The notes beneath the pieces are model-generated. The model had not been told where the DNA came from, searched no databases, and saw only the letters and a program-made list of their open reading frames with translations. The translations under genes and the position numbers were made by a program. A stretch of 64,000 nucleotides of DNA from Arcticibacter pallidicorallinus (GTDB lineage: Bacteria; Bacteroidota; Bacteroidia; Sphingobacteriales; Sphingobacteriaceae): assembly GCF_003002875.1 (NCBI RefSeq), contig NZ_PVTH01000007.1, positions 124,001 through 188,000 of the forward strand. Direction: 5' to 3'. How positions within the stretch are numbered: the first letter of the stretch is position 1; every line of letters begins with the position of its first letter. Shown here piece after piece: positions 1 to 64,000 of this stretch.

Positions 1-686
1 TCTTTGAAATCCTGGTTGTCAATCGAAATGACTGAACCCTGCCAGTTGTAACAGATACCCGCTTCTTCCATCATCGCTAAAGTCATTTCCACATAGGGTC
101 TTGAAGTTAGTTCGCCTTCAATATGAAGCTCTAGGCCTTTCTCGAGGAATGGAGCCACCAACAGTAGGGCAGTGATGTATTGAGAACTTACATTCCCGCG
201 AATGTTGACCTTATTCGTGACTTGCTTAAACTCCTTGCTGAATCTCAGGGGAGGAAAGCCCTCCTGTCCCGCATACTGAATTTTTGCTCCTAGCTGGCCC
301 AGGGCATCAGTCAGTATTCCTATAGGTCGCTGCTTCATTCTTTCTGTGCCGGTAAGCACAGCAGCCGTTCCGGTTACAGAAAGGTACGCTGTTAGAAAAC
401 GCATCGCAGTGCCCGCAGGACCGATATTGGCGGTAAGCTCGCCGTCTGACTGCGTAAGACTTCCGCTTCCAAAAGTGGCGTCATCTTTTCCTGCTTCCAG
501 ATTACGAAGCACACCGTTCAGAATAACCGTATCATCAGCTGAAGAAAGGTTGTTTACTACAACCTTCCCCTTGCTAAGTGCATTCAATATCAGCGCTCTG
601 TTGCTTTCGCTCTTTGATCCGGTAAGCTGGATCGTACAAAAGGTGTCGGCGTTTGACTTTGAAAGAATTAAAGAATTGTCAGACAT
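1..686 (-). CDS. aroA: 3-phosphoshikimate 1-carboxyvinyltransferase (EPSP synthase), N-terminal part
   Basis: The enzyme joins shikimate 3-phosphate and phosphoenolpyruvate to make EPSP, the sixth shikimate-pathway step, in the cytoplasm. I translated about 228 residues before the window edge; the family is usually about 410-430 residues, so roughly the C-terminal 45% is missing. Family motifs seen in order are LTGSKSESNRAL (substrate-binding Lys/Ser/Arg loop), GPAGTAMRFLTAYL, TGTERMKQRPI, GNVSSQYITALL and TSRPYVEMT. The ATG at 684-686 follows the stop of the upstream DAHP synthase gene after a single base, so the two are almost certainly co-transcribed and coupled. It is therefore under the attenuator upstream of pheA. 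Function is seen and family-based; regulation is inferred. Confidence 0.96.
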   Translation of the reverse strand, partial: MSDNSLILSKSNADTFCTIQLTGSKSESNRALILNALSKGKVVVNNLSSADDTVILNGVLRNLEAGKDDATFGSGSLTQSDGELTANIGPAGTAMRFLTAYLSVTGTAAVLTGTERMKQRPIGILTDALGQLGAKIQYAGQEGFPPLRFSKEFKQVTNKVNIRGNVSSQYITALLLVAPFLEKGLELHIEGELTSRPYVEMTLAMMEEAGICYNWQGSVISIDNQDFK

Positions 687-687
687 T

Positions 688-1791
688 TTATTCTACTACT
701 TTTGTCACGTTCATGATTTCTGTCTGCTTCTTGATAGACTCAGCATGGATCAATTCCAACAGTTTAGTAGTGAACTCCGCATCCAGCTTCAATGCTTTAG
801 CAAAATCAGCGCGTTTATTAATAATCTCATCCCAGCGATTCAGCTGAAGGATCGTCATATCGTTATCCCTCTTATGCTCACCAATTTTTTCGACGATGCT
901 CATTCTTTCAGCAATCTTCTGAATAACAAGGTCATCGATCTTGTCGATCTGCTTACGTAGCTCTGCTAGTTTATCAGATACACCTTGGTCTTTAGGCTCA
1001 GGCTGACGAACAGTAAGGTTATCGATCAGATCAGACAAGGCTGCCGGTGTAAGCTGTTGCTTAGCGTCAGTCCATGCTACAGAAGGGTCGATATGCGACT
1101 CGATCATCACACCATTCATTTCCAGGTCAAGTGCTTTCTGAGAAATGTAAGGAATAAGCTCACGGTTTCCGCAGATATGACTTGGATCGCAAATGATAGG
1201 CAATTCCGGACAAAGCGTTTTCAGTTGAATAGAAAGCTCCCACATAGGTTCGTTACGGAAAGCAGACTTTTCGTAAGAAGAAAAACCACGAGAAATTGCA
1301 GCCAGCTTGGTAATACCTGCCTGGTTGATACGCTCAAGTGCTCCGATCCATAAAGAAAGATCAGGGTTAACCGGATTTTTGATCATTACAGGAATGTCTA
1401 CTCCTCGTAGTGCATCAGCAATTTCCTGAACAGTAAAAGGATTAGCAGTAGAACGCGCGCCGATCCATAAAATATCAACTCCTGCAGCAAGTGCTTCTTC
1501 AACGTGCTTTGCGTTTGCAACTTCTACTGTAATCGGTAAACCGGTTTCTCTTTTAGCGCGATTTAACCACTCCAGACCTATGCTTCCGATACCTTCAAAC
1601 TCACCCGGACGAGTACGAGGCTTCCAGATACCCGCACGAAGTGCAGTGATTTTCCCTGTTTTAGCCAGCAAATGAGCTGTAGCAACAAGTTGATCTTCAG
1701 TTTCAGCGCTGCAGGGACCTGCAATCACAAGCGGCTGGTGTTTGACGGGTAACCAGTTTTCTAACGGTTCTATGTTAAAGTTAAGTTTCAT
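688..1791 (-). CDS. Bifunctional 3-deoxy-7-phosphoheptulonate synthase / chorismate mutase
   Basis: A 367-residue fusion. The N-terminal part (about residues 15-265) is a DAHP synthase of the KDO8P-synthase-like type, with AGPCSAE, KPRTRPGEFEG and DPSHICGNR motifs; it condenses PEP and erythrose 4-phosphate as the first step of the shikimate pathway. The C-terminal part (from about 275, LAELRKQIDKIDDLVIQKIAERM) is an AroQ-type helical chorismate mutase. Such fusions are common in Bacteroidota, where the mutase part is thought to feed prephenate formation and to allow feedback control. It lies 34 bases after pheA and 1 base before aroA on the same strand. In this operon it makes both the pathway entry and the branch step to Phe/Tyr. 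Confidence 0.95.
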   Translation of the reverse strand: MKLNFNIEPLENWLPVKHQPLVIAGPCSAETEDQLVATAHLLAKTGKITALRAGIWKPRTRPGEFEGIGSIGLEWLNRAKRETGLPITVEVANAKHVEEALAAGVDILWIGARSTANPFTVQEIADALRGVDIPVMIKNPVNPDLSLWIGALERINQAGITKLAAISRGFSSYEKSAFRNEPMWELSIQLKTLCPELPIICDPSHICGNRELIPYISQKALDLEMNGVMIESHIDPSVAWTDAKQQLTPAALSDLIDNLTVRQPEPKDQGVSDKLAELRKQIDKIDDLVIQKIAERMSIVEKIGEHKRDNDMTILQLNRWDEIINKRADFAKALKLDAEFTTKLLELIHAESIKKQTEIMNVTKVVE

Positions 1792-1825
1792 CGGATTGTT
1801 ATTTGATATGTTGTTGATTTAAATA

Positions 1826-2656
1826 TTAAACGTGGTCATTTTTAAGATATTCGCCCAACAGTGTAAAGTTGATGGTGTATCTCAGCGCTTTGCTAATGGC
1901 TTCGGTGTATTGGGCGTGGTTATCCCATTCAATATCGACGTAGAAATTATACTCATGGCGTTTGCCCAGAACCGGCATTGATTGAATCTTGCTCATGTTC
2001 ACGTTATGCTCAGCGAAGATGTTTAGTACTTTAGCCAGCGAGCCAACCTCGTCGTTCGTTTCAAAAGATAATGAAGCCTTATTTGCGTTCGGCACATCTC
2101 CTTCTTTATGCTCAGTCAGAATCAGAAAGCGGGTATAGTTCTTCTTGTTGGATTCTATTCTGCGTTCCAGGATTTCTAATCCGTATAGTTTGGCAGCAAG
2201 TTGATTGGCAATCGCTACGGTATCCGTCAATTGCTCATCGCGTATCCGCTTGGCGCAGGCTGCAGTATCCGAACTCTCCTTCACGTTCAGGTGCGGATAT
2301 TCGTCAATAAAATCAATGCACTGACGAATAGCGATCGGATGGGATTCCACATTTTTAACCTGCTCAAATTTAACGCCCGGCAAAGCCAGCAGATGCAGCT
2401 GGATGGGAAGATACACTTCGCCAATGATGCAAAGATGATAGTCGCGCAGAAGGGTGTAATTCGGAAGCAGACTCCCTGCAATAGAATTCTCAATGGCCAT
2501 CACCACGTAGTCAGCCTCTTTGTTTTTTAGCGCTTCACAGGTCTTCTTGAATGAGCTGCATTCCACTGTTTCTATATCTTCTCCGAAGAATTTAAAAGCG
2601 GCCTCTTCGTGAAATGAAGCTTTTATACCCTGTATCGCTACTCTTTTCTTTTTCAT
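1826..2656 (-). CDS. pheA: Prephenate dehydratase with C-terminal ACT domain
   Basis: Converts prephenate to phenylpyruvate, the committed step to phenylalanine. The N-terminal catalytic region has VAIQGIKASFHEEAA, ESHPIAIRQC, SSDTAACAKRI and YTRFLIL (the TRF catalytic motif). The C-terminal ACT domain has NKASLSFETNDEVGSLAKVL, close to the GALV/Phe-binding signature, so Phe feedback inhibition is likely. I place the start at the ATG at 2656 (MKKKRVAIQG), because the catalytic domain begins right there. An in-frame ATG at 2698 adds 14 residues that look like leader. It is the first enzyme gene after a Tyr/Phe leader peptide and terminator. No tyrA sits in the visible part of the operon. Confidence 0.95.
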   Translation of the reverse strand: MKKKRVAIQGIKASFHEEAAFKFFGEDIETVECSSFKKTCEALKNKEADYVVMAIENSIAGSLLPNYTLLRDYHLCIIGEVYLPIQLHLLALPGVKFEQVKNVESHPIAIRQCIDFIDEYPHLNVKESSDTAACAKRIRDEQLTDTVAIANQLAAKLYGLEILERRIESNKKNYTRFLILTEHKEGDVPNANKASLSFETNDEVGSLAKVLNIFAEHNVNMSKIQSMPVLGKRHEYNFYVDIEWDNHAQYTEAISKALRYTINFTLLGEYLKNDHV

Positions 2657-2752
2657 TAAAACATAATTTCTTAATGTCAATGAAGCTATCCTGAACATGG
2701 CTACTGCTGTGTTTGAGCAGCATGCTTATGATGGTTTCATGTCAAAAAAAAA

Positions 2753-2773
2753 GTCCCGGCGTTCGGCCGGGAC
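2753..2773 (-). terminator. Rho-independent terminator of the pheA attenuator
   Basis: On the minus strand an 8-bp perfect stem (GTCCCGGC / GCCGGGAC) with a 5-base loop is followed directly by nine U residues (A run at 2744-2752). It sits between a Tyr/Phe leader peptide and pheA rather than after a gene, so it is a regulated terminator. The first arm can instead pair with the segment at 2805-2810. Confidence 0.93.
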
Positions 2774-2804
2774 TTTATATAGTTCTTTATTTCAAAACAT
2801 ATTC

Positions 2805-2810
2805 GTCCCG
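2805..2810 (-). promoter_or_regulatory. Antiterminator segment of the pheA attenuator
   Basis: On the minus strand CGGGAC lies four bases past the leader peptide stop codon. It is perfectly complementary to GUCCCG in the first arm of the terminator, so a 2:3 antiterminator and the 3:4 terminator are mutually exclusive. A ribosome resting on the leader stop would cover it (termination); one stalled on the Tyr/Phe codons would leave it free (read-through). The pairing is seen; the mechanism is inferred from classical attenuators. Confidence 0.8.
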
Positions 2811-2814
2811 TCTC

Positions 2815-2865
2815 TTACTGATAATAGTAAAAGTAACCGAACAGATATGTGTTGTTGTTTTGCAT
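2815..2865 (-). CDS. pheL: Tyr/Phe-rich leader peptide of the pheA operon
   Basis: A 16-codon ORF encoding MQNNNTYLFGYFYYYQ. Seven of 16 residues are aromatic acids made by this pathway: five Tyr and two Phe, with Y-F-Y-Y-Y consecutive near the end. It begins about 17 bases after a TAnnTTTG element and is followed at once by the antiterminator segment and the terminator. It is too short for ordinary gene callers. The role as a translation sensor for charged tRNA-Tyr and tRNA-Phe is inferred from codon content and architecture; the gene symbol is used by analogy with enteric pheL. Confidence 0.88.
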   Translation of the reverse strand: MQNNNTYLFGYFYYYQ

Positions 2866-2881
2866 TTTTGCTTTGTTATTT

Positions 2882-2911
2882 CAAATATACAGTTATAATT
2901 CAAAAGGTCAA
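2882..2911 (-). promoter_or_regulatory. Bacteroidota-type promoter of the pheA operon
   Basis: On the minus strand TTG (2911-2909), exactly 19 bases, then TATATTTG (2889-2882), a perfect match to the Bacteroidota consensus of a -33 TTG and a -7 TAnnTTTG. It lies just after the aroB stop codon, so pheA-aroA can be transcribed independently of aroB. The predicted transcript starts about 10 bases before the leader peptide. Confidence 0.85.
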
Positions 2912-2927
2912 GAGCTAAATGAAAAAA

Positions 2928-3992
2928 TTAGCGACCCAATTCTGCATAATAATTCAGACTCTCAATTATTTGCTCCTTTGTGAGATAGATATTGAAGTCA
3001 CATTTCCCAATTTCGGATGGTAGAGCAAAACCAATCTGGCCATTAACATTCTTCTTGTCGTTTTGCATAAACTCCAGGATGTCGCTATATGAATCTGGTT
3101 TTAGATGATAGTCTGGGAACACAGAACGAATATATTCAGTGATCTCGACCAATTCTTCAGAGGAAAGACCGTTATGACGCGAAGCAAGAAAAGCTTCACA
3201 TATCATTCCAACGGCAATGGCTTCACCATGCAGCAATGCCCGATTGTCATTCTTGAGCGAATAGGTCTCGACAGCATGTCCAATAGTATGGCCAAAGTTC
3301 AATGTCTTGCGTATGCTTTTCTCAAAAGGATCGGTCGTAACGACGAAATTCTTAATCTCTACGGAATGATAGATGGTCTCCTTATCTGTTTTTAAAGGGT
3401 CGATATCTTTCAGCTTGTTGAAATAGTCTCTGTCAGCAATTATTCCATGTTTCACGATTTCCGCAAAGCCGGATATAATCTGTCGGTGCTCAAGTGTTTC
3501 CAGAAATTTAGACGATATAAAGACGGCCTTTGGTTGAGTGAACGTACCAATAATGTTTTTGATATTACCCAGATCGATACCCGTCTTTCCACCAACGGAA
3601 GCGTCTACCTGTGCCAAAAGCGTAGTGGGCACTTGCACGAAATCTATACCCCGTTTAAATGTCGAAGCTGCAAATCCTCCCATGTCAGTAATAACACCTC
3701 CGCCCAGGTTGATAAGTAAGCTGTTGCGGTCGGCACCAAAATCAAGAAGCATTTGCCAAACACCTATGCAGTAATCAATATTTTTATTCTCTTCGCCCGG
3801 GTCAACCTCAATAATATCATAGTGATCAAGGGAAGGGAACAGTTGGCTGATCAAAGGCATGCAATGCTCAGATGTATTCAGATCGGTGAGGAAGAAAACT
3901 TTAGAATAATCAGAGTTGTCGAGGAAATCTTTCAGGTCTTTCAGCTCATCATCAAAGAAAACCTCGTACCCGTTACTTTGTATAGGAGTCAT
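2928..3992 (-). CDS. aroB: 3-dehydroquinate synthase
   Basis: Cyclises DAHP to 3-dehydroquinate, the second shikimate step, using NAD and a divalent metal. At 354 residues it has the usual family length. The nucleotide-binding core reads GGGVITDMGGFAASTFKRG, followed by VPTTLLAQVDASVGGKTGID. The metal-site histidines are in the FAEIVKHG, NFGHTIGHAVE and LLHGEAIAVGM segments. It starts two bases after the S4-domain gene, so the two form one unit. The pheA promoter and attenuator follow its stop, so aroB is probably outside the attenuated transcript unless read-through occurs. Confidence 0.96.
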   Translation of the reverse strand: MTPIQSNGYEVFFDDELKDLKDFLDNSDYSKVFFLTDLNTSEHCMPLISQLFPSLDHYDIIEVDPGEENKNIDYCIGVWQMLLDFGADRNSLLINLGGGVITDMGGFAASTFKRGIDFVQVPTTLLAQVDASVGGKTGIDLGNIKNIIGTFTQPKAVFISSKFLETLEHRQIISGFAEIVKHGIIADRDYFNKLKDIDPLKTDKETIYHSVEIKNFVVTTDPFEKSIRKTLNFGHTIGHAVETYSLKNDNRALLHGEAIAVGMICEAFLASRHNGLSSEELVEITEYIRSVFPDYHLKPDSYSDILEFMQNDKKNVNGQIGFALPSEIGKCDFNIYLTKEQIIESLNYYAELGR

Positions 3993-3994
3993 AT

Positions 3995-4201
3995 TTATTT
4001 CACTAAAATAGTATTGCCGTTAAATTCTACAGTATCACCCCGCTTTACTTTTAAGCGCTTTCTGTAGTCTACAACACCGTTATATTTCACTAGTCCATCT
4101 AAGACAACTATTTGTGCCTCTCCACCTGTCTGGACTACATTGGTTGCTTTGAGTAATTGAATGAGGGGTATAAACTCACCCTCAAGTTCGAATTCTATCA
4201 T
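3995..4201 (-). CDS. Small S4-like RNA-binding protein (YbcJ type)
   Basis: A 68-residue protein consisting of one S4-like fold: IPLIQLLKATNVVQTGGEAQIVVLDGLVKYNG, then RKRLKVKRGDTVEFNG. This resembles the stand-alone S4 proteins of the YbcJ/YaaA group, thought to bind RNA or ribosomes; the exact role is unknown. It is the first gene of a two-gene unit with aroB. A perfect TAACTTTG element lies four bases before the ATG, so the transcript is predicted to be leaderless or nearly so. Confidence 0.85.
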   Translation of the reverse strand: MIEFELEGEFIPLIQLLKATNVVQTGGEAQIVVLDGLVKYNGVVDYRKRLKVKRGDTVEFNGNTILVK

Positions 4202-4205
4202 ATAA

Positions 4206-4213
4206 CAAAGTTA
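4206..4213 (-). promoter_or_regulatory. TAnnTTTG promoter element of the S4-aroB unit
   Basis: TAACTTTG on the minus strand ends four bases before the ATG at 4201. Such elements sit about 7 bases upstream of the transcription start in Bacteroidota, so translation would begin at or next to the mRNA 5' end. Confidence 0.6.
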
Positions 4214-4247
4214 AAAAGATTCTTTTCCCAGTTCCGTTAATAAGCAT

Positions 4248-4255
4248 TAATTTTG
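4248..4255 (+). promoter_or_regulatory. TAnnTTTG promoter element of the proline dehydrogenase gene
   Basis: TAATTTTG ends five bases before the ATG at 4261, again predicting a leaderless transcript. It is the divergent partner of the element at 4206-4213. Confidence 0.55.
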
Positions 4256-4260
4256 ATGCC

Positions 4261-5469
4261 ATGATCACTCCGTCTGATAATTCTTTCAAGACAAACAACG
4301 AAATTCCCGACTTTAGCAATACCCAAATAGCTTTTCAAGGCAAATCAAACAACTTCCTGAACAAATCATACTGGTTGTTTAAAGCGATGAGCAGTCCGGC
4401 TTTAACGAAGGTGGGTATGCGCGTATTGACCTCATTATTGAGTGCGGGTTTGCCGATAATTCCCCTGATCAGGAAGACCATATTCGCGCAGTTTTGCGGG
4501 GGCGAAACCGTCGCAGAATGCGAAGCAACCATCAATAGCCTTGCAAAAAACGGAGTGGGTACTATACTCGATTACTCCGTTGAGGGAGAGCAGCAGGAGA
4601 GAAGTTTCATCGAAACGACCGAGGAAATTCTTAGTGTAATCCGCAAGTCAAAAGACGACAAAAGAATTCCTCTGGCAGTTTTCAAGCCCACGGGCCTTGG
4701 AAGATTCGATCTGTATGCAAAGGTGACGGCAAGGCAGACGCTGACTGTTGCTGAACAGGCCGAGTACTTCAAAGTGAAAGCCCGGTTTAATCAAATCTGT
4801 AAGCTCGCTCATGACATGGAGATGCCGGTCATGATTGATGCAGAAGAATCCTGGATTCAGGGGGCGATCGACGATATAGCGCTCGATATGATGCGCATGT
4901 ATAACCGCGATAAAACCGTTATATACAATACCTACCAGCTTTACCGTTCAGATAAGCTGGCCTCACTGAAGGCCGATATATATCTGGCAGCAACGGATGA
5001 GTTCAACCTGGGTGCTAAGCTGGTGAGAGGTGCATATATGGAGAAAGAGCGTGAAAGGGCAATCGCCAAAGGTTATCCGTCACCAATCCATAAAGACAAA
5101 GCCTCAACCGATGCAGATTTCGATGAAGCTATCCACTTCTGTATGGAGCACGTTACTAACGTATCGTTTGTTTTAGGAACCCACAATGAACAAAGTTGTG
5201 CTTTGCTATGCAGCTTGATGCAAAGTTCGAATATGCAAAGAAATACATCTTCTGTGTATTTCGCGCAACTTCTTGGTATGAGTGACCATCTGAGCAACAA
5301 CCTCGCTCATGGCGGATATAACGTCACCAAATACGTTCCTTATGGTCCTGTAAAAGCAGTTCTGCCCTACCTGTTTCGCAGGGCAGAAGAGAATACCTCA
5401 ATAGCTGGTCAGACAGGACGGGAGCTCAGCCTGATCAGGGCAGAAAAAAAGCGCCGCAAAGTGTCTTAA
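4261..5469 (+). CDS. putA: Proline dehydrogenase
   Basis: A 402-residue FAD-dependent proline dehydrogenase of the monofunctional type, which oxidises proline to pyrroline-5-carboxylate and feeds electrons to quinone. Visible family elements are the beta-barrel strand MPVMIDAEESWIQGAID, KLVRGAYMEKERERA (Arg and Tyr near the FAD/substrate), LGTHNEQS, and the C-terminal YVPYGPVKAVLPYLFRRAEENTS segment that contains the substrate-binding Arg pair. No aldehyde dehydrogenase domain is present, so a separate P5C dehydrogenase is expected elsewhere. Its stop overlaps the stop of the convergent gene at 5466. Only the proline dehydrogenase half of the PutA reaction is implied by the symbol. Confidence 0.93.
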   Translation: MITPSDNSFKTNNEIPDFSNTQIAFQGKSNNFLNKSYWLFKAMSSPALTKVGMRVLTSLLSAGLPIIPLIRKTIFAQFCGGETVAECEATINSLAKNGVGTILDYSVEGEQQERSFIETTEEILSVIRKSKDDKRIPLAVFKPTGLGRFDLYAKVTARQTLTVAEQAEYFKVKARFNQICKLAHDMEMPVMIDAEESWIQGAIDDIALDMMRMYNRDKTVIYNTYQLYRSDKLASLKADIYLAATDEFNLGAKLVRGAYMEKERERAIAKGYPSPIHKDKASTDADFDEAIHFCMEHVTNVSFVLGTHNEQSCALLCSLMQSSNMQRNTSSVYFAQLLGMSDHLSNNLAHGGYNVTKYVPYGPVKAVLPYLFRRAEENTSIAGQTGRELSLIRAEKKRRKVS

Positions 5470-5771
5470 CCGGGCGTGTTTAATTTCTTTAACAGCTCCT
5501 CCGAAAGGTCATCCGAGTAAACGCCATAGCCGTTTACAAACACGCCCTTCACATGGTATTTTTCAGATTCAATTCCATAAACGATGGAATTGTCAGCCGG
5601 GTCAGTAGGGCCTTCAAAGCGATGGAATTCAGAAATGCTGAAATCATCGGGACTTAAAGTTATATTATGTTCGCTATTGTGGAGCACGCCGTTTGCAAGG
5701 TTAAAGTCCAGGGTGAAACCTCGTTTTTTCAAGTCGTTGAGCGCATCGACCATAGTTTGATAGTTTTCCAT
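5466..5771 (-). CDS. Small conserved protein of unknown function
   Basis: A 101-residue soluble protein starting MENYQTMVDALNDLKKRG. It is rich in acidic and aromatic residues, with no signal peptide or membrane segment. Proteins of this size and start occur widely in Sphingobacteriales, and I recall them sometimes being labelled phosphoribosylpyrophosphate synthetase; nothing here supports that (no PRPP loop, far too short). A conserved-looking segment is FHRFEGPTDPADNSIVYGIES. It converges with proline dehydrogenase, with the two stop codons overlapping. The function is unknown. Confidence 0.8.
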   Translation of the reverse strand: MENYQTMVDALNDLKKRGFTLDFNLANGVLHNSEHNITLSPDDFSISEFHRFEGPTDPADNSIVYGIESEKYHVKGVFVNGYGVYSDDLSEELLKKLNTPG

Positions 5772-5802
5772 AGTCGTTTAACATTCACGAATTGCGTTTT
5801 GT

Positions 5803-6441
5803 TTAAGGTTTTAAGAGCCCTGACCGGTAAAGGAATTTCTCCAGTGAATCGTCGGCTGTCATCAGGTGGGTGTTAAGACCTAGTTCTTTGGCTGTCCTGA
5901 GGTGCTGCGGACTATCATCAATGAATAGCGTCTCCTCAATTTTAAGGTCGTTTTCATCTAAAACCAGCTGAAAGATCTCTTTATTAGGTTTTCTGATTTT
6001 AACGAGGTGAGAGTAGTAGATCTTCTCAAAAAACTGATCGTTAGAGTCTAACTGATACTCCTTATTCAAATATTTATGAATAAAGTCCAGATGAATTTCA
6101 TTGATATTGCTTAGCAGGAAAGTACGATATTGACTTTTCGCTTTTAAAAGAAGCTCATGGTTAACAGGGGGGACGCCGATTAGCAGGCTGGTCCAGGCCT
6201 TGTCGATTTGCTCATCCGAAAGATTCGGTTGACCGGTGATATCTCTGATCCCATTTCTGAATTCGGCTGCTGAAATACTGCCGGTTTCGAACTGGTCAAA
6301 TAACGAATGATGCCCTGCATGCGCGAAGAATGTCTCCACATTATGGATACCCAATTCAGTAAATGAGTTTTGTGTTTTCAGGAAGTCAATGAGAAAGATG
6401 ACGTTACCATAATCGAAGATAATATTTTTGATGTTTTGCAT
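5803..6441 (-). CDS. HAD-family hydrolase (YihX/GS-1 type phosphatase)
   Basis: From the ATG at 6441 this is a 212-residue HAD phosphatase. Motif I is altered: IIFDYGNVIFLID has the first Asp but reads DYGNV, as in the YihX-like HAD group acting on sugar phosphates. Motif II is TFLLSNIN, the motif III lysine is in KIRKPNKEIFQ, and motif IV is LFIDDSPQHLRTAKELG. An upstream in-frame ATG at 6489 would overlap the promoter region, so I prefer 6441. It stands alone, divergent from the tRNA gene. The substrate is unknown. Confidence 0.9.
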   Translation of the reverse strand: MQNIKNIIFDYGNVIFLIDFLKTQNSFTELGIHNVETFFAHAGHHSLFDQFETGSISAAEFRNGIRDITGQPNLSDEQIDKAWTSLLIGVPPVNHELLLKAKSQYRTFLLSNINEIHLDFIHKYLNKEYQLDSNDQFFEKIYYSHLVKIRKPNKEIFQLVLDENDLKIEETLFIDDSPQHLRTAKELGLNTHLMTADDSLEKFLYRSGLLKP

Positions 6442-6449
6442 GTCTATAC

Positions 6450-6480
6450 TTGAGATTTTAAATGCAAAAATGTACATTTG
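6450..6480 (+). promoter_or_regulatory. Promoter of the tRNA gene, overlapping a divergent promoter
   Basis: TTG (6450-6452), 20 bases, then TACATTTG (6473-6480), a perfect -7 element 29 bases before the tRNA. On the other strand TACATTTT (6474-6467) could be the -7 element of the HAD gene. The two elements overlap by two bases. Confidence 0.6.
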
Positions 6481-6508
6481 CCATCGCAAACAGAAAAGTT
6501 TGTTAACC

Positions 6509-6582
6509 GCGCCTATAGCTCAGTCGGTTAGAGTAGAAGACTCATAATCTTTTGGTCCCTGGTTCGAGCCCAGGTGGGCGCA
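6509..6582 (+). tRNA. tRNA with CAT anticodon (probably elongator tRNA-Met)
   Basis: A 74-base cloverleaf. The acceptor stem is GCGCCTA / TGGGCGC with one G-T pair and discriminator A. The D arm is GCTC...GAGT, the anticodon arm GAAGA-CTCATAA-TCTTT, and the T arm CCTGG-TTCGAGC-CCAGG. The 3' CCA is not encoded. The anticodon CAT could belong to elongator Met, initiator Met or lysidine-modified Ile2. The paired first acceptor base argues against the initiator. Met versus Ile2 cannot be settled from the sequence alone. Confidence 0.93.
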
Positions 6583-6590
6583 CAGCTTAA

Positions 6591-6617
6591 AAGCTTCCTT
6601 TTCTGGAAGCTTTTTTT
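6591..6617 (+). terminator. Terminator after the tRNA gene
   Basis: An AAGCTTCC / GGAAGCTT stem with a 6-base loop followed by a run of T, nine bases after the tRNA 3' end. Confidence 0.88.
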
Positions 6618-6621
6618 GCTT

Positions 6622-6705
6622 CTATCCCTTAACGAACTTCTCATGATCGATCATCGTCTCCAGGTGCAGAGCTTTGTATTGTTCGATAAGGTCATTGATG
6701 TCCAT
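6622..6705 (-). pseudogene. Possible remnant of a Fic-like gene start
   Basis: A 27-codon reading frame beginning MDINDLIEQYKAL and ending HEKF plus four codons. The start resembles, from memory, the N-termini of Bacteroidota Fic-domain proteins, which continue from a similar HDKF-type sequence into the rest of the protein. Here the frame stops at once and the tRNA terminator follows. The rest of 6720-7150 shows no convincing reading frame on either strand. The identity is a guess; a random short ORF is possible. Confidence 0.3.
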
Positions 6706-7201
6706 GATAGTCCGAAGGATTAGCATTATTCGGTGCAACTAAACTCAGCCCTTCCACAGCGTTTACAGGTCATTTTGCGAGTTGTCTCCGATATGGTGAC
6801 CAATATTATCTATAGGCAGACCTACAGTTGTCTGACCTATATGGTGTGTTGAACGAAGAAAAAATAACCACCTGCCAGCCGCGAATCAGCAGCGTACCGG
6901 GTTCGGCTTTTTGTCGTGTTTTATCGAAGCAGGTACGACGTTGGTACGTATTTGGTTCGACTCTGACAGGGAGCAGAATAGACTTGGTAAAACCTGATAA
7001 GTACTTTGGGGTACAGGTTGCTGCTCTATCCCAATCAATAGCCTCCTGCCGTCATCCTACTTAAATAAAGAAATCATTTTTTAAGTATATTGTACTACCA
7101 ATCCATAATAGTAGGTCGTTCAATGGAATTAATTATCAATTAAGCACATGAACAACCTAGAACATTAGGTTGGTTAATGTTTTGGTATCAAGCCTCCTAA
7201 A
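6706..7201. other. Gene-poor region upstream of the sensor kinase
   Basis: No supported gene. A 78-codon frame at 6828-7064 (+) has no family features and unusual composition. Near the 3' end an inverted repeat CAACCTA-N6-TAGGTTG (7153-7172) lies 29 bases before the kinase start and may be an operator. The rest is AT-rich and unassigned. Confidence 0.6.
7153..7172. promoter_or_regulatory. Inverted repeat upstream of the kinase gene
   Basis: Perfect 7-base arms CAACCTA and TAGGTTG separated by 6 bases, 29 bases before the ATG at 7202. It has the size of a dimeric repressor operator. There is no regulator gene next to it. Confidence 0.4.
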
Positions 7202-9697
7202 ATGAGTGGTAATTCAACCTATAACGCAGATTTACTTAGAAACACTATTGACAGCTCTTTAGACATGATTCAAGTGTTTGAAGCTGTGCGAAATGAACAG
7301 GATGAAATCATTGACTTCATATGGATCCTCAATAATAAAGCTTCTGAGAAAGTATATGGCGACGTCATTGGTAAAAGCCTTTTAACCTTAAACCCGGGCG
7401 TAGTAGAGGAAGGCATTTTCGATACGTTTAAAAACGTAGTTGAGACTGGGGAGCCTGATCAGAGCATCAGGCATTATGTTCATGAACAATTTGACGGATG
7501 GTTCCAGCAATCTGCGGTGAAGCTGGAAGATGGCGTGGCAACCACGACGAGGAACATCACTGAACAGAAAATGGCAGAACAGAGGATCAGCGAACAGGCC
7601 CATTTTGTCCGGTCCTTGACAGACACTGTGCCAGCCGTTGTGATGCTTACCGAACATCCTTCCAACGAGATTGCTTTCGCCACCCGCAATATAAGGGAAG
7701 TGCTGGATTTTGATGCAGACGATGGGATGGAAATGGGGCACTCAGGAAGATTGAAATTGGTTCACCCGGACGATACCGCGAAAGTAAACGCTTATTACAG
7801 TCGGTTTGATCAGATCTCTGATCTGGAAGAAAACCGAGGGAGCTTCAGGATAAAAAAGAAGCATGGAGATTGGGTCTGGGTCGATGTTCGCGGACGGGTT
7901 TTCAAACGGGATGAAGACGGGAAAGTGATTCAAACTCTTCACGTGGTCTTCGACGATTCCGAAAATCAAAAGGCTGCCGAAGAATTAGAGCAAAGCAAAG
8001 AACTTTTACAGCGTGTAATCGACGCTCCCAATATTGGTGTCGCCGTTTGCAAGGCAGTTCGCGACGAAGAGGGACGTATTTATGATTTTGTCCACGAGTT
8101 TATCAATCGGATTACAAGGGAGACTTCGGGTGAGGATTTTACCGGAGAGTTACTGAGCCGTCGTGGAGAGGCCGGAATGTCGCAAATAGGGAAATTCATC
8201 GAAACCATTGAATCCGGACAGCAGAACGACTACGTTATTCATGGTGAGTTTAACGGCAAGCTGAACTGGGTTTCCTTCTCCAATACTTCATTGGGCGACG
8301 ACCGACTGGTGCATACCTGGCAAGATATTACGCAGCTCAAGCAGGCCGAACAGGAAAGCATTGAAAGCAGAAGCTTGCTTCAGACTGTGTTCGACGTAAC
8401 GCTTAATCCTATTGCCTATCACAAAGCCGTTCGTGATGAACAGGGGAAGATAATTGACTTTACTTTCCAATTGGAGAATCGAGAAGCGCGGAAGTACGCT
8501 ATGGAAGACCGGGCCGGCCAGCTGTATTCCGAAGCACACCCTGGCATCAAAGAAACGCATGTTTTTAAATTGTACTGCGAGGTAGCCGATTCAGGAGAGC
8601 CACTCAATACGGAGGTTCAATTGAGTTTACAAGGTAGCGAGCGCTGGTTTCATATCATGGCCGCTAAATTGGAAGATGGACTTGTAGCTACCGCTGTTGA
8701 CATTACTGAACGCAAAAAGTCAGAGCAGGAAATTATTCGGTTGAATGCCGAAATCGCCAAAAAGGCGACAGAGGAATACCGGCTGTTTCGCGATGCTACT
8801 AGTGAACGACAAAGCTTTTTGCTCGGCTTAAGTGACGCACTACGTCCGCTGTCTGATCCTGTACATATTGAAAGTGAAGCCACACGCCTACTACGCGAGA
8901 AATTAAATGCAGGGTGGTGCTACTATAACCAATTTGGAGATGACCAAGTCACATCAACCGGTTTGCGCGATGCTACAAGAGAGGGTCTTCCCCCCTTGAC
9001 GGGTGTTCATGATCTTAGCGACGTTCCGCTGTTCCTTAATCACATGAAGGAAGGAAGGGTGATGAATGAGCCTGATCTTAATCAATGCAACTTGTTAAAT
9101 CCTTGTTTTGTTGAGGCCTGCTTTAAACTGGGGATGCTGTCGGCATTGGCAGTGCCCATCGTAAACGCCGGGCGACTGTTTGGCGTATTCCTTGTCGCAG
9201 ATACGCATAAACGCTATTGGACGGATGAAGAGGTTACACTGGTGAAAGAAGTGGCCGAACGTACCAGGGTGGCAGTCGAAAGGGCGAAGGCAGAAGATGC
9301 GTTGCGGAGAAGTGAAGAGAAATTCCGCAAGATCTTTGAGAATATTGATCAGGGCTTCTCCATACATGAGCTTGTTATCGATGAAAGCGGCAATGTTACT
9401 GATGTGATTTTACAGGAAGTAAATGAGGCGTTTGCACAATATACCGGAATACAGGATGCGCAGGGTAAAAAGGTAAGTGAAATTGTCCCTAATCTTGAAC
9501 CTGTTTGGCTGAATGCGATGACCCGTGCTTATAAATATGGCGAAACGCAATTTTTTGAAGGATACAATTCCGATACAGATCGCTGGCTTACTTCGCAATA
9601 TTCCCGTATTGGAGGAGATGGAAGCCGGCTTTTATCTACTGTTTTTAGCGACATCACTGAGCGCAAAAAAGGGAACAACAACAGGAGTTCCTGCTGA
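7202..9697 (+). CDS. Multi-PAS/GAF sensor protein, front half of a frame-split histidine kinase
   Basis: 831 residues, soluble, with no signal peptide or membrane span, so a cytoplasmic sensor. Domains in order, approximately: PAS 10-125, PAS 127-257 (HGDWVWVDVRGRVFKRD, a PAC-type strand), PAS 265-378, PAS 385-500, a coiled linker, GAF 535-690, PAS 700-825. PAS modules are separated by the usual DITERK-type linkers. It has no kinase core. It ends abruptly in the last linker after ITERKK with out-of-frame residues and TGA. The next frame (-1) continues this linker as EQQQEFLLKLSEVL, exactly as expected for an uninterrupted protein. I therefore read this as the 5' part of one gene of about 1,787 codons. 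Confidence 0.88.
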   Translation: MSGNSTYNADLLRNTIDSSLDMIQVFEAVRNEQDEIIDFIWILNNKASEKVYGDVIGKSLLTLNPGVVEEGIFDTFKNVVETGEPDQSIRHYVHEQFDGWFQQSAVKLEDGVATTTRNITEQKMAEQRISEQAHFVRSLTDTVPAVVMLTEHPSNEIAFATRNIREVLDFDADDGMEMGHSGRLKLVHPDDTAKVNAYYSRFDQISDLEENRGSFRIKKKHGDWVWVDVRGRVFKRDEDGKVIQTLHVVFDDSENQKAAEELEQSKELLQRVIDAPNIGVAVCKAVRDEEGRIYDFVHEFINRITRETSGEDFTGELLSRRGEAGMSQIGKFIETIESGQQNDYVIHGEFNGKLNWVSFSNTSLGDDRLVHTWQDITQLKQAEQESIESRSLLQTVFDVTLNPIAYHKAVRDEQGKIIDFTFQLENREARKYAMEDRAGQLYSEAHPGIKETHVFKLYCEVADSGEPLNTEVQLSLQGSERWFHIMAAKLEDGLVATAVDITERKKSEQEIIRLNAEIAKKATEEYRLFRDATSERQSFLLGLSDALRPLSDPVHIESEATRLLREKLNAGWCYYNQFGDDQVTSTGLRDATREGLPPLTGVHDLSDVPLFLNHMKEGRVMNEPDLNQCNLLNPCFVEACFKLGMLSALAVPIVNAGRLFGVFLVADTHKRYWTDEEVTLVKEVAERTRVAVERAKAEDALRRSEEKFRKIFENIDQGFSIHELVIDESGNVTDVILQEVNEAFAQYTGIQDAQGKKVSEIVPNLEPVWLNAMTRAYKYGETQFFEGYNSDTDRWLTSQYSRIGGDGSRLLSTVFSDITERKKGNNNRSSC

Positions 9698-9699
9698 AA

Positions 9700-12564
9700 T
9701 TGAGTGAGGTACTGCGAATGGAACTCACCGATACCGCGGCTCTCCAAACATCGGCGTTGAGATTATTGGCCGAACACTTTAAAGTGATGCGGGCTATATA
9801 CTACGAGGCAGATTCGGACAACGATACGTTTACACTTACCGCACAGTTCGAAACGGAAACAACGGCGATTCCCCTTCAATATCGTTTATCCGACTTTTCA
9901 CCCACTGTAGCAGAGGAATATCGAACAGGTCGCACACAGATGGTTACAGACACTGAAAACGAACCATACGCTGAGAATTATCGCAAATTAGGTATTCGGT
10001 CCTGGCTTGCTACGCCTTTTGTGGATAGCGGCAACGTTGTTACCGTGATAGGATTGCATTGCCGGACCCCTCGCTATTGGTGTTCCGAGGATGTTCGATT
10101 ACTTGAGTATTTTGCCGAACGTCTTTATGCCGCCGTCAAACGGACCCGGGCTGAAGAAGCGTTGCGCGAAAGCGAATCGCGCCTTGCACAAGATCTTGCC
10201 GATGCGAAACTGTTGCAACAGTTCAGCAATGACGTCATTCATCTGGATGAGCTGGATGAAATTTACGAACTGCTTCTTCATACGGCAGCGGATCTGATGC
10301 AAAGTGATTTTGCCAGCGTTCAGCTGTATTCAGAACCAACAGAAACACTTAGCCTCGTTGCACACAAAAACTTTCATCCGGAATCAGTAACATTTTGGAC
10401 GTTTGTTTCCGTAGCATCAGGTTCTGTTTGCGGTGAAGCCTTACGACGCCAGTTCCGCATCCTGGTGGAAGATGTAGAAACAGAAGAATTTGCTACAAAT
10501 GAGCTGAAGATATTTCGCTTATCCGGCATAAGGGCGGTGCAGTCAACACCGATAATGTCAAGCAGAGGAAAGCTTATTGGTATGCTGAATACACAATGGA
10601 AACAGCCGAAGAGTTTTTCAGAGGATCAATTTCGATTCTTTGACGTTCTTGTACGGCAGGCCGCAGAAGTCATCGATAGAAAACATGCCGAATGCCTCTT
10701 GCGACAATCGGAAGAAAAATATCGGGACTTATTCGATTCGATGGATGAAGGCTACTGCATTATCCAAATCTTATTTAATGAAGAAAACGAACCCTACGAC
10801 TGGATATTTTTAGAAGTAAATCCAGCCTTCGAGAAAAATAACGGCCTGACAAACGCTGTTGGCAAGACCATTCTCGAATTGACGCCCAACATTGAACCGA
10901 AGTGGTTTGAGATTTACGGCCGCGTAGTAACCACCGGCGAACCTAATCGTTTCGAGGAGGATTCTCCCGCCTTCAACCGCTGGTTTAGTTTATTTGCGTT
11001 CCGGGTAGGTTCACCTGGAGAACACACAGTAGCTGTACTTTTTAACGATATTACCCGGCGCAAAAAAGCCGAAGCAGATTTAAGAAAATCAGAAGAACAG
11101 TTTCGGCAGGCCATTCAGGATGCGCCGATTCCAATAATTATGCATGCGGAAGACGGCGAAGTGCTGCAACTGAGCCGCACCTGGACCGAACTTACCGGCT
11201 TTACTTTGGCCGATATCAGTAATTTTGACTTATGGCTTTCGACCGCCTACGGACAAGGCGCGGATGAAGTAAGGAGCCATATGAGAAGCTTATTCGATGG
11301 GACACAGCGTACCATCACTGTCGATTTTCCGATGAGCACCTTAAGCGGCGAGATACGGCATTGGAGTTTCAGCGCTTCATCACCCGGCACACTTAAAGAT
11401 GGTCGTCGTTTTATAGTAGGTATGGCGGTTGATATTACCGACCGTAAAAATCATGAGGAGCACCTCGAGAATTTTAGCCTGTTATTGGAACAGCAGATCA
11501 AAGAACGTACGCTGGAGCTACAAGAAAGCCGTGACAGGCTTCAATCTATTTTCGACACGACTTTAGTGGGCATGTCTCTGTTTGCGCCGGTACGCGATGC
11601 AAGCGGCGAAATCACTGATTTCAGGATCGTAAGCGTGAACAAAAAAATTGAAGATGGATCAGGCCGTACTGATTTAGTCGGAAAATTATATGGCGAGTTG
11701 TTTCCCGGTATCAAACAGATGGGCTTATTCGACCTTATGGTTAAAACTCTGGAGACTGGGAATCCGGGCAAGATGGACTATTACTATCCGTACGAAGGCA
11801 TTGAGCGATGGTACTCCACTATGTTTGTTAAAGGGGATGATATCCTGGTTAGCACGAATATGGATATCACCGAGCGCATACAGGCAGAGGAAAAGATCAA
11901 GAAGATGGAACGGGATCTGCAACTGGAAATTTTCAGGACATCCCTCAGCACCCTCGAGGAGGAGCGATACCGCATTTCCGAAAGTCTGCATAACGGGATT
12001 GCTCAGATCCTCTATGGCATTAAGATCAATATGAGCGGCCTGACTTTTGATATGCCCCAACAAGAATTTGATGAAGCTAAAGCGTATTCCAGCAAACTGT
12101 TAACCGAGGCGATAAACGAAAATCGGCGCATCTCCCACGAATTGATGCCCTTAACTCTGGAACAGTTTGGGCTGAAAAGTGCGATTGACGATGCTTGTCG
12201 GCAATTAACCGGTGCCACAAAATTTCACTGCCGTGTTAACGGTCTGTATCAGCGGATGGAAAAGTACCTGGAACTGGCCGTGTACCGAACGGCACAGGAA
12301 CTGATGACCAACGTGGTCAAGCATGCGAACGCCAGCGATTGTTATGTTACCATCGTCATCCGCCCGAAAGAGATCAGCATAATTGTCAGCGATAATGGTC
12401 AGGGTATGGTTGCTGTGAAAAAACGTAAGCCGGGTATCGGCCTGGCTTCCATACGAAGCAAAATCAAATTACTTAACGGAGATGTACGCATCGATACCGG
12501 GCCGGGAAAGGGAACTACGGTTAAGGTGCTTATTCCAAAACCTGAACAAGATAATGCAGATTGA
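9700..12564 (+). CDS. Sensor histidine kinase, back half of a frame-split gene
   Basis: 954 residues from a TTG; the frame is open further upstream and continues the linker of the preceding ORF, so the TTG is probably not a real start. Domains, approximately: GAF 8-150, GAF 165-335, PAS 345-460, PAS 468-590, a coil, PAS 610-735, then a HisKA_3-like dimerisation domain with phospho-acceptor His764 in SESLHNGIAQILYGIK. The ATPase domain has an N box (AQELMTNVVKHANAS), SDNGQGM and GIGLASIRSKIKLLNG. This is the NarL/DegS-type kinase class, whose partner is normally a LuxR-type regulator; none is next to it. Signal and output are unknown. Confidence 0.88.
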   Translation: MSEVLRMELTDTAALQTSALRLLAEHFKVMRAIYYEADSDNDTFTLTAQFETETTAIPLQYRLSDFSPTVAEEYRTGRTQMVTDTENEPYAENYRKLGIRSWLATPFVDSGNVVTVIGLHCRTPRYWCSEDVRLLEYFAERLYAAVKRTRAEEALRESESRLAQDLADAKLLQQFSNDVIHLDELDEIYELLLHTAADLMQSDFASVQLYSEPTETLSLVAHKNFHPESVTFWTFVSVASGSVCGEALRRQFRILVEDVETEEFATNELKIFRLSGIRAVQSTPIMSSRGKLIGMLNTQWKQPKSFSEDQFRFFDVLVRQAAEVIDRKHAECLLRQSEEKYRDLFDSMDEGYCIIQILFNEENEPYDWIFLEVNPAFEKNNGLTNAVGKTILELTPNIEPKWFEIYGRVVTTGEPNRFEEDSPAFNRWFSLFAFRVGSPGEHTVAVLFNDITRRKKAEADLRKSEEQFRQAIQDAPIPIIMHAEDGEVLQLSRTWTELTGFTLADISNFDLWLSTAYGQGADEVRSHMRSLFDGTQRTITVDFPMSTLSGEIRHWSFSASSPGTLKDGRRFIVGMAVDITDRKNHEEHLENFSLLLEQQIKERTLELQESRDRLQSIFDTTLVGMSLFAPVRDASGEITDFRIVSVNKKIEDGSGRTDLVGKLYGELFPGIKQMGLFDLMVKTLETGNPGKMDYYYPYEGIERWYSTMFVKGDDILVSTNMDITERIQAEEKIKKMERDLQLEIFRTSLSTLEEERYRISESLHNGIAQILYGIKINMSGLTFDMPQQEFDEAKAYSSKLLTEAINENRRISHELMPLTLEQFGLKSAIDDACRQLTGATKFHCRVNGLYQRMEKYLELAVYRTAQELMTNVVKHANASDCYVTIVIRPKEISIIVSDNGQGMVAVKKRKPGIGLASIRSKIKLLNGDVRIDTGPGKGTTVKVLIPKPEQDNAD

Positions 12565-12649
12565 ATACGATGACCGCGTTAATGAAGTCGAAAGCTATGA
12601 AATTGCGAGACGGGGTCTGGTAATATATACTGCAAAGTCCTTAAAAACA

Positions 12650-12694
12650 AAGCGGCTGGCTGTGAGGATATCGCTTCCTCGCAGCCAGCCGCTT
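12650..12694. terminator. Long hairpin terminator between the kinase and GH28 genes
   Basis: A stem of about 17 bp (AGCGGCTGGCTG, one mismatch, GAGGA and complement) with a 7-base loop. The minus-strand side runs into TTTGTTTTTAA, so it best serves the GH28 gene. It can also stop transcription from the kinase. Confidence 0.85.
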
Positions 12695-12706
12695 CAAATA
12701 TATTTC

Positions 12707-14077
12707 CTAATAGATCTTTTTCCCGTTAACAACCACATTCTTCAACTTGAAGTTTTCGATAATCGAAGTATCAATCTCCAGATGCTTTTTTGCCGTTACC
12801 CTGATGTTTTCAAACTTAAAGTTAGACAGTTTAGCTTTATAGCCCTGGCCATCACCCTTGTCCGTAGATACCCCAACATTGAAAAAGTTCTCACAGTCTA
12901 TGTTTATGTTGCGCATAGTGATGTTTCTTCCATAAGAAACACCTGATACTTCCTGCCCTTTCATGTCAAAGAACTGAGTCCAGGGACGGATAAATATAAA
13001 GTTGCCAATATTGCTGCCCTCAATATCTTCTACCAGAACATGTTCATAATTTTGAGGGGTGTCAGGACGCATCTTCAACCAAAGCAAACGCTCTGCATGA
13101 TTGACCTTTACCCTTCGTAGAATGATGTTACGGTCATGTACCGACTCACTGCCAAAGGTCAATGCACCATGGCAATATCCATAAGTACAATCCTCGATGA
13201 TGATATTATGATTGGCTCCGTTATCCGGATCTTTGTCGGCATTCGGGCCTTTACCACCTTTTAGCGCTACAGCGTCGTCATTTACAGACATATAGCAGTT
13301 TTTGATTAGCACGTTCTTGCAGGCGTCAATATCCACCGCGTCGCTGCTTGGAGCCTTCACCGGCTTTTCCGGAGAATAAATATAAAGGTCTAAAAGCTTA
13401 ACATTTTCGCATTTATACAGGTGAGTTGTCCAAAAAGGCGAGTTGATGAGTCTGACGCCCGAAAGCTGCACATTCTTGCTGTTTGATATATACACCAATC
13501 GTGGTCTCATCTCGTCCATGTTGGTACACTTCGGATTAAACTGACGCCTTAGCCAAAACGCCTTCCAGTACCGCAGGCCGTTACCATCAATGGTTCCTTT
13601 TCCGGAGATCGTGAATCCGTCGAGCCCATCAGCGTTTACCAGGGCGGCAAAATACTTAAGCGATTGTCCCTCCATACGGGTCATCACCAGGGGAAAGTTG
13701 CTGATGTCATCACTTCCTTTCAGCCTTCCTCCTTCTTCCAGATGAAGGTGCGTACCCTTCTTAAAAAATAGGGAGCCGCTTAGGAAAGTTCCTTTTGGAA
13801 TGATCACCACACCGCCACCGTTTTCATGGGCTTTGTCGATCACGTCCTGAATGAGCTTTGTCTGAATTACCGTACTATCCTGGATGAGGTTGTAATCGGT
13901 AATGCGATAATGTTTTCCCAGTTTGTTTATATCGGTGGGTTTGTTCTGCCTGAACCATTCCGGTATAGGTGTTCCGTCGGGAAATACCTCTTTAGTAGCT
14001 GCAGTAGCGAGATTCAATGTTAAAGTAAGCGTGAACAGAAAAACAAGACGGAGCTTTTGTGTAATCATGGAGTACAT
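12707..14077 (-). CDS. Exported glycoside hydrolase family 28 enzyme (polygalacturonase-like)
   Basis: 456 residues with an N-terminal hydrophobic signal (LVFLFTLTLTLNLATAA). The body is a right-handed beta-helix of the GH28 type, acting on pectin-like polysaccharides. Catalytic aspartates are in SSDAVDIDACKN and MSVNDDAVALKGG, and the conserved His/Gly in YGYCHGALTFGSE. The N-terminal pattern GGGVVIIPKGTFLSGSLFFKKG is typical. The substrate may be homogalacturonan or rhamnogalacturonan; this cannot be told here. It is a single gene divergent from the Gfo/Idh-ApbE operon. A rhamnogalacturonan acetylesterase and a GH43 enzyme lie at the far end of the window, consistent with pectin side-chain use. 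Confidence 0.92.
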   Translation of the reverse strand: MYSMITQKLRLVFLFTLTLTLNLATAATKEVFPDGTPIPEWFRQNKPTDINKLGKHYRITDYNLIQDSTVIQTKLIQDVIDKAHENGGGVVIIPKGTFLSGSLFFKKGTHLHLEEGGRLKGSDDISNFPLVMTRMEGQSLKYFAALVNADGLDGFTISGKGTIDGNGLRYWKAFWLRRQFNPKCTNMDEMRPRLVYISNSKNVQLSGVRLINSPFWTTHLYKCENVKLLDLYIYSPEKPVKAPSSDAVDIDACKNVLIKNCYMSVNDDAVALKGGKGPNADKDPDNGANHNIIIEDCTYGYCHGALTFGSESVHDRNIILRRVKVNHAERLLWLKMRPDTPQNYEHVLVEDIEGSNIGNFIFIRPWTQFFDMKGQEVSGVSYGRNITMRNINIDCENFFNVGVSTDKGDGQGYKAKLSNFKFENIRVTAKKHLEIDTSIIENFKLKNVVVNGKKIY

Positions 14078-14341
14078 TTTTGGTTAAATTGGTCCTGCTC
14101 ACCCGAAGGCTGCAAGGGATTTATAATTTGTGATGCAAATCTACAAAATACTGCCACTTTAAACCCTCGTGGATGACTTCCTTGTTTACCAATTTTGTTA
14201 CTTAATGTTATCGAAAATACTTCAGATTATCCATATTTTCATCTTTACTAACATTTGAAGACCAAAATATGCCGGAAATCTTGTTGCTCGTAAACAGCGC
14301 AGCAAACGACCACTTATAATCATAACCTGAAATACTCTGAA

Positions 14342-15694
14342 ATGACTTCAAGACGCGAATTTATCAGGCAGGCGGCGGTGGCTGCTGCTGGCAGCTATTT
14401 AAGTACTTTACCATTTACCGCAAAGAGCTACAGCCGGATCATTGGGGCAAACGACCGCGTAAGAGTAGGAGTAGTGGGATTTTCTGACCGGTTCCTGAAC
14501 TCCCTGTTCCCGGCATTTACGGGCCATCATAAAAAACTCAACTTTGATATCGTGGGCGTGTCTGATATCTGGAAGCTACGCCGTGAGGAAGGTCAAGCCT
14601 TTCTTGAGCAAAAACTCGGACATAAAGTAAAGGCATGCGTCAACAACGAGGAGCTTTACCGGATGAAGGACCTTGATGCCGTTATCATCAGTACGGCCGA
14701 TTTTCAGCATGCTCTTCATACTATCGAAGCTGTTCAGGCAGGTTGCGACGCCTACGTAGAGAAGCCTTTTGCAGAGACCATGGAAGACAACAGAGCAGCG
14801 CTTAAAGCTGTCAGGGCGACCAACAAAATTGTTCAGATTGGTTCTCAGAGGCGAAGCGGAGCTAATTACCATGCTGCCGAAAATTTTATCAAACAGGGGA
14901 AGTTCGGAGACATTACCATGGTGGAACTAACCTGGAATGTGAATCAGCCTGGACGCTGGCGAAGACCTGCTTTGCTGGCTAAACTCAAAGAAGAAGATAC
15001 AGATTGGAAGCGCTTCCTGATGAATCGCCCTTTTGAGCCCTGGGATCCCCGTATATATCTGGAGTATCGATTGTTCTGGCCCTATTCTTCGGGGATGCCG
15101 GGACAGTGGATGAGTCATCAGATCGATACGGTCCACTGGTTTACGGGTCTCAAACATCCGCGGAGTGTGGTAGCAAACGGGGGTATCTATATGTGGAAAG
15201 ATGGAAGACGAAACTGGGATACGACCACTGCCGTATTTGACTATGGCGAAGGAAATACAGGAAACGGATTTCAGGTAACATTCAGTTCGAGAATGCATAA
15301 TGGCACAGAAAGACCTGCGGAGATATACTATTCTAATGGCGGTGAGCTCAATTTGAACACTAATCAGATTTCTCCAAACGGGGGGCTTGAGCAAAGGCAC
15401 GCGGTGGCAATGGGAATGAAAGCAAATTTGCTTCCCAACATGAATCTGACCGATACCTACAGTCAGGTTGTTGCCAGTGCGAATACGGGAGGGGATCAGC
15501 TGACAACCAATCATATGTTAAACTGGATGGAGTGCATCAGAAGCCGGAAGGAGCCGAACGCTCCGGTAGAGGCCGGCTATTATCACTCCATCGCCAATGT
15601 CATGACGACTGCGGCTGCTCATTCGGGTGCGAAAGCAACCTTCGATGAGCAGAAACAGGAAGTAATGGTTGGCGATAAGATCTTTACCTACTAG
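14342..15694 (+). CDS. TAT-exported Gfo/Idh/MocA family oxidoreductase (first of the operon)
   Basis: 450 residues. The N-terminus MTSRREFIRQAAVAAAG is a twin-arginine signal, so the protein is folded with cofactor and exported. A Rossmann fold starts at VRVGVVGF (about 41-47), and the catalytic lysine is in YVEKPFAE (140-142). The C-terminal alpha/beta domain has MSHQIDTVHWFTG with the conserved His. Family members oxidise or reduce sugar hydroxyls with tightly bound NAD(P). Its stop abuts the ApbE start codon with no gap, so the genes are coupled. Together with the DUF1080 protein downstream it fits the 3-keto-glycoside pathway described in Bacteroides; the substrate is unknown. Confidence 0.92.
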   Translation: MTSRREFIRQAAVAAAGSYLSTLPFTAKSYSRIIGANDRVRVGVVGFSDRFLNSLFPAFTGHHKKLNFDIVGVSDIWKLRREEGQAFLEQKLGHKVKACVNNEELYRMKDLDAVIISTADFQHALHTIEAVQAGCDAYVEKPFAETMEDNRAALKAVRATNKIVQIGSQRRSGANYHAAENFIKQGKFGDITMVELTWNVNQPGRWRRPALLAKLKEEDTDWKRFLMNRPFEPWDPRIYLEYRLFWPYSSGMPGQWMSHQIDTVHWFTGLKHPRSVVANGGIYMWKDGRRNWDTTTAVFDYGEGNTGNGFQVTFSSRMHNGTERPAEIYYSNGGELNLNTNQISPNGGLEQRHAVAMGMKANLLPNMNLTDTYSQVVASANTGGDQLTTNHMLNWMECIRSRKEPNAPVEAGYYHSIANVMTTAAAHSGAKATFDEQKQEVMVGDKIFTY

Positions 15695-16717
15695 ATGAAG
15701 TCGGTCCTCAGAACGATATTTGTAATCACCGCTTTTTTTTGTGTGACACAGTCTTCAGCTGTTATCAAAAAGCCATTGCAAAACTTCAAAATAAGCGGTT
15801 ATGCGCAGGGAACAACATACCACGTAAGCTATTTCGCGCAGGATAGTCTGGTCTCTGCCCAAGATTTAGACCTTGTTCTTGCAGGTATAGATAGTTCCCT
15901 TTCCCTTTATAAGCCCTATTCCATTATCAACAAATTCAACAATTCTCAGGCAGGTACGGAGATTGACGGCCATTTCAGAAAAGTATATATCAAATCCGAA
16001 GAAGTTACCAGACGTACAGATGGCTTGTTTGATATCACCGTACAGCCATTGGTTCAGGCATGGGGATTTGGGGCTGAGAAGGCTTCGTCATTACCCGACT
16101 CCGCCACCGTGAGATCTATACTAAAATGCGTAGGTGCAGAGAAAGTAAAGCTCAGCAATAACGCGCTTCTTAAAACGCTGCCTTGTGTAAAAGTTGATAT
16201 GGATGGCATCGCTCAAGGCTATTCTGTTGATATACTGGCAGATTTCCTCAAGTCACGTAAAATCAGGAACTTTATGGTGGAGTTGGGAGGTGAAATACGG
16301 GTGGAAGGTCGGAAGCCCTCAGGCGCTTTTTTCAGCATTGGTATAGAGACGCCAGGCAGCGATGAAACTCCGGGCCAGCCACTTCAAAAGATTTTAAATG
16401 TACAGGGTGGAGCAATCACAACTTCCGGAAATTATAGAAATTATCATACATCAGGCGCAAGACGCATTTCTCATATCATCAATCCTAGAACCGGGTTTCC
16501 TGAAGAAAGCGAATTGATCAGCGTAACGGTGCATGCGCAGGATGCCATCACCGCAGATGCTTACGACAATGCGTTGATGTTAATGGGTCTGAAGAAAGCA
16601 CTTGCATTTGTGGAAAACACGGATGACCTGGCGGCCTACTTCATTTATCGCAGGCAGGATGGTAGTGTAGCGGATACGGCTTGCAGAAAATTTAAGAAAA
16701 TACTAAATCAGAAATAA
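15695..16717 (+). CDS. apbE: FAD:protein FMN transferase (ApbE)
   Basis: 340 residues with an N-terminal signal (VLRTIFVITAFFCVTQSSA), so it acts outside the cytoplasm. ApbE moves FMN from FAD onto a Thr or Ser of target proteins through a phosphodiester bond. Family motifs are seen: YAQGTTYHVSYF, SLYKPYS, VDMDGIAQGYSVD (metal/FAD site), ELGGEIRVEG, TTSGNYRNY, HIINPRTG and AITADAYDNALMLMG. No classical target (NqrC, RnfG, FMN-binding domain) is in the window. The next gene, 10 bases on, encodes a Gfo/Idh protein with a DGVTGAT sequence that matches the ApbE target consensus. Confidence 0.95.
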   Translation: MKSVLRTIFVITAFFCVTQSSAVIKKPLQNFKISGYAQGTTYHVSYFAQDSLVSAQDLDLVLAGIDSSLSLYKPYSIINKFNNSQAGTEIDGHFRKVYIKSEEVTRRTDGLFDITVQPLVQAWGFGAEKASSLPDSATVRSILKCVGAEKVKLSNNALLKTLPCVKVDMDGIAQGYSVDILADFLKSRKIRNFMVELGGEIRVEGRKPSGAFFSIGIETPGSDETPGQPLQKILNVQGGAITTSGNYRNYHTSGARRISHIINPRTGFPEESELISVTVHAQDAITADAYDNALMLMGLKKALAFVENTDDLAAYFIYRRQDGSVADTACRKFKKILNQK

Positions 16718-16727
16718 ACGATAGAAG

Positions 16728-17930
16728 ATGTTAAGGCGCGACTTTTTAATGCAAGCAGGTTTACTCACAGGTTCAATGTTATTACATAATGAGATGGCAC
16801 AGGCGTTTTCCCATGTAGGGGGTAAACGTATTAACGTGGGCGTGATAGGCACAGGAGATCGGGGGAAGGGCCTGATCGATACTATGAAGGAGTTGCCCAA
16901 CTCGTTTAAAGTCACCGCAATATGCGATGTGATGGATTTTCGTCTACGTGAGGCACAGGAGATCTCAGGCTTGAGCAATCTGAAGCAGCTTACAGATTAC
17001 CGCAAACTCCTGAAGGATAAATCTATCGATGCTGTTTTTATCGCCACCCCCTTGCATCTTCACTACCCCATTACAGTTGCGGCACTGGAAGCCGGCAAGC
17101 ATGTATATCTGGAGAAAACAATGACCTACAACATCGATGAAGCTAAAAGCTTGGTTAGCCTGTCGAAAAAATATCCGAAACTTACACTTCAGGTGGGCCA
17201 CCAGTATCGCTATACTCCACTTTATTACCGGGTCAAGGATATGATCCAGAAGGGATATCTGGGGAAAGTGACGCAGATAGAAAGTAGGTGGGACCGGAAC
17301 TGGAATTGGAGAAGACCTGTTCCAGATCCATCACTCGAGCGACAGATCAACTGGCGCATGTACCAGGAGTATTCGGGTGGGCTAATTGCCGAACTTCTAT
17401 CTCACCAGATGGATTTTGTTAACTGGGCCTTCGATACGCATCCTGATGAAATTTTCGGAACGGGTGGGGTAGATATTTATAAAGACGGCCGGGAAACTTT
17501 GGACAATGTACAAGTGATGCTTCGATATGCCAAAGACAACATGATCGGCAATTTTGGGGCTACATGTGGCAATGCGAAGGATGGTTATCTCTTCAGGCTG
17601 AAGGGTACCAAGGGAACCATTTCGCTGCTCATGGACGACGCGATTTTTTACCCGGAGAAGCAAACGGCAGCAGAGTTGGAAACAGTGGATGGGGTTACCG
17701 GTGCGACAAAAATAGCCTGGAATTCGGACGGCGGAATCCCGATACTTAAGGAAAAGCTTAAAGACGGCACCTGGTATGCCCTAGAAGATTTTCACAAGTC
17801 AGTCAATACCGGACAGCTTCCCGCATCAAACGTTGCTACTGGCGCAACGACGGCTGTTTGTGTACATCTGGCAAATCAGTCAATAGTCCAACACGAAATA
17901 AAATCATGGAAACCAGAATACAACTTTTAA
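16728..17930 (+). CDS. TAT-exported Gfo/Idh/MocA oxidoreductase with an ApbE-target-like motif
   Basis: 400 residues. The TAT-type start is MLRRDFLMQAGLLTG. Rossmann motif INVGVIGTGDRGKG (35-48), catalytic lysine in YLEKTMTYN (EKT at 129-131 instead of the more common EKP), and ELLSHQMDFVNW in the C-terminal domain. Residues 321-327 read DGVTGAT, an exact match to the ApbE flavinylation consensus Dxx(S/T)GA(S/T); the modified residue would be Thr327. It lies 10 bases after apbE and 4 bases before the DUF1080 gene. Sugar oxidation at C3 is inferred from the neighbours; covalent flavin is a hypothesis. Confidence 0.92.
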   Translation: MLRRDFLMQAGLLTGSMLLHNEMAQAFSHVGGKRINVGVIGTGDRGKGLIDTMKELPNSFKVTAICDVMDFRLREAQEISGLSNLKQLTDYRKLLKDKSIDAVFIATPLHLHYPITVAALEAGKHVYLEKTMTYNIDEAKSLVSLSKKYPKLTLQVGHQYRYTPLYYRVKDMIQKGYLGKVTQIESRWDRNWNWRRPVPDPSLERQINWRMYQEYSGGLIAELLSHQMDFVNWAFDTHPDEIFGTGGVDIYKDGRETLDNVQVMLRYAKDNMIGNFGATCGNAKDGYLFRLKGTKGTISLLMDDAIFYPEKQTAAELETVDGVTGATKIAWNSDGGIPILKEKLKDGTWYALEDFHKSVNTGQLPASNVATGATTAVCVHLANQSIVQHEIKSWKPEYNF

Positions 17931-17934
17931 TATT

Positions 17935-19314
17935 ATGACTATGCTAAAACGAACGTATCTGCTCGTCCTAGGAGTTTTGCTCCAGGCGGGTGTATCTTCC
18001 GCCTCAAATAACGATGGGGGTTGGACGAATCTGTTTGATGGAAAAACGCTGCGTGGCTGGAAAGTTCTGGGCGGTCAGGCAGACTATAAAATAGAGGATG
18101 GGGTTATCGTTGGTACAACCGCTCTGAACACTCCAAATAGCTTTCTCGTAACCGAAAAGGAGTATGGCGATTTCGTGCTGGAGGTCGACATCAAACTGGG
18201 TGCTGCGATCAACTCGGGTGTCCAGACCCGTAGCCATTTCAATCCGAAATTGAACAATGGAAGAGGTGCGGTATATGGCAGACAGGTTGAGATTGACCCC
18301 AGCGACCGCAGATGGAGCGGCGGTATTTATGATGAGAGCAGACGCCAATGGATTTATCCGCTTTCATTAAATGAAGATGCACAAAGCCTGTATAAAGCCG
18401 GTGAGTACAACCGCATAAAAGTGGAGTGTATCGGTAATGAAACCAAAACCTGGCTTAACGGGAAGCCCGTGGCTTATGTAATTGACACGCTTGATCAAAG
18501 CGGTTTTATAGGTCTGCAGGTTCATAGTGTCAGTAAACCAAGTGATGCCGGCCAGAAGATCTACTTTAAGAATGTTCGCATCAAGACAGGCAATTTGCGT
18601 CCAGAGCCTTTTCCATCGAATATCTTCGTCGTGAATATGCAGCCAAACTATCTGAGTGATCACGAAAAGCAGGGCGGATGGAAGCTCCTGTTTGACGGGA
18701 AAACCACTGATGGATGGGTAGGTGCATATAAGAATAAATTTCCCGAAAAGGGCTGGGTGGTGAAAGACGGAACGTTAACGGTACTGTCTTCAGACGGCGG
18801 TGAATCTACTAACGGTGGCGATATCGTCAGCCGTGACACTTATGGAGCCTTTGACCTTACTTTTGATTTTAAGCTTAGTCCGGGTGCCAATAGCGGGGTT
18901 AAATATTTTGTTACCCAAAAAGAGAATAACCAGGGTTCGGCAATAGGCCTGGAATATCAGATTGTTGATGATAAACTGCATCCGGATGCGAAATTGGGAC
19001 GTGAGGGGAATCGTAGCCTGGCTTCCTTGTATGATCTGATCACAGCAAATAAACCGTCTCGCTTTCTTCATCCTACCGGAGAATGGAATAGCGGTAGGGT
19101 AGTGGTCTATCCGGATAACCGTGTCGAGCATTACCTGAATGGGGCGAAGGTTCTGGAGTATGTTCGTGGTTCAAAAGACTTTAAAGATCTTGTCGCTATC
19201 AGTAAATATAAACAATGGCCGAACTTTGGCGAGGCACCTCAGGGGCACATCTTATTACAGGATCATGGCAACGAAGTGAGCTTCCGAAGTGTAAAGATTA
19301 AAAAGCTCCGTTAA
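17935..19314 (+). CDS. Exported protein with two DUF1080 (3-keto-disaccharide hydrolase) domains
   Basis: 459 residues with a signal peptide (LLVLGVLLQAGVSSAS). Two concanavalin-like DUF1080/PF06439 domains occupy about 25-205 and 235-457. Each opens with the same signature, WTNLFDGKTLRGWKV and WKLLFDGKTTDGWVG, and each has an INSGVQTR / ANSGVKYF core. The family includes enzymes that cleave 3-keto-glycosides produced by Gfo/Idh dehydrogenases. It is the last gene of the four-gene operon and is followed by a strong hairpin. In this model the two Gfo/Idh proteins oxidise the sugar and this one releases the 3-keto sugar. Substrate and division of labour between domains are unknown. Confidence 0.9.
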   Translation: MTMLKRTYLLVLGVLLQAGVSSASNNDGGWTNLFDGKTLRGWKVLGGQADYKIEDGVIVGTTALNTPNSFLVTEKEYGDFVLEVDIKLGAAINSGVQTRSHFNPKLNNGRGAVYGRQVEIDPSDRRWSGGIYDESRRQWIYPLSLNEDAQSLYKAGEYNRIKVECIGNETKTWLNGKPVAYVIDTLDQSGFIGLQVHSVSKPSDAGQKIYFKNVRIKTGNLRPEPFPSNIFVVNMQPNYLSDHEKQGGWKLLFDGKTTDGWVGAYKNKFPEKGWVVKDGTLTVLSSDGGESTNGGDIVSRDTYGAFDLTFDFKLSPGANSGVKYFVTQKENNQGSAIGLEYQIVDDKLHPDAKLGREGNRSLASLYDLITANKPSRFLHPTGEWNSGRVVVYPDNRVEHYLNGAKVLEYVRGSKDFKDLVAISKYKQWPNFGEAPQGHILLQDHGNEVSFRSVKIKKLR

Positions 19315-19358
19315 CGGAGACCTGGCCTGAAAGATCGGCCTATATTTTATCCTAATCT

Positions 19359-19408
19359 AAAAGGCTAATAGAACGCATTGGAGTATGCATACGTTCTATT
19401 AGCCTTTT
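19359..19408. terminator. Hairpin terminator after the DUF1080 gene
   Basis: AAAGGCTAATAGAACG pairs with CGTTCTATTAGCCTTT around a 16-base loop, with A and T runs on the outside, so it can work in both directions. Confidence 0.85.
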
Positions 19409-19559
19409 TCCGTCAAAAGTTCACCCGTCACCAGCGACCGCACTCCTTCAGCAACACGATAGCCATTCCTCTCATGAGGCAGGTTCCTAGCGCGGTTCTT
19501 TGCCCGTGTAGTGTTCAAACTCTTTCTTGGTCAGACGAGCCAGAATAATTAGACAAAAA
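19409..19559. other. Non-coding stretch with possible decayed minus-strand frame
   Basis: No intact gene. On the minus strand two short frames (one reading LTKKEFEHYTGKEPR, another ending GVRSLVTGELLTEKG at a stop inside the terminator hairpin) look like coding debris, but I cannot assign a family. Confidence 0.35.
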
Positions 19560-19604
19560 GGTGACCGAGGTCATTTTTTTTCGCAGAGATAAATCTCTCT
19601 TTTG
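19560..19604 (+). promoter_or_regulatory. Operator and promoter of the hemerythrin-NO reductase operon
   Basis: GGTGACCGAGGTCATT (19560-19575) is a near-palindrome of 6-4-6 form. Its first base lies 41 bases before a TTTG -7 motif (19601-19604). The upstream region of the YeeE genes has GGTGACCGAAGTCACC at exactly the same distance from its TTTG. This places the site near -41, where Crp/Fnr-type activators bind. Further dyads follow: AGAGA-N4-TCTCT (19585-19598) and TAGAAGA-N8-TCTTCTA (19607-19628). Confidence 0.65.
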
Positions 19605-19664
19605 CATAGAAGATAAATTTGTCTTCTATTGAATCATTAACGAAAACATTCTTACATACTGCTT

Positions 19665-20126
19665 ATGAAACGGAACAAAAATCTGGTAGAACTATCCAAA
19701 GACCACCATCATGGTTTATTGCTTGGATGGAAAATAAAACAAGGCTTAAAGCTGGGAGTAAGCTTAGAGGAAATGATCAATTACATCAGGCACTTTGCAG
19801 CAGAAGCACTCTTTCCTCATTTTGATGAAGAGGAGAACCAGTTGCTCCCATTTATTGACGCAGAAGATCCTTTTCGTACACGGACCCTTGAGGAGCATCA
19901 GCAATTGAAAGAACTCATTGCGTCACTGTCTGATTCAAGCACCGAAGAAACGTTGCTCGACCTTGCTGCACAGCTTGAGGCGCACATCCGTTTTGAGGAA
20001 CGTGAACTGTTTCCCTACATGGAAACGCTGCTCAGCGAAGAACAGCTGGAGGAAATAGGAAAGTTAATCACTGACATTCACCAGCCATATATAGAAAATT
20101 ATCCCAACGAGTTCTGGAAACGCTAG
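19665..20126 (+). CDS. Hemerythrin-like domain protein
   Basis: 153 residues, soluble, all-helical. Putative di-iron ligands are spread as expected: HHHG near residue 15, IRHF, LFPHFDEEE, EEHQQL and AHIRFEERELFP. Such proteins sense or scavenge NO or O2, or repair iron centres under nitrosative stress. It is the first gene of a unit with a heme-copper-oxidase-like membrane protein and a quinol NO reductase, which supports an NO-related role. The upstream region contains a shared Crp/Fnr-like operator. The exact ligand is inferred from context. Confidence 0.9.
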   Translation: MKRNKNLVELSKDHHHGLLLGWKIKQGLKLGVSLEEMINYIRHFAAEALFPHFDEEENQLLPFIDAEDPFRTRTLEEHQQLKELIASLSDSSTEETLLDLAAQLEAHIRFEERELFPYMETLLSEEQLEEIGKLITDIHQPYIENYPNEFWKR

Positions 20127-20148
20127 TGCGTCCCATTTTTCAAACAAG

Positions 20149-21363
20149 ATGAACGTGATCAACAGCATAAATTTTGAACGCTGGACTGTCGTTAGTTTTA
20201 TTATCCTGGCGTTATTTGGAGCTATTTTGAGGTACATGTTGTGCTTTCCACTGCCGGGAATTAGCTATATGAACATCCTTCATGCCCATTCCCATTATGC
20301 GTTTGGTGGTTGGGTATTTCTTGCATTGGTGATCCTCATTGGCAAACATCTTTCGCTGCCATCCTCTCCAGGATTTAAGTGGCTGATGCTTATAGCACTG
20401 TTGAGCTCTATAGGGATGTTAGTCAGTTTCTCTATTCAGGGTTACAAGGCAATTCCGATTGCGTTTTCCACTTTGTTCCTGCTCGTGACCTATTGGTTTG
20501 CCGTGCTGGTCTATCCAAAGCTAAATCTTATAGAAGATACCAACTCCCGTCTCTTCGTTAAAGCCGGAATTTGGTGCCTGGTGCTTTCCTCCATCGGACC
20601 GCTGGCTCTTGGGGCGCTGAAAGCCACGGGAAATACCGGGGCGATTTATCAAAATGCCATTTACTTCTACCTGCACTTCCAGATGAACGGTTGGATGCTG
20701 TTAACCGCCCTGGGGCTCATATTTAAGAATTACGTCCGGTTCTATAAATCTGCCAGTATATCTATCCAGCCATGGATATATGGATTTATCATCTCATCTT
20801 TTCCGCTGTTTTTCATCTTCACACTTTGGTCTAAACCATCATCCTGGATAGGCGAAATCGCTTTTCTTGCAGCATTGATTAATGCGGTCAGTTGGTTCGG
20901 CATCGTACAGAAAACCTTTTGCATTATAAAGAAAGCGCCCCTGATGATTCAGGTTGCCCTGTTTGCGGTATCGCTTAAGGTGTTGTTTCAGATTCTGGTG
21001 TGCGTACCACAGGTCGGAGAGTGGACTTTTTCCAACCGCAACCTGATTATCGGTTATGTACATCTTCTCACCCTGGGCTGTGTCACGCCGGTACTTCTGC
21101 ATCTGTTTACCCGTCATTTGAATTTAAGATACATAGAACGATCCTATATTGCGCTGGTCGTCGTGTACCTCACTCTTCTTTTTGTTCAGCCTGTCTTAAG
21201 CCTTTATCGCATCGCAATTCCTAATTACCAGCACTTACTGCTTTGCATCTCGCTTTTGTTTTGCTTATCCGGCCTTTGCTATTACCAAAAACTTTTCCCT
21301 CTTACTAAACGGAAAAATACATCTAAAAATCAAGTTCAAATAACCTTAACCCGACTATTTTAA
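20149..21363 (+). CDS. Polytopic membrane protein resembling heme-copper oxidase subunit I / NnrS
   Basis: 404 residues with about 12 hydrophobic segments and very few charged loops. Histidines occur inside predicted membrane segments (NILHAHSHYAFGGW near the N-terminus, YFYLHFQMNGWML, GYVHLLTLG), a pattern seen in heme-copper oxidase I relatives and NnrS-like proteins linked to NO metabolism. It lacks the complete histidine set of a true oxidase as far as I can see. It sits between the hemerythrin and NO reductase genes with gaps of 22 and 2 bases. A role in NO reductase assembly or NO tolerance is inference. Confidence 0.8.
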   Translation: MNVINSINFERWTVVSFIILALFGAILRYMLCFPLPGISYMNILHAHSHYAFGGWVFLALVILIGKHLSLPSSPGFKWLMLIALLSSIGMLVSFSIQGYKAIPIAFSTLFLLVTYWFAVLVYPKLNLIEDTNSRLFVKAGIWCLVLSSIGPLALGALKATGNTGAIYQNAIYFYLHFQMNGWMLLTALGLIFKNYVRFYKSASISIQPWIYGFIISSFPLFFIFTLWSKPSSWIGEIAFLAALINAVSWFGIVQKTFCIIKKAPLMIQVALFAVSLKVLFQILVCVPQVGEWTFSNRNLIIGYVHLLTLGCVTPVLLHLFTRHLNLRYIERSYIALVVVYLTLLFVQPVLSLYRIAIPNYQHLLLCISLLFCLSGLCYYQKLFPLTKRKNTSKNQVQITLTRLF

Positions 21364-21365
21364 TC

Positions 21366-23651
21366 ATGAAAGCTACAACCAGATTGTGGATCGCCTTTGG
21401 GCTCGTCGTGGGTTTATCCTTTGCGGTACTCCTCTATTATGGATTCGAAATCTATCAAAAAGCGCCGCCAATACCGGCTAAAGTATTGACGACCGATAAT
21501 CAGGAGCTGTTTACCGGTCAGGATATTAAAGACGGACAGAACGTTTGGCAAAGCATGGGTGGGCAAGAAGTAGGGTCAATTTGGGGCCATGGCGCGTACG
21601 TAGCTCCCGACTGGACTGCAGACTGGCTCCACCGGGAAGCCCTCTTTATTCTGAACCACTGGTCAAAGCAGGACCTTGGAAAGAACTACGACCAGATCAC
21701 ACAGGAGCAGCAGGCCGGACTGCAGATCCGCCTTCAGAAGGAGGTGCGCACCAATACTTACAATCCCGAAACAAATGTTTTAACAGTATCACCTGTCAGA
21801 GCTCTGGCCTTCGAGCACCTGCGTCAATACTACTCGGCGCTGTTTACAGACGATCCGGCATTCGACCAGTTAAGGGATGATTATGCGATCGCGAAAAATT
21901 CTATCAAAGACCCGGGAAGACTCAGACAAATGAATACGTTCTTCTTTTGGGCAAGTTGGGCCTGTGTGACTAACCGTCCGGGCGAATCGGTATCCTATAC
22001 TCATAACTGGCCGCCTGATAAGCTGATCGGCAATGTAGCTACCGGCGACCTCATTATGTGGACGGGTTTCAGCGTGATCATGCTCCTGCTCGGCATTGGT
22101 ATTCTTGCATTCTATAACGCAAAGACTAACGAAGCTGAACACGAGGAAGAGGTTCCGGAAACCGACCCGATGATGAACAGTACATCTACGCCTTCCATGC
22201 GCGCTACGTTGAAATATTTCTGGATCGTATCGGCGCTGATGCTGGTCCAGGTGCTATTGGGAGTTGTAACAGCACACTTCGGTGTGGAGGGAGGAGGCTT
22301 TTATGGCATTCCTCTCGACGAGATTATGCCTTATTCCCTTAGCCGTACATGGCATGTGCAGCTGGGCATCCTCTGGATCGCAACTTCCTGGCTGGCTACC
22401 GGTCTGTACATTGCGCCGGCAGTATCCGATTATGAACCTAAGTTTCAGAAACTCGGTGTAGACGTGCTCTTTTTTGCCCTGATCTTCATTGTAGTAGGTT
22501 CGATGGTAGGTCAGTGGTACGGCGTTATGCAGCGCCTCGGACTGGCAGAGAACTTCTGGCTGGGTCACCAGGGATATGAATATGTAGACCTTGGTCGCCT
22601 GTGGCAGATCCTCCTGCTTATAGGACTCTTCTTATGGTTGTTTTTAATGGTGCGTGCCTTGCTGCCTGCGCTTCGCAGGAAAACCGGAAGTCGGCATCTT
22701 CTAATCATGTTTGTCATTGCCTCTGCCGCTATTGCGCTCTTCTACGGAGCAGGTTTAATGTGGGGCCGCCAAACGAATCTGGCAATTGCAGAGTATTGGC
22801 GCTGGTGGGTTGTCCACCTGTGGGTTGAAGGATTCTTCGAAGTATTCGCCACTGTTGTCGCCGCCTTCTTATTCGTTCGCATGAAGTTGCTCAACGAGAA
22901 ATCGGCTACCTTGAATGTGCTTTTCGCAACCATTATCTTCCTTTCGGGGGGTATCCTTGGGACTTTTCACCACCTCTATTTTACCGGAACTCCAAAAGCG
23001 ATTATGGCATTGGGATCTAGCTTCAGTGCGCTGGAAGTAGTGCCATTGGTGCTCATTGGCTACGAAGCATATCATAACTATCGCCTGAGCGGTAAAAAAG
23101 GATGGGTGAGTGGCTACAAATGGCCAATATATTGCCTGATAGCCGTAGCATTCTGGAACTTCCTCGGTGCGGGTATATTCGGTTTTATTATTAATCCGCC
23201 TATCGCACTGTATTACATGCAGGGCCTTAACACTACGCCTTTGCACGGACATACCGCTCTGTTCGGTGTATACGGAATTCTAGGAATTGGCCTGATGCTG
23301 TTTGTACTAAAGGGATTGTATCGCCAGAATGTCTGGAAAGATGGTCTTATCGGCTTCGCCTTCTGGTCAATCAATATCGGACTGATGCTGATGGCGCTTT
23401 TAAGTCTGCTTCCAATGGGAATGCTTCAGACCATAGCCAGTGTGAACGAAGGAATGTGGTATGCACGTTCAGCTGAATTCATGCAACAACCGGTTATGGA
23501 GACATTGCGCTGGTTAAGGGCGATCGGAGATACCATTTTCGCCATAGGAACGGTAGCACTCGCACTATTTGTCGTGGGACTGAAGTTCGGCTGGAGCTAC
23601 AAGAAAGGTGAGTTTGATATAAAAAAGGGAGGTGTAAAAACCAAAGAATAG
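21366..23651 (+). CDS. norZ: Quinol-dependent nitric oxide reductase (qNOR), single-chain
   Basis: 761 residues, the usual length of qNOR, which reduces 2 NO to N2O with electrons from quinol. The periplasmic NorC-like N-terminal part has TGQDIKDGQNVWQSMGGQEVGSIWGHGAYVAPDWTADWLH. About 12-14 membrane spans follow. Heme/non-heme iron ligands are expected in YSLSRTWHVQLGILW, WWVVHLWVEGFFEVFATV, GTFHHLYFTG and TPLHGHTALFGVYG, all present. It is the last gene of the hemerythrin operon and is followed by a hairpin terminator. No nitrite reductase is nearby, so it may serve detoxification rather than denitrification. Confidence 0.96.
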   Translation: MKATTRLWIAFGLVVGLSFAVLLYYGFEIYQKAPPIPAKVLTTDNQELFTGQDIKDGQNVWQSMGGQEVGSIWGHGAYVAPDWTADWLHREALFILNHWSKQDLGKNYDQITQEQQAGLQIRLQKEVRTNTYNPETNVLTVSPVRALAFEHLRQYYSALFTDDPAFDQLRDDYAIAKNSIKDPGRLRQMNTFFFWASWACVTNRPGESVSYTHNWPPDKLIGNVATGDLIMWTGFSVIMLLLGIGILAFYNAKTNEAEHEEEVPETDPMMNSTSTPSMRATLKYFWIVSALMLVQVLLGVVTAHFGVEGGGFYGIPLDEIMPYSLSRTWHVQLGILWIATSWLATGLYIAPAVSDYEPKFQKLGVDVLFFALIFIVVGSMVGQWYGVMQRLGLAENFWLGHQGYEYVDLGRLWQILLLIGLFLWLFLMVRALLPALRRKTGSRHLLIMFVIASAAIALFYGAGLMWGRQTNLAIAEYWRWWVVHLWVEGFFEVFATVVAAFLFVRMKLLNEKSATLNVLFATIIFLSGGILGTFHHLYFTGTPKAIMALGSSFSALEVVPLVLIGYEAYHNYRLSGKKGWVSGYKWPIYCLIAVAFWNFLGAGIFGFIINPPIALYYMQGLNTTPLHGHTALFGVYGILGIGLMLFVLKGLYRQNVWKDGLIGFAFWSINIGLMLMALLSLLPMGMLQTIASVNEGMWYARSAEFMQQPVMETLRWLRAIGDTIFAIGTVALALFVVGLKFGWSYKKGEFDIKKGGVKTKE

Positions 23652-23726
23652 TACAAGTATCGTCGCTGCTCTTACCGGAGTAACGAATATGCCCCACCTT
23701 ATTCTGAAGATTATCAGCTGAGTCAG

Positions 23727-23775
23727 CGAAAAAGGGGTGCTGCAGTCAAATTAATGACCGCAGCATCCCTTTTTA
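23727..23775. terminator. Bidirectional terminator between norZ and susD
   Basis: GGGGTGCTGC pairs with GCAGCATCCC (one G-T), and the stem continues inside as GTCA/TGAC after a bulge. Flanking A and T runs serve both converging genes. Confidence 0.85.
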
Positions 23776-23791
23776 CTTTTGATATCCGCAT

Positions 23792-25507
23792 TTAATAGCC
23801 GGGATTCTGATCTGCTTCTGACAAAGCATCATTTCTGTCGATCGCCGACTGAGGAATAGGACGGTAACGCTTGGCCACATCTCCTGGGAGAACAGCCTCC
23901 ACCCCACCATTGTCAACCCGAATGTCATAGTTGTATTTTCCAACAAATTCCTTCAGCTTCTTCGTTCTTCGGAGTTCTGGCCAACGCAGAAATTCGCCAG
24001 CAAACTCTTTAGCACTCTCGATCAAATAGCTATCGAGAGCTACGCTTTGATTAGCTGCATTTGCGATATTCGCGACTGGCACAAGAGGATTGCCGTCTTT
24101 TGAATTTCCAGGGCGGCGTGTAACTCTCTCCAGATAGGTTTGAGCTTCCGCAAACTGATTCAAACCGATACATGCCTCAGCATATAAGAAATAAGTTTCC
24201 GCACGGCGGGCAAGAACGATATCTCTTGCACTTGCACGGGTTGACCATGTCGCTTTAGTTATCGGACTGTCGAACTTCTTGATGACCGGACCGTAGAAAT
24301 CTTGCGACCACGCCCATCTGTAAGCAGTTTCACTGGATTTGAAAGGACGAAGTTTGAACAGAAGTGCTCCTGCAGCAGTCTTCTTCAGGCGACTTGCATT
24401 CTTTGTTACAAACGCAATAGAGTCAGCAGAATTGAAATCACGACCTTCAGCACGAGGATAATAAGCGTAAATCGCTTTGGTCGCTGTGTCCGCCGGAGTA
24501 TAGTAGTCGTAATAGTTATTGTAAATGGTCGTCATGAAAGTTCCCTCATATCGCTTATCATTATAAGGATAAAAATTCTGTAAATTCCATGAAGGATAGA
24601 CAGTCGTTGTCTGGTACTTTCCTAAGCCTGTTTCAGTTCCTCCAAGGTATGACCCAAACAAGCTTTGCTGAGAGTTACCCTGAGTAACCGATGGCAACGA
24701 TGTTACATCATATTGAATAGAAAACAAGAACTCTGAGTTATTTTCGTTGGAAGGACTCCACAAAGTCTCGAAAGGAATAGTGATGGTTTTACCATTGATT
24801 GCCTTTGTCGCATTTTCTTTCGCTTTGTTAAAAGAGGTCTGATCGTTAAGATCCCAACCTCTCGTCAGATACATCTTCGACAGGAAGTGGAAGCCTGCTT
24901 CTTTTCCAAGACGTTTATTGTTATCTGTAAGGTTGTTAACCTGAGATTCCATTTCAGATATCACAAAGTCATAAGATTCCTGGAGTGAACTGCGCGGGAT
25001 GTTAATCACTGCAGATTGCGTAGCTTCCTTATTGATTACAATACCCCCAAACTGTTCGATTAACCAGAAATGGAGGATAGCGCGGAAGCAAGTTAATTCA
25101 GCCTTGTATTGAGCTTTAGCCGCTGCGCTGATATCCGCTCCCTCTACGTACTTCAGACCCATATTGACATTCTGAATATTTGCATACACCGCGGTATAGT
25201 AATTCGTTACCCTGGCATCCGTGGGGAACAACCCATTGTACGTCAGGATTCCTCGATCAGCATTTGAATTCCTGGTCGCTTCAAAGATGTCCGTTCCCGC
25301 AAAGTAGACATAAGGCGCATTATCGCCGTCACGGCCGAAAATGTCCCTTAATCCACTGTAAGACGCTGTCATCAAAGACTCGAATCCTGCCGCCGTTTTG
25401 TAAAACGCGTCGTTGGTAATTCCGGCTTTGTTATCTTCTTCAAGAAAGTCAGAACATCCCGAAAGGATGAAACAACTTAATATAATTGCACTAAATAGCT
25501 TTTTCAT
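23792..25507 (-). CDS. SusD/RagB-family nutrient-binding lipoprotein
   Basis: 571 residues. The N-terminus MKKLFSAIILSCFILSGCSDFLEED is a lipoprotein signal with Cys at the LSGC box, so it is anchored at the outer membrane surface. The mature protein shows the SusD pattern: a TPR-rich helical fold, the RAILHFWLIEQFGGIV and RRAETYFLYAEACIGLNQ segments, and the C-terminal EFAGEFLRWPELRRT. SusD proteins cap the SusC channel and bind glycan or peptide ligands. It follows the SusC gene with a 5-base gap. No glycoside hydrolase or regulator is attached, so the substrate cannot be predicted. Confidence 0.95.
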   Translation of the reverse strand: MKKLFSAIILSCFILSGCSDFLEEDNKAGITNDAFYKTAAGFESLMTASYSGLRDIFGRDGDNAPYVYFAGTDIFEATRNSNADRGILTYNGLFPTDARVTNYYTAVYANIQNVNMGLKYVEGADISAAAKAQYKAELTCFRAILHFWLIEQFGGIVINKEATQSAVINIPRSSLQESYDFVISEMESQVNNLTDNNKRLGKEAGFHFLSKMYLTRGWDLNDQTSFNKAKENATKAINGKTITIPFETLWSPSNENNSEFLFSIQYDVTSLPSVTQGNSQQSLFGSYLGGTETGLGKYQTTTVYPSWNLQNFYPYNDKRYEGTFMTTIYNNYYDYYTPADTATKAIYAYYPRAEGRDFNSADSIAFVTKNASRLKKTAAGALLFKLRPFKSSETAYRWAWSQDFYGPVIKKFDSPITKATWSTRASARDIVLARRAETYFLYAEACIGLNQFAEAQTYLERVTRRPGNSKDGNPLVPVANIANAANQSVALDSYLIESAKEFAGEFLRWPELRRTKKLKEFVGKYNYDIRVDNGGVEAVLPGDVAKRYRPIPQSAIDRNDALSEADQNPGY

Positions 25508-25512
25508 CGTAG

Positions 25513-28500
25513 TTAAAATTTAACGTTCACACCCATCTGATATATGATATTACTAGGACCGTTTCCGTTTACCAAGCTTGTCGTAGCATACTCAGGATCC
25601 CATCCTTTGTACTTGGTAAATGTGAAAGGGTTCAAGACGTTTGCATAGATGCGAAGGTCGCCCAGCTTTATCTTATCCATTACTTTCTTGCCGAATGTAT
25701 AGCCCAGGGTAATGTTACGTATTTTAATAAAATCTGCCTGTGTATAACGGCCATTACTTCCCCAGAAATTACCAGCGTTACGGAATACGGGAAGTGCAGC
25801 ATGTTCATTTCCTGCTCCAGTATTGCCCCATGTTACAGCTGGAAATCCGCCTGATGTGTCAAAATTGTTCCAGTCGATAGTAGGCACATTTGCGGGAACG
25901 AAGTAATCTACAGCAATTTTTGGCCTTCCACGGTCATTGTTGGCTGCAGTGCTGTATTCGGCAAGGAAATTATCACTAACGAAAGTTCCCCATCTGCCAT
26001 AGAGGTTTATACCCAGATCCCAATTTTTGTAAGCCAGAGAAGAGGTAAAGCTGCCAGTCCATTTCGGGTCAACCTGACCAAGAACGGTACGGTCATCAGC
26101 ATTGAACTTCCCATCTCCGTTTACATCAACCGGAATAGCCTGTCCTGGTTGCTGACCGCGTGCTTTTGCTTCTTCAGCCTGATCGGTTCTCCAAATTCCG
26201 GCGATGCGGTAATCGTAGATGACGTTTATAGGCTGACCCACAAACCATGCGTTACTTACATCAGACGTTGATCCGGATGATAAAGATTCAATCCTGTTCT
26301 CGTTGTAGGCGAAGTTCACAGAGGTTGTCCAATTCCAGTTCGTTGAACGCACATTCACAGTCGTGAAGGATGCTTCAATACCCTTATTGGATACCGAACC
26401 GATATTGTCGGTCATGGAAGTTACTCCTGATTCAATCGCCAGGTTTCTTGACATTAGCAAGCCATCAGAAACTTTGTTGTACAGGTCAACTGAACCAAAT
26501 ATTCGCTGATTGAACAATCCAAAGTCTAAACCATAATTCAACTCTTTAGTCTTCTCCCAGGTGATGAATGGATTTACAGGAACTCCCGTAACTGCACCTG
26601 TTACTAACTTGCCGTCTCCATAATCATAAAAGTTCTGGCTGGTAAGGTTTGGAGTCTGCATGGATCCAAAAGGTGAAATACCGCTGTTACTTCCTGAATA
26701 ACCGAAGCTAAATCTTGCTTTCAGGTCAGATAACCAGTCTTTTTTCAAGAAATCCTCCTCATTAGCTCTCCATGCGAATGCTACTGAAGGGAACGAAGTC
26801 CATTTGTCACTTAGCTTAGAACTACCATCGAAACGAATCGTACCAGTTAACAGGTATTTGTTTTTGTAATCATAATTAATACGACCCGCATAAGATGTTA
26901 GACCCGATTCGGTGTAATATGATCCGGTTCCGGATTGAACTATCTGCCCCATACCCAGATTGTACCACTGTGAATCGTACGGCAAATTGTTAGCGGTAAT
27001 TCTTGCTCTCTCGTAGCGGGTGCTGTAAAAACTATTGATGAGTGTTGCGTTTATGCTGTGATCAGTTCCTATACGCTTATTGTACGTGATCTGATTATCC
27101 CAGGTCCACTCGAAATTATCATCGTTATTCTGATAACCTACGCTTTGGGTACGGTCTGGAGTAACACCGTAATAGTATCCATCACGTGTACGATTCTGAC
27201 GAGGCATAAAGGTAGACTTGATTTCCAGTCCCTCAATAGGAGTAACTGCAACGAATGCACTACCCAGGATATCGAACCGGCGTTCTTCACGATTTCCGCT
27301 TTCAATCTCTATTAACGGGTTTCCAGAACTGGTGAAGTTAGCGGAGCCTTCGATTGCAGCCGCAACACCGGGTTGCGGGATAAGGTTACCCTCGCTATCG
27401 TAGGGGCTTAATATAGGTGCGGCTCTGAAGAGGTCCTGATAGCCATTCTGACTTCCGTTATTACGGATGTTTTGCGATAGATTGACCGAAGCTCCTAACG
27501 TAACGATTTTGGATGGCTTACTGTTAACCGCTAATTTTAGCGTGTATTTTTCAAGATTTTCATTCGTGAAGTTTCCTACTTCTCCCTGATATCCCAATCC
27601 CACGTTGTAAGTAGTCGTACCGGTAATACCGTTCACGTTGACAAAATGATTCTGCTGCGATCCTTGTTTAGTTCCTAATTCCAGCCAATCGGTATAATTC
27701 TGATCGTACAAGCGTTGTTGTACCAACTTGCTCGACTGGAGGATGGAATTTTGGTTCGCAGGTGTCAGTTCATACAGGCCTTTTCCTGCATTGAATGTAT
27801 AAAAGTTTGATGTTCTAAAATCCGTCCAGTCTCTTCCATCCAGAAATTCAGGAATACGCGCGAGATCCCTCACTCCATAAAATCCGTCGTAGCTGACGCT
27901 GGTCTTATTGATGCTGGCTACGGCATTTCCTTTGGTGGTAACAAGGACTACACCGCTTGATCCTCGGGAACCGTAGATTGCTGTCGAAGACGCGTCTTTT
28001 AACACATCAATTTTACTGATATCCGAGGGGTTGAGCCAGTCGATATTGTCCATCACTATTCCGTCAACCACATATAATGGTCTAGAGCCACTTGCATTTA
28101 GCGAGTTTTGACCACGGATCTGTATATTGAAAGAAGCGCCTGGCCTGCCTGATGCGGTGCTGATGTTTACGCCTGCAACAGAGCCCTGCAACGCACCCAT
28201 TACGGATGTGGTTCCCCTCGCTGTAATGGTTTCTGAGCTGACAGAACCGACAGATCCGGTGAGATCCCGTTTCTTCACGGTACCGTAACCCACTACGACA
28301 ACTTCTTCTAATGCACTCGAAGATGGTTGCAAAACGATTTTTAATTGAGTTTGGCCTTTGATAGGCAATTCCAGTGTTTCGTAACCTATATAGGTGAAAA
28401 CGAGAGTCGTATTTTCATTGGCAGATAATCGGAAGTTGCCGTTTACATCTGTGGAAACACCCTGATTGGTACCCTTAATTTTTACTGATACACCAATGAG

Positions 28501-28704
28501 TGCTTCCCCCGTTCCGTCCTGGACTTTCCCCGTTACCACAATATCAGCAGCAACTCGAGTGTCAATGCTGACATTTAGAGATGATGGACTTGCTAATGAC
28601 GTTAATGTTCCAGTAAGTAGACAGGACATTAATAAGGCTGTCTTACTGGTCTGAATTAGTTTTTTGACAGTTCGATTCTTTACTATCTGATAAAAACATT
28701 TCAT
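25513..28704 (-). CDS. SusC/RagA-family TonB-dependent outer membrane transporter
   Basis: 1,063 residues. A signal region is followed by a carboxypeptidase-like Ig domain (about 55-130, VTGKVQDGTGEALIGVSVKIKG), a TonB-box region (LEEVVVVGYGTVKKRDLTGSV), a plug domain with GASFNIQIRGQNSLNASG and PLYVVDGIVMDN, and a 22-strand barrel ending in the aromatic-type terminus MGVNVKF. It imports ligands captured by the SusD partner using TonB energy. It has no STN domain, so it is not the signal-transducing type. A short ORF precedes it; no anti-sigma or hybrid two-component gene is close. Confidence 0.96.
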   Translation of the reverse strand: MKCFYQIVKNRTVKKLIQTSKTALLMSCLLTGTLTSLASPSSLNVSIDTRVAADIVVTGKVQDGTGEALIGVSVKIKGTNQGVSTDVNGNFRLSANENTTLVFTYIGYETLELPIKGQTQLKIVLQPSSSALEEVVVVGYGTVKKRDLTGSVGSVSSETITARGTTSVMGALQGSVAGVNISTASGRPGASFNIQIRGQNSLNASGSRPLYVVDGIVMDNIDWLNPSDISKIDVLKDASSTAIYGSRGSSGVVLVTTKGNAVASINKTSVSYDGFYGVRDLARIPEFLDGRDWTDFRTSNFYTFNAGKGLYELTPANQNSILQSSKLVQQRLYDQNYTDWLELGTKQGSQQNHFVNVNGITGTTTYNVGLGYQGEVGNFTNENLEKYTLKLAVNSKPSKIVTLGASVNLSQNIRNNGSQNGYQDLFRAAPILSPYDSEGNLIPQPGVAAAIEGSANFTSSGNPLIEIESGNREERRFDILGSAFVAVTPIEGLEIKSTFMPRQNRTRDGYYYGVTPDRTQSVGYQNNDDNFEWTWDNQITYNKRIGTDHSINATLINSFYSTRYERARITANNLPYDSQWYNLGMGQIVQSGTGSYYTESGLTSYAGRINYDYKNKYLLTGTIRFDGSSKLSDKWTSFPSVAFAWRANEEDFLKKDWLSDLKARFSFGYSGSNSGISPFGSMQTPNLTSQNFYDYGDGKLVTGAVTGVPVNPFITWEKTKELNYGLDFGLFNQRIFGSVDLYNKVSDGLLMSRNLAIESGVTSMTDNIGSVSNKGIEASFTTVNVRSTNWNWTTSVNFAYNENRIESLSSGSTSDVSNAWFVGQPINVIYDYRIAGIWRTDQAEEAKARGQQPGQAIPVDVNGDGKFNADDRTVLGQVDPKWTGSFTSSLAYKNWDLGINLYGRWGTFVSDNFLAEYSTAANNDRGRPKIAVDYFVPANVPTIDWNNFDTSGGFPAVTWGNTGAGNEHAALPVFRNAGNFWGSNGRYTQADFIKIRNITLGYTFGKKVMDKIKLGDLRIYANVLNPFTFTKYKGWDPEYATTSLVNGNGPSNIIYQMGVNVKF

Positions 28705-28729
28705 AAATTATTTGGCTAATTTTTAATAT

Positions 28730-28843
28730 TTAGAGAGCGTTAACCCCCTGGCTGAATTCGTTACCTGAGGTAACAATACTATTGCAAATCCTATCCTGGA
28801 AAAGATCTGCCAAGTCTTTCTTGCGTTTTTCTTGATTTCCCAT
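28730..28843 (-). CDS. Small ORF just upstream of the SusC gene
   Basis: A 37-codon frame, MGNQEKRKKDLADLFQDRI at the start, ending 25 bases before the susC ATG. It has a charged N-terminal half and no signal peptide. It may be a leader ORF, a small protein or chance. I recognise no family, and its start lacks a clear ribosome site. Confidence 0.3.
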   Translation of the reverse strand: MGNQEKRKKDLADLFQDRICNSIVTSGNEFSQGVNAL

Positions 28844-29146
28844 ACCCCTGTTGGAAATCTTGTCGGTTAGTTTAAAAGGTCAATTAGTTTGTTAAAGGTA
28901 AATAGTAATGGATTCTGTTCTCTTTTAGTTGATTATTAAGATGGATATTTAGGAATATTTGCTTGCACAATTTTACACCTAAAACCAACGAGTTCCAAGG
29001 AGACTACCCTATAAGTTATGCAATCGTTCCCGGGGTTGCATCTCATTAACATTTGTATGGTCTTTTCTTCTCGAAACAGTCTCCTGTGCCTGTTCGGTAG
29101 TCAACCGAAGCCATGCATCTCGGGTAGATCGCAGCGGAACGCAAAA
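28844..29146. other. Untranslated/promoter region of the susCD unit
   Basis: No supported gene. The segment is AT-rich. A TACCTTTA element on the minus strand near 28890 is one mismatch from the TAnnTTTG consensus and may drive susCD. An 87-codon frame at 29046-29309 overlaps the 3' end of the MoeB-like gene antisense-frame and is rejected. Confidence 0.5.
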
Positions 29147-29150
29147 TAAA

Positions 29151-29184
29151 AAGCGGACAGAGGCTGATAAACCTCTGTCCGCTT
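29151..29184. terminator. Terminator after the MoeB-rhodanese gene
   Basis: AAGCGGACAGAGG pairs perfectly with CCTCTGTCCGCTT around an 8-base loop. The minus-strand side continues into TTTTTATTTT. Confidence 0.87.
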
Positions 29185-29208
29185 TCTAACTTACCTGGTT
29201 CGCCGACA

Positions 29209-30336
29209 TTAAATATTTTCGTAATCAATGCTGGTGCCGTCTCTTTGCTTATTCCATGCCTCCATGCCGCCCTCCAGGTAATGGATGTTGTCAAACCCGT
29301 GTCTCTCATTCAGCAAGGTCGCCAGTTTTTGGGCTTCTTCTCCGTTTTCGGATATCAGCACAACGATGATATCCTGATGGATTCGTTCCAGGTCAGATAG
29401 CAATGTCTCTTCCGGTATGTGCAGGTAGTTCCATGACTCATCTACAGGTTCCGGAGGATTTTGTCTGAGGTCAATAAGCTGTAAAGGTTCTTTGTATTTG
29501 ATTTTGATATCCAGTAGTTTGGGACTGATTGAACGAATTCTCGATGGTTTAGAGAGATTATCCGTTGGCGTCGGGGCATAGTCAGACAGTAAAGTCGTCA
29601 GAGCCTGGTTGGCAGAAACAGGTTCCAGTCTGATCGATGTCAGCTGATTGCTAAAGACATTAAAGCTGAGTAGCTTGTTGCTCGCAATATTACCGATTTC
29701 GCTGACAATTTTTATCGCTTCGTTAGCCATCATACAGCTTATCAGGGCAGGAAGCGTAGCAAGACCGACCTTTTGCGGCTGCCGTATCAGGATGCCTGCG
29801 TCCTGGTTTTGTAGTAAACATCTCAGTGTAGCACCCCCCTTATAATTCAGTACGCTAAAATGTCCCGAAGGAAAGTCCAGAGAACCGTATATCATCGGCT
29901 TACCGGATATAACGCAGGCATCATTGATCAGAAGAGACATCCCCGGAATGTTCGTGGTGTCGATAACCAGGTCATAGCCAGCGATCAAGCTTAGGACATT
30001 ATCACGGTTTAAGCCCTGTTCATGCAGGTTGACTTTTACTTCAGGGTTGGTCTCTCTGAGGCGTGATGCGAGTATCTGGCTTTTTAGCTTTCCTTCCTGA
30101 CCACTGCCGAAGACAGGCTGTGAGGGCAGGTCGCTCTTTCGTATCTTCTCGTCTGACACGATACCGAGTGATCCCACCCCCATCGATGTCAGGTAAGACA
30201 ACATGGGCGAGGCAAGAGCACCGGCTCCAATGACAAGCATCCTGGATCTCGTCAGCGCTTCCTGACCGGGAACGCCGAAGCCTGTAGTTTGTACATGATC
30301 CTCGTACTGGTTAAGGAATGTTTCAGTGTCTTTCAT
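29209..30336 (-). CDS. Degenerate MoeB/ThiF-like protein fused to a rhodanese-like domain
   Basis: From the ATG at 30336, 375 residues. The N-terminal two thirds align with MoeB/ThiF E1-like enzymes that adenylate MoaD or ThiS: ALTRSRMLVIGAGALASPMLSYL (Rossmann), AGYDLVIDTT and LLINDACVISGKPMIYGS. Key residues are missing: the DxDxVxxSNLxRQ segment reads SDEKIRKSDLPSQ, DCTDN reads DTTNI, and the zinc CxxC pairs are reduced to a single LRCL. The C-terminal rhodanese-like domain (about 280-365) has ISENGEEA (327-335), with Ser329 where the catalytic Cys is expected. It diverges from the nitrate reductase operon. A role in molybdenum cofactor or sulfur transfer is suggested by context only. An upstream ATG at 30375 is possible. 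Confidence 0.85.
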   Translation of the reverse strand: MKDTETFLNQYEDHVQTTGFGVPGQEALTRSRMLVIGAGALASPMLSYLTSMGVGSLGIVSDEKIRKSDLPSQPVFGSGQEGKLKSQILASRLRETNPEVKVNLHEQGLNRDNVLSLIAGYDLVIDTTNIPGMSLLINDACVISGKPMIYGSLDFPSGHFSVLNYKGGATLRCLLQNQDAGILIRQPQKVGLATLPALISCMMANEAIKIVSEIGNIASNKLLSFNVFSNQLTSIRLEPVSANQALTTLLSDYAPTPTDNLSKPSRIRSISPKLLDIKIKYKEPLQLIDLRQNPPEPVDESWNYLHIPEETLLSDLERIHQDIIVVLISENGEEAQKLATLLNERHGFDNIHYLEGGMEAWNKQRDGTSIDYENI

Positions 30337-30504
30337 AGTTATAAGATAGGTCGTGATGGATCTGCCGGATCTCACCGACAGGATTTTTAAAAAACAAAAC
30401 CATATAGGTCTTGTTTAAAAAATGTTATAAGCGATAGGACCTAAGACCAAAACAGGGAACCTGAGAAAGATTTAAACCAATCAGTTCATTAATACTATGA
30501 CGGT

Positions 30505-31569
30505 ATGTTTTCATTAAATAAACAAGCTTTTATAAATGCAACCGTAGTCTCCATTATTACAATAGCACTCGTTTTCTATGGTTCCCGGGAGCTACAAAAC
30601 TTTGACCCCGCGCTGATCGCCTACCTGTTCGGAACAGTGTTTGCCTTCTTCGGAGTCGTCTACCGCTACTCCGTTTGGTTACAAAGACCCCCTACACGTA
30701 TGTATTACAAACGCACATGGGAGCTGATCTGGAACCGCCAGTTCTTCTCGCATCTTTGGTTTTTTATCAAAGAGTTTGTTCAAAATATAGGATTTCAGAA
30801 ATTCATCTATCCGCGAGGACGAAGCCGGTGGATAGGGCATTTCCTGATGGCTGCCGGCTGTACTCTCGCCTTTGCAATCACTTTCCCGTTAACATTCGGC
30901 TGGATCCACTTTACGTTGAATCCGGAGTCGGGCCTGGATCCCGGTACGGTCAAGCTCTACGAAGCCCATTTTTTTGGCTTCAAGATGATGGAGTTTGAAG
31001 TGGGATCTTTTATGGCTTTTATGATCTTCCACGCCCTTAACTGGTCGTCGTGGATGGTGATCATAGGTGTCCTGATCTTCATGCGTCGGCGTCTTACACA
31101 GCCGGGACTTATTTCTACCCAGTCATTCGAAGGAGACTTGCTGCCGCTGGTATTGTTGCTGGCTATATCCGTAACTGGTCTGGGACTTACGTATAGCTAC
31201 CAGTTCATGAAGGGCTTCGCCTATGATTTCATGGCTGTTACGCATGCTATAACCGTCATCATGTTCCTGATCTGGATCCCCTTCGGGAAGTTCTTCCACA
31301 TCATTCAACGTCCCGCTCAGCTCGGTGCGCATATTTATAAACGCGAAGGTATGCGCCGCGGAATGGCGGTTTGTCTGCATACCGGAAAAGAGTTTGCTAC
31401 TCAGATGCACATCGATGATCTGAAGGACGTAACAAAAGAATTAGGCTTCGATTTTACCCTCGAAGATGGCACTTCCCACCTCGATCTGAGCCCTGAAGGT
31501 AAGCGTTCACGTCTGGCTATGGCGCATTTGAAAGCACGCCAGGAGAACGGCGGAAAGTTATTTGGTTAA
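30505..31569 (+). CDS. Cytochrome-b-like membrane subunit of the nitrate reductase operon
   Basis: 354 residues with 6-7 hydrophobic segments and several histidines at segment ends (LYEAHFFGFKMM, FMIFHALNWSS, MAVTHAITVIMF, FGKFFHIIQRP), as expected for a di-heme b quinol oxidase subunit of the NarI or ferredoxin-nitrate type. The C-terminal 70 residues are soluble. It is the first gene of a five-gene unit with a molybdoenzyme, ferredoxin and Rieske protein, 21 bases before the next. It probably passes quinol electrons to the soluble subunits. Some annotation pipelines may call it a transporter; the context favours an electron-transfer subunit. Confidence 0.75.
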   Translation: MFSLNKQAFINATVVSIITIALVFYGSRELQNFDPALIAYLFGTVFAFFGVVYRYSVWLQRPPTRMYYKRTWELIWNRQFFSHLWFFIKEFVQNIGFQKFIYPRGRSRWIGHFLMAAGCTLAFAITFPLTFGWIHFTLNPESGLDPGTVKLYEAHFFGFKMMEFEVGSFMAFMIFHALNWSSWMVIIGVLIFMRRRLTQPGLISTQSFEGDLLPLVLLLAISVTGLGLTYSYQFMKGFAYDFMAVTHAITVIMFLIWIPFGKFFHIIQRPAQLGAHIYKREGMRRGMAVCLHTGKEFATQMHIDDLKDVTKELGFDFTLEDGTSHLDLSPEGKRSRLAMAHLKARQENGGKLFG

Positions 31570-31589
31570 CCTGTTATTAAACTACAATT

Positions 31590-33806
31590 ATGGCGAGACT
31601 GCCTGTTTCAGCAGAAAAACTTATTGAAGAATTTGGTCCTCACTTGAATTATCCTCCAAAGGAAGGTTATGCCGGAAGGGATGAACCCGATAAAGAAGTA
31701 AAAACGCATTGCTGCTTCTGTGGTATGCAGTGCGGGATGAAGCTCCTGGTGAAGGACAATAAAGTGGTAGGCTTCGAACCCTGGATGGAATTTCCCTATA
31801 ATCAGGGGCGCCTATGTCCTAAAGGCGTTGAACGCTATCTACAGAATAATCATCCCGACAGGCTTATTCACCCGCTCCAAAGGGAAGAAGGCAAGGGTTT
31901 TAAAAATGTCTCCTGGAATTCTGCGATGGAAAAGACGGTATCCGAAATCAAACGCATACAGCAACAGTATGGCAATGATGCCTTCGCGATGCTTTCGGGC
32001 GTTTCACTGAGTAATGAGAAGAGCTATCTGGTAGGGAAGTTCGCCAGGGTGGCGCTTAAAACCGCCAATCTTGATTACAACGGCCGCCTCTGCATGGTCA
32101 GTGCAGGGGCAGGAAATAAGAAGGCCTTTGGTCTCGACCGGATCTCCAATAGTTTTGAAGATCTCGAGCGAGCAGAAGTCATCATCGTTACGGGAGCCAA
32201 CGTGAGCGAAACGTTTCCCACGCTGACGCACTGGATCTGGAGAGCCCGTGATTACGGTGCCAAGCTGATCGTTGTCGATCCGCGTATGATTCCGCTGGCG
32301 CGTACAGCGGATCTTCATCTTCCGGTAAGGCCAGGAACGGATTCTGCCTTGTATGGAGCCATGCTCAAGTATCTGGCCGATCATGATATGCTCGATCATG
32401 ACTTTATCGATAATCATACAAGCGGTTTTCAGGAAGCGCTAGACGCCGTACAAGGCTATACGCTCGAATGGGCTGAGCAAGTTACCGGTATTGAAAAAGC
32501 GAAGATCGAGCTTGCTGCACAGTGGTGGGGGAAAGCGAGCACCAGCTTCCTGCTGCACGCCAGAGGTATTGAACATCATACCAAGGGCGTAGATAATGTT
32601 TTGGGCTGTATCAACCTGGTACTGGCTACGGGAAGAATAGGCAAACCTTATTGCGGATATGGTACGATAACCGGACAAGGTAACGGTCAGGGTGGCCGCG
32701 AGCACGGACATAAATGTGATCAGCTACCAGGAAACCGGGACATTACGAATCCGGAGCATCGCAAAATAGTGTCAGACATCTGGGGAATAAATGAGAAGGA
32801 TCTGCCGGGCAAGGGTCTAACCGCTTATGAGCTCATTGAAGCGATCCACAGGGGGGAAGTAAAGGGTCTCATATCGATTTGCTTTAACCCAATCGTTTCC
32901 CTGCCCAATAACAACTTCGTGCGGGAAGCGTTCGAGAAACTCGAATTTTACGCCTGCATTGACTTCTTCATGAATGAGACGTCCAGACACGCCGATATCA
33001 TCTTCCCGGGTTCTCTTCAGGAAGAGGAAGAAGGCACCGTGACCTCTGCCGAAGGCCGCGTTATCCGCGTGAGAAAGGTTGTCGACTGTCCGGGAGAAGC
33101 CAGACCCGACACGTCCATTATCCTCGAGTTAGCCGACAGGCTTGGCGCAGGCGATAAGTTTAAGTTTGAAACCAGCGAGGATATCTTCAATGAGCTGCGC
33201 GTGGCTTCAAGAGGAAGTACAGCCGACTATTACGGTATCACCTATAAGAAGATAGAAGATAACATGGGCATTTTCTGGCCCTGTCCAACACTTGATCACC
33301 CCGGAACCAAGAGGTTATGGGAAGATAAGAAGTTTTGCACACCCGATCAAAAGGCACATTTCAACCCGGTTAAATACCGTGAGCCCGGAGAAGTAACAGA
33401 TGAAGAGTATCCGGTGGTTATGACTACGGGTCGCGTCGTTTCACAATATCTCAGTGGTACGCAGACGCGCCGGATTGGCAAATTAGTAGACAATTTTCCT
33501 GAGCCAAAAGTGGAGATACATCCTCAGCTGGCCAAGAAATACAACATCCGGCAAGACGAAATAATACGGGTTGTAACCCGCCGCGGATCGGCTGAATTCC
33601 CAGCGAATATTGTTGAAACGATACGTACCGATACGATCTTTCTTCCATATCACTGGCCTGGAAGGAAGTCAGCTAACCAGTTTACTACCGGAAATCTGGA
33701 CCCTATATCTAAAATACCCGAATTCAAGGTATGTGCATGTCGCGTAGAAGGCACCGGAGTTTTTGCAGGTCCGTCAACCGACTCCAAGGCTTACGCCAGT
33801 ACCTAA
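31590..33806 (+). CDS. Molybdopterin oxidoreductase, nitrate reductase catalytic subunit (NasA/NapA-like)
   Basis: 738 residues. The N-terminal [4Fe-4S] motif uses C41, C44, C48 and C76 (CCFCGMQC ... LCPKG). The molybdenum ligand is most likely Cys168 in NGRLCMVSAGAG, matching the GRxCM(A/V)SA pattern of Nap/Nas enzymes. Cofactor-binding segments VVDPRMIPLARTADLHLPVRPGTD, GRIGKPYCGYGTITGQGNGQGGREHG and the C-terminal TTGRVVSQYLSGTQTRR follow. There is no TAT signal, so it works in the cytoplasm, in line with the NarK transporter next door. Nitrate is the likely substrate. Respiratory versus assimilatory use is open, but the cyt b and ferredoxin partners favour quinol-linked reduction. Confidence 0.92.
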   Translation: MARLPVSAEKLIEEFGPHLNYPPKEGYAGRDEPDKEVKTHCCFCGMQCGMKLLVKDNKVVGFEPWMEFPYNQGRLCPKGVERYLQNNHPDRLIHPLQREEGKGFKNVSWNSAMEKTVSEIKRIQQQYGNDAFAMLSGVSLSNEKSYLVGKFARVALKTANLDYNGRLCMVSAGAGNKKAFGLDRISNSFEDLERAEVIIVTGANVSETFPTLTHWIWRARDYGAKLIVVDPRMIPLARTADLHLPVRPGTDSALYGAMLKYLADHDMLDHDFIDNHTSGFQEALDAVQGYTLEWAEQVTGIEKAKIELAAQWWGKASTSFLLHARGIEHHTKGVDNVLGCINLVLATGRIGKPYCGYGTITGQGNGQGGREHGHKCDQLPGNRDITNPEHRKIVSDIWGINEKDLPGKGLTAYELIEAIHRGEVKGLISICFNPIVSLPNNNFVREAFEKLEFYACIDFFMNETSRHADIIFPGSLQEEEEGTVTSAEGRVIRVRKVVDCPGEARPDTSIILELADRLGAGDKFKFETSEDIFNELRVASRGSTADYYGITYKKIEDNMGIFWPCPTLDHPGTKRLWEDKKFCTPDQKAHFNPVKYREPGEVTDEEYPVVMTTGRVVSQYLSGTQTRRIGKLVDNFPEPKVEIHPQLAKKYNIRQDEIIRVVTRRGSAEFPANIVETIRTDTIFLPYHWPGRKSANQFTTGNLDPISKIPEFKVCACRVEGTGVFAGPSTDSKAYAST

Positions 33807-33839
33807 AAGCTATTAAACATCACCAAAAATGGAACACAT

Positions 33840-34409
33840 ATGCCTGTAACGAATTATAGTACCAACCAGGAGTTTTTTGTAGATATGCAGCGCTGTATCG
33901 GCTGTAAAGCCTGCGAAATGGCTTGCGCCGAATGCGAGACAAACGGGCATGAGTCCATGATCCACGTAAATTATGTCGACAGGGCAGTCACCATTCAAAC
34001 GACCGTGCAGGTTTGTATGCATTGTGATGATCCTGCCTGCGCAAATGTATGTCCTGCCGACGCCATCTCCAAAGACGAGTTTGGTGTGGTCCACACAGCC
34101 AATACATCGAGATGTATCGGTTGTTCAAACTGTGTTATGGCATGTCCTTTCGGAGTTCCGAAGAAAAACGAAGCCTATGACCTGATGATGAAGTGCAATA
34201 TGTGTTATGATCGCACCAGCGCCGGTAAAAAACCCATGTGTGCCACAGTTTGCCCTACCCAGGCACTATTTTACGGTACGCGGGCTGAAATGGCGATGAT
34301 GAGACCCAACAGCACACCGGTAAATAACTTCATCTTTGGAAATGAGAACGTAAGTACCAAGGTTAATATCATGATGCCTAAAGGCTCAACAGTTTTACGT
34401 GTAGATTAA
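33840..34409 (+). CDS. Four-cluster [4Fe-4S] ferredoxin subunit (NrfC/DmsB type)
   Basis: 189 residues with 16 cysteines in the order of NrfC/NarH-like electron-transfer subunits: CIGCKACEMAC, CMHCDDPACANVC, CIGCSNCVMAC and CNMC...CATVC. All four clusters can be [4Fe-4S] as no Trp replaces a Cys. It has no TAT signal and is thus cytoplasmic like the catalytic subunit. It lies 33 bases after it and 5 bases before the Rieske gene. It should wire the molybdenum site to the membrane or Rieske partner. Confidence 0.95.
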   Translation: MPVTNYSTNQEFFVDMQRCIGCKACEMACAECETNGHESMIHVNYVDRAVTIQTTVQVCMHCDDPACANVCPADAISKDEFGVVHTANTSRCIGCSNCVMACPFGVPKKNEAYDLMMKCNMCYDRTSAGKKPMCATVCPTQALFYGTRAEMAMMRPNSTPVNNFIFGNENVSTKVNIMMPKGSTVLRVD

Positions 34410-34414
34410 ATAGT

Positions 34415-34933
34415 ATGGCAACAGATAATAAGGATAATCACTGGAAGGAAGATTTTCCGATACAGCAACTCGAAGCACGACAGGTAACGAGAAGGGATTT
34501 TGCCAAATTCTTATGTCTGGTATCGGGTGGATTGGCAACCGGCAGCGGCTATGTCGCTGCCAAGGCGCATCTTTTCCCTGGCGAAGAGGTGCAGGGTGAA
34601 CATTTCGTCTGCAAACTCGATGAGCTGCCTGTGGGCGGCACCAAATCATTTGTCATCCCGGGAAGCATGATCCCTTACGTGCTTATTCATGTAGAGGACG
34701 GCGAGTTGCGGGCTTATGAACAGAAATGCACCCATTTGTCATGTGCAGTTTTTTATAAGCCGGGAACAGGGAAAATCGAATGCCCCTGTCATAACGGATG
34801 GTTTGACGCTTACACAGGAGAGGTGCTTGCCGGACCGCCGCCACGAGCCCTTCCCCGTCTGGATGTTGTCCTGAAAGGAGATGACATCTTCGTCACCGCT
34901 TATGACGGAACCAGTGAACAAGTTCAATCTTAA
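34415..34933 (+). CDS. Rieske [2Fe-2S] protein with TAT-type N-terminus
   Basis: 172 residues. A twin-arginine sequence (VTRRDFAKFLCLVSGGLATGSGYVA, about 25-50) is followed by a Rieske domain. Cluster ligands are C105 and H107 (CTHLSC) and C123 and H126 (CPCHNG). C110 and C125 can form the disulfide typical of high-potential bc1/b6f Rieske proteins. With an uncleaved TAT anchor the domain would lie on the periplasmic side while the ferredoxin and molybdoenzyme lack export signals, so the complex probably spans both sides of the membrane. It is in the nitrate reductase operon, which is unusual for classical Nar, Nap or Nas systems. Confidence 0.93.
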   Translation: MATDNKDNHWKEDFPIQQLEARQVTRRDFAKFLCLVSGGLATGSGYVAAKAHLFPGEEVQGEHFVCKLDELPVGGTKSFVIPGSMIPYVLIHVEDGELRAYEQKCTHLSCAVFYKPGTGKIECPCHNGWFDAYTGEVLAGPPPRALPRLDVVLKGDDIFVTAYDGTSEQVQS

Positions 34934-34944
34934 TCCAGAATATT

Positions 34945-35229
34945 ATGAGTACTTTCAGAGAAGGGCAGAATCAGGCGCACCCTAATAAAAGCAATACCCT
35001 TATACTTGCGCTGATTCTTATACTAATAATGAATGTCAGCATCCAGATCTGGCTGTTGTATACCGCGCTGAATAATGCGCTCGCACAGAATAAAGATATT
35101 GCCATTCCGGCATTTCTTGCGTCCCTATTCCTATTTCTTATCGGCTTTTTCTGGTTATATTACCTTCCAACCGGAGCTAAGAAAAGAAAGGTGAAGCAAA
35201 ACGTTAATTTTTCAGATACCTATCACTAA
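34945..35229 (+). CDS. Small two-span membrane protein of the nitrate reductase operon
   Basis: 94 residues: a hydrophilic N-terminus, two hydrophobic segments (TLILALILILIMNVSIQIWLLY and AFLASLFLFLIGFFWLYYLP) and a basic tail. It resembles small accessory proteins of unknown function (DUF6755-like, from memory). It is the last gene of the unit, 12 bases after the Rieske gene, converging with narK. It could be a small complex subunit or assembly factor. Confidence 0.75.
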   Translation: MSTFREGQNQAHPNKSNTLILALILILIMNVSIQIWLLYTALNNALAQNKDIAIPAFLASLFLFLIGFFWLYYLPTGAKKRKVKQNVNFSDTYH

Positions 35230-35233
35230 GCCC

Positions 35234-36739
35234 CTACTTGTCGGGCAGGTGTTCAAACTTATCCTGAAGGTCAGGTGATCGCCTGGCCATCATTTTTGTT
35301 ATTACCAGGTGCATCCAGACGATACAGACCATAGAGAGGATCCATACAAACATCCATGAGCTGGTCCACAAACCTGTTCCGGTGAGCAGGTAGCCAAACA
35401 GGATAGGTCCTACGAAACCACCCAGGCCACCCATCAGGCCGACCATTCCTCCCACAAGACCAATCTGCGTAGGGAAATACTCGGGAATATGCTTAAATAC
35501 CGCTGCTGTACCGATTCCCCACGTAACGCCCACTAGCATAACCAGCACGATAAACACCCACATGTTCGCCTGAAAGTAAATTCGTGTGGTACCCTGAGCG
35601 ATCAGTTGCTTTTTGGTAATTTGATCTCCTGGCTTAACGAGAACTTCATGCCAGGTCTCCTTGTTCGGAAAAATCATCACGGTGTTTCGGGTATGTTCAA
35701 AAACGCGATTCTTAGGATGGATGGCATAAGCCTTGCCGTCAACAGAAATGGAATTTGCAGTTACCGCTGTGACGGTACCTGCTTTTGTCGCCATGATACC
35801 CGCCCCGGGCGAAGCAATCTCCATTCTGGGTATGATCAATAAGAAGCTCAGTACCACAGAGGCGCCTAATACTCCATACATTACCTTCCGGGCACCGTAT
35901 TTATCAGACAAAAATCCCCCCACCGCGCGGAAGAGTCCTGCCGGAAGGCTGAAACATGAAGCGAACAGTCCCGCCAAAACGAGGTTAGTTTGATAAACAT
36001 TTACAAAATAAGGAACCAGCCATTGTGAAAAAGCAACAAAACAGCCGAACACAAGGAAGTAATACAACCCGAATCGCCATACACGAACCTCACTGAGAGG
36101 CGATAGCAGTTTCATCAGGGTCTTACCGCTGGCTACAGGTTTTCTGTTTTCCGCAAAGAAAAAGAACAGTAAGCCAACTACGAGCAAACAGGAAGCATAA
36201 ATGACGGGCATTTGTCTCCAACCTTCGGGATTGGCCCCGTTATCGGTAAGCATATTCAGGAGAGAGGGTCCAACCAGAGTTGTCACCGAAGCACCGGCCG
36301 CGCCTGTGCCGAATATACCGATGGCCCGTCCCTGCCAGTTCTGCGGATACCATACGGAAGTATACCCTACGCCTACGGCAAAACTCGTTCCTGAGATTCC
36401 GAAAAAGAAGCTCAATATCAAAAAAGAGGTGTAGCTGTTCGCAAACGAAAGCAGGAAAAGCGGGATTGCGCAAAATACCAACAGCGTGCCAAATACCCAT
36501 TTGCCACCGAATTTATCTGTAAGAATTCCGACTGGAAGTCGCAGAAGGGAGCCTGTAAGCACGGGCACTCCCAAAAGCCATCCTATTTCCACCATGGTCC
36601 ATTCAAAGATTCCATTATCGGTAAGGTAAGTAACCAATACGCCGTTTATCATCCATGCAGCAAAGCTGACAAGAAAACCGAGCGTGTTAAGGAATAATAT
36701 TTTATGTGATTTAAGTCCAACTTGAATCTCTGTTGTCAT
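35234..36739 (-). CDS. narK: Nitrate/nitrite transporter (NarK family) with inserted soluble domain
   Basis: 501 residues, MFS fold with 12 predicted spans. NarK signatures are present: GIFGTGAAGASVTTLVGP (142-159) and GLMGGLGGFVGPILFGY (434-450). It exchanges nitrate and nitrite across the inner membrane, as required for a cytoplasmic nitrate reductase. Unusual is an insertion of about 85 residues (306-390) between two spans. It reads like a barrel-sandwich or lipoyl-type fold (GTVTAVTANSISVDGKAYAI ... VLVKPGDQITKKQLIAQGTT). It is transcribed toward the nitrate reductase unit, stop to stop with a 4-base gap. Confidence 0.92.
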   Translation of the reverse strand: MTTEIQVGLKSHKILFLNTLGFLVSFAAWMINGVLVTYLTDNGIFEWTMVEIGWLLGVPVLTGSLLRLPVGILTDKFGGKWVFGTLLVFCAIPLFLLSFANSYTSFLILSFFFGISGTSFAVGVGYTSVWYPQNWQGRAIGIFGTGAAGASVTTLVGPSLLNMLTDNGANPEGWRQMPVIYASCLLVVGLLFFFFAENRKPVASGKTLMKLLSPLSEVRVWRFGLYYFLVFGCFVAFSQWLVPYFVNVYQTNLVLAGLFASCFSLPAGLFRAVGGFLSDKYGARKVMYGVLGASVVLSFLLIIPRMEIASPGAGIMATKAGTVTAVTANSISVDGKAYAIHPKNRVFEHTRNTVMIFPNKETWHEVLVKPGDQITKKQLIAQGTTRIYFQANMWVFIVLVMLVGVTWGIGTAAVFKHIPEYFPTQIGLVGGMVGLMGGLGGFVGPILFGYLLTGTGLWTSSWMFVWILSMVCIVWMHLVITKMMARRSPDLQDKFEHLPDK

Positions 36740-36846
36740 GGTTGATTTTTTAGAGGTCCTATAGAATACAGTAAAGCCGGCTGGAATGTTTGATAAAAGG
36801 GGATATATGCTCCCTGTACAGCTTAAGAAATAATCTACTGAAAGGG

Positions 36847-36876
36847 TTGTTAGAGTGATCTAACTTCGTAACTTTG
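36847..36876 (+). promoter_or_regulatory. Promoter with embedded palindrome upstream of the TonB receptor gene
   Basis: TTG (36847-36849), exactly 19 bases, then TAACTTTG (36869-36876), a perfect Bacteroidota promoter. A perfect 6-4-6 palindrome GTTAGA-GTGA-TCTAAC (36849-36864) fills the spacer, so a bound protein would block the polymerase. It also excludes the upstream ATG at 36874 as start. Confidence 0.75.
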
Positions 36877-36903
36877 ACTACCAAAACTAATAAATTAGGT
36901 TAT

Positions 36904-39204
36904 ATGAAATTATTCACTGTGTTTCTATCTGCTGCTTCGATCCTGGGTTCTCTTGTTGCGAGTGCTCAATCAGGTACTATAATGGGAAAAGTAACAGATT
37001 CCTACGGACATCCTGTTGAATTAGCCGCTATTTCCTTACCTCAATTGAAGATGGGAATGTCCGCAGATAGTCTCGGATATTACCGCATCACTGGAGTGCC
37101 AAACGGACATTGGAAAATCCAGTCGACTTCTATGGGATACAAGTCCTGGTTGGGTCATGTGGACGTTTCAGACTCAGTGGTGGTGATACACGATATTGTT
37201 CTGGAAGCGTCAAAGGCGTCTCTCAACGAAGTAGTAGTATCGGGAACGATGAAAGAGGTATCCAAACTGGACAGTCCCGTTCCTGTGGAAGTTTACACAT
37301 CTAAATTCTTCAGAGCCAATCCGACGCCTTCTGTTTTCGATGCCCTGCAAAATATTAATGGGGTTCGGCCTCAGTTAAACTGTAATGTATGCAGTACGGG
37401 GGACATCCATATTAACGGACTTGAAGGTCCTTATACCATGATTTTGATCGATGGGATGCCGATCGTTAGCGGATTGTCTACAGTCTACGGACTCAGCGGT
37501 ATACCGCAGTCGCTCATTGAAAGGGTAGAGATCGTGAAAGGTCCGGCCTCAACGCTTTACGGCAGTGAGGCTGTAGGCGGATTGATCAATATCATTACCA
37601 AGAATCCTTCGACCGCACCGGTTCTTTCAGCCGACGTTTTTAGTACGAGCTGGGCTGAAGTGAACGCCGACCTTGCAGCTAAATTCAAGGTTGGTGAAAA
37701 AGCACATTCTCTCGTCGGTGTTAATTACTTCAACTATCAGAATCCGGTAGATAATGATAACGATGGGTTTACCGATATCACCCTTCAAAACAGAATCTCC
37801 GTATTTAATAAGTGGAGTTTCCAACGCAAGGAAAACCGGGTGCTGTCTATGGCAGCCAGGTACGTTTACGAAGATCGTTGGGGTGGACAAATGAACTGGA
37901 ATAGGAGTTACAGGGGAGGAGATGAAGTATACGGTGAAAGTATTTATACCAAGAGGTGGGAATATTTTGGCACGTATCAGCTCCCGTTTAAAGAGAATAT
38001 CACGTTCATGTTCAGTGCGAACGGGCACGATCAGAACAGCGTTTATGGCACTACTTTGTACAATGCCAATCAATACGTCGGCTTTGGTCAGCTTTCCTGG
38101 AATAAGCAGATCAAGCGCCACGATCTTCTGGCTGGTCTAGCTTATCGTTACACTTATTATGATGACAATACTCCGGCGACGCGATCCTTCGAAGAACCGG
38201 GGAGGAACAAGGTATCGCATACCAATCTGCCGGGTGTGTTTGTGCAGGATGAAATCACTCTCAACGAGAACAACAAAGTTCTGTTGGGCTTGAGGTATGA
38301 CTATAATTCGCTTCATGGTAGCATTCTCACACCGAGGATAAACTATAAGTGGAACTCCCCGGATAAGAACAATGTTTTGCGTCTGAGCATTGGTAATGGG
38401 TACCGGGTTGCGAACGTATTTACAGAGGATCATGCGGCCCTAACGGGATCGAGGGATGTGGTATTCGTTACTGAGCTTAAGCCGGAAACATCCTGGAACG
38501 GGAACGTTAACTTTGTGAAGAAAATTTTTATGTCCAATGGTGGGATGGTCGGCCTGGATGCGACCGGATTCTATACGTATTTTGATAATAAAATCATTGC
38601 CGATTACGATACTGACGCGAATAAGATCATATATGATAATTTGTCCGGCCATGCTGTTTCTAAAGGTATTTCGCTGAATGTTGACATTGCTTTGCCTAAT
38701 GGACTGAAGTTCTTGCTAGGCGGTACGGCAATGGATGTTTACAGTAAACAGGGGGGCACGAAGATCAGACAGCTTTTTACTGAACAATTTACAGGAGTAT
38801 GGAATGTGGGCTATGCATTCAGAAGTTTGGGCCTGACCGTCGATTATACCGGGAATCTTTACGGCCCAATGCGTCTTCCCCTTTTAAGTGATGCGGACCC
38901 ACGTCGTGAGAATTCGCCATGGTGGAGCATCCAGAATATTCAGCTTACGAAGTCAGCAGGCAAGGGTCTTGAAATCTTCGGCGGAGTGAAGAATCTTTTG
39001 AACTGGACGCCTAATAAGGGCAATCCGTTTATTATTGCCCGGGCGCATGATCCGTTTGATAAAAACGTTGTTTTTGACAATAACGGACAGGCAGTTGTTA
39101 CAGCAGAGAACCCTTACGGACTGACATTTGATCCATCTTACGTCTTTGGTCCGAACCAGGGCATAAGAGGTTTCCTGGGAATACGTTATAACCTGTATAA
39201 GTAA
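36904..39204 (+). CDS. TonB-dependent outer membrane receptor
   Basis: From the ATG at 36904, 766 residues. Signal peptide MKLFTVFLSAASILGSLVASA, then a carboxypeptidase-like domain (GTIMGKVTDSYGHPVELAAIS), a plug domain with VFDALQNINGVRPQLNCNVCSTGDIHINGLEG split over two loops, and a barrel. The plug has two cysteines (CNVC) just before the GDIHING strand, which I have seen in receptors proposed to take up metals. The start at 36904 is chosen because the -7 element overlaps the upstream ATG. A thioredoxin-fold gene follows after 3 bases. The ligand is unknown; copper or iron is a guess, fitting the metal needs of the NO and nitrate enzymes. Confidence 0.93.
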   Translation: MKLFTVFLSAASILGSLVASAQSGTIMGKVTDSYGHPVELAAISLPQLKMGMSADSLGYYRITGVPNGHWKIQSTSMGYKSWLGHVDVSDSVVVIHDIVLEASKASLNEVVVSGTMKEVSKLDSPVPVEVYTSKFFRANPTPSVFDALQNINGVRPQLNCNVCSTGDIHINGLEGPYTMILIDGMPIVSGLSTVYGLSGIPQSLIERVEIVKGPASTLYGSEAVGGLINIITKNPSTAPVLSADVFSTSWAEVNADLAAKFKVGEKAHSLVGVNYFNYQNPVDNDNDGFTDITLQNRISVFNKWSFQRKENRVLSMAARYVYEDRWGGQMNWNRSYRGGDEVYGESIYTKRWEYFGTYQLPFKENITFMFSANGHDQNSVYGTTLYNANQYVGFGQLSWNKQIKRHDLLAGLAYRYTYYDDNTPATRSFEEPGRNKVSHTNLPGVFVQDEITLNENNKVLLGLRYDYNSLHGSILTPRINYKWNSPDKNNVLRLSIGNGYRVANVFTEDHAALTGSRDVVFVTELKPETSWNGNVNFVKKIFMSNGGMVGLDATGFYTYFDNKIIADYDTDANKIIYDNLSGHAVSKGISLNVDIALPNGLKFLLGGTAMDVYSKQGGTKIRQLFTEQFTGVWNVGYAFRSLGLTVDYTGNLYGPMRLPLLSDADPRRENSPWWSIQNIQLTKSAGKGLEIFGGVKNLLNWTPNKGNPFIIARAHDPFDKNVVFDNNGQAVVTAENPYGLTFDPSYVFGPNQGIRGFLGIRYNLYK

Positions 39205-39207
39205 CAG

Positions 39208-39714
39208 ATGATGGGCGTAAGGGCGAATTTAACCAGGTTGTACATACCAATGTATATCTTTTTCGGATGGGTACTGATCAGCTCGTCCGGCGTAAAAGCA
39301 CAGACCCGCCCGCTTGATTTTAAGAACTTACAGGATAGCATGACTGTCCAGCCTAAGCCCGTTTTACTGCTGCTCTCGACAGATTGGTGTGTCTATTGCA
39401 AGATGCAAAAGTTTCAAATTCGCCGGAATAAGAAGTTTCAGAAAAATAGCGCTCATTTCTATTATGCAGAGATAAATGCAGAGGCAAAGGAGCCGCTCAA
39501 GTTTAAAGGGAGGACCTACCGTTTTCTGCCGAACGGCAAATCTTCTGGTGTTCATGAACTCGCTGTAGCGCTTGGGAAGCACAACGGCACTTTGGCTTAC
39601 CCCACATGGGTGATTATGGATAAGGATCTTAATATTCTTTACCGCCATAGCGGGGTGCTGGCTAAGCAGGATTTACAGCTGCTGACAGAGTCGCTAATGA
39701 AATTGAATAAATAA
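39208..39714 (+). CDS. Exported thioredoxin-fold protein
   Basis: 168 residues with a hydrophobic N-terminal segment (LYIPMYIFFGWVLISSSGVKA) for export. The thioredoxin-like domain has PVLLLLSTDWCVYCKMQKFQI with a CVYC redox motif and the cis-proline region TLAYPTWVIMDKDLNILYRHSG. It belongs to the DUF255/thioredoxin_7-like group acting in the periplasm. It is co-transcribed with the TonB receptor, so it may reduce the receptor's cysteines or a metal-carrying partner. That link is inference. Confidence 0.88.
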   Translation: MMGVRANLTRLYIPMYIFFGWVLISSSGVKAQTRPLDFKNLQDSMTVQPKPVLLLLSTDWCVYCKMQKFQIRRNKKFQKNSAHFYYAEINAEAKEPLKFKGRTYRFLPNGKSSGVHELAVALGKHNGTLAYPTWVIMDKDLNILYRHSGVLAKQDLQLLTESLMKLNK

Positions 39715-39730
39715 AGATGTGGGTGCCTTT

Positions 39731-39775
39731 GGTGACCGAAGTCACCGTTCTGTTTTAATAAATATCTGATCTTTG
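39731..39775 (+). promoter_or_regulatory. Operator and promoter of the YeeE/YedE sulfur module
   Basis: A perfect palindrome GGTGACCGAAGTCACC (39731-39746), then GATCTTTG (39768-39775), one mismatch from TAnnTTTG. The distance from operator start to TTTG is 41 bases, the same as upstream of the hemerythrin operon. Position near -41 fits a class II Crp/Fnr activator. Confidence 0.68.
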
Positions 39776-39817
39776 TGAAATAATACTTTCAATCGGCAAA
39801 CATAAAGATGTTCATAT

Positions 39818-40375
39818 ATGATAGAATTACTTAAACAACCCTGGCCCTGGTATCTATCAGGTGCTGCCATCGCCCTTATTATGACGCTGTTGATCTATTT
39901 CGGTAAGTTCTTTGGCGTGTCATCAAACTTGAGAACGATATGTACTATAGCAGGCGCTGGTAGAAAAGTAAAATTCTTCGACTTTGACTGGAGAGCACAA
40001 AAGTGGAATCTGCTGTTCATTTTTGGTGCAGTGATAGGTGGTTTCATTTCCTCTACCTTGCTGAATAATGATCAACCCATTCAGCTTTCCAGTGCCACAA
40101 TTGCTGATCTTGAAAGTATGGGAATTGCGTTTGATGGAAATTTAAATCCTTCGCAATTATTCGGACTGGATGCTGTCTTTTCTTTCAAAGGCTTTTTAAT
40201 TCTATTGGTGGGAGGTTTACTTGTCGGATTTGGTACAAGGTATGCAGGGGGCTGTACTTCCGGACACGCTATATCCGGACTGACGAATATGCAGATGCCC
40301 TCTTTAATAGCCGTCATCGGGTTCTTTATCGGTGGGCTCGCAATGACGTATTTGATCTTGCCATACCTGTTTTAA
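39818..40375 (+). CDS. YeeE/YedE-family membrane protein (TsuA-like), part 1
   Basis: 185 residues with 4-5 hydrophobic segments. The conserved cysteine sits in RYAGGCTSGHAISG, the sulfur-relay motif of YeeE/YedE transporters that carry thiosulfate or related sulfur species. It represents about half of a full TsuA; the next gene supplies the other half, as is common for split pairs in Bacteroidota. The pair plus the MBL-rhodanese protein downstream suggest sulfane-sulfur uptake and oxidation. It may share its activator with the NO operon. Confidence 0.9.
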   Translation: MIELLKQPWPWYLSGAAIALIMTLLIYFGKFFGVSSNLRTICTIAGAGRKVKFFDFDWRAQKWNLLFIFGAVIGGFISSTLLNNDQPIQLSSATIADLESMGIAFDGNLNPSQLFGLDAVFSFKGFLILLVGGLLVGFGTRYAGGCTSGHAISGLTNMQMPSLIAVIGFFIGGLAMTYLILPYLF

Positions 40376-40389
40376 CTTAACTACGAAAA

Positions 40390-40803
40390 ATGAAATCTTT
40401 AAAATATATACTAGCAGGCGTATTATTCGGTATCATCATGAGTAAGTCGGAAGCGATATCCTGGTATCGGATACAGGAAATGTTTCGCTTTCAATCCTTT
40501 CACATGTATGGGATTATCGGAACCGCCGTGCTTTTAGGCTCGGTAATCGTTTTTCTGATTAAGACATTTAAAGTCAGAGACTACTCTGGTAAGCCAATCC
40601 TCTTTCGGGACAAAGAAAAAAGTTATCCCCGCTACATCATTGGAGGGACAATTTTCGGCCTGGGTTGGGCATTAACCGGTGCCTGTCCCGGTCCGATGTT
40701 CGTGAATGTTGGCTATGGATACCTGGCGATGTTGATCGTTATATTTGGAGCTTTGGTTGGCACCTATGTCTATGGACTGATAAAACATAAGCTGCCGCAT
40801 TAA
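40390..40803 (+). CDS. YeeE/YedE-family membrane protein (DUF6691-like), part 2
   Basis: 137 residues with 4 hydrophobic segments. The conserved cysteine lies in GLGWALTGACPGPMFVNVG, the second sulfur-relay motif of the family. It starts 14 bases after the first half. The two subunits together carry the motif pair found in a single full-length TsuA. The transported species (thiosulfate, sulfane sulfur) is inferred from the family. Confidence 0.9.
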   Translation: MKSLKYILAGVLFGIIMSKSEAISWYRIQEMFRFQSFHMYGIIGTAVLLGSVIVFLIKTFKVRDYSGKPILFRDKEKSYPRYIIGGTIFGLGWALTGACPGPMFVNVGYGYLAMLIVIFGALVGTYVYGLIKHKLPH

Positions 40804-40874
40804 TAATTGTGAATGGTGTTGTTTGAGAATCAGCAAAATCAGTGGCTTCTCGAACTTTTAAGATAAATGTAGAT

Positions 40875-42221
40875 ATGAAAATTGAGCAATTTGAGGATAC
40901 GAACCTTTCCCATTATAGTTATGCGATATTGAGCGATAACCGGGAAATTGTATTGATTGATCCTGCCCGCGACCCTAAGAGCTATTATGATTATGCTTTG
41001 GCAAATGAAGCGAAGATCATCGGGGTTATAGAAACGCATCCACACGCAGATTTTATTAGCAGTCACCTTCAAATTCATCAGGAAACGGGAGCAAAGATTT
41101 ATGTAAGTACCTTGTTGAGCGCCGGGTATCCTTTTGTTGCTTTTGATGAAGGGGCGGCCCTGGAATTTGGAGATGTCAAACTTAAATCGTTGAATACGCC
41201 CGGCCATTCTCCGGATAGTATTTCGGTTGTATTGGAGCATAAGTCCAAAGACATCGCCGTGTTTACGGGTGATACCCTGTTTATCGGCGATTGTGGCAGG
41301 CCGGATTTGAGAGAGAAAGGGGAGGATCTGAATTTGAAACGTGAGGAACTTGCCAAGAAAATGTACAGTTCACTCAGAAATAAGCTGATGTTGCTGGACG
41401 ACGATGTAGCGGTTTATCCTGCTCACGGAGCTGGAACCCTTTGCGGAAAGGCTCTGAGCAAAGCAAATAGCAGTACGATAGCTGCCGAGAAGTTGACTAA
41501 CTGGTCTTTGCGGGAAATGTCAGAATCTGAATTTGTTACAGCCCTGACGGCTGATCAGCCTTTTATACCCAAATATTTCCCTTACGATGTTGATCTAAAT
41601 AAGAAGGGTGCACCTTCATTTGATGAAAGCGTGCAGAAAGTTGTTTCAGGCAGGATAGTCGACAACCGGGAACAAGCAGCTCTACTGGATCCCGAAGTGC
41701 TTATTGTCGACACGCGGGATGCTGACATTTATAAGAAACAGCATTTGACGAATTCCATCAATATCATGGATGGGGAGAAATTTGAGACCTGGCTAGGCAC
41801 TCTGGTAGCTCCCGGCGACTTGTTTTATTTGGCAGGTAGGAGTAATGAAACATTAACCGCCTTGATAGAGCGTATAGCAAAGATCGGTTACGAACCCTTT
41901 ATTAGAGAAGCCTTCGTGCTGGATGCTGGGGATGAGAAATCAGATATATTGAATCTTAATACGTTTAAGGAAGATCCCGCCGCCTTTACCATCGTCGATA
42001 TAAGGAACAGCAGTGAAGCAAGGGAAAAGCCGGTTTTCGAAGATGCCATTAACATTCCGCTACCGGAACTTGCCGAGCGTTCTGAAGAAATTCCTACGAA
42101 CAAACCAATTGTGGTTCATTGTGCGGGCGGGTATCGGAGTGCGGCCGGCAGCAGCTTGTTGGAGAGCAGACTGGATGCTAAGGTGTATGATTTGAGTGAG
42201 GACATTAAGAAATTCTATTAA
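40875..42221 (+). CDS. Metallo-beta-lactamase-fold persulfide dioxygenase-like protein with two rhodanese domains
   Basis: From the ATG at 40875, 448 residues. The MBL domain (about 1-245) has ETHPHADFISSH, TPGHSPDSISV, TGDTLFIGDCGRPD and YPAHGAG, the iron-binding pattern of ETHE1/CstB-type persulfide dioxygenases. The first rhodanese domain (about 255-350) has FYLAGRSNETL in place of the Cys loop and is probably inactive. The second (about 360-448) has VVHCAGGYRSAAG with an intact Cys. The predicted role is oxidation of glutathione or bacillithiol-type persulfides to sulfite with sulfur transfer. It follows the YeeE pair. An ATG 33 bases earlier is possible. Confidence 0.9.
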   Translation: MKIEQFEDTNLSHYSYAILSDNREIVLIDPARDPKSYYDYALANEAKIIGVIETHPHADFISSHLQIHQETGAKIYVSTLLSAGYPFVAFDEGAALEFGDVKLKSLNTPGHSPDSISVVLEHKSKDIAVFTGDTLFIGDCGRPDLREKGEDLNLKREELAKKMYSSLRNKLMLLDDDVAVYPAHGAGTLCGKALSKANSSTIAAEKLTNWSLREMSESEFVTALTADQPFIPKYFPYDVDLNKKGAPSFDESVQKVVSGRIVDNREQAALLDPEVLIVDTRDADIYKKQHLTNSINIMDGEKFETWLGTLVAPGDLFYLAGRSNETLTALIERIAKIGYEPFIREAFVLDAGDEKSDILNLNTFKEDPAAFTIVDIRNSSEAREKPVFEDAINIPLPELAERSEEIPTNKPIVVHCAGGYRSAAGSSLLESRLDAKVYDLSEDIKKFY

Positions 42222-42256
42222 AAAGGATAGTGTGATGGTTCTCTTTTGTAGCGTGG

Positions 42257-43147
42257 CTATTCTATGCTTTCCACTGTAGGGAAGTACTTGCTATTCACCT
42301 TTATGGGGTTGTTAGGAAACTTTTTCCGGAAAGTAGAACTGGAAATTAATAAGCTGGTAAAACGGATTCGTTCGCCATCTTTGAAGGTGATTATGAAGAG
42401 TTCGCATTCTCGCCAGGGACTTCTATATGCTGATGTAACATAGGTGTCAATGCTCGCAATGTCTTGCTTGTTGTATCGCTTTTTATTGTCCCTGGTACCG
42501 TAAATGAACTCTTCGTGTCCCTTTGAGATTTGTAGGTAAGAATTCCTGTCGGACGAGAAGTAATTGAAGTAGAAATAAATCAAGGGACAGGAATAAATCA
42601 GGAAGAACGAAAGCACGATCGTGGTAACGGTAAGGATGGCTGGTATATTCGGGTTTCCGATGAATCTGATCCAGAATAGTACTAGAGCCATCAACAGTAT
42701 GTTTCTCGTACCCCTGAAAAAGTTCATTGTAGCTTTCCTGTTCACTAAGTACTCAAACCGATTAGTTTTGAAATGAGATAGCGGGTTCAGGGTGAAACTG
42801 TACTTCTTAAAGCCAGTCAATTTTCCCTCATTTTCGAAGTATACTTTTACCCATTGGGATACCTCTTCCATGGTGTCCACATTTTGGAAATATACCTTCT
42901 TATTTGGTGCCAGATAGTATAATGAGTACTTCTCGCCGAAATAGGGGCCAATTTTTAAGTAGGTGCCGCCCGGATGTTCGAGGGTAACAGAAGGACAAGT
43001 AAGTTCAACGGATGCCAGACTACGCTCTGTTTTCCAGGGGAAGTTACTGATGAAAGATTTAGTTTCTTCAACAGTTCGATGGGCGATATGATGAAACTCG
43101 CCCTTTTCGCTCCTTTTGTATTGAGCTTTTGAAATCAATTGCTTCAC
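42257..43147 (-). CDS. Membrane protein of unknown function, possibly PH-like domain
   Basis: 296 residues. The N-terminal half is soluble (SNFPWKTERSLASVELTCPS). Two adjacent hydrophobic segments in the middle (GTRNILLMALVLFWIRFIG and ILTVTTIVLSFFLIYSCPLIYFYF, about 145-195) follow. The C-terminal part (SYLQISKGHEEFIYGTRDNKKRYNKQDIASID ... ITFKDGERIRFTSLLI, split here) has the alternating pattern of a bacterial PH domain. It stands alone. I recognise no family with confidence. Confidence 0.75.
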   Translation of the reverse strand: MKQLISKAQYKRSEKGEFHHIAHRTVEETKSFISNFPWKTERSLASVELTCPSVTLEHPGGTYLKIGPYFGEKYSLYYLAPNKKVYFQNVDTMEEVSQWVKVYFENEGKLTGFKKYSFTLNPLSHFKTNRFEYLVNRKATMNFFRGTRNILLMALVLFWIRFIGNPNIPAILTVTTIVLSFFLIYSCPLIYFYFNYFSSDRNSYLQISKGHEEFIYGTRDNKKRYNKQDIASIDTYVTSAYRSPWRECELFIITFKDGERIRFTSLLISSSTFRKKFPNNPIKVNSKYFPTVESIE

Positions 43148-43274
43148 GCCAAGGCCAAATGAGTGTTTAATAGAGTCCAGATTGTGAATTTAAATATTTC
43201 TTAAGCTGAGAAAGAGAATTATAGCGGATTTTCGAAAAAAAGTTCTACTTTACACTTAAATAAACCACACTTAA

Positions 43275-43910
43275 ATGAAATTAAACCTATCACTCCTGGT
43301 GCTGGCACTCGCCTGCATGTCAGTGGCGCGCGCGCAAACCGAAAAAGGAACGAAAACACTTGGCTTCTCGGTCAACTATTCGAAAGAGAAAAATGAAAGG
43401 GATGGCATACCCGAGCGAAAGATTACTTCCTTTGGTTTTGGACCATCTTTCAGTTACTTCGTGAAGGACAAGCTTGAAATAGGCGCCTCTCTAAATTATT
43501 TTAATAGCGACTATGAATTTTTGCAGCAAAATAATTACATGAATGGTCTCAAAGACCAGCAGTTTGGCGCTACGATATTCCTTCAAAAACACTTCATGTT
43601 TTCTGAGCAGTTCGGAATCCGAACCGGTCCATTTGCATCATTTATCAAAGGTAATTCCGAATCGGATTACCCTGATCAACCGAAACAAGAAACGACCAGT
43701 AAAGGCTTCCGCACAGGCCTCAATCTAGGAATTGAGTACTTCCCTGTAAAAAGCATTGGTATAGCCGCGAACCTGGCGACTCTTTCCTACAACCATATAA
43801 AACAGGAGGTCAAGGGAACAACAGAAACGAACAGTAAGATCAATTCTTTTGAATTAGATGTTACTAACGGACTTAATTTATCCGTCTTTTTTGTGTTTGG
43901 GGCTAAATAG
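43275..43910 (+). CDS. Outer membrane beta-barrel protein (paralogue 1)
   Basis: 211 residues. Signal peptide (LSLLVLALACMSVARAQ) followed by alternating amphipathic strands ending near an aromatic/glycine terminus (GLNLSVFFVFGAK), typical of small 8-10-stranded barrels of the OmpA/OmpW-like group. The mature start is QTEKGTKTLGFSVNYS. It pairs with the next gene, whose mature start is nearly the same. The function is unknown. Confidence 0.85.
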   Translation: MKLNLSLLVLALACMSVARAQTEKGTKTLGFSVNYSKEKNERDGIPERKITSFGFGPSFSYFVKDKLEIGASLNYFNSDYEFLQQNNYMNGLKDQQFGATIFLQKHFMFSEQFGIRTGPFASFIKGNSESDYPDQPKQETTSKGFRTGLNLGIEYFPVKSIGIAANLATLSYNHIKQEVKGTTETNSKINSFELDVTNGLNLSVFFVFGAK

Positions 43911-43923
43911 AGGATATCATTAT

Positions 43924-44556
43924 ATGAAAAATATATTATTCTGCTTACTGTTGATATTCGCAGTAAGAGAAGCCAGTCTTGCTCAGACAGAAAAAGGAAC
44001 CCAATATCTTGGCATAGGACTCTCTGCAGGTATATCGACCGATAGGTCAACCGGTTTTGACGATCAAACCATCCGTGATCTGGGTTTTAGTATTTCACCA
44101 GCTTATAGTTATTTTATAGCGGATGGATGGGAGCTAAGAGGAGGATTTGGCGTGGGAATATCGAATAGGCGGAGTGAGAGTAATGACGATGTAAGGAAAA
44201 GCAAATCACATTCATTAGTTCCGCAAATTGGTCTCAGGCGGCACCTTATGGTTTCGGATAAGCTGGGATTCGCTACAGGGCCCTATGTTTTTTACGCCTT
44301 CGGTAAAAGTAAACATCCGGATTACGATGACTCGACTACCGAACAATTCGACACAGGGATAGATTTGCAGATTGAATACTTCCCAACCAGAAATATTGGT
44401 GTCTCGGCCGGCTTGTTTGCAGTCGGCTACAGCAAGATGACGTATAAGGAAGCCGATCGAGAGAGCTTTAAAGCGAGTAAGTTTTCTGCTGGATTGACGA
44501 ATCAGTTAAATTTAAGAGTGTTCTATGTATTTGGCAAAGGATCAAAAGCTGATTGA
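43924..44556 (+). CDS. Outer membrane beta-barrel protein (paralogue 2)
   Basis: From the ATG at 43924, 210 residues. Signal peptide (MKNILFCLLLIFAVREASLAQ) and mature start TEKGTQYLGIGLSAGI, clearly related to the preceding gene. Shared blocks are the DLGFSISPAYSYFIADGWELRGGFG region, RHLMVSDKLGFATGPYVFYAFG and IEYFPTRNIGVSAGL. It is 13 bases downstream, so a tandem duplication in one operon. An ATG 66 bases earlier lies inside the first gene and is rejected. Confidence 0.85.
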   Translation: MKNILFCLLLIFAVREASLAQTEKGTQYLGIGLSAGISTDRSTGFDDQTIRDLGFSISPAYSYFIADGWELRGGFGVGISNRRSESNDDVRKSKSHSLVPQIGLRRHLMVSDKLGFATGPYVFYAFGKSKHPDYDDSTTEQFDTGIDLQIEYFPTRNIGVSAGLFAVGYSKMTYKEADRESFKASKFSAGLTNQLNLRVFYVFGKGSKAD

Positions 44557-44652
44557 GCTTATAAGACTTGCAGAGTTAATTTGGTTCAGGCATTGATTTC
44601 TCAAACGCCGAAAATTTGTTACCTTGACCGGGCTTAAACTAACCAAATTATA

Positions 44653-45657
44653 ATGCTCTTAATTGATCCAAAGGATAAGCTTCCTAAAGTTACTCAAATC
44701 GTGCAGGGGATTGTGCGTGATATCGAAAAGGGTTTGTTAAAAAAAAATGACCGCCTGCTATCTATTACAGATTTTAGTAAGAAGCATAAGATTGCCCGCG
44801 ACACGGTTGAGAGAGCTTACAAAAGACTGAAAGAAGAGGGCTACATCATTTCCGTGCCGGGGAAGGGCAATTATATTGACGAGGTAGAGCGCTCAAGTAT
44901 AAAGATCCTGATGATTTTAAATAAGCTTAGTTCTTATAAAAAGGATGTTTATGAGTCTTTCATTAAGACCCTCGGTCGTAAGGCCAAGGTGGAGTTACAG
45001 GTTCATCACTATGACCCGAAGATGTTAAAAGAGATCCTGGATGGGGCAAGAGGCAAGTATCACTACTATGTTATCATGCCCCATTTTTTTCAGCATGTTG
45101 ACAAGAAAGAACTATCTGACATTTTAAAAGGGGTTCCAGCTCATGAGCTTGTTCTCCTGGACAAGAATGTTTCACTGGACTTCGATGGATATATAGCGGT
45201 TTACCAGGACTTCAGAAAGGACATCTATAATGCACTGCGGTCTGCCTCCGATCTGCTGCATAAATACAATAGCATCACCATCATATTTCCTGAGCACAGG
45301 AATCACCCTACGGAAATAACGGATGGCATACGGCAGTTTTGCCTTGAATATGATAAGCAGTTTTCCATCGTCTCAGACGCTAATCACACCGCATTGATGA
45401 AGAAACACGTCTATATCACGCTTACCGATTCGGACCTGGCATCTTTGATAAAAAGCGTGAGGCTCAAGGGTCTTTCCATAGGCGAGGATATTGGTATCAT
45501 CTCTTTCAATGAAACTGCTTTGAAGGAGTTGCTTGATATCACGGTGATCACCACAGATTTTGAGGCAATGGGAGAGACTACAGCCCGTCTGATCTTGAAT
45601 AAAGAGTTTGCTCAGGTTCATAATCCTTTCAAAATTATCAAAAGGAAATCTTTGTAG
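44653..45657 (+). CDS. GntR-family regulator with sugar-binding-protein-like effector domain
   Basis: 334 residues. The N-terminal winged helix (about 1-72) has PKVTQIVQGIVRDIEKGLLKKNDRLLSITDFSKKHKIARDTVERAYKRLKEEGYI, shown here only by its ends DRLLSITDFSKKHKIARD. From about 80 a LacI-like periplasmic-binding fold follows (IKILMILNKLSSYKKDVYESFI, GLSIGEDIGIISFNETALKELL, MGETTARLIL). This type is common for sugar regulons in Bacteroidota. The target is unknown; ribBA follows after 94 bases and is unlikely to be its main target. Ligand unknown. Confidence 0.9.
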   Translation: MLLIDPKDKLPKVTQIVQGIVRDIEKGLLKKNDRLLSITDFSKKHKIARDTVERAYKRLKEEGYIISVPGKGNYIDEVERSSIKILMILNKLSSYKKDVYESFIKTLGRKAKVELQVHHYDPKMLKEILDGARGKYHYYVIMPHFFQHVDKKELSDILKGVPAHELVLLDKNVSLDFDGYIAVYQDFRKDIYNALRSASDLLHKYNSITIIFPEHRNHPTEITDGIRQFCLEYDKQFSIVSDANHTALMKKHVYITLTDSDLASLIKSVRLKGLSIGEDIGIISFNETALKELLDITVITTDFEAMGETTARLILNKEFAQVHNPFKIIKRKSL

Positions 45658-45751
45658 TTTCGATAATTTGTCAGCCAGGCGGATAAATCCTATAAATAAC
45701 AAAGCAGATAAAAAATTGAACAACTCATGATATTGCATTAGTTTTGTTCTG

Positions 45752-46882
45752 ATGAAGACCAGCTTAGATACAATTCAGGAGGCGATAACCGATATTCAGA
45801 ACGGTAAGATCGTCATTATCGTGGATGATGACGACAGAGAGAATGAAGGCGACTTTATGGTTGCTGCGAGATTCGCTACTCCGGAGGCTATTAATTTCAT
45901 GGCTACTCAGGGGAGGGGACTGATTTGTGTTCCTTTGACAGAGAAGCGCTGTGATGAGCTTCATCTCGAGCTGATGGTTGGTACCAATACGGCCACTCAT
46001 GAAACGAACTTTACTGTATCTGTTGACCTGATTGGTAAAGGTTGCACGACTGGTATTTCGGCCTCTGATCGTTCCAAGACGGTATTGGCCCTGATAGATC
46101 CATCTACCAGGCCTTCGGATCTTGGGCGGCCGGGACATATCTTTCCATTGCGTGCCAAGGACGGCGGTGTTCTGAGACGAGCGGGACATACAGAAGCGGC
46201 GGTAGATCTTTCGAGCCTGGCGGGTCTGGAACCTGCTGGAGTGATCGTTGAGATCATGAATGAAGATGGCGAAATGGCGCGGCTTCCGGATCTTCTTAAG
46301 CTATCTGAACAGCTTAATATGAAGGTGATATCGATTAAGGACCTGATTGCTTACCGACTAAGCTCTGAAACTTCGATACGGAAAGAGGTGGCCATTACAC
46401 TACCTACGGAGTGGGGCAACTTCAATATGGTTGCTTATACTCAACTTGATTCAGGTGATCATCACCTGGCGCTGGTTAAGGGCGAGTGGGCGCCGGAAGA
46501 GCCGGTCCTGGTGCGTGTGCATCGTTCCTGTATAACCGGGGATATCTTCGGGTCTTGTCTGTGTGATTGTAATAATGTCCTCCACAAGGCTATGCAAATG
46601 GTCGAGAACGAAGGAAAGGGCGTTATCATTTATATGAACCAGGAGAGCTTTGGTACAACACTGCTTGATAAGCTCTATAAATATAACGGCATGGAGGCCG
46701 GCAAGCGTGCTCCGTCTGCACCCACGGCTGTGACTGCGGATCAGCGGGATTATGGCATTGGTGCGCAGATCCTCCGGAGCTTGGGAATCTCTAAAATGAG
46801 GTTGCTTTCAAATAACCCGAAGAAGCGTGCCGGCTTGAAGGGTTACGGTATTGAGGTTGTCGATATTGTGCCGATTTCTTAA
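45752..46882 (+). CDS. ribBA: RibBA: DHBP synthase with an altered GTP cyclohydrolase II domain
   Basis: 376 residues. The N-terminal DHBP synthase (about 1-205) is well conserved: VDDDDRENEGDF, GRGLICVPL, TTGISASDRSKT and PGHIFPLRA, HTEAAVDL. It makes the four-carbon riboflavin precursor. The GTP cyclohydrolase II part keeps the zinc cysteines C260, C271 and C273 and the D/R pair in TADQRDYG. However, the usual QEGRGIGL phosphate-binding loop reads QESFGTTL (297-304), and the following KAYxLQ...DTVEAN block is replaced by YKYNGMEAGKRAPSAPTA. The second activity may be changed or lost. A typical RibBA is probably encoded elsewhere. Confidence 0.9.
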   Translation: MKTSLDTIQEAITDIQNGKIVIIVDDDDRENEGDFMVAARFATPEAINFMATQGRGLICVPLTEKRCDELHLELMVGTNTATHETNFTVSVDLIGKGCTTGISASDRSKTVLALIDPSTRPSDLGRPGHIFPLRAKDGGVLRRAGHTEAAVDLSSLAGLEPAGVIVEIMNEDGEMARLPDLLKLSEQLNMKVISIKDLIAYRLSSETSIRKEVAITLPTEWGNFNMVAYTQLDSGDHHLALVKGEWAPEEPVLVRVHRSCITGDIFGSCLCDCNNVLHKAMQMVENEGKGVIIYMNQESFGTTLLDKLYKYNGMEAGKRAPSAPTAVTADQRDYGIGAQILRSLGISKMRLLSNNPKKRAGLKGYGIEVVDIVPIS

Positions 46883-46934
46883 ATGAGGATCCTTTTTAGA
46901 TACTATTCAATTTGAGGGAGCGTTTTTAGGAGAG

Positions 46935-47564
46935 ATGTATAGATACTTTAGATTCTTATTCTTTTTTGTTCTTCTGCTCTCTGTTTCTGCAGCCTATTCT
47001 CAGGACTATGTTCTCACTTCTGAGGGAGATACACTTCGTGGGAAGATCACGGCGCTAACCTCCTCGTCGCTGAAGATCAAGACAGATAACAAAAAGACTG
47101 TTAAACTCAGTCCCGACAAGGTGCTTCAGTTGTATGATAATGGTGCGAACTATCTGAGCCGGCAGGTTTATCATAAGCAGGGCAACGCATGGCGCTTCCT
47201 CCGTGTAGTAGACAGCGGTGCGGTAAATCTGTTGACCCTTGATGATGGTTATTCACCATCAGTGTCTGTTTCATCGGGAGTTTTTGGAGGTGGCATGATG
47301 GGTGGCTTAGGTGTTTCATTAGGGTCGGGCAGAGGAAAGTCTCCGGCTTACTACGTAGAGAAGGGTGGCGAAAATACAGTTCTTAAGGATGTAGTGACAC
47401 GGCTCATGGCTGGTGATAGCCGCAAACAGGAGGTTAAAGAGATTCTGCTTAGCACAATGGGCGATATACCGGAAATAGCTGATAAGATTAACAACGCCTC
47501 TCGTTTTACCGAGAAGACGTTGCGGGATCTTGTTTACGATTATAACGATATAGCGGGCCTGTAG
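46935..47564 (+). CDS. Exported protein of unknown function
   Basis: 209 residues with a signal peptide (FRFLFFFVLLLSVSAAYSQ). The mature N-terminus YVLTSEGDTLRGKITALTSSSLKIKTD is a short beta-rich module common in exported Bacteroidota proteins. The middle has a Gly/Ser-rich low-complexity segment (SSGVFGGGMMGGLGVSLGSG) and the C-terminus is helical. No catalytic motif seen. It converges with the aldehyde oxidoreductase operon with a 3-base gap. Confidence 0.8.
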   Translation: MYRYFRFLFFFVLLLSVSAAYSQDYVLTSEGDTLRGKITALTSSSLKIKTDNKKTVKLSPDKVLQLYDNGANYLSRQVYHKQGNAWRFLRVVDSGAVNLLTLDDGYSPSVSVSSGVFGGGMMGGLGVSLGSGRGKSPAYYVEKGGENTVLKDVVTRLMAGDSRKQEVKEILLSTMGDIPEIADKINNASRFTEKTLRDLVYDYNDIAGL

Positions 47565-47567
47565 ATC

Positions 47568-49805
47568 TTATAGCAGCGAGTCAAAATGGATAGGGAACTG
47601 GTTAATTCGCTTTCCGGTGGCATGAAATACGGCATTGGCGATCGCTGGTGGAATGGCTACTAATCCAATTTCTCCTACTCCCTTTGTTCCGAGTTCGTTG
47701 ACGATATCGTCCTTTTCTTCTACGAATACGACCTCAAGTTCGTGCAGGTCGGCATGTACGGGAATGTGGTATTCTGCCAGGTTCTGATTCATGTATTTGC
47801 CCATTTCATGATCAGTAATAGTTTCTTCCCTCAGGGCTTTGCTGATTCCCCAGATCATTCCCCCTAATATCTGACTGCGGGCTGTCTTGGGATTGATAAT
47901 CCTTCCGGCTGCTACTGTAGTAAGCGCCCGTGTGACGTTAATTACTCCGAGCTCTTCATCAACCTCTACTTCAACGAATGCGGCGCTGTGAGCGGCCCGG
48001 GTGTATTTCTTTAGTTTGAACGATTTGGGAAGCGAAAGGTTGGTGGTTTTAATCATCCTGCCCTTGTTAGCTGCAATGATCTCCCTGAAAGAAATGGTAT
48101 CGGACAGATTCTTTTTCAGGCTGACGCAGCCCCCGTTGAAGACTACATCTTCGATTTTTAGGTTCTTCCAGGCGCTTCCCTTGATTGCCTGCGCTTTCTT
48201 ATAAATTTTATGGCGTAACGCAGATCCTGCGGCTTTGATGGCCGAGCCTACGGTGGATACCGTAAAAGAGCCGCCCTGAATGGGTGCGAAGGGCATTTTG
48301 CTGTCTCCATAAGAGAAAGATACGTCTTCCATGGAGAGGCCAAGCTCATCAGCAGCAATCTGCGTCATTACCGTAAGTGTGCCGGTGCCGATGTCGGTTA
48401 TTGCACTCAGGACGTGTAGTTTTCCATCCTTTGTGAGTTGAGCCTCGGCACGGGCAGGCAATTGCATAGTTTCCCAGATTCCGGTAGCCATACCGTATCC
48501 GACCAGCTTGTTTCCACGCTTCATGCTTCTGGTCTGCGGACTCCGCTTCGACCAGCCAAACTTTTCTGCGCCTTGCAGGTAACATTGGCGGAGCTCCTTG
48601 CTGGAAAAGGGGCGGCCGGTGCTCTCGTCGATCTCCGAATAATTTATGAGCCGCAGTTCTAAGGGATCGATGTTTAATGCGTATGATAGCTCGTCCATCG
48701 TGCTTTCAATAGCATGACTTCCTGTGCTCCCTCCCGGCGCCCGCATATCGAGCGGGCTGAAGACGTCCAGAGGTACAATTTTGTACTCCATCAATGTGTT
48801 TTTTGAAGGGTACAGGACATTGCTCCAATTAACAACCACTTCGGTATAATCTTCAAACCGCGAGGTCTCCGCATATGCGGCATGATGTAAGGCCTGTATT
48901 TTTCCGGTGGTGTCTGCTCCGAAATGTGTACGCTGTAAGGTGGGAGGGCGATGTCCAAAGGTAAACATCTGATGTCTGTCGAGGGTGACGCGCACCGGTC
49001 GCTTTAGCTCAAGGGCCGCCATCACAGAGAAGAAAAGCTGGAACTGCGGGCGCAGGCCTGAACCGAAAGCACCTCCAACATAAGGAGATATGACTTGTAC
49101 GTTTTTATATTTTAAACCGAACACATTAGCGACGTAGATCTGGCAGTTTACGGTGCCCTGTGTCTTATCATATATCGTCAGCTTGCCGTCTTTTTCGTAG
49201 ATGGTTGTTGTAGCGAATAGTTCGAGCGGGTTGTGGTGCTCTGTGCCGTGGTAGAATTCTCCGGAGGCCTTTGCATAAGATTCTTCGTAGGCTTTTTGGT
49301 AGTTGCCAACTGGCTTCGTTGGTGGCGGCTTCAGGAACGTTGCCAGGCCCAGTTTGGGTGAGCGGGCTTTGTCCAGGTTGTCAATCAGGTTTGTCTCGAA
49401 TGTATCTTCCTCATATTCGACGTTGATTAAGGTCGCAGCGTAGCGTGCCAGTTCAAAAGTCTCTGCGACAACTAGCGCTATCGGCTGTCCATTATACTTG
49501 ATCTCTGCATCTGCAAGCGGCTTGAACGCCGCACCTGGAGGAGCGTCCATGTCGGCATACTGGAAGTCAAACCATGCCAGGGAGGGCCGGTTCTTATGGG
49601 TGAAAACTTCGATCACACCCTTGAGAGACAGGGCAGTTTTGGTGTTTATGCTTTTGATCTTTCCTTTCGTGATCGTGCTGTTGGCGATATAGCCATAAAC
49701 AAGGTTCTCGCCCGGATACTCTCCCGCATATCTGGCTGCTCCCGTAACTTTCAAATGTCCTTCCAGACGGTTCAGTGATTTTCCTATTGATGGTTGAACT
49801 GACAT
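47568..49805 (-). CDS. paoC: Xanthine dehydrogenase-family molybdenum subunit (PaoC/YagR type)
   Basis: 745 residues. It carries the molybdenum cytosine dinucleotide active site of aldehyde-type oxidoreductases. Visible blocks are GKSLNRLEGHLKVTGAARYAGEY, VISPYVGGAFGSGLRPQ, DMRAPGGSTGSHAIESTMDELSYAL and the C-terminal NELGTKGVGEIGLVAIPPAIANAVFHATG with the catalytic Glu. Each motif is family standard. It is the last gene of a minus-strand unit XdhC-MocA-PaoA-PaoB-PaoC, the same composition as E. coli paoABCD. The substrate is likely aromatic or aliphatic aldehydes. Confidence 0.93.
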   Translation of the reverse strand: MSVQPSIGKSLNRLEGHLKVTGAARYAGEYPGENLVYGYIANSTITKGKIKSINTKTALSLKGVIEVFTHKNRPSLAWFDFQYADMDAPPGAAFKPLADAEIKYNGQPIALVVAETFELARYAATLINVEYEEDTFETNLIDNLDKARSPKLGLATFLKPPPTKPVGNYQKAYEESYAKASGEFYHGTEHHNPLELFATTTIYEKDGKLTIYDKTQGTVNCQIYVANVFGLKYKNVQVISPYVGGAFGSGLRPQFQLFFSVMAALELKRPVRVTLDRHQMFTFGHRPPTLQRTHFGADTTGKIQALHHAAYAETSRFEDYTEVVVNWSNVLYPSKNTLMEYKIVPLDVFSPLDMRAPGGSTGSHAIESTMDELSYALNIDPLELRLINYSEIDESTGRPFSSKELRQCYLQGAEKFGWSKRSPQTRSMKRGNKLVGYGMATGIWETMQLPARAEAQLTKDGKLHVLSAITDIGTGTLTVMTQIAADELGLSMEDVSFSYGDSKMPFAPIQGGSFTVSTVGSAIKAAGSALRHKIYKKAQAIKGSAWKNLKIEDVVFNGGCVSLKKNLSDTISFREIIAANKGRMIKTTNLSLPKSFKLKKYTRAAHSAAFVEVEVDEELGVINVTRALTTVAAGRIINPKTARSQILGGMIWGISKALREETITDHEMGKYMNQNLAEYHIPVHADLHELEVVFVEEKDDIVNELGTKGVGEIGLVAIPPAIANAVFHATGKRINQFPIHFDSLL

Positions 49806-49815
49806 GCTTTATGTT

Positions 49816-50835
49816 TTAAACTGAAGGCTGCGCGCCGGGTAATTGAGACGATGGATCGAGAGCCATCATACCATTGCGAATGATTGCTCTTTTGGCCATC
49901 TCGATCTTGAAACTGTTGTATTTGTAAGGTACAGCACCTTGCAGCACTATATCTGCGCATGCGGCGAAGCTTTCTCTAACTGCAGGCTTGCCTGTTAAAA
50001 ACTGTTCGGCTTCAGGGATTCTCCAGGGTTTGTGGGCTACTCCTCCCAGGGCTATGCGGGCATCCTTGATGATGTCTCCATCAAGTTCCAGTCCTGTAGC
50101 AACAGAAATAAGGGCAAAGGCATAAGAGTTTCTGTCGCGTAGCTTGAGATAAGAGTAATTCTCTGCGAATCCTTTTTGCGGGAGATCAATGCCTGTGATG
50201 AGCTCGCCATGCTGCAGGTTATTGTCCAGATGAGGAGTTTCTCCCGGCAGGCGATGGAACTCAGAGAAAGGAATGCTACGATCTCCCTGAGGACCTCTTA
50301 CATTTACAACGGCACCGAGGGCTGCTAAACCGACACTCATGTCTGAAGGATACACCGCGATACAATGTTCGCTGGTTCCAAGAATAGCCATAATCCGGTT
50401 ATAGCCGGGAATGGCGGAGCATCCGCTGCCGGGTTCTCTTTTGTTGCAGGGGCTGCTTGCATCATAAAAATAGTAGCAGCGTGTCCTCTGCAGAAGGTTT
50501 CCTCCGTTCGTTGCCATATTACGAATCTGTGCAGATGCGCCGGCCAGGATAGATTGGGCGAGTAGAGGATAGCGACTCTCGACAAGGGGATGATAGGCTG
50601 TTTCTGCGTTTGTGGCCAGAGCGCCGAGATGCAGACCTCCAGACTCTGTTTCTCTGATGTCATGGTGATTGCCGGTATGATTGATATCGATAAGCCTGTC
50701 GGCGGATGTGAGAAAGTACTTCAGTAGGTCAAGGATGTTCGTGCCACCGGCAACGACTTTGGTGTCGTTCTTCGCGGTAATCTGGCGGATGGCCTCGTCG
50801 AAGGAGCCCGCACGCTGGTAGTCGAAGTTATTCAT
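49816..50835 (-). CDS. paoB: FAD-binding subunit with extra [4Fe-4S] site (PaoB/YagS type)
   Basis: 339 residues. FAD-binding motifs are KVVAGGTNILDLLKY and ATNGGNLLQRTRCYYFYD. The insertion typical of PaoB is present: cysteines in TRCYYFYDASSPCNKREPGSGCSA and EHCIAVYPSDMS can bind a [4Fe-4S] cluster, as shown for the E. coli enzyme. The subunit passes electrons from the 2Fe-2S subunit to FAD and an acceptor. Its start overlaps the PaoA stop by 8 bases. Confidence 0.93.
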   Translation of the reverse strand: MNNFDYQRAGSFDEAIRQITAKNDTKVVAGGTNILDLLKYFLTSADRLIDINHTGNHHDIRETESGGLHLGALATNAETAYHPLVESRYPLLAQSILAGASAQIRNMATNGGNLLQRTRCYYFYDASSPCNKREPGSGCSAIPGYNRIMAILGTSEHCIAVYPSDMSVGLAALGAVVNVRGPQGDRSIPFSEFHRLPGETPHLDNNLQHGELITGIDLPQKGFAENYSYLKLRDRNSYAFALISVATGLELDGDIIKDARIALGGVAHKPWRIPEAEQFLTGKPAVRESFAACADIVLQGAVPYKYNSFKIEMAKRAIIRNGMMALDPSSQLPGAQPSV

Positions 50836-51313
50836 TTGAACCTCCTTCCATTACTTCCATGATGGCGTCAATTATTCCTATGTTGGCACCGCAACGACAG
50901 AGGTTCCCGCTCATAAGCTCTTTCACTTCAGCCCTTGTCTTCGCTTTCCCTTCCTGAATCATTCCTATGGCACTGCATATTTGTCCGGGCGTACAGTAAC
51001 CACACTGGAAGGCGTCATGTTCGATAAACGCTTTCTGCAGGGGGTGCAGTTGTTCGCCATCGGCTATGCCTTCGATGGTTGTGATGCTGGCGCCGTCTTT
51101 CATGACAGCGAGTGTCAGACAGCTGACGATTCTTTTCCCGTCGCACAGAATCGTGCATGCCCCACACTGTCCATGGTCGCAACCTTTCTTGGTGCCGGTA
51201 AGCTGAAGGTGGTCGCGCAAGGCATCCAGTAGTGAAACCCAAGGTAGCACCTGAAGAACATGTTGTTCCTTGTTGATGTTGAGATTGATGGAGCGAAGCT
51301 CGGGTGCTGCCAT
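50828..51313 (-). CDS. paoA: [2Fe-2S] subunit of aldehyde oxidoreductase (PaoA type)
   Basis: 161 residues with two [2Fe-2S] clusters: plant-type GCDHGQCGACTILCDG, and the helical C-terminal CGYCTPGQICSA and GNLCRCGAN. The N-terminus lacks the TAT signal found in E. coli PaoA, so this enzyme is predicted to stay in the cytoplasm. It overlaps paoB by 8 bases, and a 64-base gap separates it from the MocA gene upstream. Confidence 0.94.
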   Translation of the reverse strand: MAAPELRSINLNINKEQHVLQVLPWVSLLDALRDHLQLTGTKKGCDHGQCGACTILCDGKRIVSCLTLAVMKDGASITTIEGIADGEQLHPLQKAFIEHDAFQCGYCTPGQICSAIGMIQEGKAKTRAEVKELMSGNLCRCGANIGIIDAIMEVMEGGSNE

Positions 51314-51377
51314 ACTTCAAAATTAAAGGTGAATGATTGTAAGTTAGGGTTAGAACAGGCGGTTTGATGAAAAGGTT

Positions 51378-51986
51378 TTATCCCTTTTTGGCTGCCTGAC
51401 TGAGATACCTTTTATAATCTTCGGGGGTGTCGAGGTCTATGTGGCCATTGGGAAAGGGCACATGAAGCGTTTTGAAAGCCGGGCTGTTCAATAGTTTTTT
51501 TGCACCTTGCTGTCCATTGAGTGTCATCAAGTGCTGGAAATAATCACTGTCGAAGAGCACTGGCACACCCGCAACATCTCGGTAAAGGGATGCAATGATG
51601 CGTCCCGGATTCTTTTTATGTGCGGCTATAAGTCCTGCATATATTTCCCTTGTAAGGAAGGGTTGATCGCAAACACTGATCAGGCAGCCCTTGATCACCG
51701 CATTGTGAGCCAGGGCTGACGTTAATCCAGTTTTAATGGAAGATGCCATCCCTTCGTGCCATAAGGCGTTATAGCAGATATGAATATTGGGGTCGTGGCT
51801 TAATTCGGAGTTAACGACATCTGCATTTGCACCAACGACGACAAAAACGGAGGAGGGTAGCAGGATTTTAGCCTCATCGATCGTGTGCCTCAGTAACGTT
51901 TTTCCCTGTATTCTCAGAAGCTGTTTAGGCTGTCCCATTCTCCTTGAACTCCCGGCGGCGAGGATGATGATTGCGTAGTCTTCCAT
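51378..51986 (-). CDS. mocA: MocA-like molybdenum cofactor cytidylyltransferase
   Basis: 202 residues of nucleotidyltransferase fold. The signature IILAAGSSRRMGQPKQLLRIQGKTLLRHTI, given by its start IILAAGSSRRMGQPKQ, matches MocA/MobA-like enzymes. The CDQPFLT acidic metal motif follows at about 105-111. MocA converts Mo-molybdopterin to the cytosine dinucleotide form that PaoC-type enzymes need. The gene lies between xdhC and paoA, supporting that role. Confidence 0.9.
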   Translation of the reverse strand: MEDYAIIILAAGSSRRMGQPKQLLRIQGKTLLRHTIDEAKILLPSSVFVVVGANADVVNSELSHDPNIHICYNALWHEGMASSIKTGLTSALAHNAVIKGCLISVCDQPFLTREIYAGLIAAHKKNPGRIIASLYRDVAGVPVLFDSDYFQHLMTLNGQQGAKKLLNSPAFKTLHVPFPNGHIDLDTPEDYKRYLSQAAKKG

Positions 51987-51995
51987 ACTTGTTCA

Positions 51996-53129
51996 TTAAG
52001 CAGGGAGTTTTTTGCTCCCTGCGTGTATGGCTTGCTCTTTGTCGCGAAGGAATATTGGCTTGCGGCAGGCGAAAGCGGCTTTTATTTCAGCAACTACAGA
52101 TAAGGCGATCTCTTCTGGGGTTTCAGCTCCCAGGTCCAGGCCGACAGGACTATAGATATTATCACGAACAGTCTCAGGCAGCTCCAGGCCATTGTCTGCG
52201 AGATCATCAATCATACGGAGGAACTTCTTTTTTGGCCCGAGGATACCGATGTAGGCACAATTGACTGTTGCAAGTTGTTTAAGTACCTCAAGGTCGTAAT
52301 TGTAGTTATGAGTCATCAGTACAAAAGCTGTCCTGCTGTCAGTCACGACTTCATCAAGTACCGATTCAGGCTTTAGAACGAAGATCTTACTAACGTTGGG
52401 AAATCGTGTCCTGTTAGCATGTGTATGTCTACCGTCTATAAGAGTTGTACTCCAGCCCAGAATCTGCGACATCTGGGTTAACGGAATGACGTCATTGCCT
52501 GCACCAACTATTACCAGGGCTATCTGAGGTTCGATAACCTCCACAAAGCCGATGAGGTCAGGACTGTAATCCTTAACCAGGCTGAGCTTTGTAGTCAGCG
52601 CTGTTTGTGCATCATCGCTCAGGCCTGGAGGCAGGTTTTTATACTGCGTACTGTTGTTAATAATCAGTTCGTTATCATTCAGCAGACAGCTCGTTCCCGG
52701 TTGATTTTGCTTGTTGAGGAGGGAAAAAAGTGTTACAATAACTGAGTGTCGGCGTTCTGTTATCGCTTTTTTCAACAGCGTAATGGGGTTATGCTTCGCC
52801 TGCGGGTTGATAGGCTCAAAGAGGATATGAATAACGCCGTTGCATCCGAGCTGCACGCCGAAACGTGCGTCATCTTCATTATTGGTGTCATAAGTTACCA
52901 GCTTGTTTCGTGACTCATGTATCGCCAGAAGAGCTTTACGAAGGGCGTCGCCCTCCAGACAGCCACCGCTGATCGCGCCCGTTAATTCTCCCGTTTCAGT
53001 GACGAGCATTCGCGCGCCCGGCCTGCGGTAGGAAGAACCTTCCATATGAACAACCGTTGCCAGTGCGGTTTTCGTCCTTTGTGCGGAGGCTGTTTCATAT
53101 GCTTTGATAATGTCGTTTATTTCTTTCAT
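51996..53129 (-). CDS. XdhC/CoxI-family maturation factor (PaoD-like)
   Basis: 377 residues. The N-terminal XdhC domain has ALATVVHMEGSSYRRPGARMLV and GAISGGCLEGDALRKALL with the conserved Cys. The C-terminal Rossmann-like domain has LVIVGAGNDVIPLTQMSQILGW and AYIGILGPKKKFLRMIDDL. Members bind the molybdenum cofactor, promote sulfuration and insert it into the apo-enzyme. It is the first gene of the aldehyde oxidoreductase unit, 9 bases before mocA, and is divergent from the antiporter gene. Confidence 0.92.
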   Translation of the reverse strand: MKEINDIIKAYETASAQRTKTALATVVHMEGSSYRRPGARMLVTETGELTGAISGGCLEGDALRKALLAIHESRNKLVTYDTNNEDDARFGVQLGCNGVIHILFEPINPQAKHNPITLLKKAITERRHSVIVTLFSLLNKQNQPGTSCLLNDNELIINNSTQYKNLPPGLSDDAQTALTTKLSLVKDYSPDLIGFVEVIEPQIALVIVGAGNDVIPLTQMSQILGWSTTLIDGRHTHANRTRFPNVSKIFVLKPESVLDEVVTDSRTAFVLMTHNYNYDLEVLKQLATVNCAYIGILGPKKKFLRMIDDLADNGLELPETVRDNIYSPVGLDLGAETPEEIALSVVAEIKAAFACRKPIFLRDKEQAIHAGSKKLPA

Positions 53130-53164
53130 TCACTATATTCGGAGTGGTTTAAGGGTCGGTTTTA

Positions 53165-53193
53165 TGAAACATCTAAACGGCTGGTATGTTTCA
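53165..53193. promoter_or_regulatory. Inverted repeat between the divergent xdhC and antiporter genes
   Basis: TGAAACAT and ATGTTTCA separated by 13 bases, so the dyad halves are two helical turns apart. It lies in the 87-base gap between the two start codons, just upstream of a perfect TAACTTTG (53196-53203) reading toward the antiporter. Confidence 0.5.
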
Positions 53194-53216
53194 CTTAACT
53201 TTGTGAGCGATTTGGT

Positions 53217-54818
53217 ATGATACATCAAAACCTGCTTCTGATTCTGACATTGTTTTTTGCCATGGCGATGCTGTACCTGCTGAGCCAAAAGCTAAAGATT
53301 TCTTACCCCATTTTCCTGGTGGTCGGCGGACTGGGTATTTCCTTACTGCCAGGAATGCCGGTGATCAGCATTGATCCCGATCTGGTGTTTTTGATATTTC
53401 TTCCTCCTTTACTGTTTGAAGCGGCCTGGAATACTTCATGGCAAAGTTTCTGGCGATGGAGAAGATCTATTCTCTCTCTGGGTTTTGGACTGGTTTTCTT
53501 CACATCGCTGGCGATAGCCTACTTTTCTGCCAATATCATACCCGGTTTCACGCTTGCCTTGGGGTTTCTTTTAGGAGGAATTATCTCACCGCCAGATGCG
53601 GTAGCTGCAACCTCTGTTTTAAAGGGTTTGAATATGCCTAAACGGGGCCTGGCCATACTGGAAGGGGAAAGCCTGGTAAATGACGCGGCCTCGCTAACGG
53701 TGTTCCGCTTTGCTACTGCAGCCGTGCTAACGGGTCAATTTATCCTGCAGGAGGCAGCCGTAAGCTTCGCGGAGCTTGCGGTGATGGGCGTATTTGTAGG
53801 ATTAGTCATCGCACATATTCTTTATTTTATCCTCAGATTTTGGGCGCGTTCATCCAGTATTACGACTCCTATCACGCTTATTGCTCCTTACCTGATGTAC
53901 ATTACTGCGGAAGAGCTTGAATGGTCAGGGGTACTTGCTGTAGTCAGCGGCGGACTTTTCCTCTCATTCCGCTCCAGAGAATTTCTTAATTACCATACCC
54001 GCATACAGACAAAAGAAGTTTGGGAGACTGTGGGGTTTCTGTTAAACGGCTTCGTGTTTATTCTGATCGGGCTGGAGCTTCCGCTTATTGTAGAGGGGCT
54101 AGGCGACTATTCCAGGGAGCAGGCGGTCACCTATGCGTTGATGATCAGCGCGATTGTCATTGTTATTCGGATAGTACTCGTCTACCTGTCTACCTTCCTG
54201 CCACGTATCCTTAGCCGAAGGGTTCGTCGGGATGAGAACCATCCGGGGTATAAACTTCCTTTTATCATAGGGTGGGCAGGCATGAGAGGAGTAGTATCAC
54301 TCGCATCCGCACTGGCGATTCCGCTTACGCTCAGCAACGGAGAAGCCTTTCCACACCGCAACCTGATTTTGTTTATCACTTTTATCGTGATCCTCGTAAC
54401 GCTGGTATTTCAGGGGCTTACGTTGCCGCTCTTTCTGAGGTGGCTGAAGGTTGAAGAGGTTGATGACTATACGCCGGCTGAGGAGCAGTTTGAAGTTATC
54501 AGGTTGCAGCTCGCCAGGCAATCTGTTGCTTACCTCGAAAACTACTATACAAAAGAGATGTCGGAAGTTGATGCGATAAGGAGAATACGGGAACAGCTTG
54601 AGCGGACGATTAGAGTGTCTGAAATGGCTGAAAGTGGCGATCTGAATATTGATCTGGCTTCAGTAAAGAAGCTATATAAAAGGGTTATGCTTGAGCTCAT
54701 CAACCTGCGCCGGAATGCTTTGCACCTCCTTGCCGAGGAGAAGCGATACGATGAGGAGGTGCTCCGGGATATGGAGCATAATCTGGACCTCGAAGAAGCT
54801 CGTCTGAATAAGAAATAG
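53217..54818 (+). CDS. Na+/H+ antiporter (CPA1/NhaP-like)
   Basis: 533 residues: 12 predicted spans then a cytoplasmic tail of about 110 residues. Core motifs are FLPPLLFEAAW, GGIISPPDAVAATSVLKGLNMPKR, LEGESLVNDAASLTVFRF (the ND ion site) and FIIGWAGMRGVVSLASALAIPL. It exchanges cytoplasmic Na+ (or K+) for H+ at the inner membrane. The tail is helical and acidic. A TAACTTTG element lies 13 bases before the ATG. Confidence 0.94.
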   Translation: MIHQNLLLILTLFFAMAMLYLLSQKLKISYPIFLVVGGLGISLLPGMPVISIDPDLVFLIFLPPLLFEAAWNTSWQSFWRWRRSILSLGFGLVFFTSLAIAYFSANIIPGFTLALGFLLGGIISPPDAVAATSVLKGLNMPKRGLAILEGESLVNDAASLTVFRFATAAVLTGQFILQEAAVSFAELAVMGVFVGLVIAHILYFILRFWARSSSITTPITLIAPYLMYITAEELEWSGVLAVVSGGLFLSFRSREFLNYHTRIQTKEVWETVGFLLNGFVFILIGLELPLIVEGLGDYSREQAVTYALMISAIVIVIRIVLVYLSTFLPRILSRRVRRDENHPGYKLPFIIGWAGMRGVVSLASALAIPLTLSNGEAFPHRNLILFITFIVILVTLVFQGLTLPLFLRWLKVEEVDDYTPAEEQFEVIRLQLARQSVAYLENYYTKEMSEVDAIRRIREQLERTIRVSEMAESGDLNIDLASVKKLYKRVMLELINLRRNALHLLAEEKRYDEEVLRDMEHNLDLEEARLNKK

Positions 54819-54882
54819 ATTATTCACTTTCACGCAGTTAATCATCTAAAGTACTATATTTAGACGCCTAAACTTATCACGA

Positions 54883-56856
54883 ATGAAAGGATCTTTACTT
54901 GGTGTTTTGCTGTCTCTAGCACCCTTACTAACCGTTTTTGCCCAAGATTTCCAGTTTGGAGTACACAATCTTGAAGAGCTCGACCAGAAACAATACGCTG
55001 CTGATGCCACGGCGAATGCCGTTGTCTTGCGCGAGTTCGGAACCGCGAGAATCAGTAGCGGCTCGCGTACTCCCTTAATCTTCGATTATCACGTCAGGAT
55101 AAAAATCTTTAACAGCAAGGGATTCGATCAGGGAGATGTTATTATTCCTATTTACAAGACAGATAATGATCGTTTTGAATCGGTCTCTCAAATTAAAGCG
55201 GTGACTATTTCGCAGGACGAGAACGGGAATATAAGCAGGACGCCACTTGACGAGAAGAAAGTGTATAAAGAGAATAAGAATAAGCACTGGGACCATGTAA
55301 AATTTGCCATGCCTAACATGAGGGATGGATGTATTATCGAATACAGTTATCAGCTGGAATCTCCCTACGTTTTCAATTTCAGAAGCTGGATTTTTCAGTG
55401 GGATATTCCCAAGGTGTATAGCGAATATATTGCCAGTATACCTGCGGTATATAATTATAACGTGGCGTTAAAAGGAGGTCAACCGCTGACAACTAATAAG
55501 GCAGAGCTTGAGAAGGACTGCTTTAATCCTGGGGGTGGTGTTAAGGCGGATTGTTCGAAACTCTTATTCGCTATGAAAAATATACCGGCACTGGTTGAAG
55601 AGGATTATATGACGGCCGCGAGCAATTTCCGCTCGGCCATCACTTTTGAGTTGTCAGATTATGTAGAGTATAACGGATACAAGCGTAAAGTAACCCAGGA
55701 ATGGAAAGATATTGATCTGGAGCTTAAAAAAGAAACGTTGTTCGGGGCACAAATCAAGAAAACTGATCTATTCAAGGGACGGCTGGAGCCGGTGCTGCAG
55801 GGAACAACTGATGAACTCAGTAAGGCGAAAGCGGTATATGCTTACATTCAAAAATCGTTTAAGTGGAATAAGTCCAGGCATTTCTACAGCGAAGATGGGA
55901 TAAAGAAGGCGCTTGAGAATCATACGGGCAATGTGGCCGATATAAACCTGTCCCTGCTGGCTGCATTGGGAGCGGCAGGAGTGGATGCAGATGCCGTATT
56001 ATTATCTACGCGTGACAACGGCATTATTAATAAGTTGTATCCGGTTTTAAGCGACTTTAACTACGTAGTGGCCAAGGTAAATATCGGCGATAATAGCTAT
56101 CTACTTGATGCGACCGACCCCCTTTTGCCGTTTGGCTTGCTTCCAATTCGCTGCATAAACGACCAGGGGCGGGTCGTTAGCCTTACCAAGCCTTCGTACT
56201 GGACTGATCTTAAGGCATCCCAAAAGGAGAGCAAGATATATTCTTTGAAGCTTGAACTAGCGGAAACCGGCAAAATAAAAGGTACGATTACCGGATATTC
56301 GAAGGGGTATGAAGCTTACAACAAGCGGAGTGCGATCAAGGACTTCAATTCGGTAGAGGAATATGTGGAGAATCTGGACGAGAAGATGCCGCGAATAAAG
56401 ATCCTGAATTTTGATATTAAAAATTTAGATAGCCTGGAAAACTCGGTGGTGGAAACCTATGAGGTCGAAATTGACGCTTACGATAACCTCAATAGGGAGC
56501 AGATTTCATTTAACCCTTATTTTATGGACCCTATACAGGAGAATCCTTTTAAGCTGGACAAGCGGTCCTATCCGGTGGATTGGGGAGCGCCTTCAGACAC
56601 GAGAGTGAACGTCGTGCTTGTCTATCCGGATACCTTTGAATTAGCGAATAAGCCAGGAAATGTCGGGCTTGCACTCCCAGAAGGCGGCGGCAGATATATG
56701 GCGAGTATGGAGCAGGAAGGTAACCAACTAACCGTGTCTCAAATGACACAATTAAATAAATCTATTTACCTGGCGCATGAATATCCGGCGTTAAAGGAGT
56801 TATTTAACAAGATGGTGCAGACACAAAAGGTAGAGGTGATTTTCAAGAAAAAATAA
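54883..56856 (+). CDS. Exported DUF3857/transglutaminase-like protein with lost catalytic triad
   Basis: 657 residues with a signal peptide (GSLLGVLLSLAPLLTVFAQ). The DUF3857 domain covers about 55-250 (FDYHVRIKIFNSKGFDQGDV, MRDGCIIEYSYQLESPYVF). A transglutaminase-like domain lies at about 290-420. Its triad is degenerate: the Cys position reads V351 in TGNVADINLSLL and the His position reads Y394 in DFNYVVAKV; only the Asp (LLDATD) remains. It is therefore unlikely to be an enzyme. Its stop codon overlaps the start of the next gene, a paralogue with an intact triad. Role unknown; perhaps protein-protein or peptide binding at the cell surface. Confidence 0.9.
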   Translation: MKGSLLGVLLSLAPLLTVFAQDFQFGVHNLEELDQKQYAADATANAVVLREFGTARISSGSRTPLIFDYHVRIKIFNSKGFDQGDVIIPIYKTDNDRFESVSQIKAVTISQDENGNISRTPLDEKKVYKENKNKHWDHVKFAMPNMRDGCIIEYSYQLESPYVFNFRSWIFQWDIPKVYSEYIASIPAVYNYNVALKGGQPLTTNKAELEKDCFNPGGGVKADCSKLLFAMKNIPALVEEDYMTAASNFRSAITFELSDYVEYNGYKRKVTQEWKDIDLELKKETLFGAQIKKTDLFKGRLEPVLQGTTDELSKAKAVYAYIQKSFKWNKSRHFYSEDGIKKALENHTGNVADINLSLLAALGAAGVDADAVLLSTRDNGIINKLYPVLSDFNYVVAKVNIGDNSYLLDATDPLLPFGLLPIRCINDQGRVVSLTKPSYWTDLKASQKESKIYSLKLELAETGKIKGTITGYSKGYEAYNKRSAIKDFNSVEEYVENLDEKMPRIKILNFDIKNLDSLENSVVETYEVEIDAYDNLNREQISFNPYFMDPIQENPFKLDKRSYPVDWGAPSDTRVNVVLVYPDTFELANKPGNVGLALPEGGGRYMASMEQEGNQLTVSQMTQLNKSIYLAHEYPALKELFNKMVQTQKVEVIFKKK

Positions 56857-58763
56857 TGCGGGTCTTTGTAATCATTTTCTTCTGCTTTTGGCACAGCCTG
56901 GGAGCGAGGGGGCAGCAGAGCTATGCTGTCAGTGATATTTCTTCGGAGCTGAAGGTTCGTGCCGGGGCGGTAGTGCGAAATGAGGAACTTACTATTGAAG
57001 TAAAGTCGTTCAATCAGGTAGATTACCGCTATAAGAGAGCGGTCACCATCCTGAACAGCAGTGCAGACGCTGAGGCGAAAATTGCGGTCTGGTATAATAA
57101 AACCAGGAATATCAAATCCATAAAGGCGACGATCTATAATGAGTTCGGTTTACCTGTAGGTAAAATCTCGGCAAAGGATTTCAGGGATGAGAGTGCGGCT
57201 AGTAACTATTCCTTATTTGAAGATGCCCGTGTGAAGCGCTTCAATCCGGCCATGATTACCTACCCGTTTACACTTGAATATGAATACGAGATCCGTTCCC
57301 GGCAAAGTTTGCTGTTTCCGGAGTGGTCTGCTATTCAGGGGGAAGGTGTTTCTCTTGAACTTTCGCGATTTACTTTTCTATGCGGTGCCGATTTCGGCAT
57401 CAGGTTTAAAGAGCTTAACTATCCCGGGAAGGTAGTAGTGAATACTGATGCTAAGGGGCAAAAAAGCTATGTGTGGGAGGTGAAAAATGTGAAGGCGCTG
57501 AAAGCCGAGCCTTACAGTCAGGATCCTTCATTGGTAATGCCTTCTGTGAAGGTGGCACCGGTAAAATTCACATTTCAGGATGTATCAGGATCTTTTACCG
57601 ATTGGAAAGAGTATGGTTTGTGGATGAATGAAGCGCTGTTGAAAGGTAAAGATAATCTTCCGGAAGAGACACTCGCCACGGTGAGTGCACTGGTAACAGA
57701 GCTGAAAGACCCGCGGGAAAAGGCTAGGAAGATTTACGAGTTCATACAGCAAAAGACGAGATATGTAAGTGTGCAAATAGGAATCGGCGGATATGAACCT
57801 ATTCCGGCTGCTGAGGTGGACCGCCTGGGATATGGAGATTGTAAGGCCCTGGTGAATTACGCGAAAGCCTTGCTGGCAGGAGCGGGTATACGATCCTACT
57901 ACACGCTTGTGGAAGCAGGGGACTATAAGACCGATGCAATACCAGACTTCGCCAGCATGAACCAGTTCAATCATGCTATTTTGTGCATTCCCTTTGAGAA
58001 GGATACTGCATGGGTCGACTGCACCAGTAAGACGCTTCCGTTTGATTATCTGGGCGATTTCACGGATGACCGTCTGGTTTTAGTTTGTTCTGAGGACGGT
58101 GGAAAGCTATTAAGAACTCCGAAGATGCGCACAGAGGAGAATTTGCAAGTGAGGAAAGGGTCCTTTGTGTTAAGTGCCGAAGGGGAACTTAAAGGAAAGA
58201 TGACGACGACTTTCGCTGGTTGGCAATATGATAACAGGGAGGCGTTGATTGGAGAACCTTTGAAGGAACAAGTGAAGATGCTGAGGGAAATTTACCCGCT
58301 AAACAATCTGGAAATACGATCGTTTGATCTTCAGCAGAACAAGGGAAATAGTCCGAACGCCACTGAAAGTCTCGAATTCCATGCGCGGGATTATGCGTTG
58401 ATCAATGGCGGGCGCTATACCTTATCTCTTAATGTAATTAACAGGGGCAGGGGCCTCAGGGAGGTAGTTAATCGGCAAAAACCCGTGTATATCAGTCGTG
58501 GTTATATTGATTCTGACGAGCTTGTTTATTCATTGCCTGCGGGTTATCGCTTGGAATCCAGACCGTCGGACCAGAGGCTGAAAACTGATTTTGGTGAATT
58601 TAGTGCTGAAATTAGTCTGACAGATAATACACTGGTATACAAAAGGAGGCTTCGCTTGAACGAAGGCGTATATCCTGCAGAAACATACGCCAAACTCGTT
58701 GACTTTTACCAAAGGGTTTATGAGTCAGACCGCACCAACCTGATCTTGATCCGAAACAAATAG
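56856..58763 (+). CDS. Exported DUF3857/transglutaminase-like protein with intact triad
   Basis: 635 residues with a signal peptide (FVIIFFCFWHSLGARG). DUF3857 at about 50-240 (YRYKRAVTILNSSADAEAKI, YPFTLEYEYEIRSRQSLLF). The transglutaminase-like domain has a complete triad: C329 in GYGDCKALVNY, H373 in FNHAILCIPF and D388 in AWVDCTS. It could cleave or cross-link peptides in the periplasm. It overlaps the preceding paralogue by 1 base (TAATG), so the two are translationally coupled, suggesting a heteromer of one active and one inactive partner. Confidence 0.92.
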   Translation: MRVFVIIFFCFWHSLGARGQQSYAVSDISSELKVRAGAVVRNEELTIEVKSFNQVDYRYKRAVTILNSSADAEAKIAVWYNKTRNIKSIKATIYNEFGLPVGKISAKDFRDESAASNYSLFEDARVKRFNPAMITYPFTLEYEYEIRSRQSLLFPEWSAIQGEGVSLELSRFTFLCGADFGIRFKELNYPGKVVVNTDAKGQKSYVWEVKNVKALKAEPYSQDPSLVMPSVKVAPVKFTFQDVSGSFTDWKEYGLWMNEALLKGKDNLPEETLATVSALVTELKDPREKARKIYEFIQQKTRYVSVQIGIGGYEPIPAAEVDRLGYGDCKALVNYAKALLAGAGIRSYYTLVEAGDYKTDAIPDFASMNQFNHAILCIPFEKDTAWVDCTSKTLPFDYLGDFTDDRLVLVCSEDGGKLLRTPKMRTEENLQVRKGSFVLSAEGELKGKMTTTFAGWQYDNREALIGEPLKEQVKMLREIYPLNNLEIRSFDLQQNKGNSPNATESLEFHARDYALINGGRYTLSLNVINRGRGLREVVNRQKPVYISRGYIDSDELVYSLPAGYRLESRPSDQRLKTDFGEFSAEISLTDNTLVYKRRLRLNEGVYPAETYAKLVDFYQRVYESDRTNLILIRNK

Positions 58764-58837
58764 GCCACTTATCGATGTGGAGGATTCTGTCGGGATATTG
58801 TGCGGTAATGATTTTGTGAATATCCTTATATTAGCTT

Positions 58838-59581
58838 ATGGGAAAATATGAGGAAGAAGCCGGTTTAATGCTGCAGTTCTGGCAGTATAAGATGAGAAGG
58901 AAGCCATCCTTAGGTAACCGGCTCTCCAAACATATTCAGAATAAAATTAACGGACTCATTCCTGAAAAGGCCCATAATGCGATCACAGTGACTATTGAAA
59001 AAATGGTCAAGGGTGTTCTTTTTGGCTCTAAACATACAACATTCACCAAAATAGATGAAAGCTCCTCTCTATTTCTACGAGAGTCATACGTCAAACAAAA
59101 AATTGCATTTTATCAGAAGACAGCTACTGTAGAAGGGGCAGTGACCGGTGCGGGCGGCATACTGTTAGGTTTGGCTGACTTTCCTATTCTCTTAGGCATA
59201 AAGTTGAAAATGTTATTTGAGATAGCAGCGTTGTACGGCTTTGATGTGAGAGACTATAAAGAAAGGTTATATCTCCTTTACATTTTTCAGTTGGCTTTCT
59301 CGAGTCAGCAGCGAAGGAATGAAGTGTACGAAATCATTGAACGCTGGCAAGGCTATAGCAGTTCATTGCCCAATGATGTTGAGGAGTTTAACTGGCGGAC
59401 ATTTCAACAGGAATATCGAGATTATATCGACCTGGCGAAGATGGCACAACTGGTTCCTGTGATCGGAGCAGCCGTGGGTGCCGTGGCTAACTATAAGCTT
59501 GTCGCCCAGTTGGGGGATACTGCAATGAACTGCTACCGTATGCGAAAAATATCTCCATTGACCATTATAAAACAAACCTGA
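58838..59581 (+). CDS. EcsC-family protein
   Basis: 247 residues, mainly helical. The EcsC core is seen in KTATVEGAVTGAGGILLGLADFPILLGIKLKML and VIGAAVGAVANYKLVAQLGDTAMNCYRMR, given here by FPILLGIKLKML. It has weakly hydrophobic glycine-rich segments that may associate with membranes. The family function is poorly known. Its stop overlaps the start of the head-GIN gene by one base, so they are co-translated. Confidence 0.9.
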   Translation: MGKYEEEAGLMLQFWQYKMRRKPSLGNRLSKHIQNKINGLIPEKAHNAITVTIEKMVKGVLFGSKHTTFTKIDESSSLFLRESYVKQKIAFYQKTATVEGAVTGAGGILLGLADFPILLGIKLKMLFEIAALYGFDVRDYKERLYLLYIFQLAFSSQQRRNEVYEIIERWQGYSSSLPNDVEEFNWRTFQQEYRDYIDLAKMAQLVPVIGAAVGAVANYKLVAQLGDTAMNCYRMRKISPLTIIKQT

Positions 59582-60258
59582 TGAAAACAAACCTATTTAC
59601 AAAGGGCCTCGCTGCAGGTCTACTGTTAATCATTGCTTTCGCTTTCCATTCCTGTAATGGAGAACGATTGGTAGCCAACAATAATATTATTTCTGAGACG
59701 AGAGACATCTCAGGATTTGAACGGATAGAAGCCGGTGGTGCGAATACGGTTCATGTTGTTTACGGCGATAATTTTAAAATTGAACTAAAAGGCTCTTCCA
59801 ACTTAATCCAAGCGTATGAAACGAAGATTGAGGGGGAAAGCCTTACGCTGAGATATAAAGACGATGTTAATGTAGACGACGATGATGTGGAGGTGTTTGT
59901 AACACTACCTGTTTTAAATGGTTTGACGCTAAGCGGTAGCGGGGATATGGATGTTAAAGGGCGGTTTCCCGAGGCTAAGCAGTTTATCGTGACTATTAAT
60001 GGCTCAGGGGACATCAATATTAGTGAAAACTTTAGCTGCGTATCACTTGAGGTGGACATCTCGGGCTCTGGAAAGGCTGAACTATCGAACCTTCAATCTG
60101 TGCGTTCTGAGGTTACCATTTCGGGTAGCGGCGATACCTACGTCCATGCTGAGGAGGAACTGGACGTAAGGATCAACGGTAGTGGAACTGTTTATTACAA
60201 AGGTTCTCCAAGAGTGAAAAGCGACATTAATGGATCCGGACAAGTAAAAAGGTTATAG
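59581..60258 (+). CDS. Head-GIN domain (DUF2807) lipoprotein
   Basis: 225 residues. The N-terminus ends in AFAFHSCNGER, a lipoprotein box with Cys22 or so. The head-GIN domain (about 40-215) is a beta-helix built from repeated SGSGD-type turns: LSGSGDMDV, INGSGDINI, ISGSGKAEL, ISGSGDTYV, INGSGTVYY and INGSGQV. These adhesin-like domains are widespread in Bacteroidota and of unknown role. It is coupled to the EcsC gene and ends before a hairpin. Confidence 0.93.
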   Translation: MKTNLFTKGLAAGLLLIIAFAFHSCNGERLVANNNIISETRDISGFERIEAGGANTVHVVYGDNFKIELKGSSNLIQAYETKIEGESLTLRYKDDVNVDDDDVEVFVTLPVLNGLTLSGSGDMDVKGRFPEAKQFIVTINGSGDINISENFSCVSLEVDISGSGKAELSNLQSVRSEVTISGSGDTYVHAEEELDVRINGSGTVYYKGSPRVKSDINGSGQVKRL

Positions 60259-60287
60259 AAGAAACAGGTGAGTGCTCACCTGTTTCT
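60259..60287. terminator. Bidirectional hairpin between head-GIN and GH43 genes
   Basis: AAGAAACAGGTGAG pairs with CTCACCTGTTTCTT with almost no loop (effective loop GTGC). It lies directly after the head-GIN stop and before the convergent GH43 stop. Confidence 0.8.
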
Positions 60288-60297
60288 TAATTGAAGA

Positions 60298-61884
60298 TTA
60301 TGGAGAGACTTTGAAGTAGTCAAAATCAGCATATCCTTTTGAGGGTAGCAAATGAGGATTGAGACTTGCAATTCCTACTTTGGCCCCGATCCATGTACCT
60401 TTGTCCGTCCGGTATTCTGATCCTATATTTGTGAAGTTTTTTCCGTCTACGCTATAGCTGTAACGGCACATTTCCTTGTCGCTCATGCTTACCTGCAGCC
60501 ATACTCTGTTCGATTTAAAGGGTATACTCACCAGGACTTTAGGTGCAAGGAATTTTCTGTTCTCTCTTACAGCCTCATATATCACCAGCGCATTCCCGCT
60601 CCCGGTTTTTTCAATACAGAGAAACGTATAGTAATTTCCGGTTATAGTTATTCCGGCTCGGTCACCCGTGTTTTCAGGATGAAACTCCAGCTTAGTTGTA
60701 GCGGTAAAGGCTGGTGCGCTGACTTTCTGAAGTAAGAGATTGGGAGCATAAAACAAGCTTGCACTATCCGTAGGGTTAGAAACCGTATACAGACGTATGT
60801 TGCCTTTTGATACGCTGAGATCGAACCATTCTTTTTTCGGTGCAGCCTGCCATTGCCATTGCAGTCCAAGTTTCGGAGAGTTAAATTCGTCGGATGTTTG
60901 AGGGACAGCCGGAGGAAATGTCTTTCCGACGTTTGGCTTCTTATAGCTCATTACGGGCTCGCCAATGCCATCACCATCAGGATCGTTGCCCATAACGGGC
61001 CATCCGTCTTTCCAGGTAACCGGCTGCAGATGTGCAATGCGTCCGTACACGCCCTTATCCTGGAAATGAATGAACCACCATTCGCCCGTCTGTGTTTCTA
61101 CCAATCCTCCCTGGTGAGGACCATTTACGGAGGTATTGCCCTGTTGAAGGACAATCTTATCTTCGTAAGGGCCATAGATATTTTTGGAGCGAAAGACAGA
61201 TTGCCACCCGGTGGCGACTCCACCAGCAGGTGCAGCAAAATAATAATACCCATCGCGTTTTTCCATGAACTTGAAGCCTTCCAGAACAGGTTGTTTTTTT
61301 AGATCCTCATAAATCAATCTTCCATTGTCAAGCAGCTTTTTTCCGTCGGCCGACATCTTATGAAGTATGGCAGGGCCAGCACCTACTTTGCCTCGGAGCA
61401 GGTAAGCCTGTCCGTCCTCATCCCAAAAAGGACAGGGGTCCTCCCAGTTCGCTACATCCTGAACATGGGTTAACGACCATTTATCTCTCGGATTTGTTGC
61501 AGTGGCAACAAATAATCCGTCTTCGGGTGTACAGAAGTATACATAGAAGAGACCGTTGTGATGTCTTATTGCAGGTGCCCATGATCCCTGACCAGGTTGC
61601 ATTTTTTCATATCTCTGGAGGGGCAGGCGGTCATATACATGATTGATGATGGTCCAGTTGACCAGGTCTTTGGAATGCAGAACCGGGATTCCCGGCTGGG
61701 TGTTGAAGCTCGAAGCAACCATGTAATAGTCGTCACCGACACGGATAACGTCGGGATCTGAGTAATCTGCGTGGATGATCGGGTTTTTATATGTTCCGTT
61801 TCCATTGTCGGGTATCCAGACCTGAGCATTCATGCAGATGGAGAACCAGCAAAAGAGAGCAGTTATGAAAAAACGTTTGTACAT
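60298..61884 (-). CDS. Exported glycoside hydrolase family 43 enzyme
   Basis: 528 residues with a signal peptide (RFFITALFCWFSICMNAQ). The five-bladed propeller (about 30-325) has the catalytic base Asp in IIHADYSDPDVIRVGDDYYMV, the pKa-modulating Asp in WEDPCPFWDEDGQAYLL and the acid Glu in PVLEGFKFMEKRDGYYYF. The C-terminal part (about 345-525) is a beta-sandwich as in GH43 xylosidases. The domain layout fits subfamily 12-like alpha-arabinofuranosidases/xylosidases, but this is from memory. It acts in the periplasm or at the surface on plant hemicellulose or pectin side chains. Confidence 0.93.
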   Translation of the reverse strand: MYKRFFITALFCWFSICMNAQVWIPDNGNGTYKNPIIHADYSDPDVIRVGDDYYMVASSFNTQPGIPVLHSKDLVNWTIINHVYDRLPLQRYEKMQPGQGSWAPAIRHHNGLFYVYFCTPEDGLFVATATNPRDKWSLTHVQDVANWEDPCPFWDEDGQAYLLRGKVGAGPAILHKMSADGKKLLDNGRLIYEDLKKQPVLEGFKFMEKRDGYYYFAAPAGGVATGWQSVFRSKNIYGPYEDKIVLQQGNTSVNGPHQGGLVETQTGEWWFIHFQDKGVYGRIAHLQPVTWKDGWPVMGNDPDGDGIGEPVMSYKKPNVGKTFPPAVPQTSDEFNSPKLGLQWQWQAAPKKEWFDLSVSKGNIRLYTVSNPTDSASLFYAPNLLLQKVSAPAFTATTKLEFHPENTGDRAGITITGNYYTFLCIEKTGSGNALVIYEAVRENRKFLAPKVLVSIPFKSNRVWLQVSMSDKEMCRYSYSVDGKNFTNIGSEYRTDKGTWIGAKVGIASLNPHLLPSKGYADFDYFKVSP

Positions 61885-61999
61885 GTTATAATGGTTAGCA
61901 GGTTTAAAACGGTTGACGGAATTGGTCGGCTTTCGAGTATAAAAAAACGAACAATATTTTCAGGAAGCAAGTGTGCTGTTGAGTAATTCGATAAGATGT

Positions 62000-62731
62000 T
62001 TACATAAAGAAGATCAGCTTACAAGAAGCGATCGCCAAAACGGCGGTCAACAGATAGCGTATAGTAACTTGAGGAAGTCGCTGACTTCCGATATACGACC
62101 CCAGAAATCCCCCGGCTGCAGCACTTGAAAACCATACTGCCGCTGAGGGGCTTATGCTTATCGGATCTGAGCTGCCGAGCAGGCCGCCAAGAGAGTTGAG
62201 AACAATGAAAAGAGCCGATGCTGCCGCTGCCTCTTTAGCATTCGCCCACGACAGAAGGATGAGAACCGGACTCAGAAAGATTCCTCCACCGATATTTAAC
62301 ATCCCCGACAATAAACCAAGCACCGCGCCCCAGATAAGCGGCGCTACAACAGGTATCACTCTTTTATGCTCTGAGTCGGATGGTATTACCCCCAATAGTT
62401 TTATAATAGGAACAACCAAGGCGAGGCCCAGAAGCAGGTTGTAGAGTTCACCCTGTAAAGGAAACCGCGACCCGATAAATGCAGCCGGAACCGATGTGAA
62501 AAGGAAAGGGCGGCATATTTCCCATTTAAAAAATCCCGCTTTCCTGAATTGGTAAAACGCCACTCCGGCCACTACTATATTCAAGATTAGAATCATTGGT
62601 TTATAAGTGTCCACGGGAACTGCAAATAAGGACAAGACTGCTATATATCCGCTCGCGCCGCCATGTCCTACAGATGAATACAGGAAGCCGATGAGGAGCA
62701 ATGATAGTGCGATGACGATGTCTAGACTCAT
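62000..62731 (-). CDS. TauE/SafE-family membrane protein (sulfite exporter-like)
   Basis: From the ATG at 62731, 243 residues with about 8 hydrophobic segments in two repeats. Family signatures are SSVGHGGASGYIAVLSLF in the first repeat and LLSGMLNIGGGIFLSPVLILL in the second. Members export small sulfur or carboxylate anions such as sulfoacetate or sulfite, with mostly unproven substrates. The preceding in-frame ATG at 62770 gives a charged extension that I do not favour. It stands alone. Confidence 0.88.
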   Translation of the reverse strand: MSLDIVIALSLLLIGFLYSSVGHGGASGYIAVLSLFAVPVDTYKPMILILNIVVAGVAFYQFRKAGFFKWEICRPFLFTSVPAAFIGSRFPLQGELYNLLLGLALVVPIIKLLGVIPSDSEHKRVIPVVAPLIWGAVLGLLSGMLNIGGGIFLSPVLILLSWANAKEAAAASALFIVLNSLGGLLGSSDPISISPSAAVWFSSAAAGGFLGSYIGSQRLPQVTIRYLLTAVLAIASCKLIFFM

Positions 62732-63141
62732 TTGTTTTGCTGAAGTTTGCGGTTTAAGCCGGAGATGCAATGCAGATTACGTTTCCAGACAACGGCCGAA
62801 TTATCATTCTGTTTTATTCACCTGCATGGATATACAGGATGCTACGGGTTGCAGAAATGGTAATAAGGTTGTAAGATAGCATAAGATTAGTTCATTTGCC
62901 TCTGGCTATAGACTAATTTTTGAACCAGTTATTTTTAACTTACTTATTATAAACACAATAGACATAGGTGCTGTGCATAAGATCGGATCAGCGATTACTG
63001 TTTTTAATCGCCTGTTCTTCTTCAATAGGTTTGGAGCACTGAAGCAGCTAACGAGTTTTTGAAAAAAAACTGTTACAATCAGTTCTTCATTCTGATGACC
63101 ACAGGCCTTGAATACATATTGATAACCAAAAAGGATAGACA
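62732..63141. other. Gene-free region before the acetylesterase gene
   Basis: About 410 bases with no supported gene. The frame at 62607-62879 (+) is antisense to the TauE gene and has no family features. An A/T-rich stretch near 63060 precedes the next gene. I see no clear promoter. Confidence 0.5.
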
Positions 63142-63942
63142 TTGAAAAGGAAATCATTTTACAACACCTGCCTGTTTTTAACGATAGCTGTTTTTTCCTC
63201 ATTTGTTATGATGAGGCCCTCTGATAAACCAACATTGTTTCTGATCGGCGACTCTACCGTAAAAAACGGCCAGGGGAATGGTGGCGGAAACCAGTGGGGC
63301 TGGGGTAGTTTTATAAGCGATTACTTTGATTCAACGCGTATTAACGTGGAAAACCATGCTCTGGGTGGTACCAGCAGCCGCACCTTCAGAACGAGGGGAT
63401 TGTGGACTAAGGTCCTCGACAAGATAAAACCTGGTGATTACGTGATCATGCAGTTCGGCCACAACGACGGTAGTCCGCTTGACGATACAGCGCGTGCCCG
63501 GGGAACTATCAAATCTACCGGTGATGAGGTCAGAGAAATTTACAACCCCATTACGAAGCAACAGGAAGTTGTCCATACTTATGGCTGGTATATGTCCAGG
63601 TTCATAATCGAAGCCCGGGAGAAAGGCGCGATACCTATTGTTTGTTCGCCCGTTCCAAGAAGTAACTGGACCGATGGAAAGGTGAAGCGTGGGGGAGAAG
63701 GTTACAGCAAATTAGCTGAGGAAACGGCCAGAACAGCTGGCGCACACTATATCGATCTCAATCTGCTTATTTCTGAAAAGTACGATGCCTTGGGGGAAGA
63801 CCGGGTAAGAAAGATGTTCCCGGCAGATCACACACATACCAATATGGAAGGCGCAAAAGTAAACGCTGCGGCAGTTGTAGATGGTCTAAGAGGCACACCT
63901 GGATTTTCACTAAACCACTATTTAAATAAATCGAAAAATTAA
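63142..63942 (+). CDS. Rhamnogalacturonan acetylesterase-like SGNH hydrolase (CE12)
   Basis: 266 residues starting at a TTG, with a signal peptide (KSFYNTCLFLTIAVFSSFVMM). SGNH blocks are all present: LIGDSTVKNG with the nucleophile Ser, HALGGTSSRTF (block II Gly), MQFGHNDGSP (Asn block) and FPADHTHTNMEGA (Asp/His). This is the CE12 arrangement. It removes acetyl groups from rhamnogalacturonan or related pectin. It probably begins a unit with the next, truncated gene. GH28 and GH43 enzymes elsewhere in the window support pectin degradation. Confidence 0.92.
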   Translation: MKRKSFYNTCLFLTIAVFSSFVMMRPSDKPTLFLIGDSTVKNGQGNGGGNQWGWGSFISDYFDSTRINVENHALGGTSSRTFRTRGLWTKVLDKIKPGDYVIMQFGHNDGSPLDDTARARGTIKSTGDEVREIYNPITKQQEVVHTYGWYMSRFIIEAREKGAIPIVCSPVPRSNWTDGKVKRGGEGYSKLAEETARTAGAHYIDLNLLISEKYDALGEDRVRKMFPADHTHTNMEGAKVNAAAVVDGLRGTPGFSLNHYLNKSKN

Positions 63943-63956
63943 ATTATTGAATCAAT

Positions 63957-64000
63957 ATGAATAAGCCTATTTCGGGGAAATTTCTTATCCTTCCCATACT
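63957..64000 (+). CDS. Start of a further gene, cut by the window edge
   Basis: An ATG 15 bases after the acetylesterase stop opens a frame reading MNKPISGKFLILP up to the edge. A hydrophobic stretch begins, as in a signal peptide. It is likely co-transcribed with the acetylesterase. Identity cannot be determined. Confidence 0.5.
   Translation, partial: MNKPISGKFLILPI

Follow-up and report, generated by a model that had tools for sequence, protein, structure and literature searches.

The pheA operon of Arcticibacter pallidicorallinus is preceded by an element that, judging from its sequence and that of its relatives, is with high probability a ribosome-mediated transcription attenuator of the leader-peptide type. 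It very probably senses Tyr and Phe in this genome, and Trp too in about half of the family (Sphingobacteriaceae). The element lies on the minus strand of the window, that is, the whole stretch of 64,000 nucleotides that was analysed (contig NZ_PVTH01000007.1, positions 124,001 to 188,000). The original prediction had read the site as a classical ribosome-mediated attenuator, and this reading is now supported by the anatomy of the site, its conservation, its mutually exclusive pairings and its spacing. Leader-peptide attenuation thus read has comparative support across a whole family and much of a Bacteroidota class, and the sensor of a single leader would combine two or three aromatic amino acids. 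In a phylum whose promoters and start signals are unusual, such elements offer a natural test of how transcription is coupled to translation, and the Rfam release searched has no model for their family.

The site and its operon

Attenuators are recognised in sequence by a short leader open reading frame (ORF) rich in the amino acids of the operon and by an intrinsic terminator before the first structural gene, and both are present here. The features, from the upstream gene to the last gene of the operon within the window, are as follows:

2928-3992, minus strand: aroB, immediately upstream of the promoter-leader stretch
2909..2911, minus strand: TTG, the -33 element of a Bacteroidota-type promoter, read from the sequence
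2882..2889, minus strand: TATATTTG, the -7 element (consensus TAnnTTTG), after a 19-nt spacer following TTG
2815..2865, minus strand: leader ORF MQNNNTYLFGYFYYYQ-stop, 16 codons, of which seven are aromatic (five Tyr and two Phe)
2845..2850, minus strand: segment 1, ACATAT (Thr-Tyr codons), which pairs with 2797-2802 in the minimum-energy fold
2805..2810, minus strand: segment 2, CGGGAC, the antiterminator strand, 4 nt (GAGA) past the leader stop
2797..2802, minus strand: ATATGT, the partner of segment 1 in a putative protector helix (1:2), just downstream of CGGGAC
2766..2776, minus strand: segment 3, AAAGTCCCGGC, the first terminator arm, with segment 2 or segment 4 as alternative partners
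2750..2760, minus strand: segment 4, GCCGGGACTTT, the second terminator arm, which pairs with segment 3
2744..2752, minus strand: U run of the terminator, nine U, read from the sequence
1826..2656, minus strand: pheA, prephenate dehydratase (Pfam PDT PF00800, 192 bits, above the cut-off)
688..1791, minus strand: DAHP synthase-chorismate mutase fusion (best NCBIfam matches span both domains, below their cut-offs)
3..686, minus strand: aroA (EPSP synthase), running off the window start; identified by eye and from the original prediction

All of the sequence elements that had been predicted (promoter, leader, CGGGAC and terminator) were found again at these positions, and the claimed complementarity between CGGGAC and the first terminator arm holds at six of six bases. 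The terminator hairpin, AAAGTCCCGGC-CGAAC-GCCGGGACTTT (2776-2750), is GC-rich and has 11 pairs, including three A-U pairs, around an 8-pair core. It is one of two 11-pair sites among the 11 terminator-like sites at positions 1-8000 (7.5 in shuffles), and it has the most G-C pairs, seven. The fold of 2879-2741 reaches -41.5 kcal/mol (z -5.9), which none of 200 shuffles equalled. The 2:3 helix in the window is weaker than in most relatives, with six pairs and an A instead of the usual C at the next position. Leader ORFs with at least seven aromatic residues per 10 codons arose in 16 of 20,000 Markov shuffles of the 220 nt around the site, and those with at least six in 175 of 20,000; a single window can therefore mislead, and the weight of the argument was placed on relatives.

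The pheA gene, whose best NCBIfam match is also prephenate dehydratase (below the cut-off of the model), probably starts at 2656, which is Met15 of an ORF open from 2698; this start is favoured because the matches in relatives mostly set in at residues 12-19. Besides the enzyme for the first step of the aromatic pathway, the operon encodes chorismate mutase, prephenate dehydratase and EPSP synthase, a set of products that serves Tyr as well as Phe. The gene order is stable: among the 77 family loci in the named set (the best 80 of 113 pheA-matching contigs), the DAHP synthase-chorismate mutase fusion follows pheA in 77 and aroA lies downstream in 76. A sample taken at the level of the order consisted of one family only, and its 21 new loci (L188-L208) were used in the gene-order count alone.

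The sole prephenate dehydrogenase match is a divergent 452-codon ORF outside the operon (own genome G000:C10:18088-18396; L262:706-2064, minus strand), a tyrA candidate with a PF02153 score of 27.3 bits in the genome search and 24.5 bits as a protein, below the cut-off. By eye, we take it to resemble the fungal TYR1 type. A phenylalanine hydroxylase as the Tyr source, which would explain joint Tyr/Phe control, was rejected, as PF00351 has no match in the A. pallidicorallinus genome.

Conservation of leader and pairing in the family

Of 121 genomes sampled from the family, 107 had a match to the pheA protein, the window's own genome among them, and up to 500 nt before each match were taken as the upstream region. 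The full arrangement was defined by an automatic rule in three parts: an ORF 8-40 codons long in which a stretch of 10 residues includes at least five F/Y/W; an intrinsic terminator starting at most 170 nt after the ORF start; and a segment, located past the last clustered aromatic codon, whose pairing with the first terminator arm scores at least 13. By this rule, the full arrangement is present in 104 of the 107 family genomes and in none of 340 Markov-shuffled upstream regions. Two of the other three have leader and terminator with weaker pairing (11.5), which brings these two parts to 106 of 107 upstream regions; the last one (L151) fails because its hairpin breaks the rule, and its leader, segment and hairpin are visible by eye. 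The original prediction had called for an alignment of the pheA 5' regions of relatives and had named unconserved leader codons or pairing as the outcome that would speak against it. Both proved to be kept across the family, with compensatory changes in the 2:3 and the 3:4 helices.

The named set, in which the nearest loci belong to Arcticibacter, followed by Pedobacter, Mucilaginibacter, Daejeonella and others, satisfies the rule in 76 of its 80 loci. The four misses are L087, which stands at a contig edge with segment 2 and the terminator visible, and L108-L110, whose records are titled Prolixibacteraceae, uncultured Bacteroidia and Tangfeifania. As the named and the sampled sets overlap, their 187 loci comprise 166 distinct upstream regions, of which 159 were parsed; the first parser missed or misread L065, L087, L108-L110, L138 and L151, and the second (the rule) recovered L065 and L138. 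One record titled as a Legionellaceae bacterium MAG (L039) carries a Sphingobacteriaceae-like pheA operon with the attenuator on its contig, so that its title or binning is probably wrong.

The putative promoter is shared as well. TAnnTTTG, stated as the -7 consensus in a passage of PMC9723704, occurs 5-70 nt before the leader start in 130 of the 159 family upstream regions, versus 4.7% of base-shuffled stretches; in relatives with this motif, the spacing to a preceding TTG is 19 nt in 92 cases and 20 nt in 21. These observations bear on the strongest of the alternatives, in which the leader ORF has no role and the hairpin simply terminates aroB transcripts or acts as a constitutive promoter-proximal terminator. 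Since aroB lies just upstream on the same strand, its transcripts would indeed run into the hairpin. However, a promoter is located between aroB and the leader, and an aroB match is lacking in 22 of the 75 named family loci whose upstream sequence exceeds 2.5 kb (within the best 80 of 113). The full arrangement is nevertheless found in 76 of the 77 named family loci (again within the best 80 of 113), the exception being L087 at its contig edge. Moreover, a terminator serving aroB would not conserve leader codons or segment 2. With the arrangement kept where the aroB match is missing, an aroB terminator was judged unlikely, and we give this alternative as a whole very little credence compared with the attenuator.

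The 159 parsed leaders comprise 88 distinct nine-codon cores, which encode 56 distinct nine-residue peptides. Each core holds 6-8 aromatic residues, a density that is partly due to construction, as the cores were picked to end at the aromatic cluster. In the other two frames there are 0-4 aromatic residues, with stops in 122 of 159 in one frame and none in the other. Codon usage in the cores varies for each residue (TTT 229, TTC 71, TAC 186, TAT 135 and TGG 44). Codons vary and Y, F and W interchange while the block stays aromatic, as is expected if the content decoded by the ribosome is under selection. The predicted Tyr/Phe control fits the presence of both Tyr and Phe in all 56 distinct core peptides. 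The theme is not restricted to these two amino acids, since Trp is found in 24 of the 56 core peptides and in 78 of the 159 parsed leaders (a few of which were parsed from a start codon further upstream).

Shared leader endings such as KSRD (65 of 159), together with the aromatic core, could also be taken to mean that the leader peptide itself is functional, as a small protein with a YFYYFSKSRD-like tail. The tail, however, is what segment 2 encodes: segment 2 begins within the leader codons in 140 of the 159 upstream regions, and this is why leaders ending in KSRD are common. Where segment 2 changes, the peptide is altered while the pairing stays (KLG, SQD and SRG tails), and 19 of 159 leaders, those of the window's clade and of a few others, lack the tail, as their stop precedes segment 2 by 1-5 nt. 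The interchange of Y, F and W likewise argues against a fixed peptide. We regard a functional peptide as highly improbable, even more so than a terminator of aroB.

For the attenuator, the pairings can be followed in an alignment of 103 family sequences, drawn from 149 distinct upstream pieces after 46 had been dropped by length or 93% similarity. In the 2:3 antiterminator helix, 93.1% of the cells are paired and both sides have changed in six of nine pairs. Its covariation is 0.144, versus 0.116 in shuffles (0 of 500 as high; the shuffles ignore common descent). Both-side changes were as high in 10 of 500 shuffles, and further pair types, as high in 69 of 500, are not unusual. In the 3:4 terminator helix, 97.2% of the cells are paired, both sides have changed in eight of 10 pairs, and covariation is 0.258 versus 0.129 in shuffles, which likewise ignore common descent and were never as high (0 of 500). 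Controls in which the strands were slid gave 18-57% (2:3) and 24-61% (3:4) paired.

An alignment-free comparison gave a consistent result: segment 2 scores 21.75 against the terminator arm of its own genome and 20.04 (sd 0.13) against the arms of other genomes, an advantage that none of 2000 permutations matched (common descent ignored), and shuffled segments score 10.1. Examples of pairs in the family are CTGGG/CCCAG, CCAGGAC/GTCCTGG and CGGGGC/GCCCCG. Elsewhere in the class, the letters have changed thoroughly (AGGCGGGA/TCCCGCCT, AAGCGGGA/TCCCGCTT and ACGGGAGG/CCTCCCGT). The predicted antiterminator pairing, which would exclude the terminator, is by these comparisons conserved with compensatory changes. 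RNAalifold, applied to the whole alignment, predicts the terminator helix alone, as is expected because the two structures are mutually exclusive.

The 1:2 helix (ACATAT/ATATGT) is paired in 87.4% of the cells in the 103 relatives and is mostly invariant, with weak covariation (6 of 500 shuffles as high). Its own-genome pairing was reached by 2 of 2000 permutations when segment 2 was included, and by 35 of 2000 for the part downstream of segment 2 (common descent again ignored).

Proposed mechanism

From the order and spacing of these parts, we infer the following for the start of transcription, ribosome stalling, termination and the sensed amino acids. RNA polymerase would initiate near 2877, and a ribosome would trail it on the leader ORF. 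With ample Tyr-tRNA and Phe-tRNA, the ribosome would reach the end of the leader and cover segment 2 (CGGGAC), leaving segment 3 to pair with segment 4, and transcription would stop at the U run (2744). If either tRNA were undercharged, the ribosome would stall at the aromatic codons and segment 2 would be exposed. Free segment 2 would then pair with segment 3, no terminator would form, and pheA, the DAHP synthase-chorismate mutase gene and aroA would be transcribed.

The geometry was examined in a footprint model, in which the nascent RNA was folded with an assumed ribosome mask that reached 18 nt upstream and 12 nt downstream of the first base in the A-site codon. With this 12-nt footprint, all six 2:3 pairs form for A-site codons 3-15, which include all seven aromatic codons; three pairs form at codon 16 and none at the stop. 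When the footprint is widened to 15 nt, six aromatic codons leave all six 2:3 pairs, and at 17-18 nt five do so, so that under wider assumed footprints control would not extend to the last one or two Tyr codons. A ribosome at the stop leaves zero 2:3 pairs under all of the footprints tried (12, 15, 17 and 18 nt). In relatives, segment 2 follows the last clustered aromatic codon at a distance of 6-15 nt in the 159 upstream regions, and of 7-11 nt in 149 of them. In the model, the spacing fits a stall at the control codons that would free segment 2 and a stop position that would cover it.

A leader ORF could alternatively control the translation of pheA, by translational attenuation or reinitiation, and leave transcription alone. 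The distance between leader and pheA is short in some relatives (e.g., L170), and a passage of PMC4833913 proposes reinitiation at leaders for several phyla, including Bacteroidetes. Against this, the intrinsic terminator and its U run (3:4 helix) are conserved, and in the window the leader stop stands about 158 nt from the probable pheA start; control of translation in place of transcription seems to us about as improbable as a functional peptide. A T-box or riboswitch was set aside, there being no Rfam match to one either in the whole window at gathering level, where the single match is a tRNA, or in 2640-2930 at E up to 10.

Distribution, known systems and other leaders

The class was sampled in 197 genomes, of which 58 had a pheA match. 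Seven of these are within the family, and from the other 51 two partial matches (G329 and G235) were dropped. By the rule, 25 of the remaining 49 have the full arrangement, three have leader and terminator, one is weak and 20 show nothing. Seven of these 20 belong to one family (f12), and the rule overlooked an existing arrangement in at least three of the 20: this was read by eye in L232, and in L253 and L256 a match to R1, a covariance model built on the family element, stands directly before pheA. In two others of the 20, L237 and L244 (genomes G300 and G328), an aromatic leader with its terminator precedes a DAHP synthase gene, and pheA follows about 3.5 kb further down on the same strand; in G571, too, such a leader precedes a DAHP synthase gene (the leader loci of these three class members are L296, L299 and L286).

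At the level of the phylum, 105 of 296 genomes have R1 matches at E 0.01, and many of these matches are weak. We consider it probable that the element is an old, class-wide all-aromatic attenuator of Bacteroidia, in which a single leader responds to Tyr and Phe, and to Trp as well in about half of the family, and so gates entry to the whole aromatic pathway; the element would belong to a wider set of Trp, Thr/Ile and His leaders of the phylum. If this class-wide reading is true, Bacteroidota couple the trailing ribosome to RNA polymerase tightly enough for classical attenuation.

PF00800 had a match in 43 of 148 sampled class genomes (at least 95% completeness requested) versus 14 of 14 control genomes, and a recognisable pheA may be absent from many Bacteroidia.

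Among known systems, pheL-pheA of E. coli (NC_000913.3) is alike in its aromatic leader, its U run and the prephenate dehydratase gene that comes next, and, by eye, in a segment just past the stop with complementarity to the first terminator arm. R1 recovers it at the expected position (29.2 bits, E 0.0011 over 15.8 kb), a likeness that need not mean common descent. In contrast to the leader in the window, pheL has Phe codons only and no Tyr or Trp; in E. coli, prephenate dehydratase is fused to chorismate mutase, and pheA is followed by tyrA on the opposite strand where the window has a DAHP synthase gene. The best Rfam match of the window stretch is Phe_leader (RF01859), covered over the whole model at 27.3 bits (E 0.011). 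As this is far below the gathering threshold of 55, the element is not a member of RF01859 by the rule of Rfam, although it seems to work alike. The same logic, for other amino acids, is known from Thr_leader (RF00506) and the classical thr, trp and his attenuators.

In the phylum itself, passages of a 2021 report on Flavobacterium psychrophilum (PMC9723704) give strong clues for leader-peptide attenuation before amino acid operons and describe a structured 5' element at pheA that is common to other Flavobacteriaceae; they also state that translation start signals in Bacteroidota differ from Shine-Dalgarno. Compared by phylum and gene name, the F. psychrophilum element, which is described there with neither leader sequence, codons nor pairing, is likely identical to that of the window. 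The notability claimed for leader-peptide control in this phylum is accordingly lowered, since those passages had already reported attenuation clues and a conserved pheA 5' element. Among the open-access literature matches listed, there was no description of a Tyr/Phe(/Trp) leader for a pheA operon in Bacteroidota. In the matching passages of other papers, short ORFs reminiscent of leader peptides are mentioned for Bacteroides (PMC7366714), a 'pheA' motif is listed, but for Actinobacteria (PMC2864571), and no conserved RNA structures were found for Phe or Tyr operons of Actinobacteria (PMC1262725). A passage of a 2010 paper described leader-peptide systems as known from Proteobacteria and Actinobacteria only, before its own case in Firmicutes (PMC2965389).

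In the A. pallidicorallinus genome, R1 has one strong site, the pheA leader itself (115 bits); the other 28 matches score at most 40.1 bits, and no second aromatic attenuator was recognised among them, four of the 28 having been inspected. One of these four, of 34.6 bits, stands before trpE. A Trp-rich leader, MLNNKYTQNWWWHESVHRSVVCL, with a terminator hairpin is found directly before this gene (own genome G000:C3 near 309937-310144; L312:1298-1429) and is likely, from its sequence, a trp attenuator. That trpE has its own WWW leader may be why the pheA leader needs no Trp. A Thr/Ile-rich leader, MNILIYTIFITTTTITLIWPGGRSVMV, followed by a hairpin with a broken U run (L308:2383-2538, minus strand), precedes a gene that is thrA-like by eye, where Thr_leader of Rfam matches with 29.5 bits, below the gathering threshold of 55; in two relatives (L301 and L302), a leader starting MIFNTSIITTIIITTG stands before a thrA-like gene. 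The trpE and thrA-like leaders, each with a hairpin after it, also speak for an attenuator at pheA. A His-rich leader, MSISFTYHHHFHHRLAAI, with no obvious intrinsic terminator by eye, precedes hisG (L263:1363-1419), and in another family of the phylum (L303) a His-containing leader and a terminator stand before a hisG-like gene.
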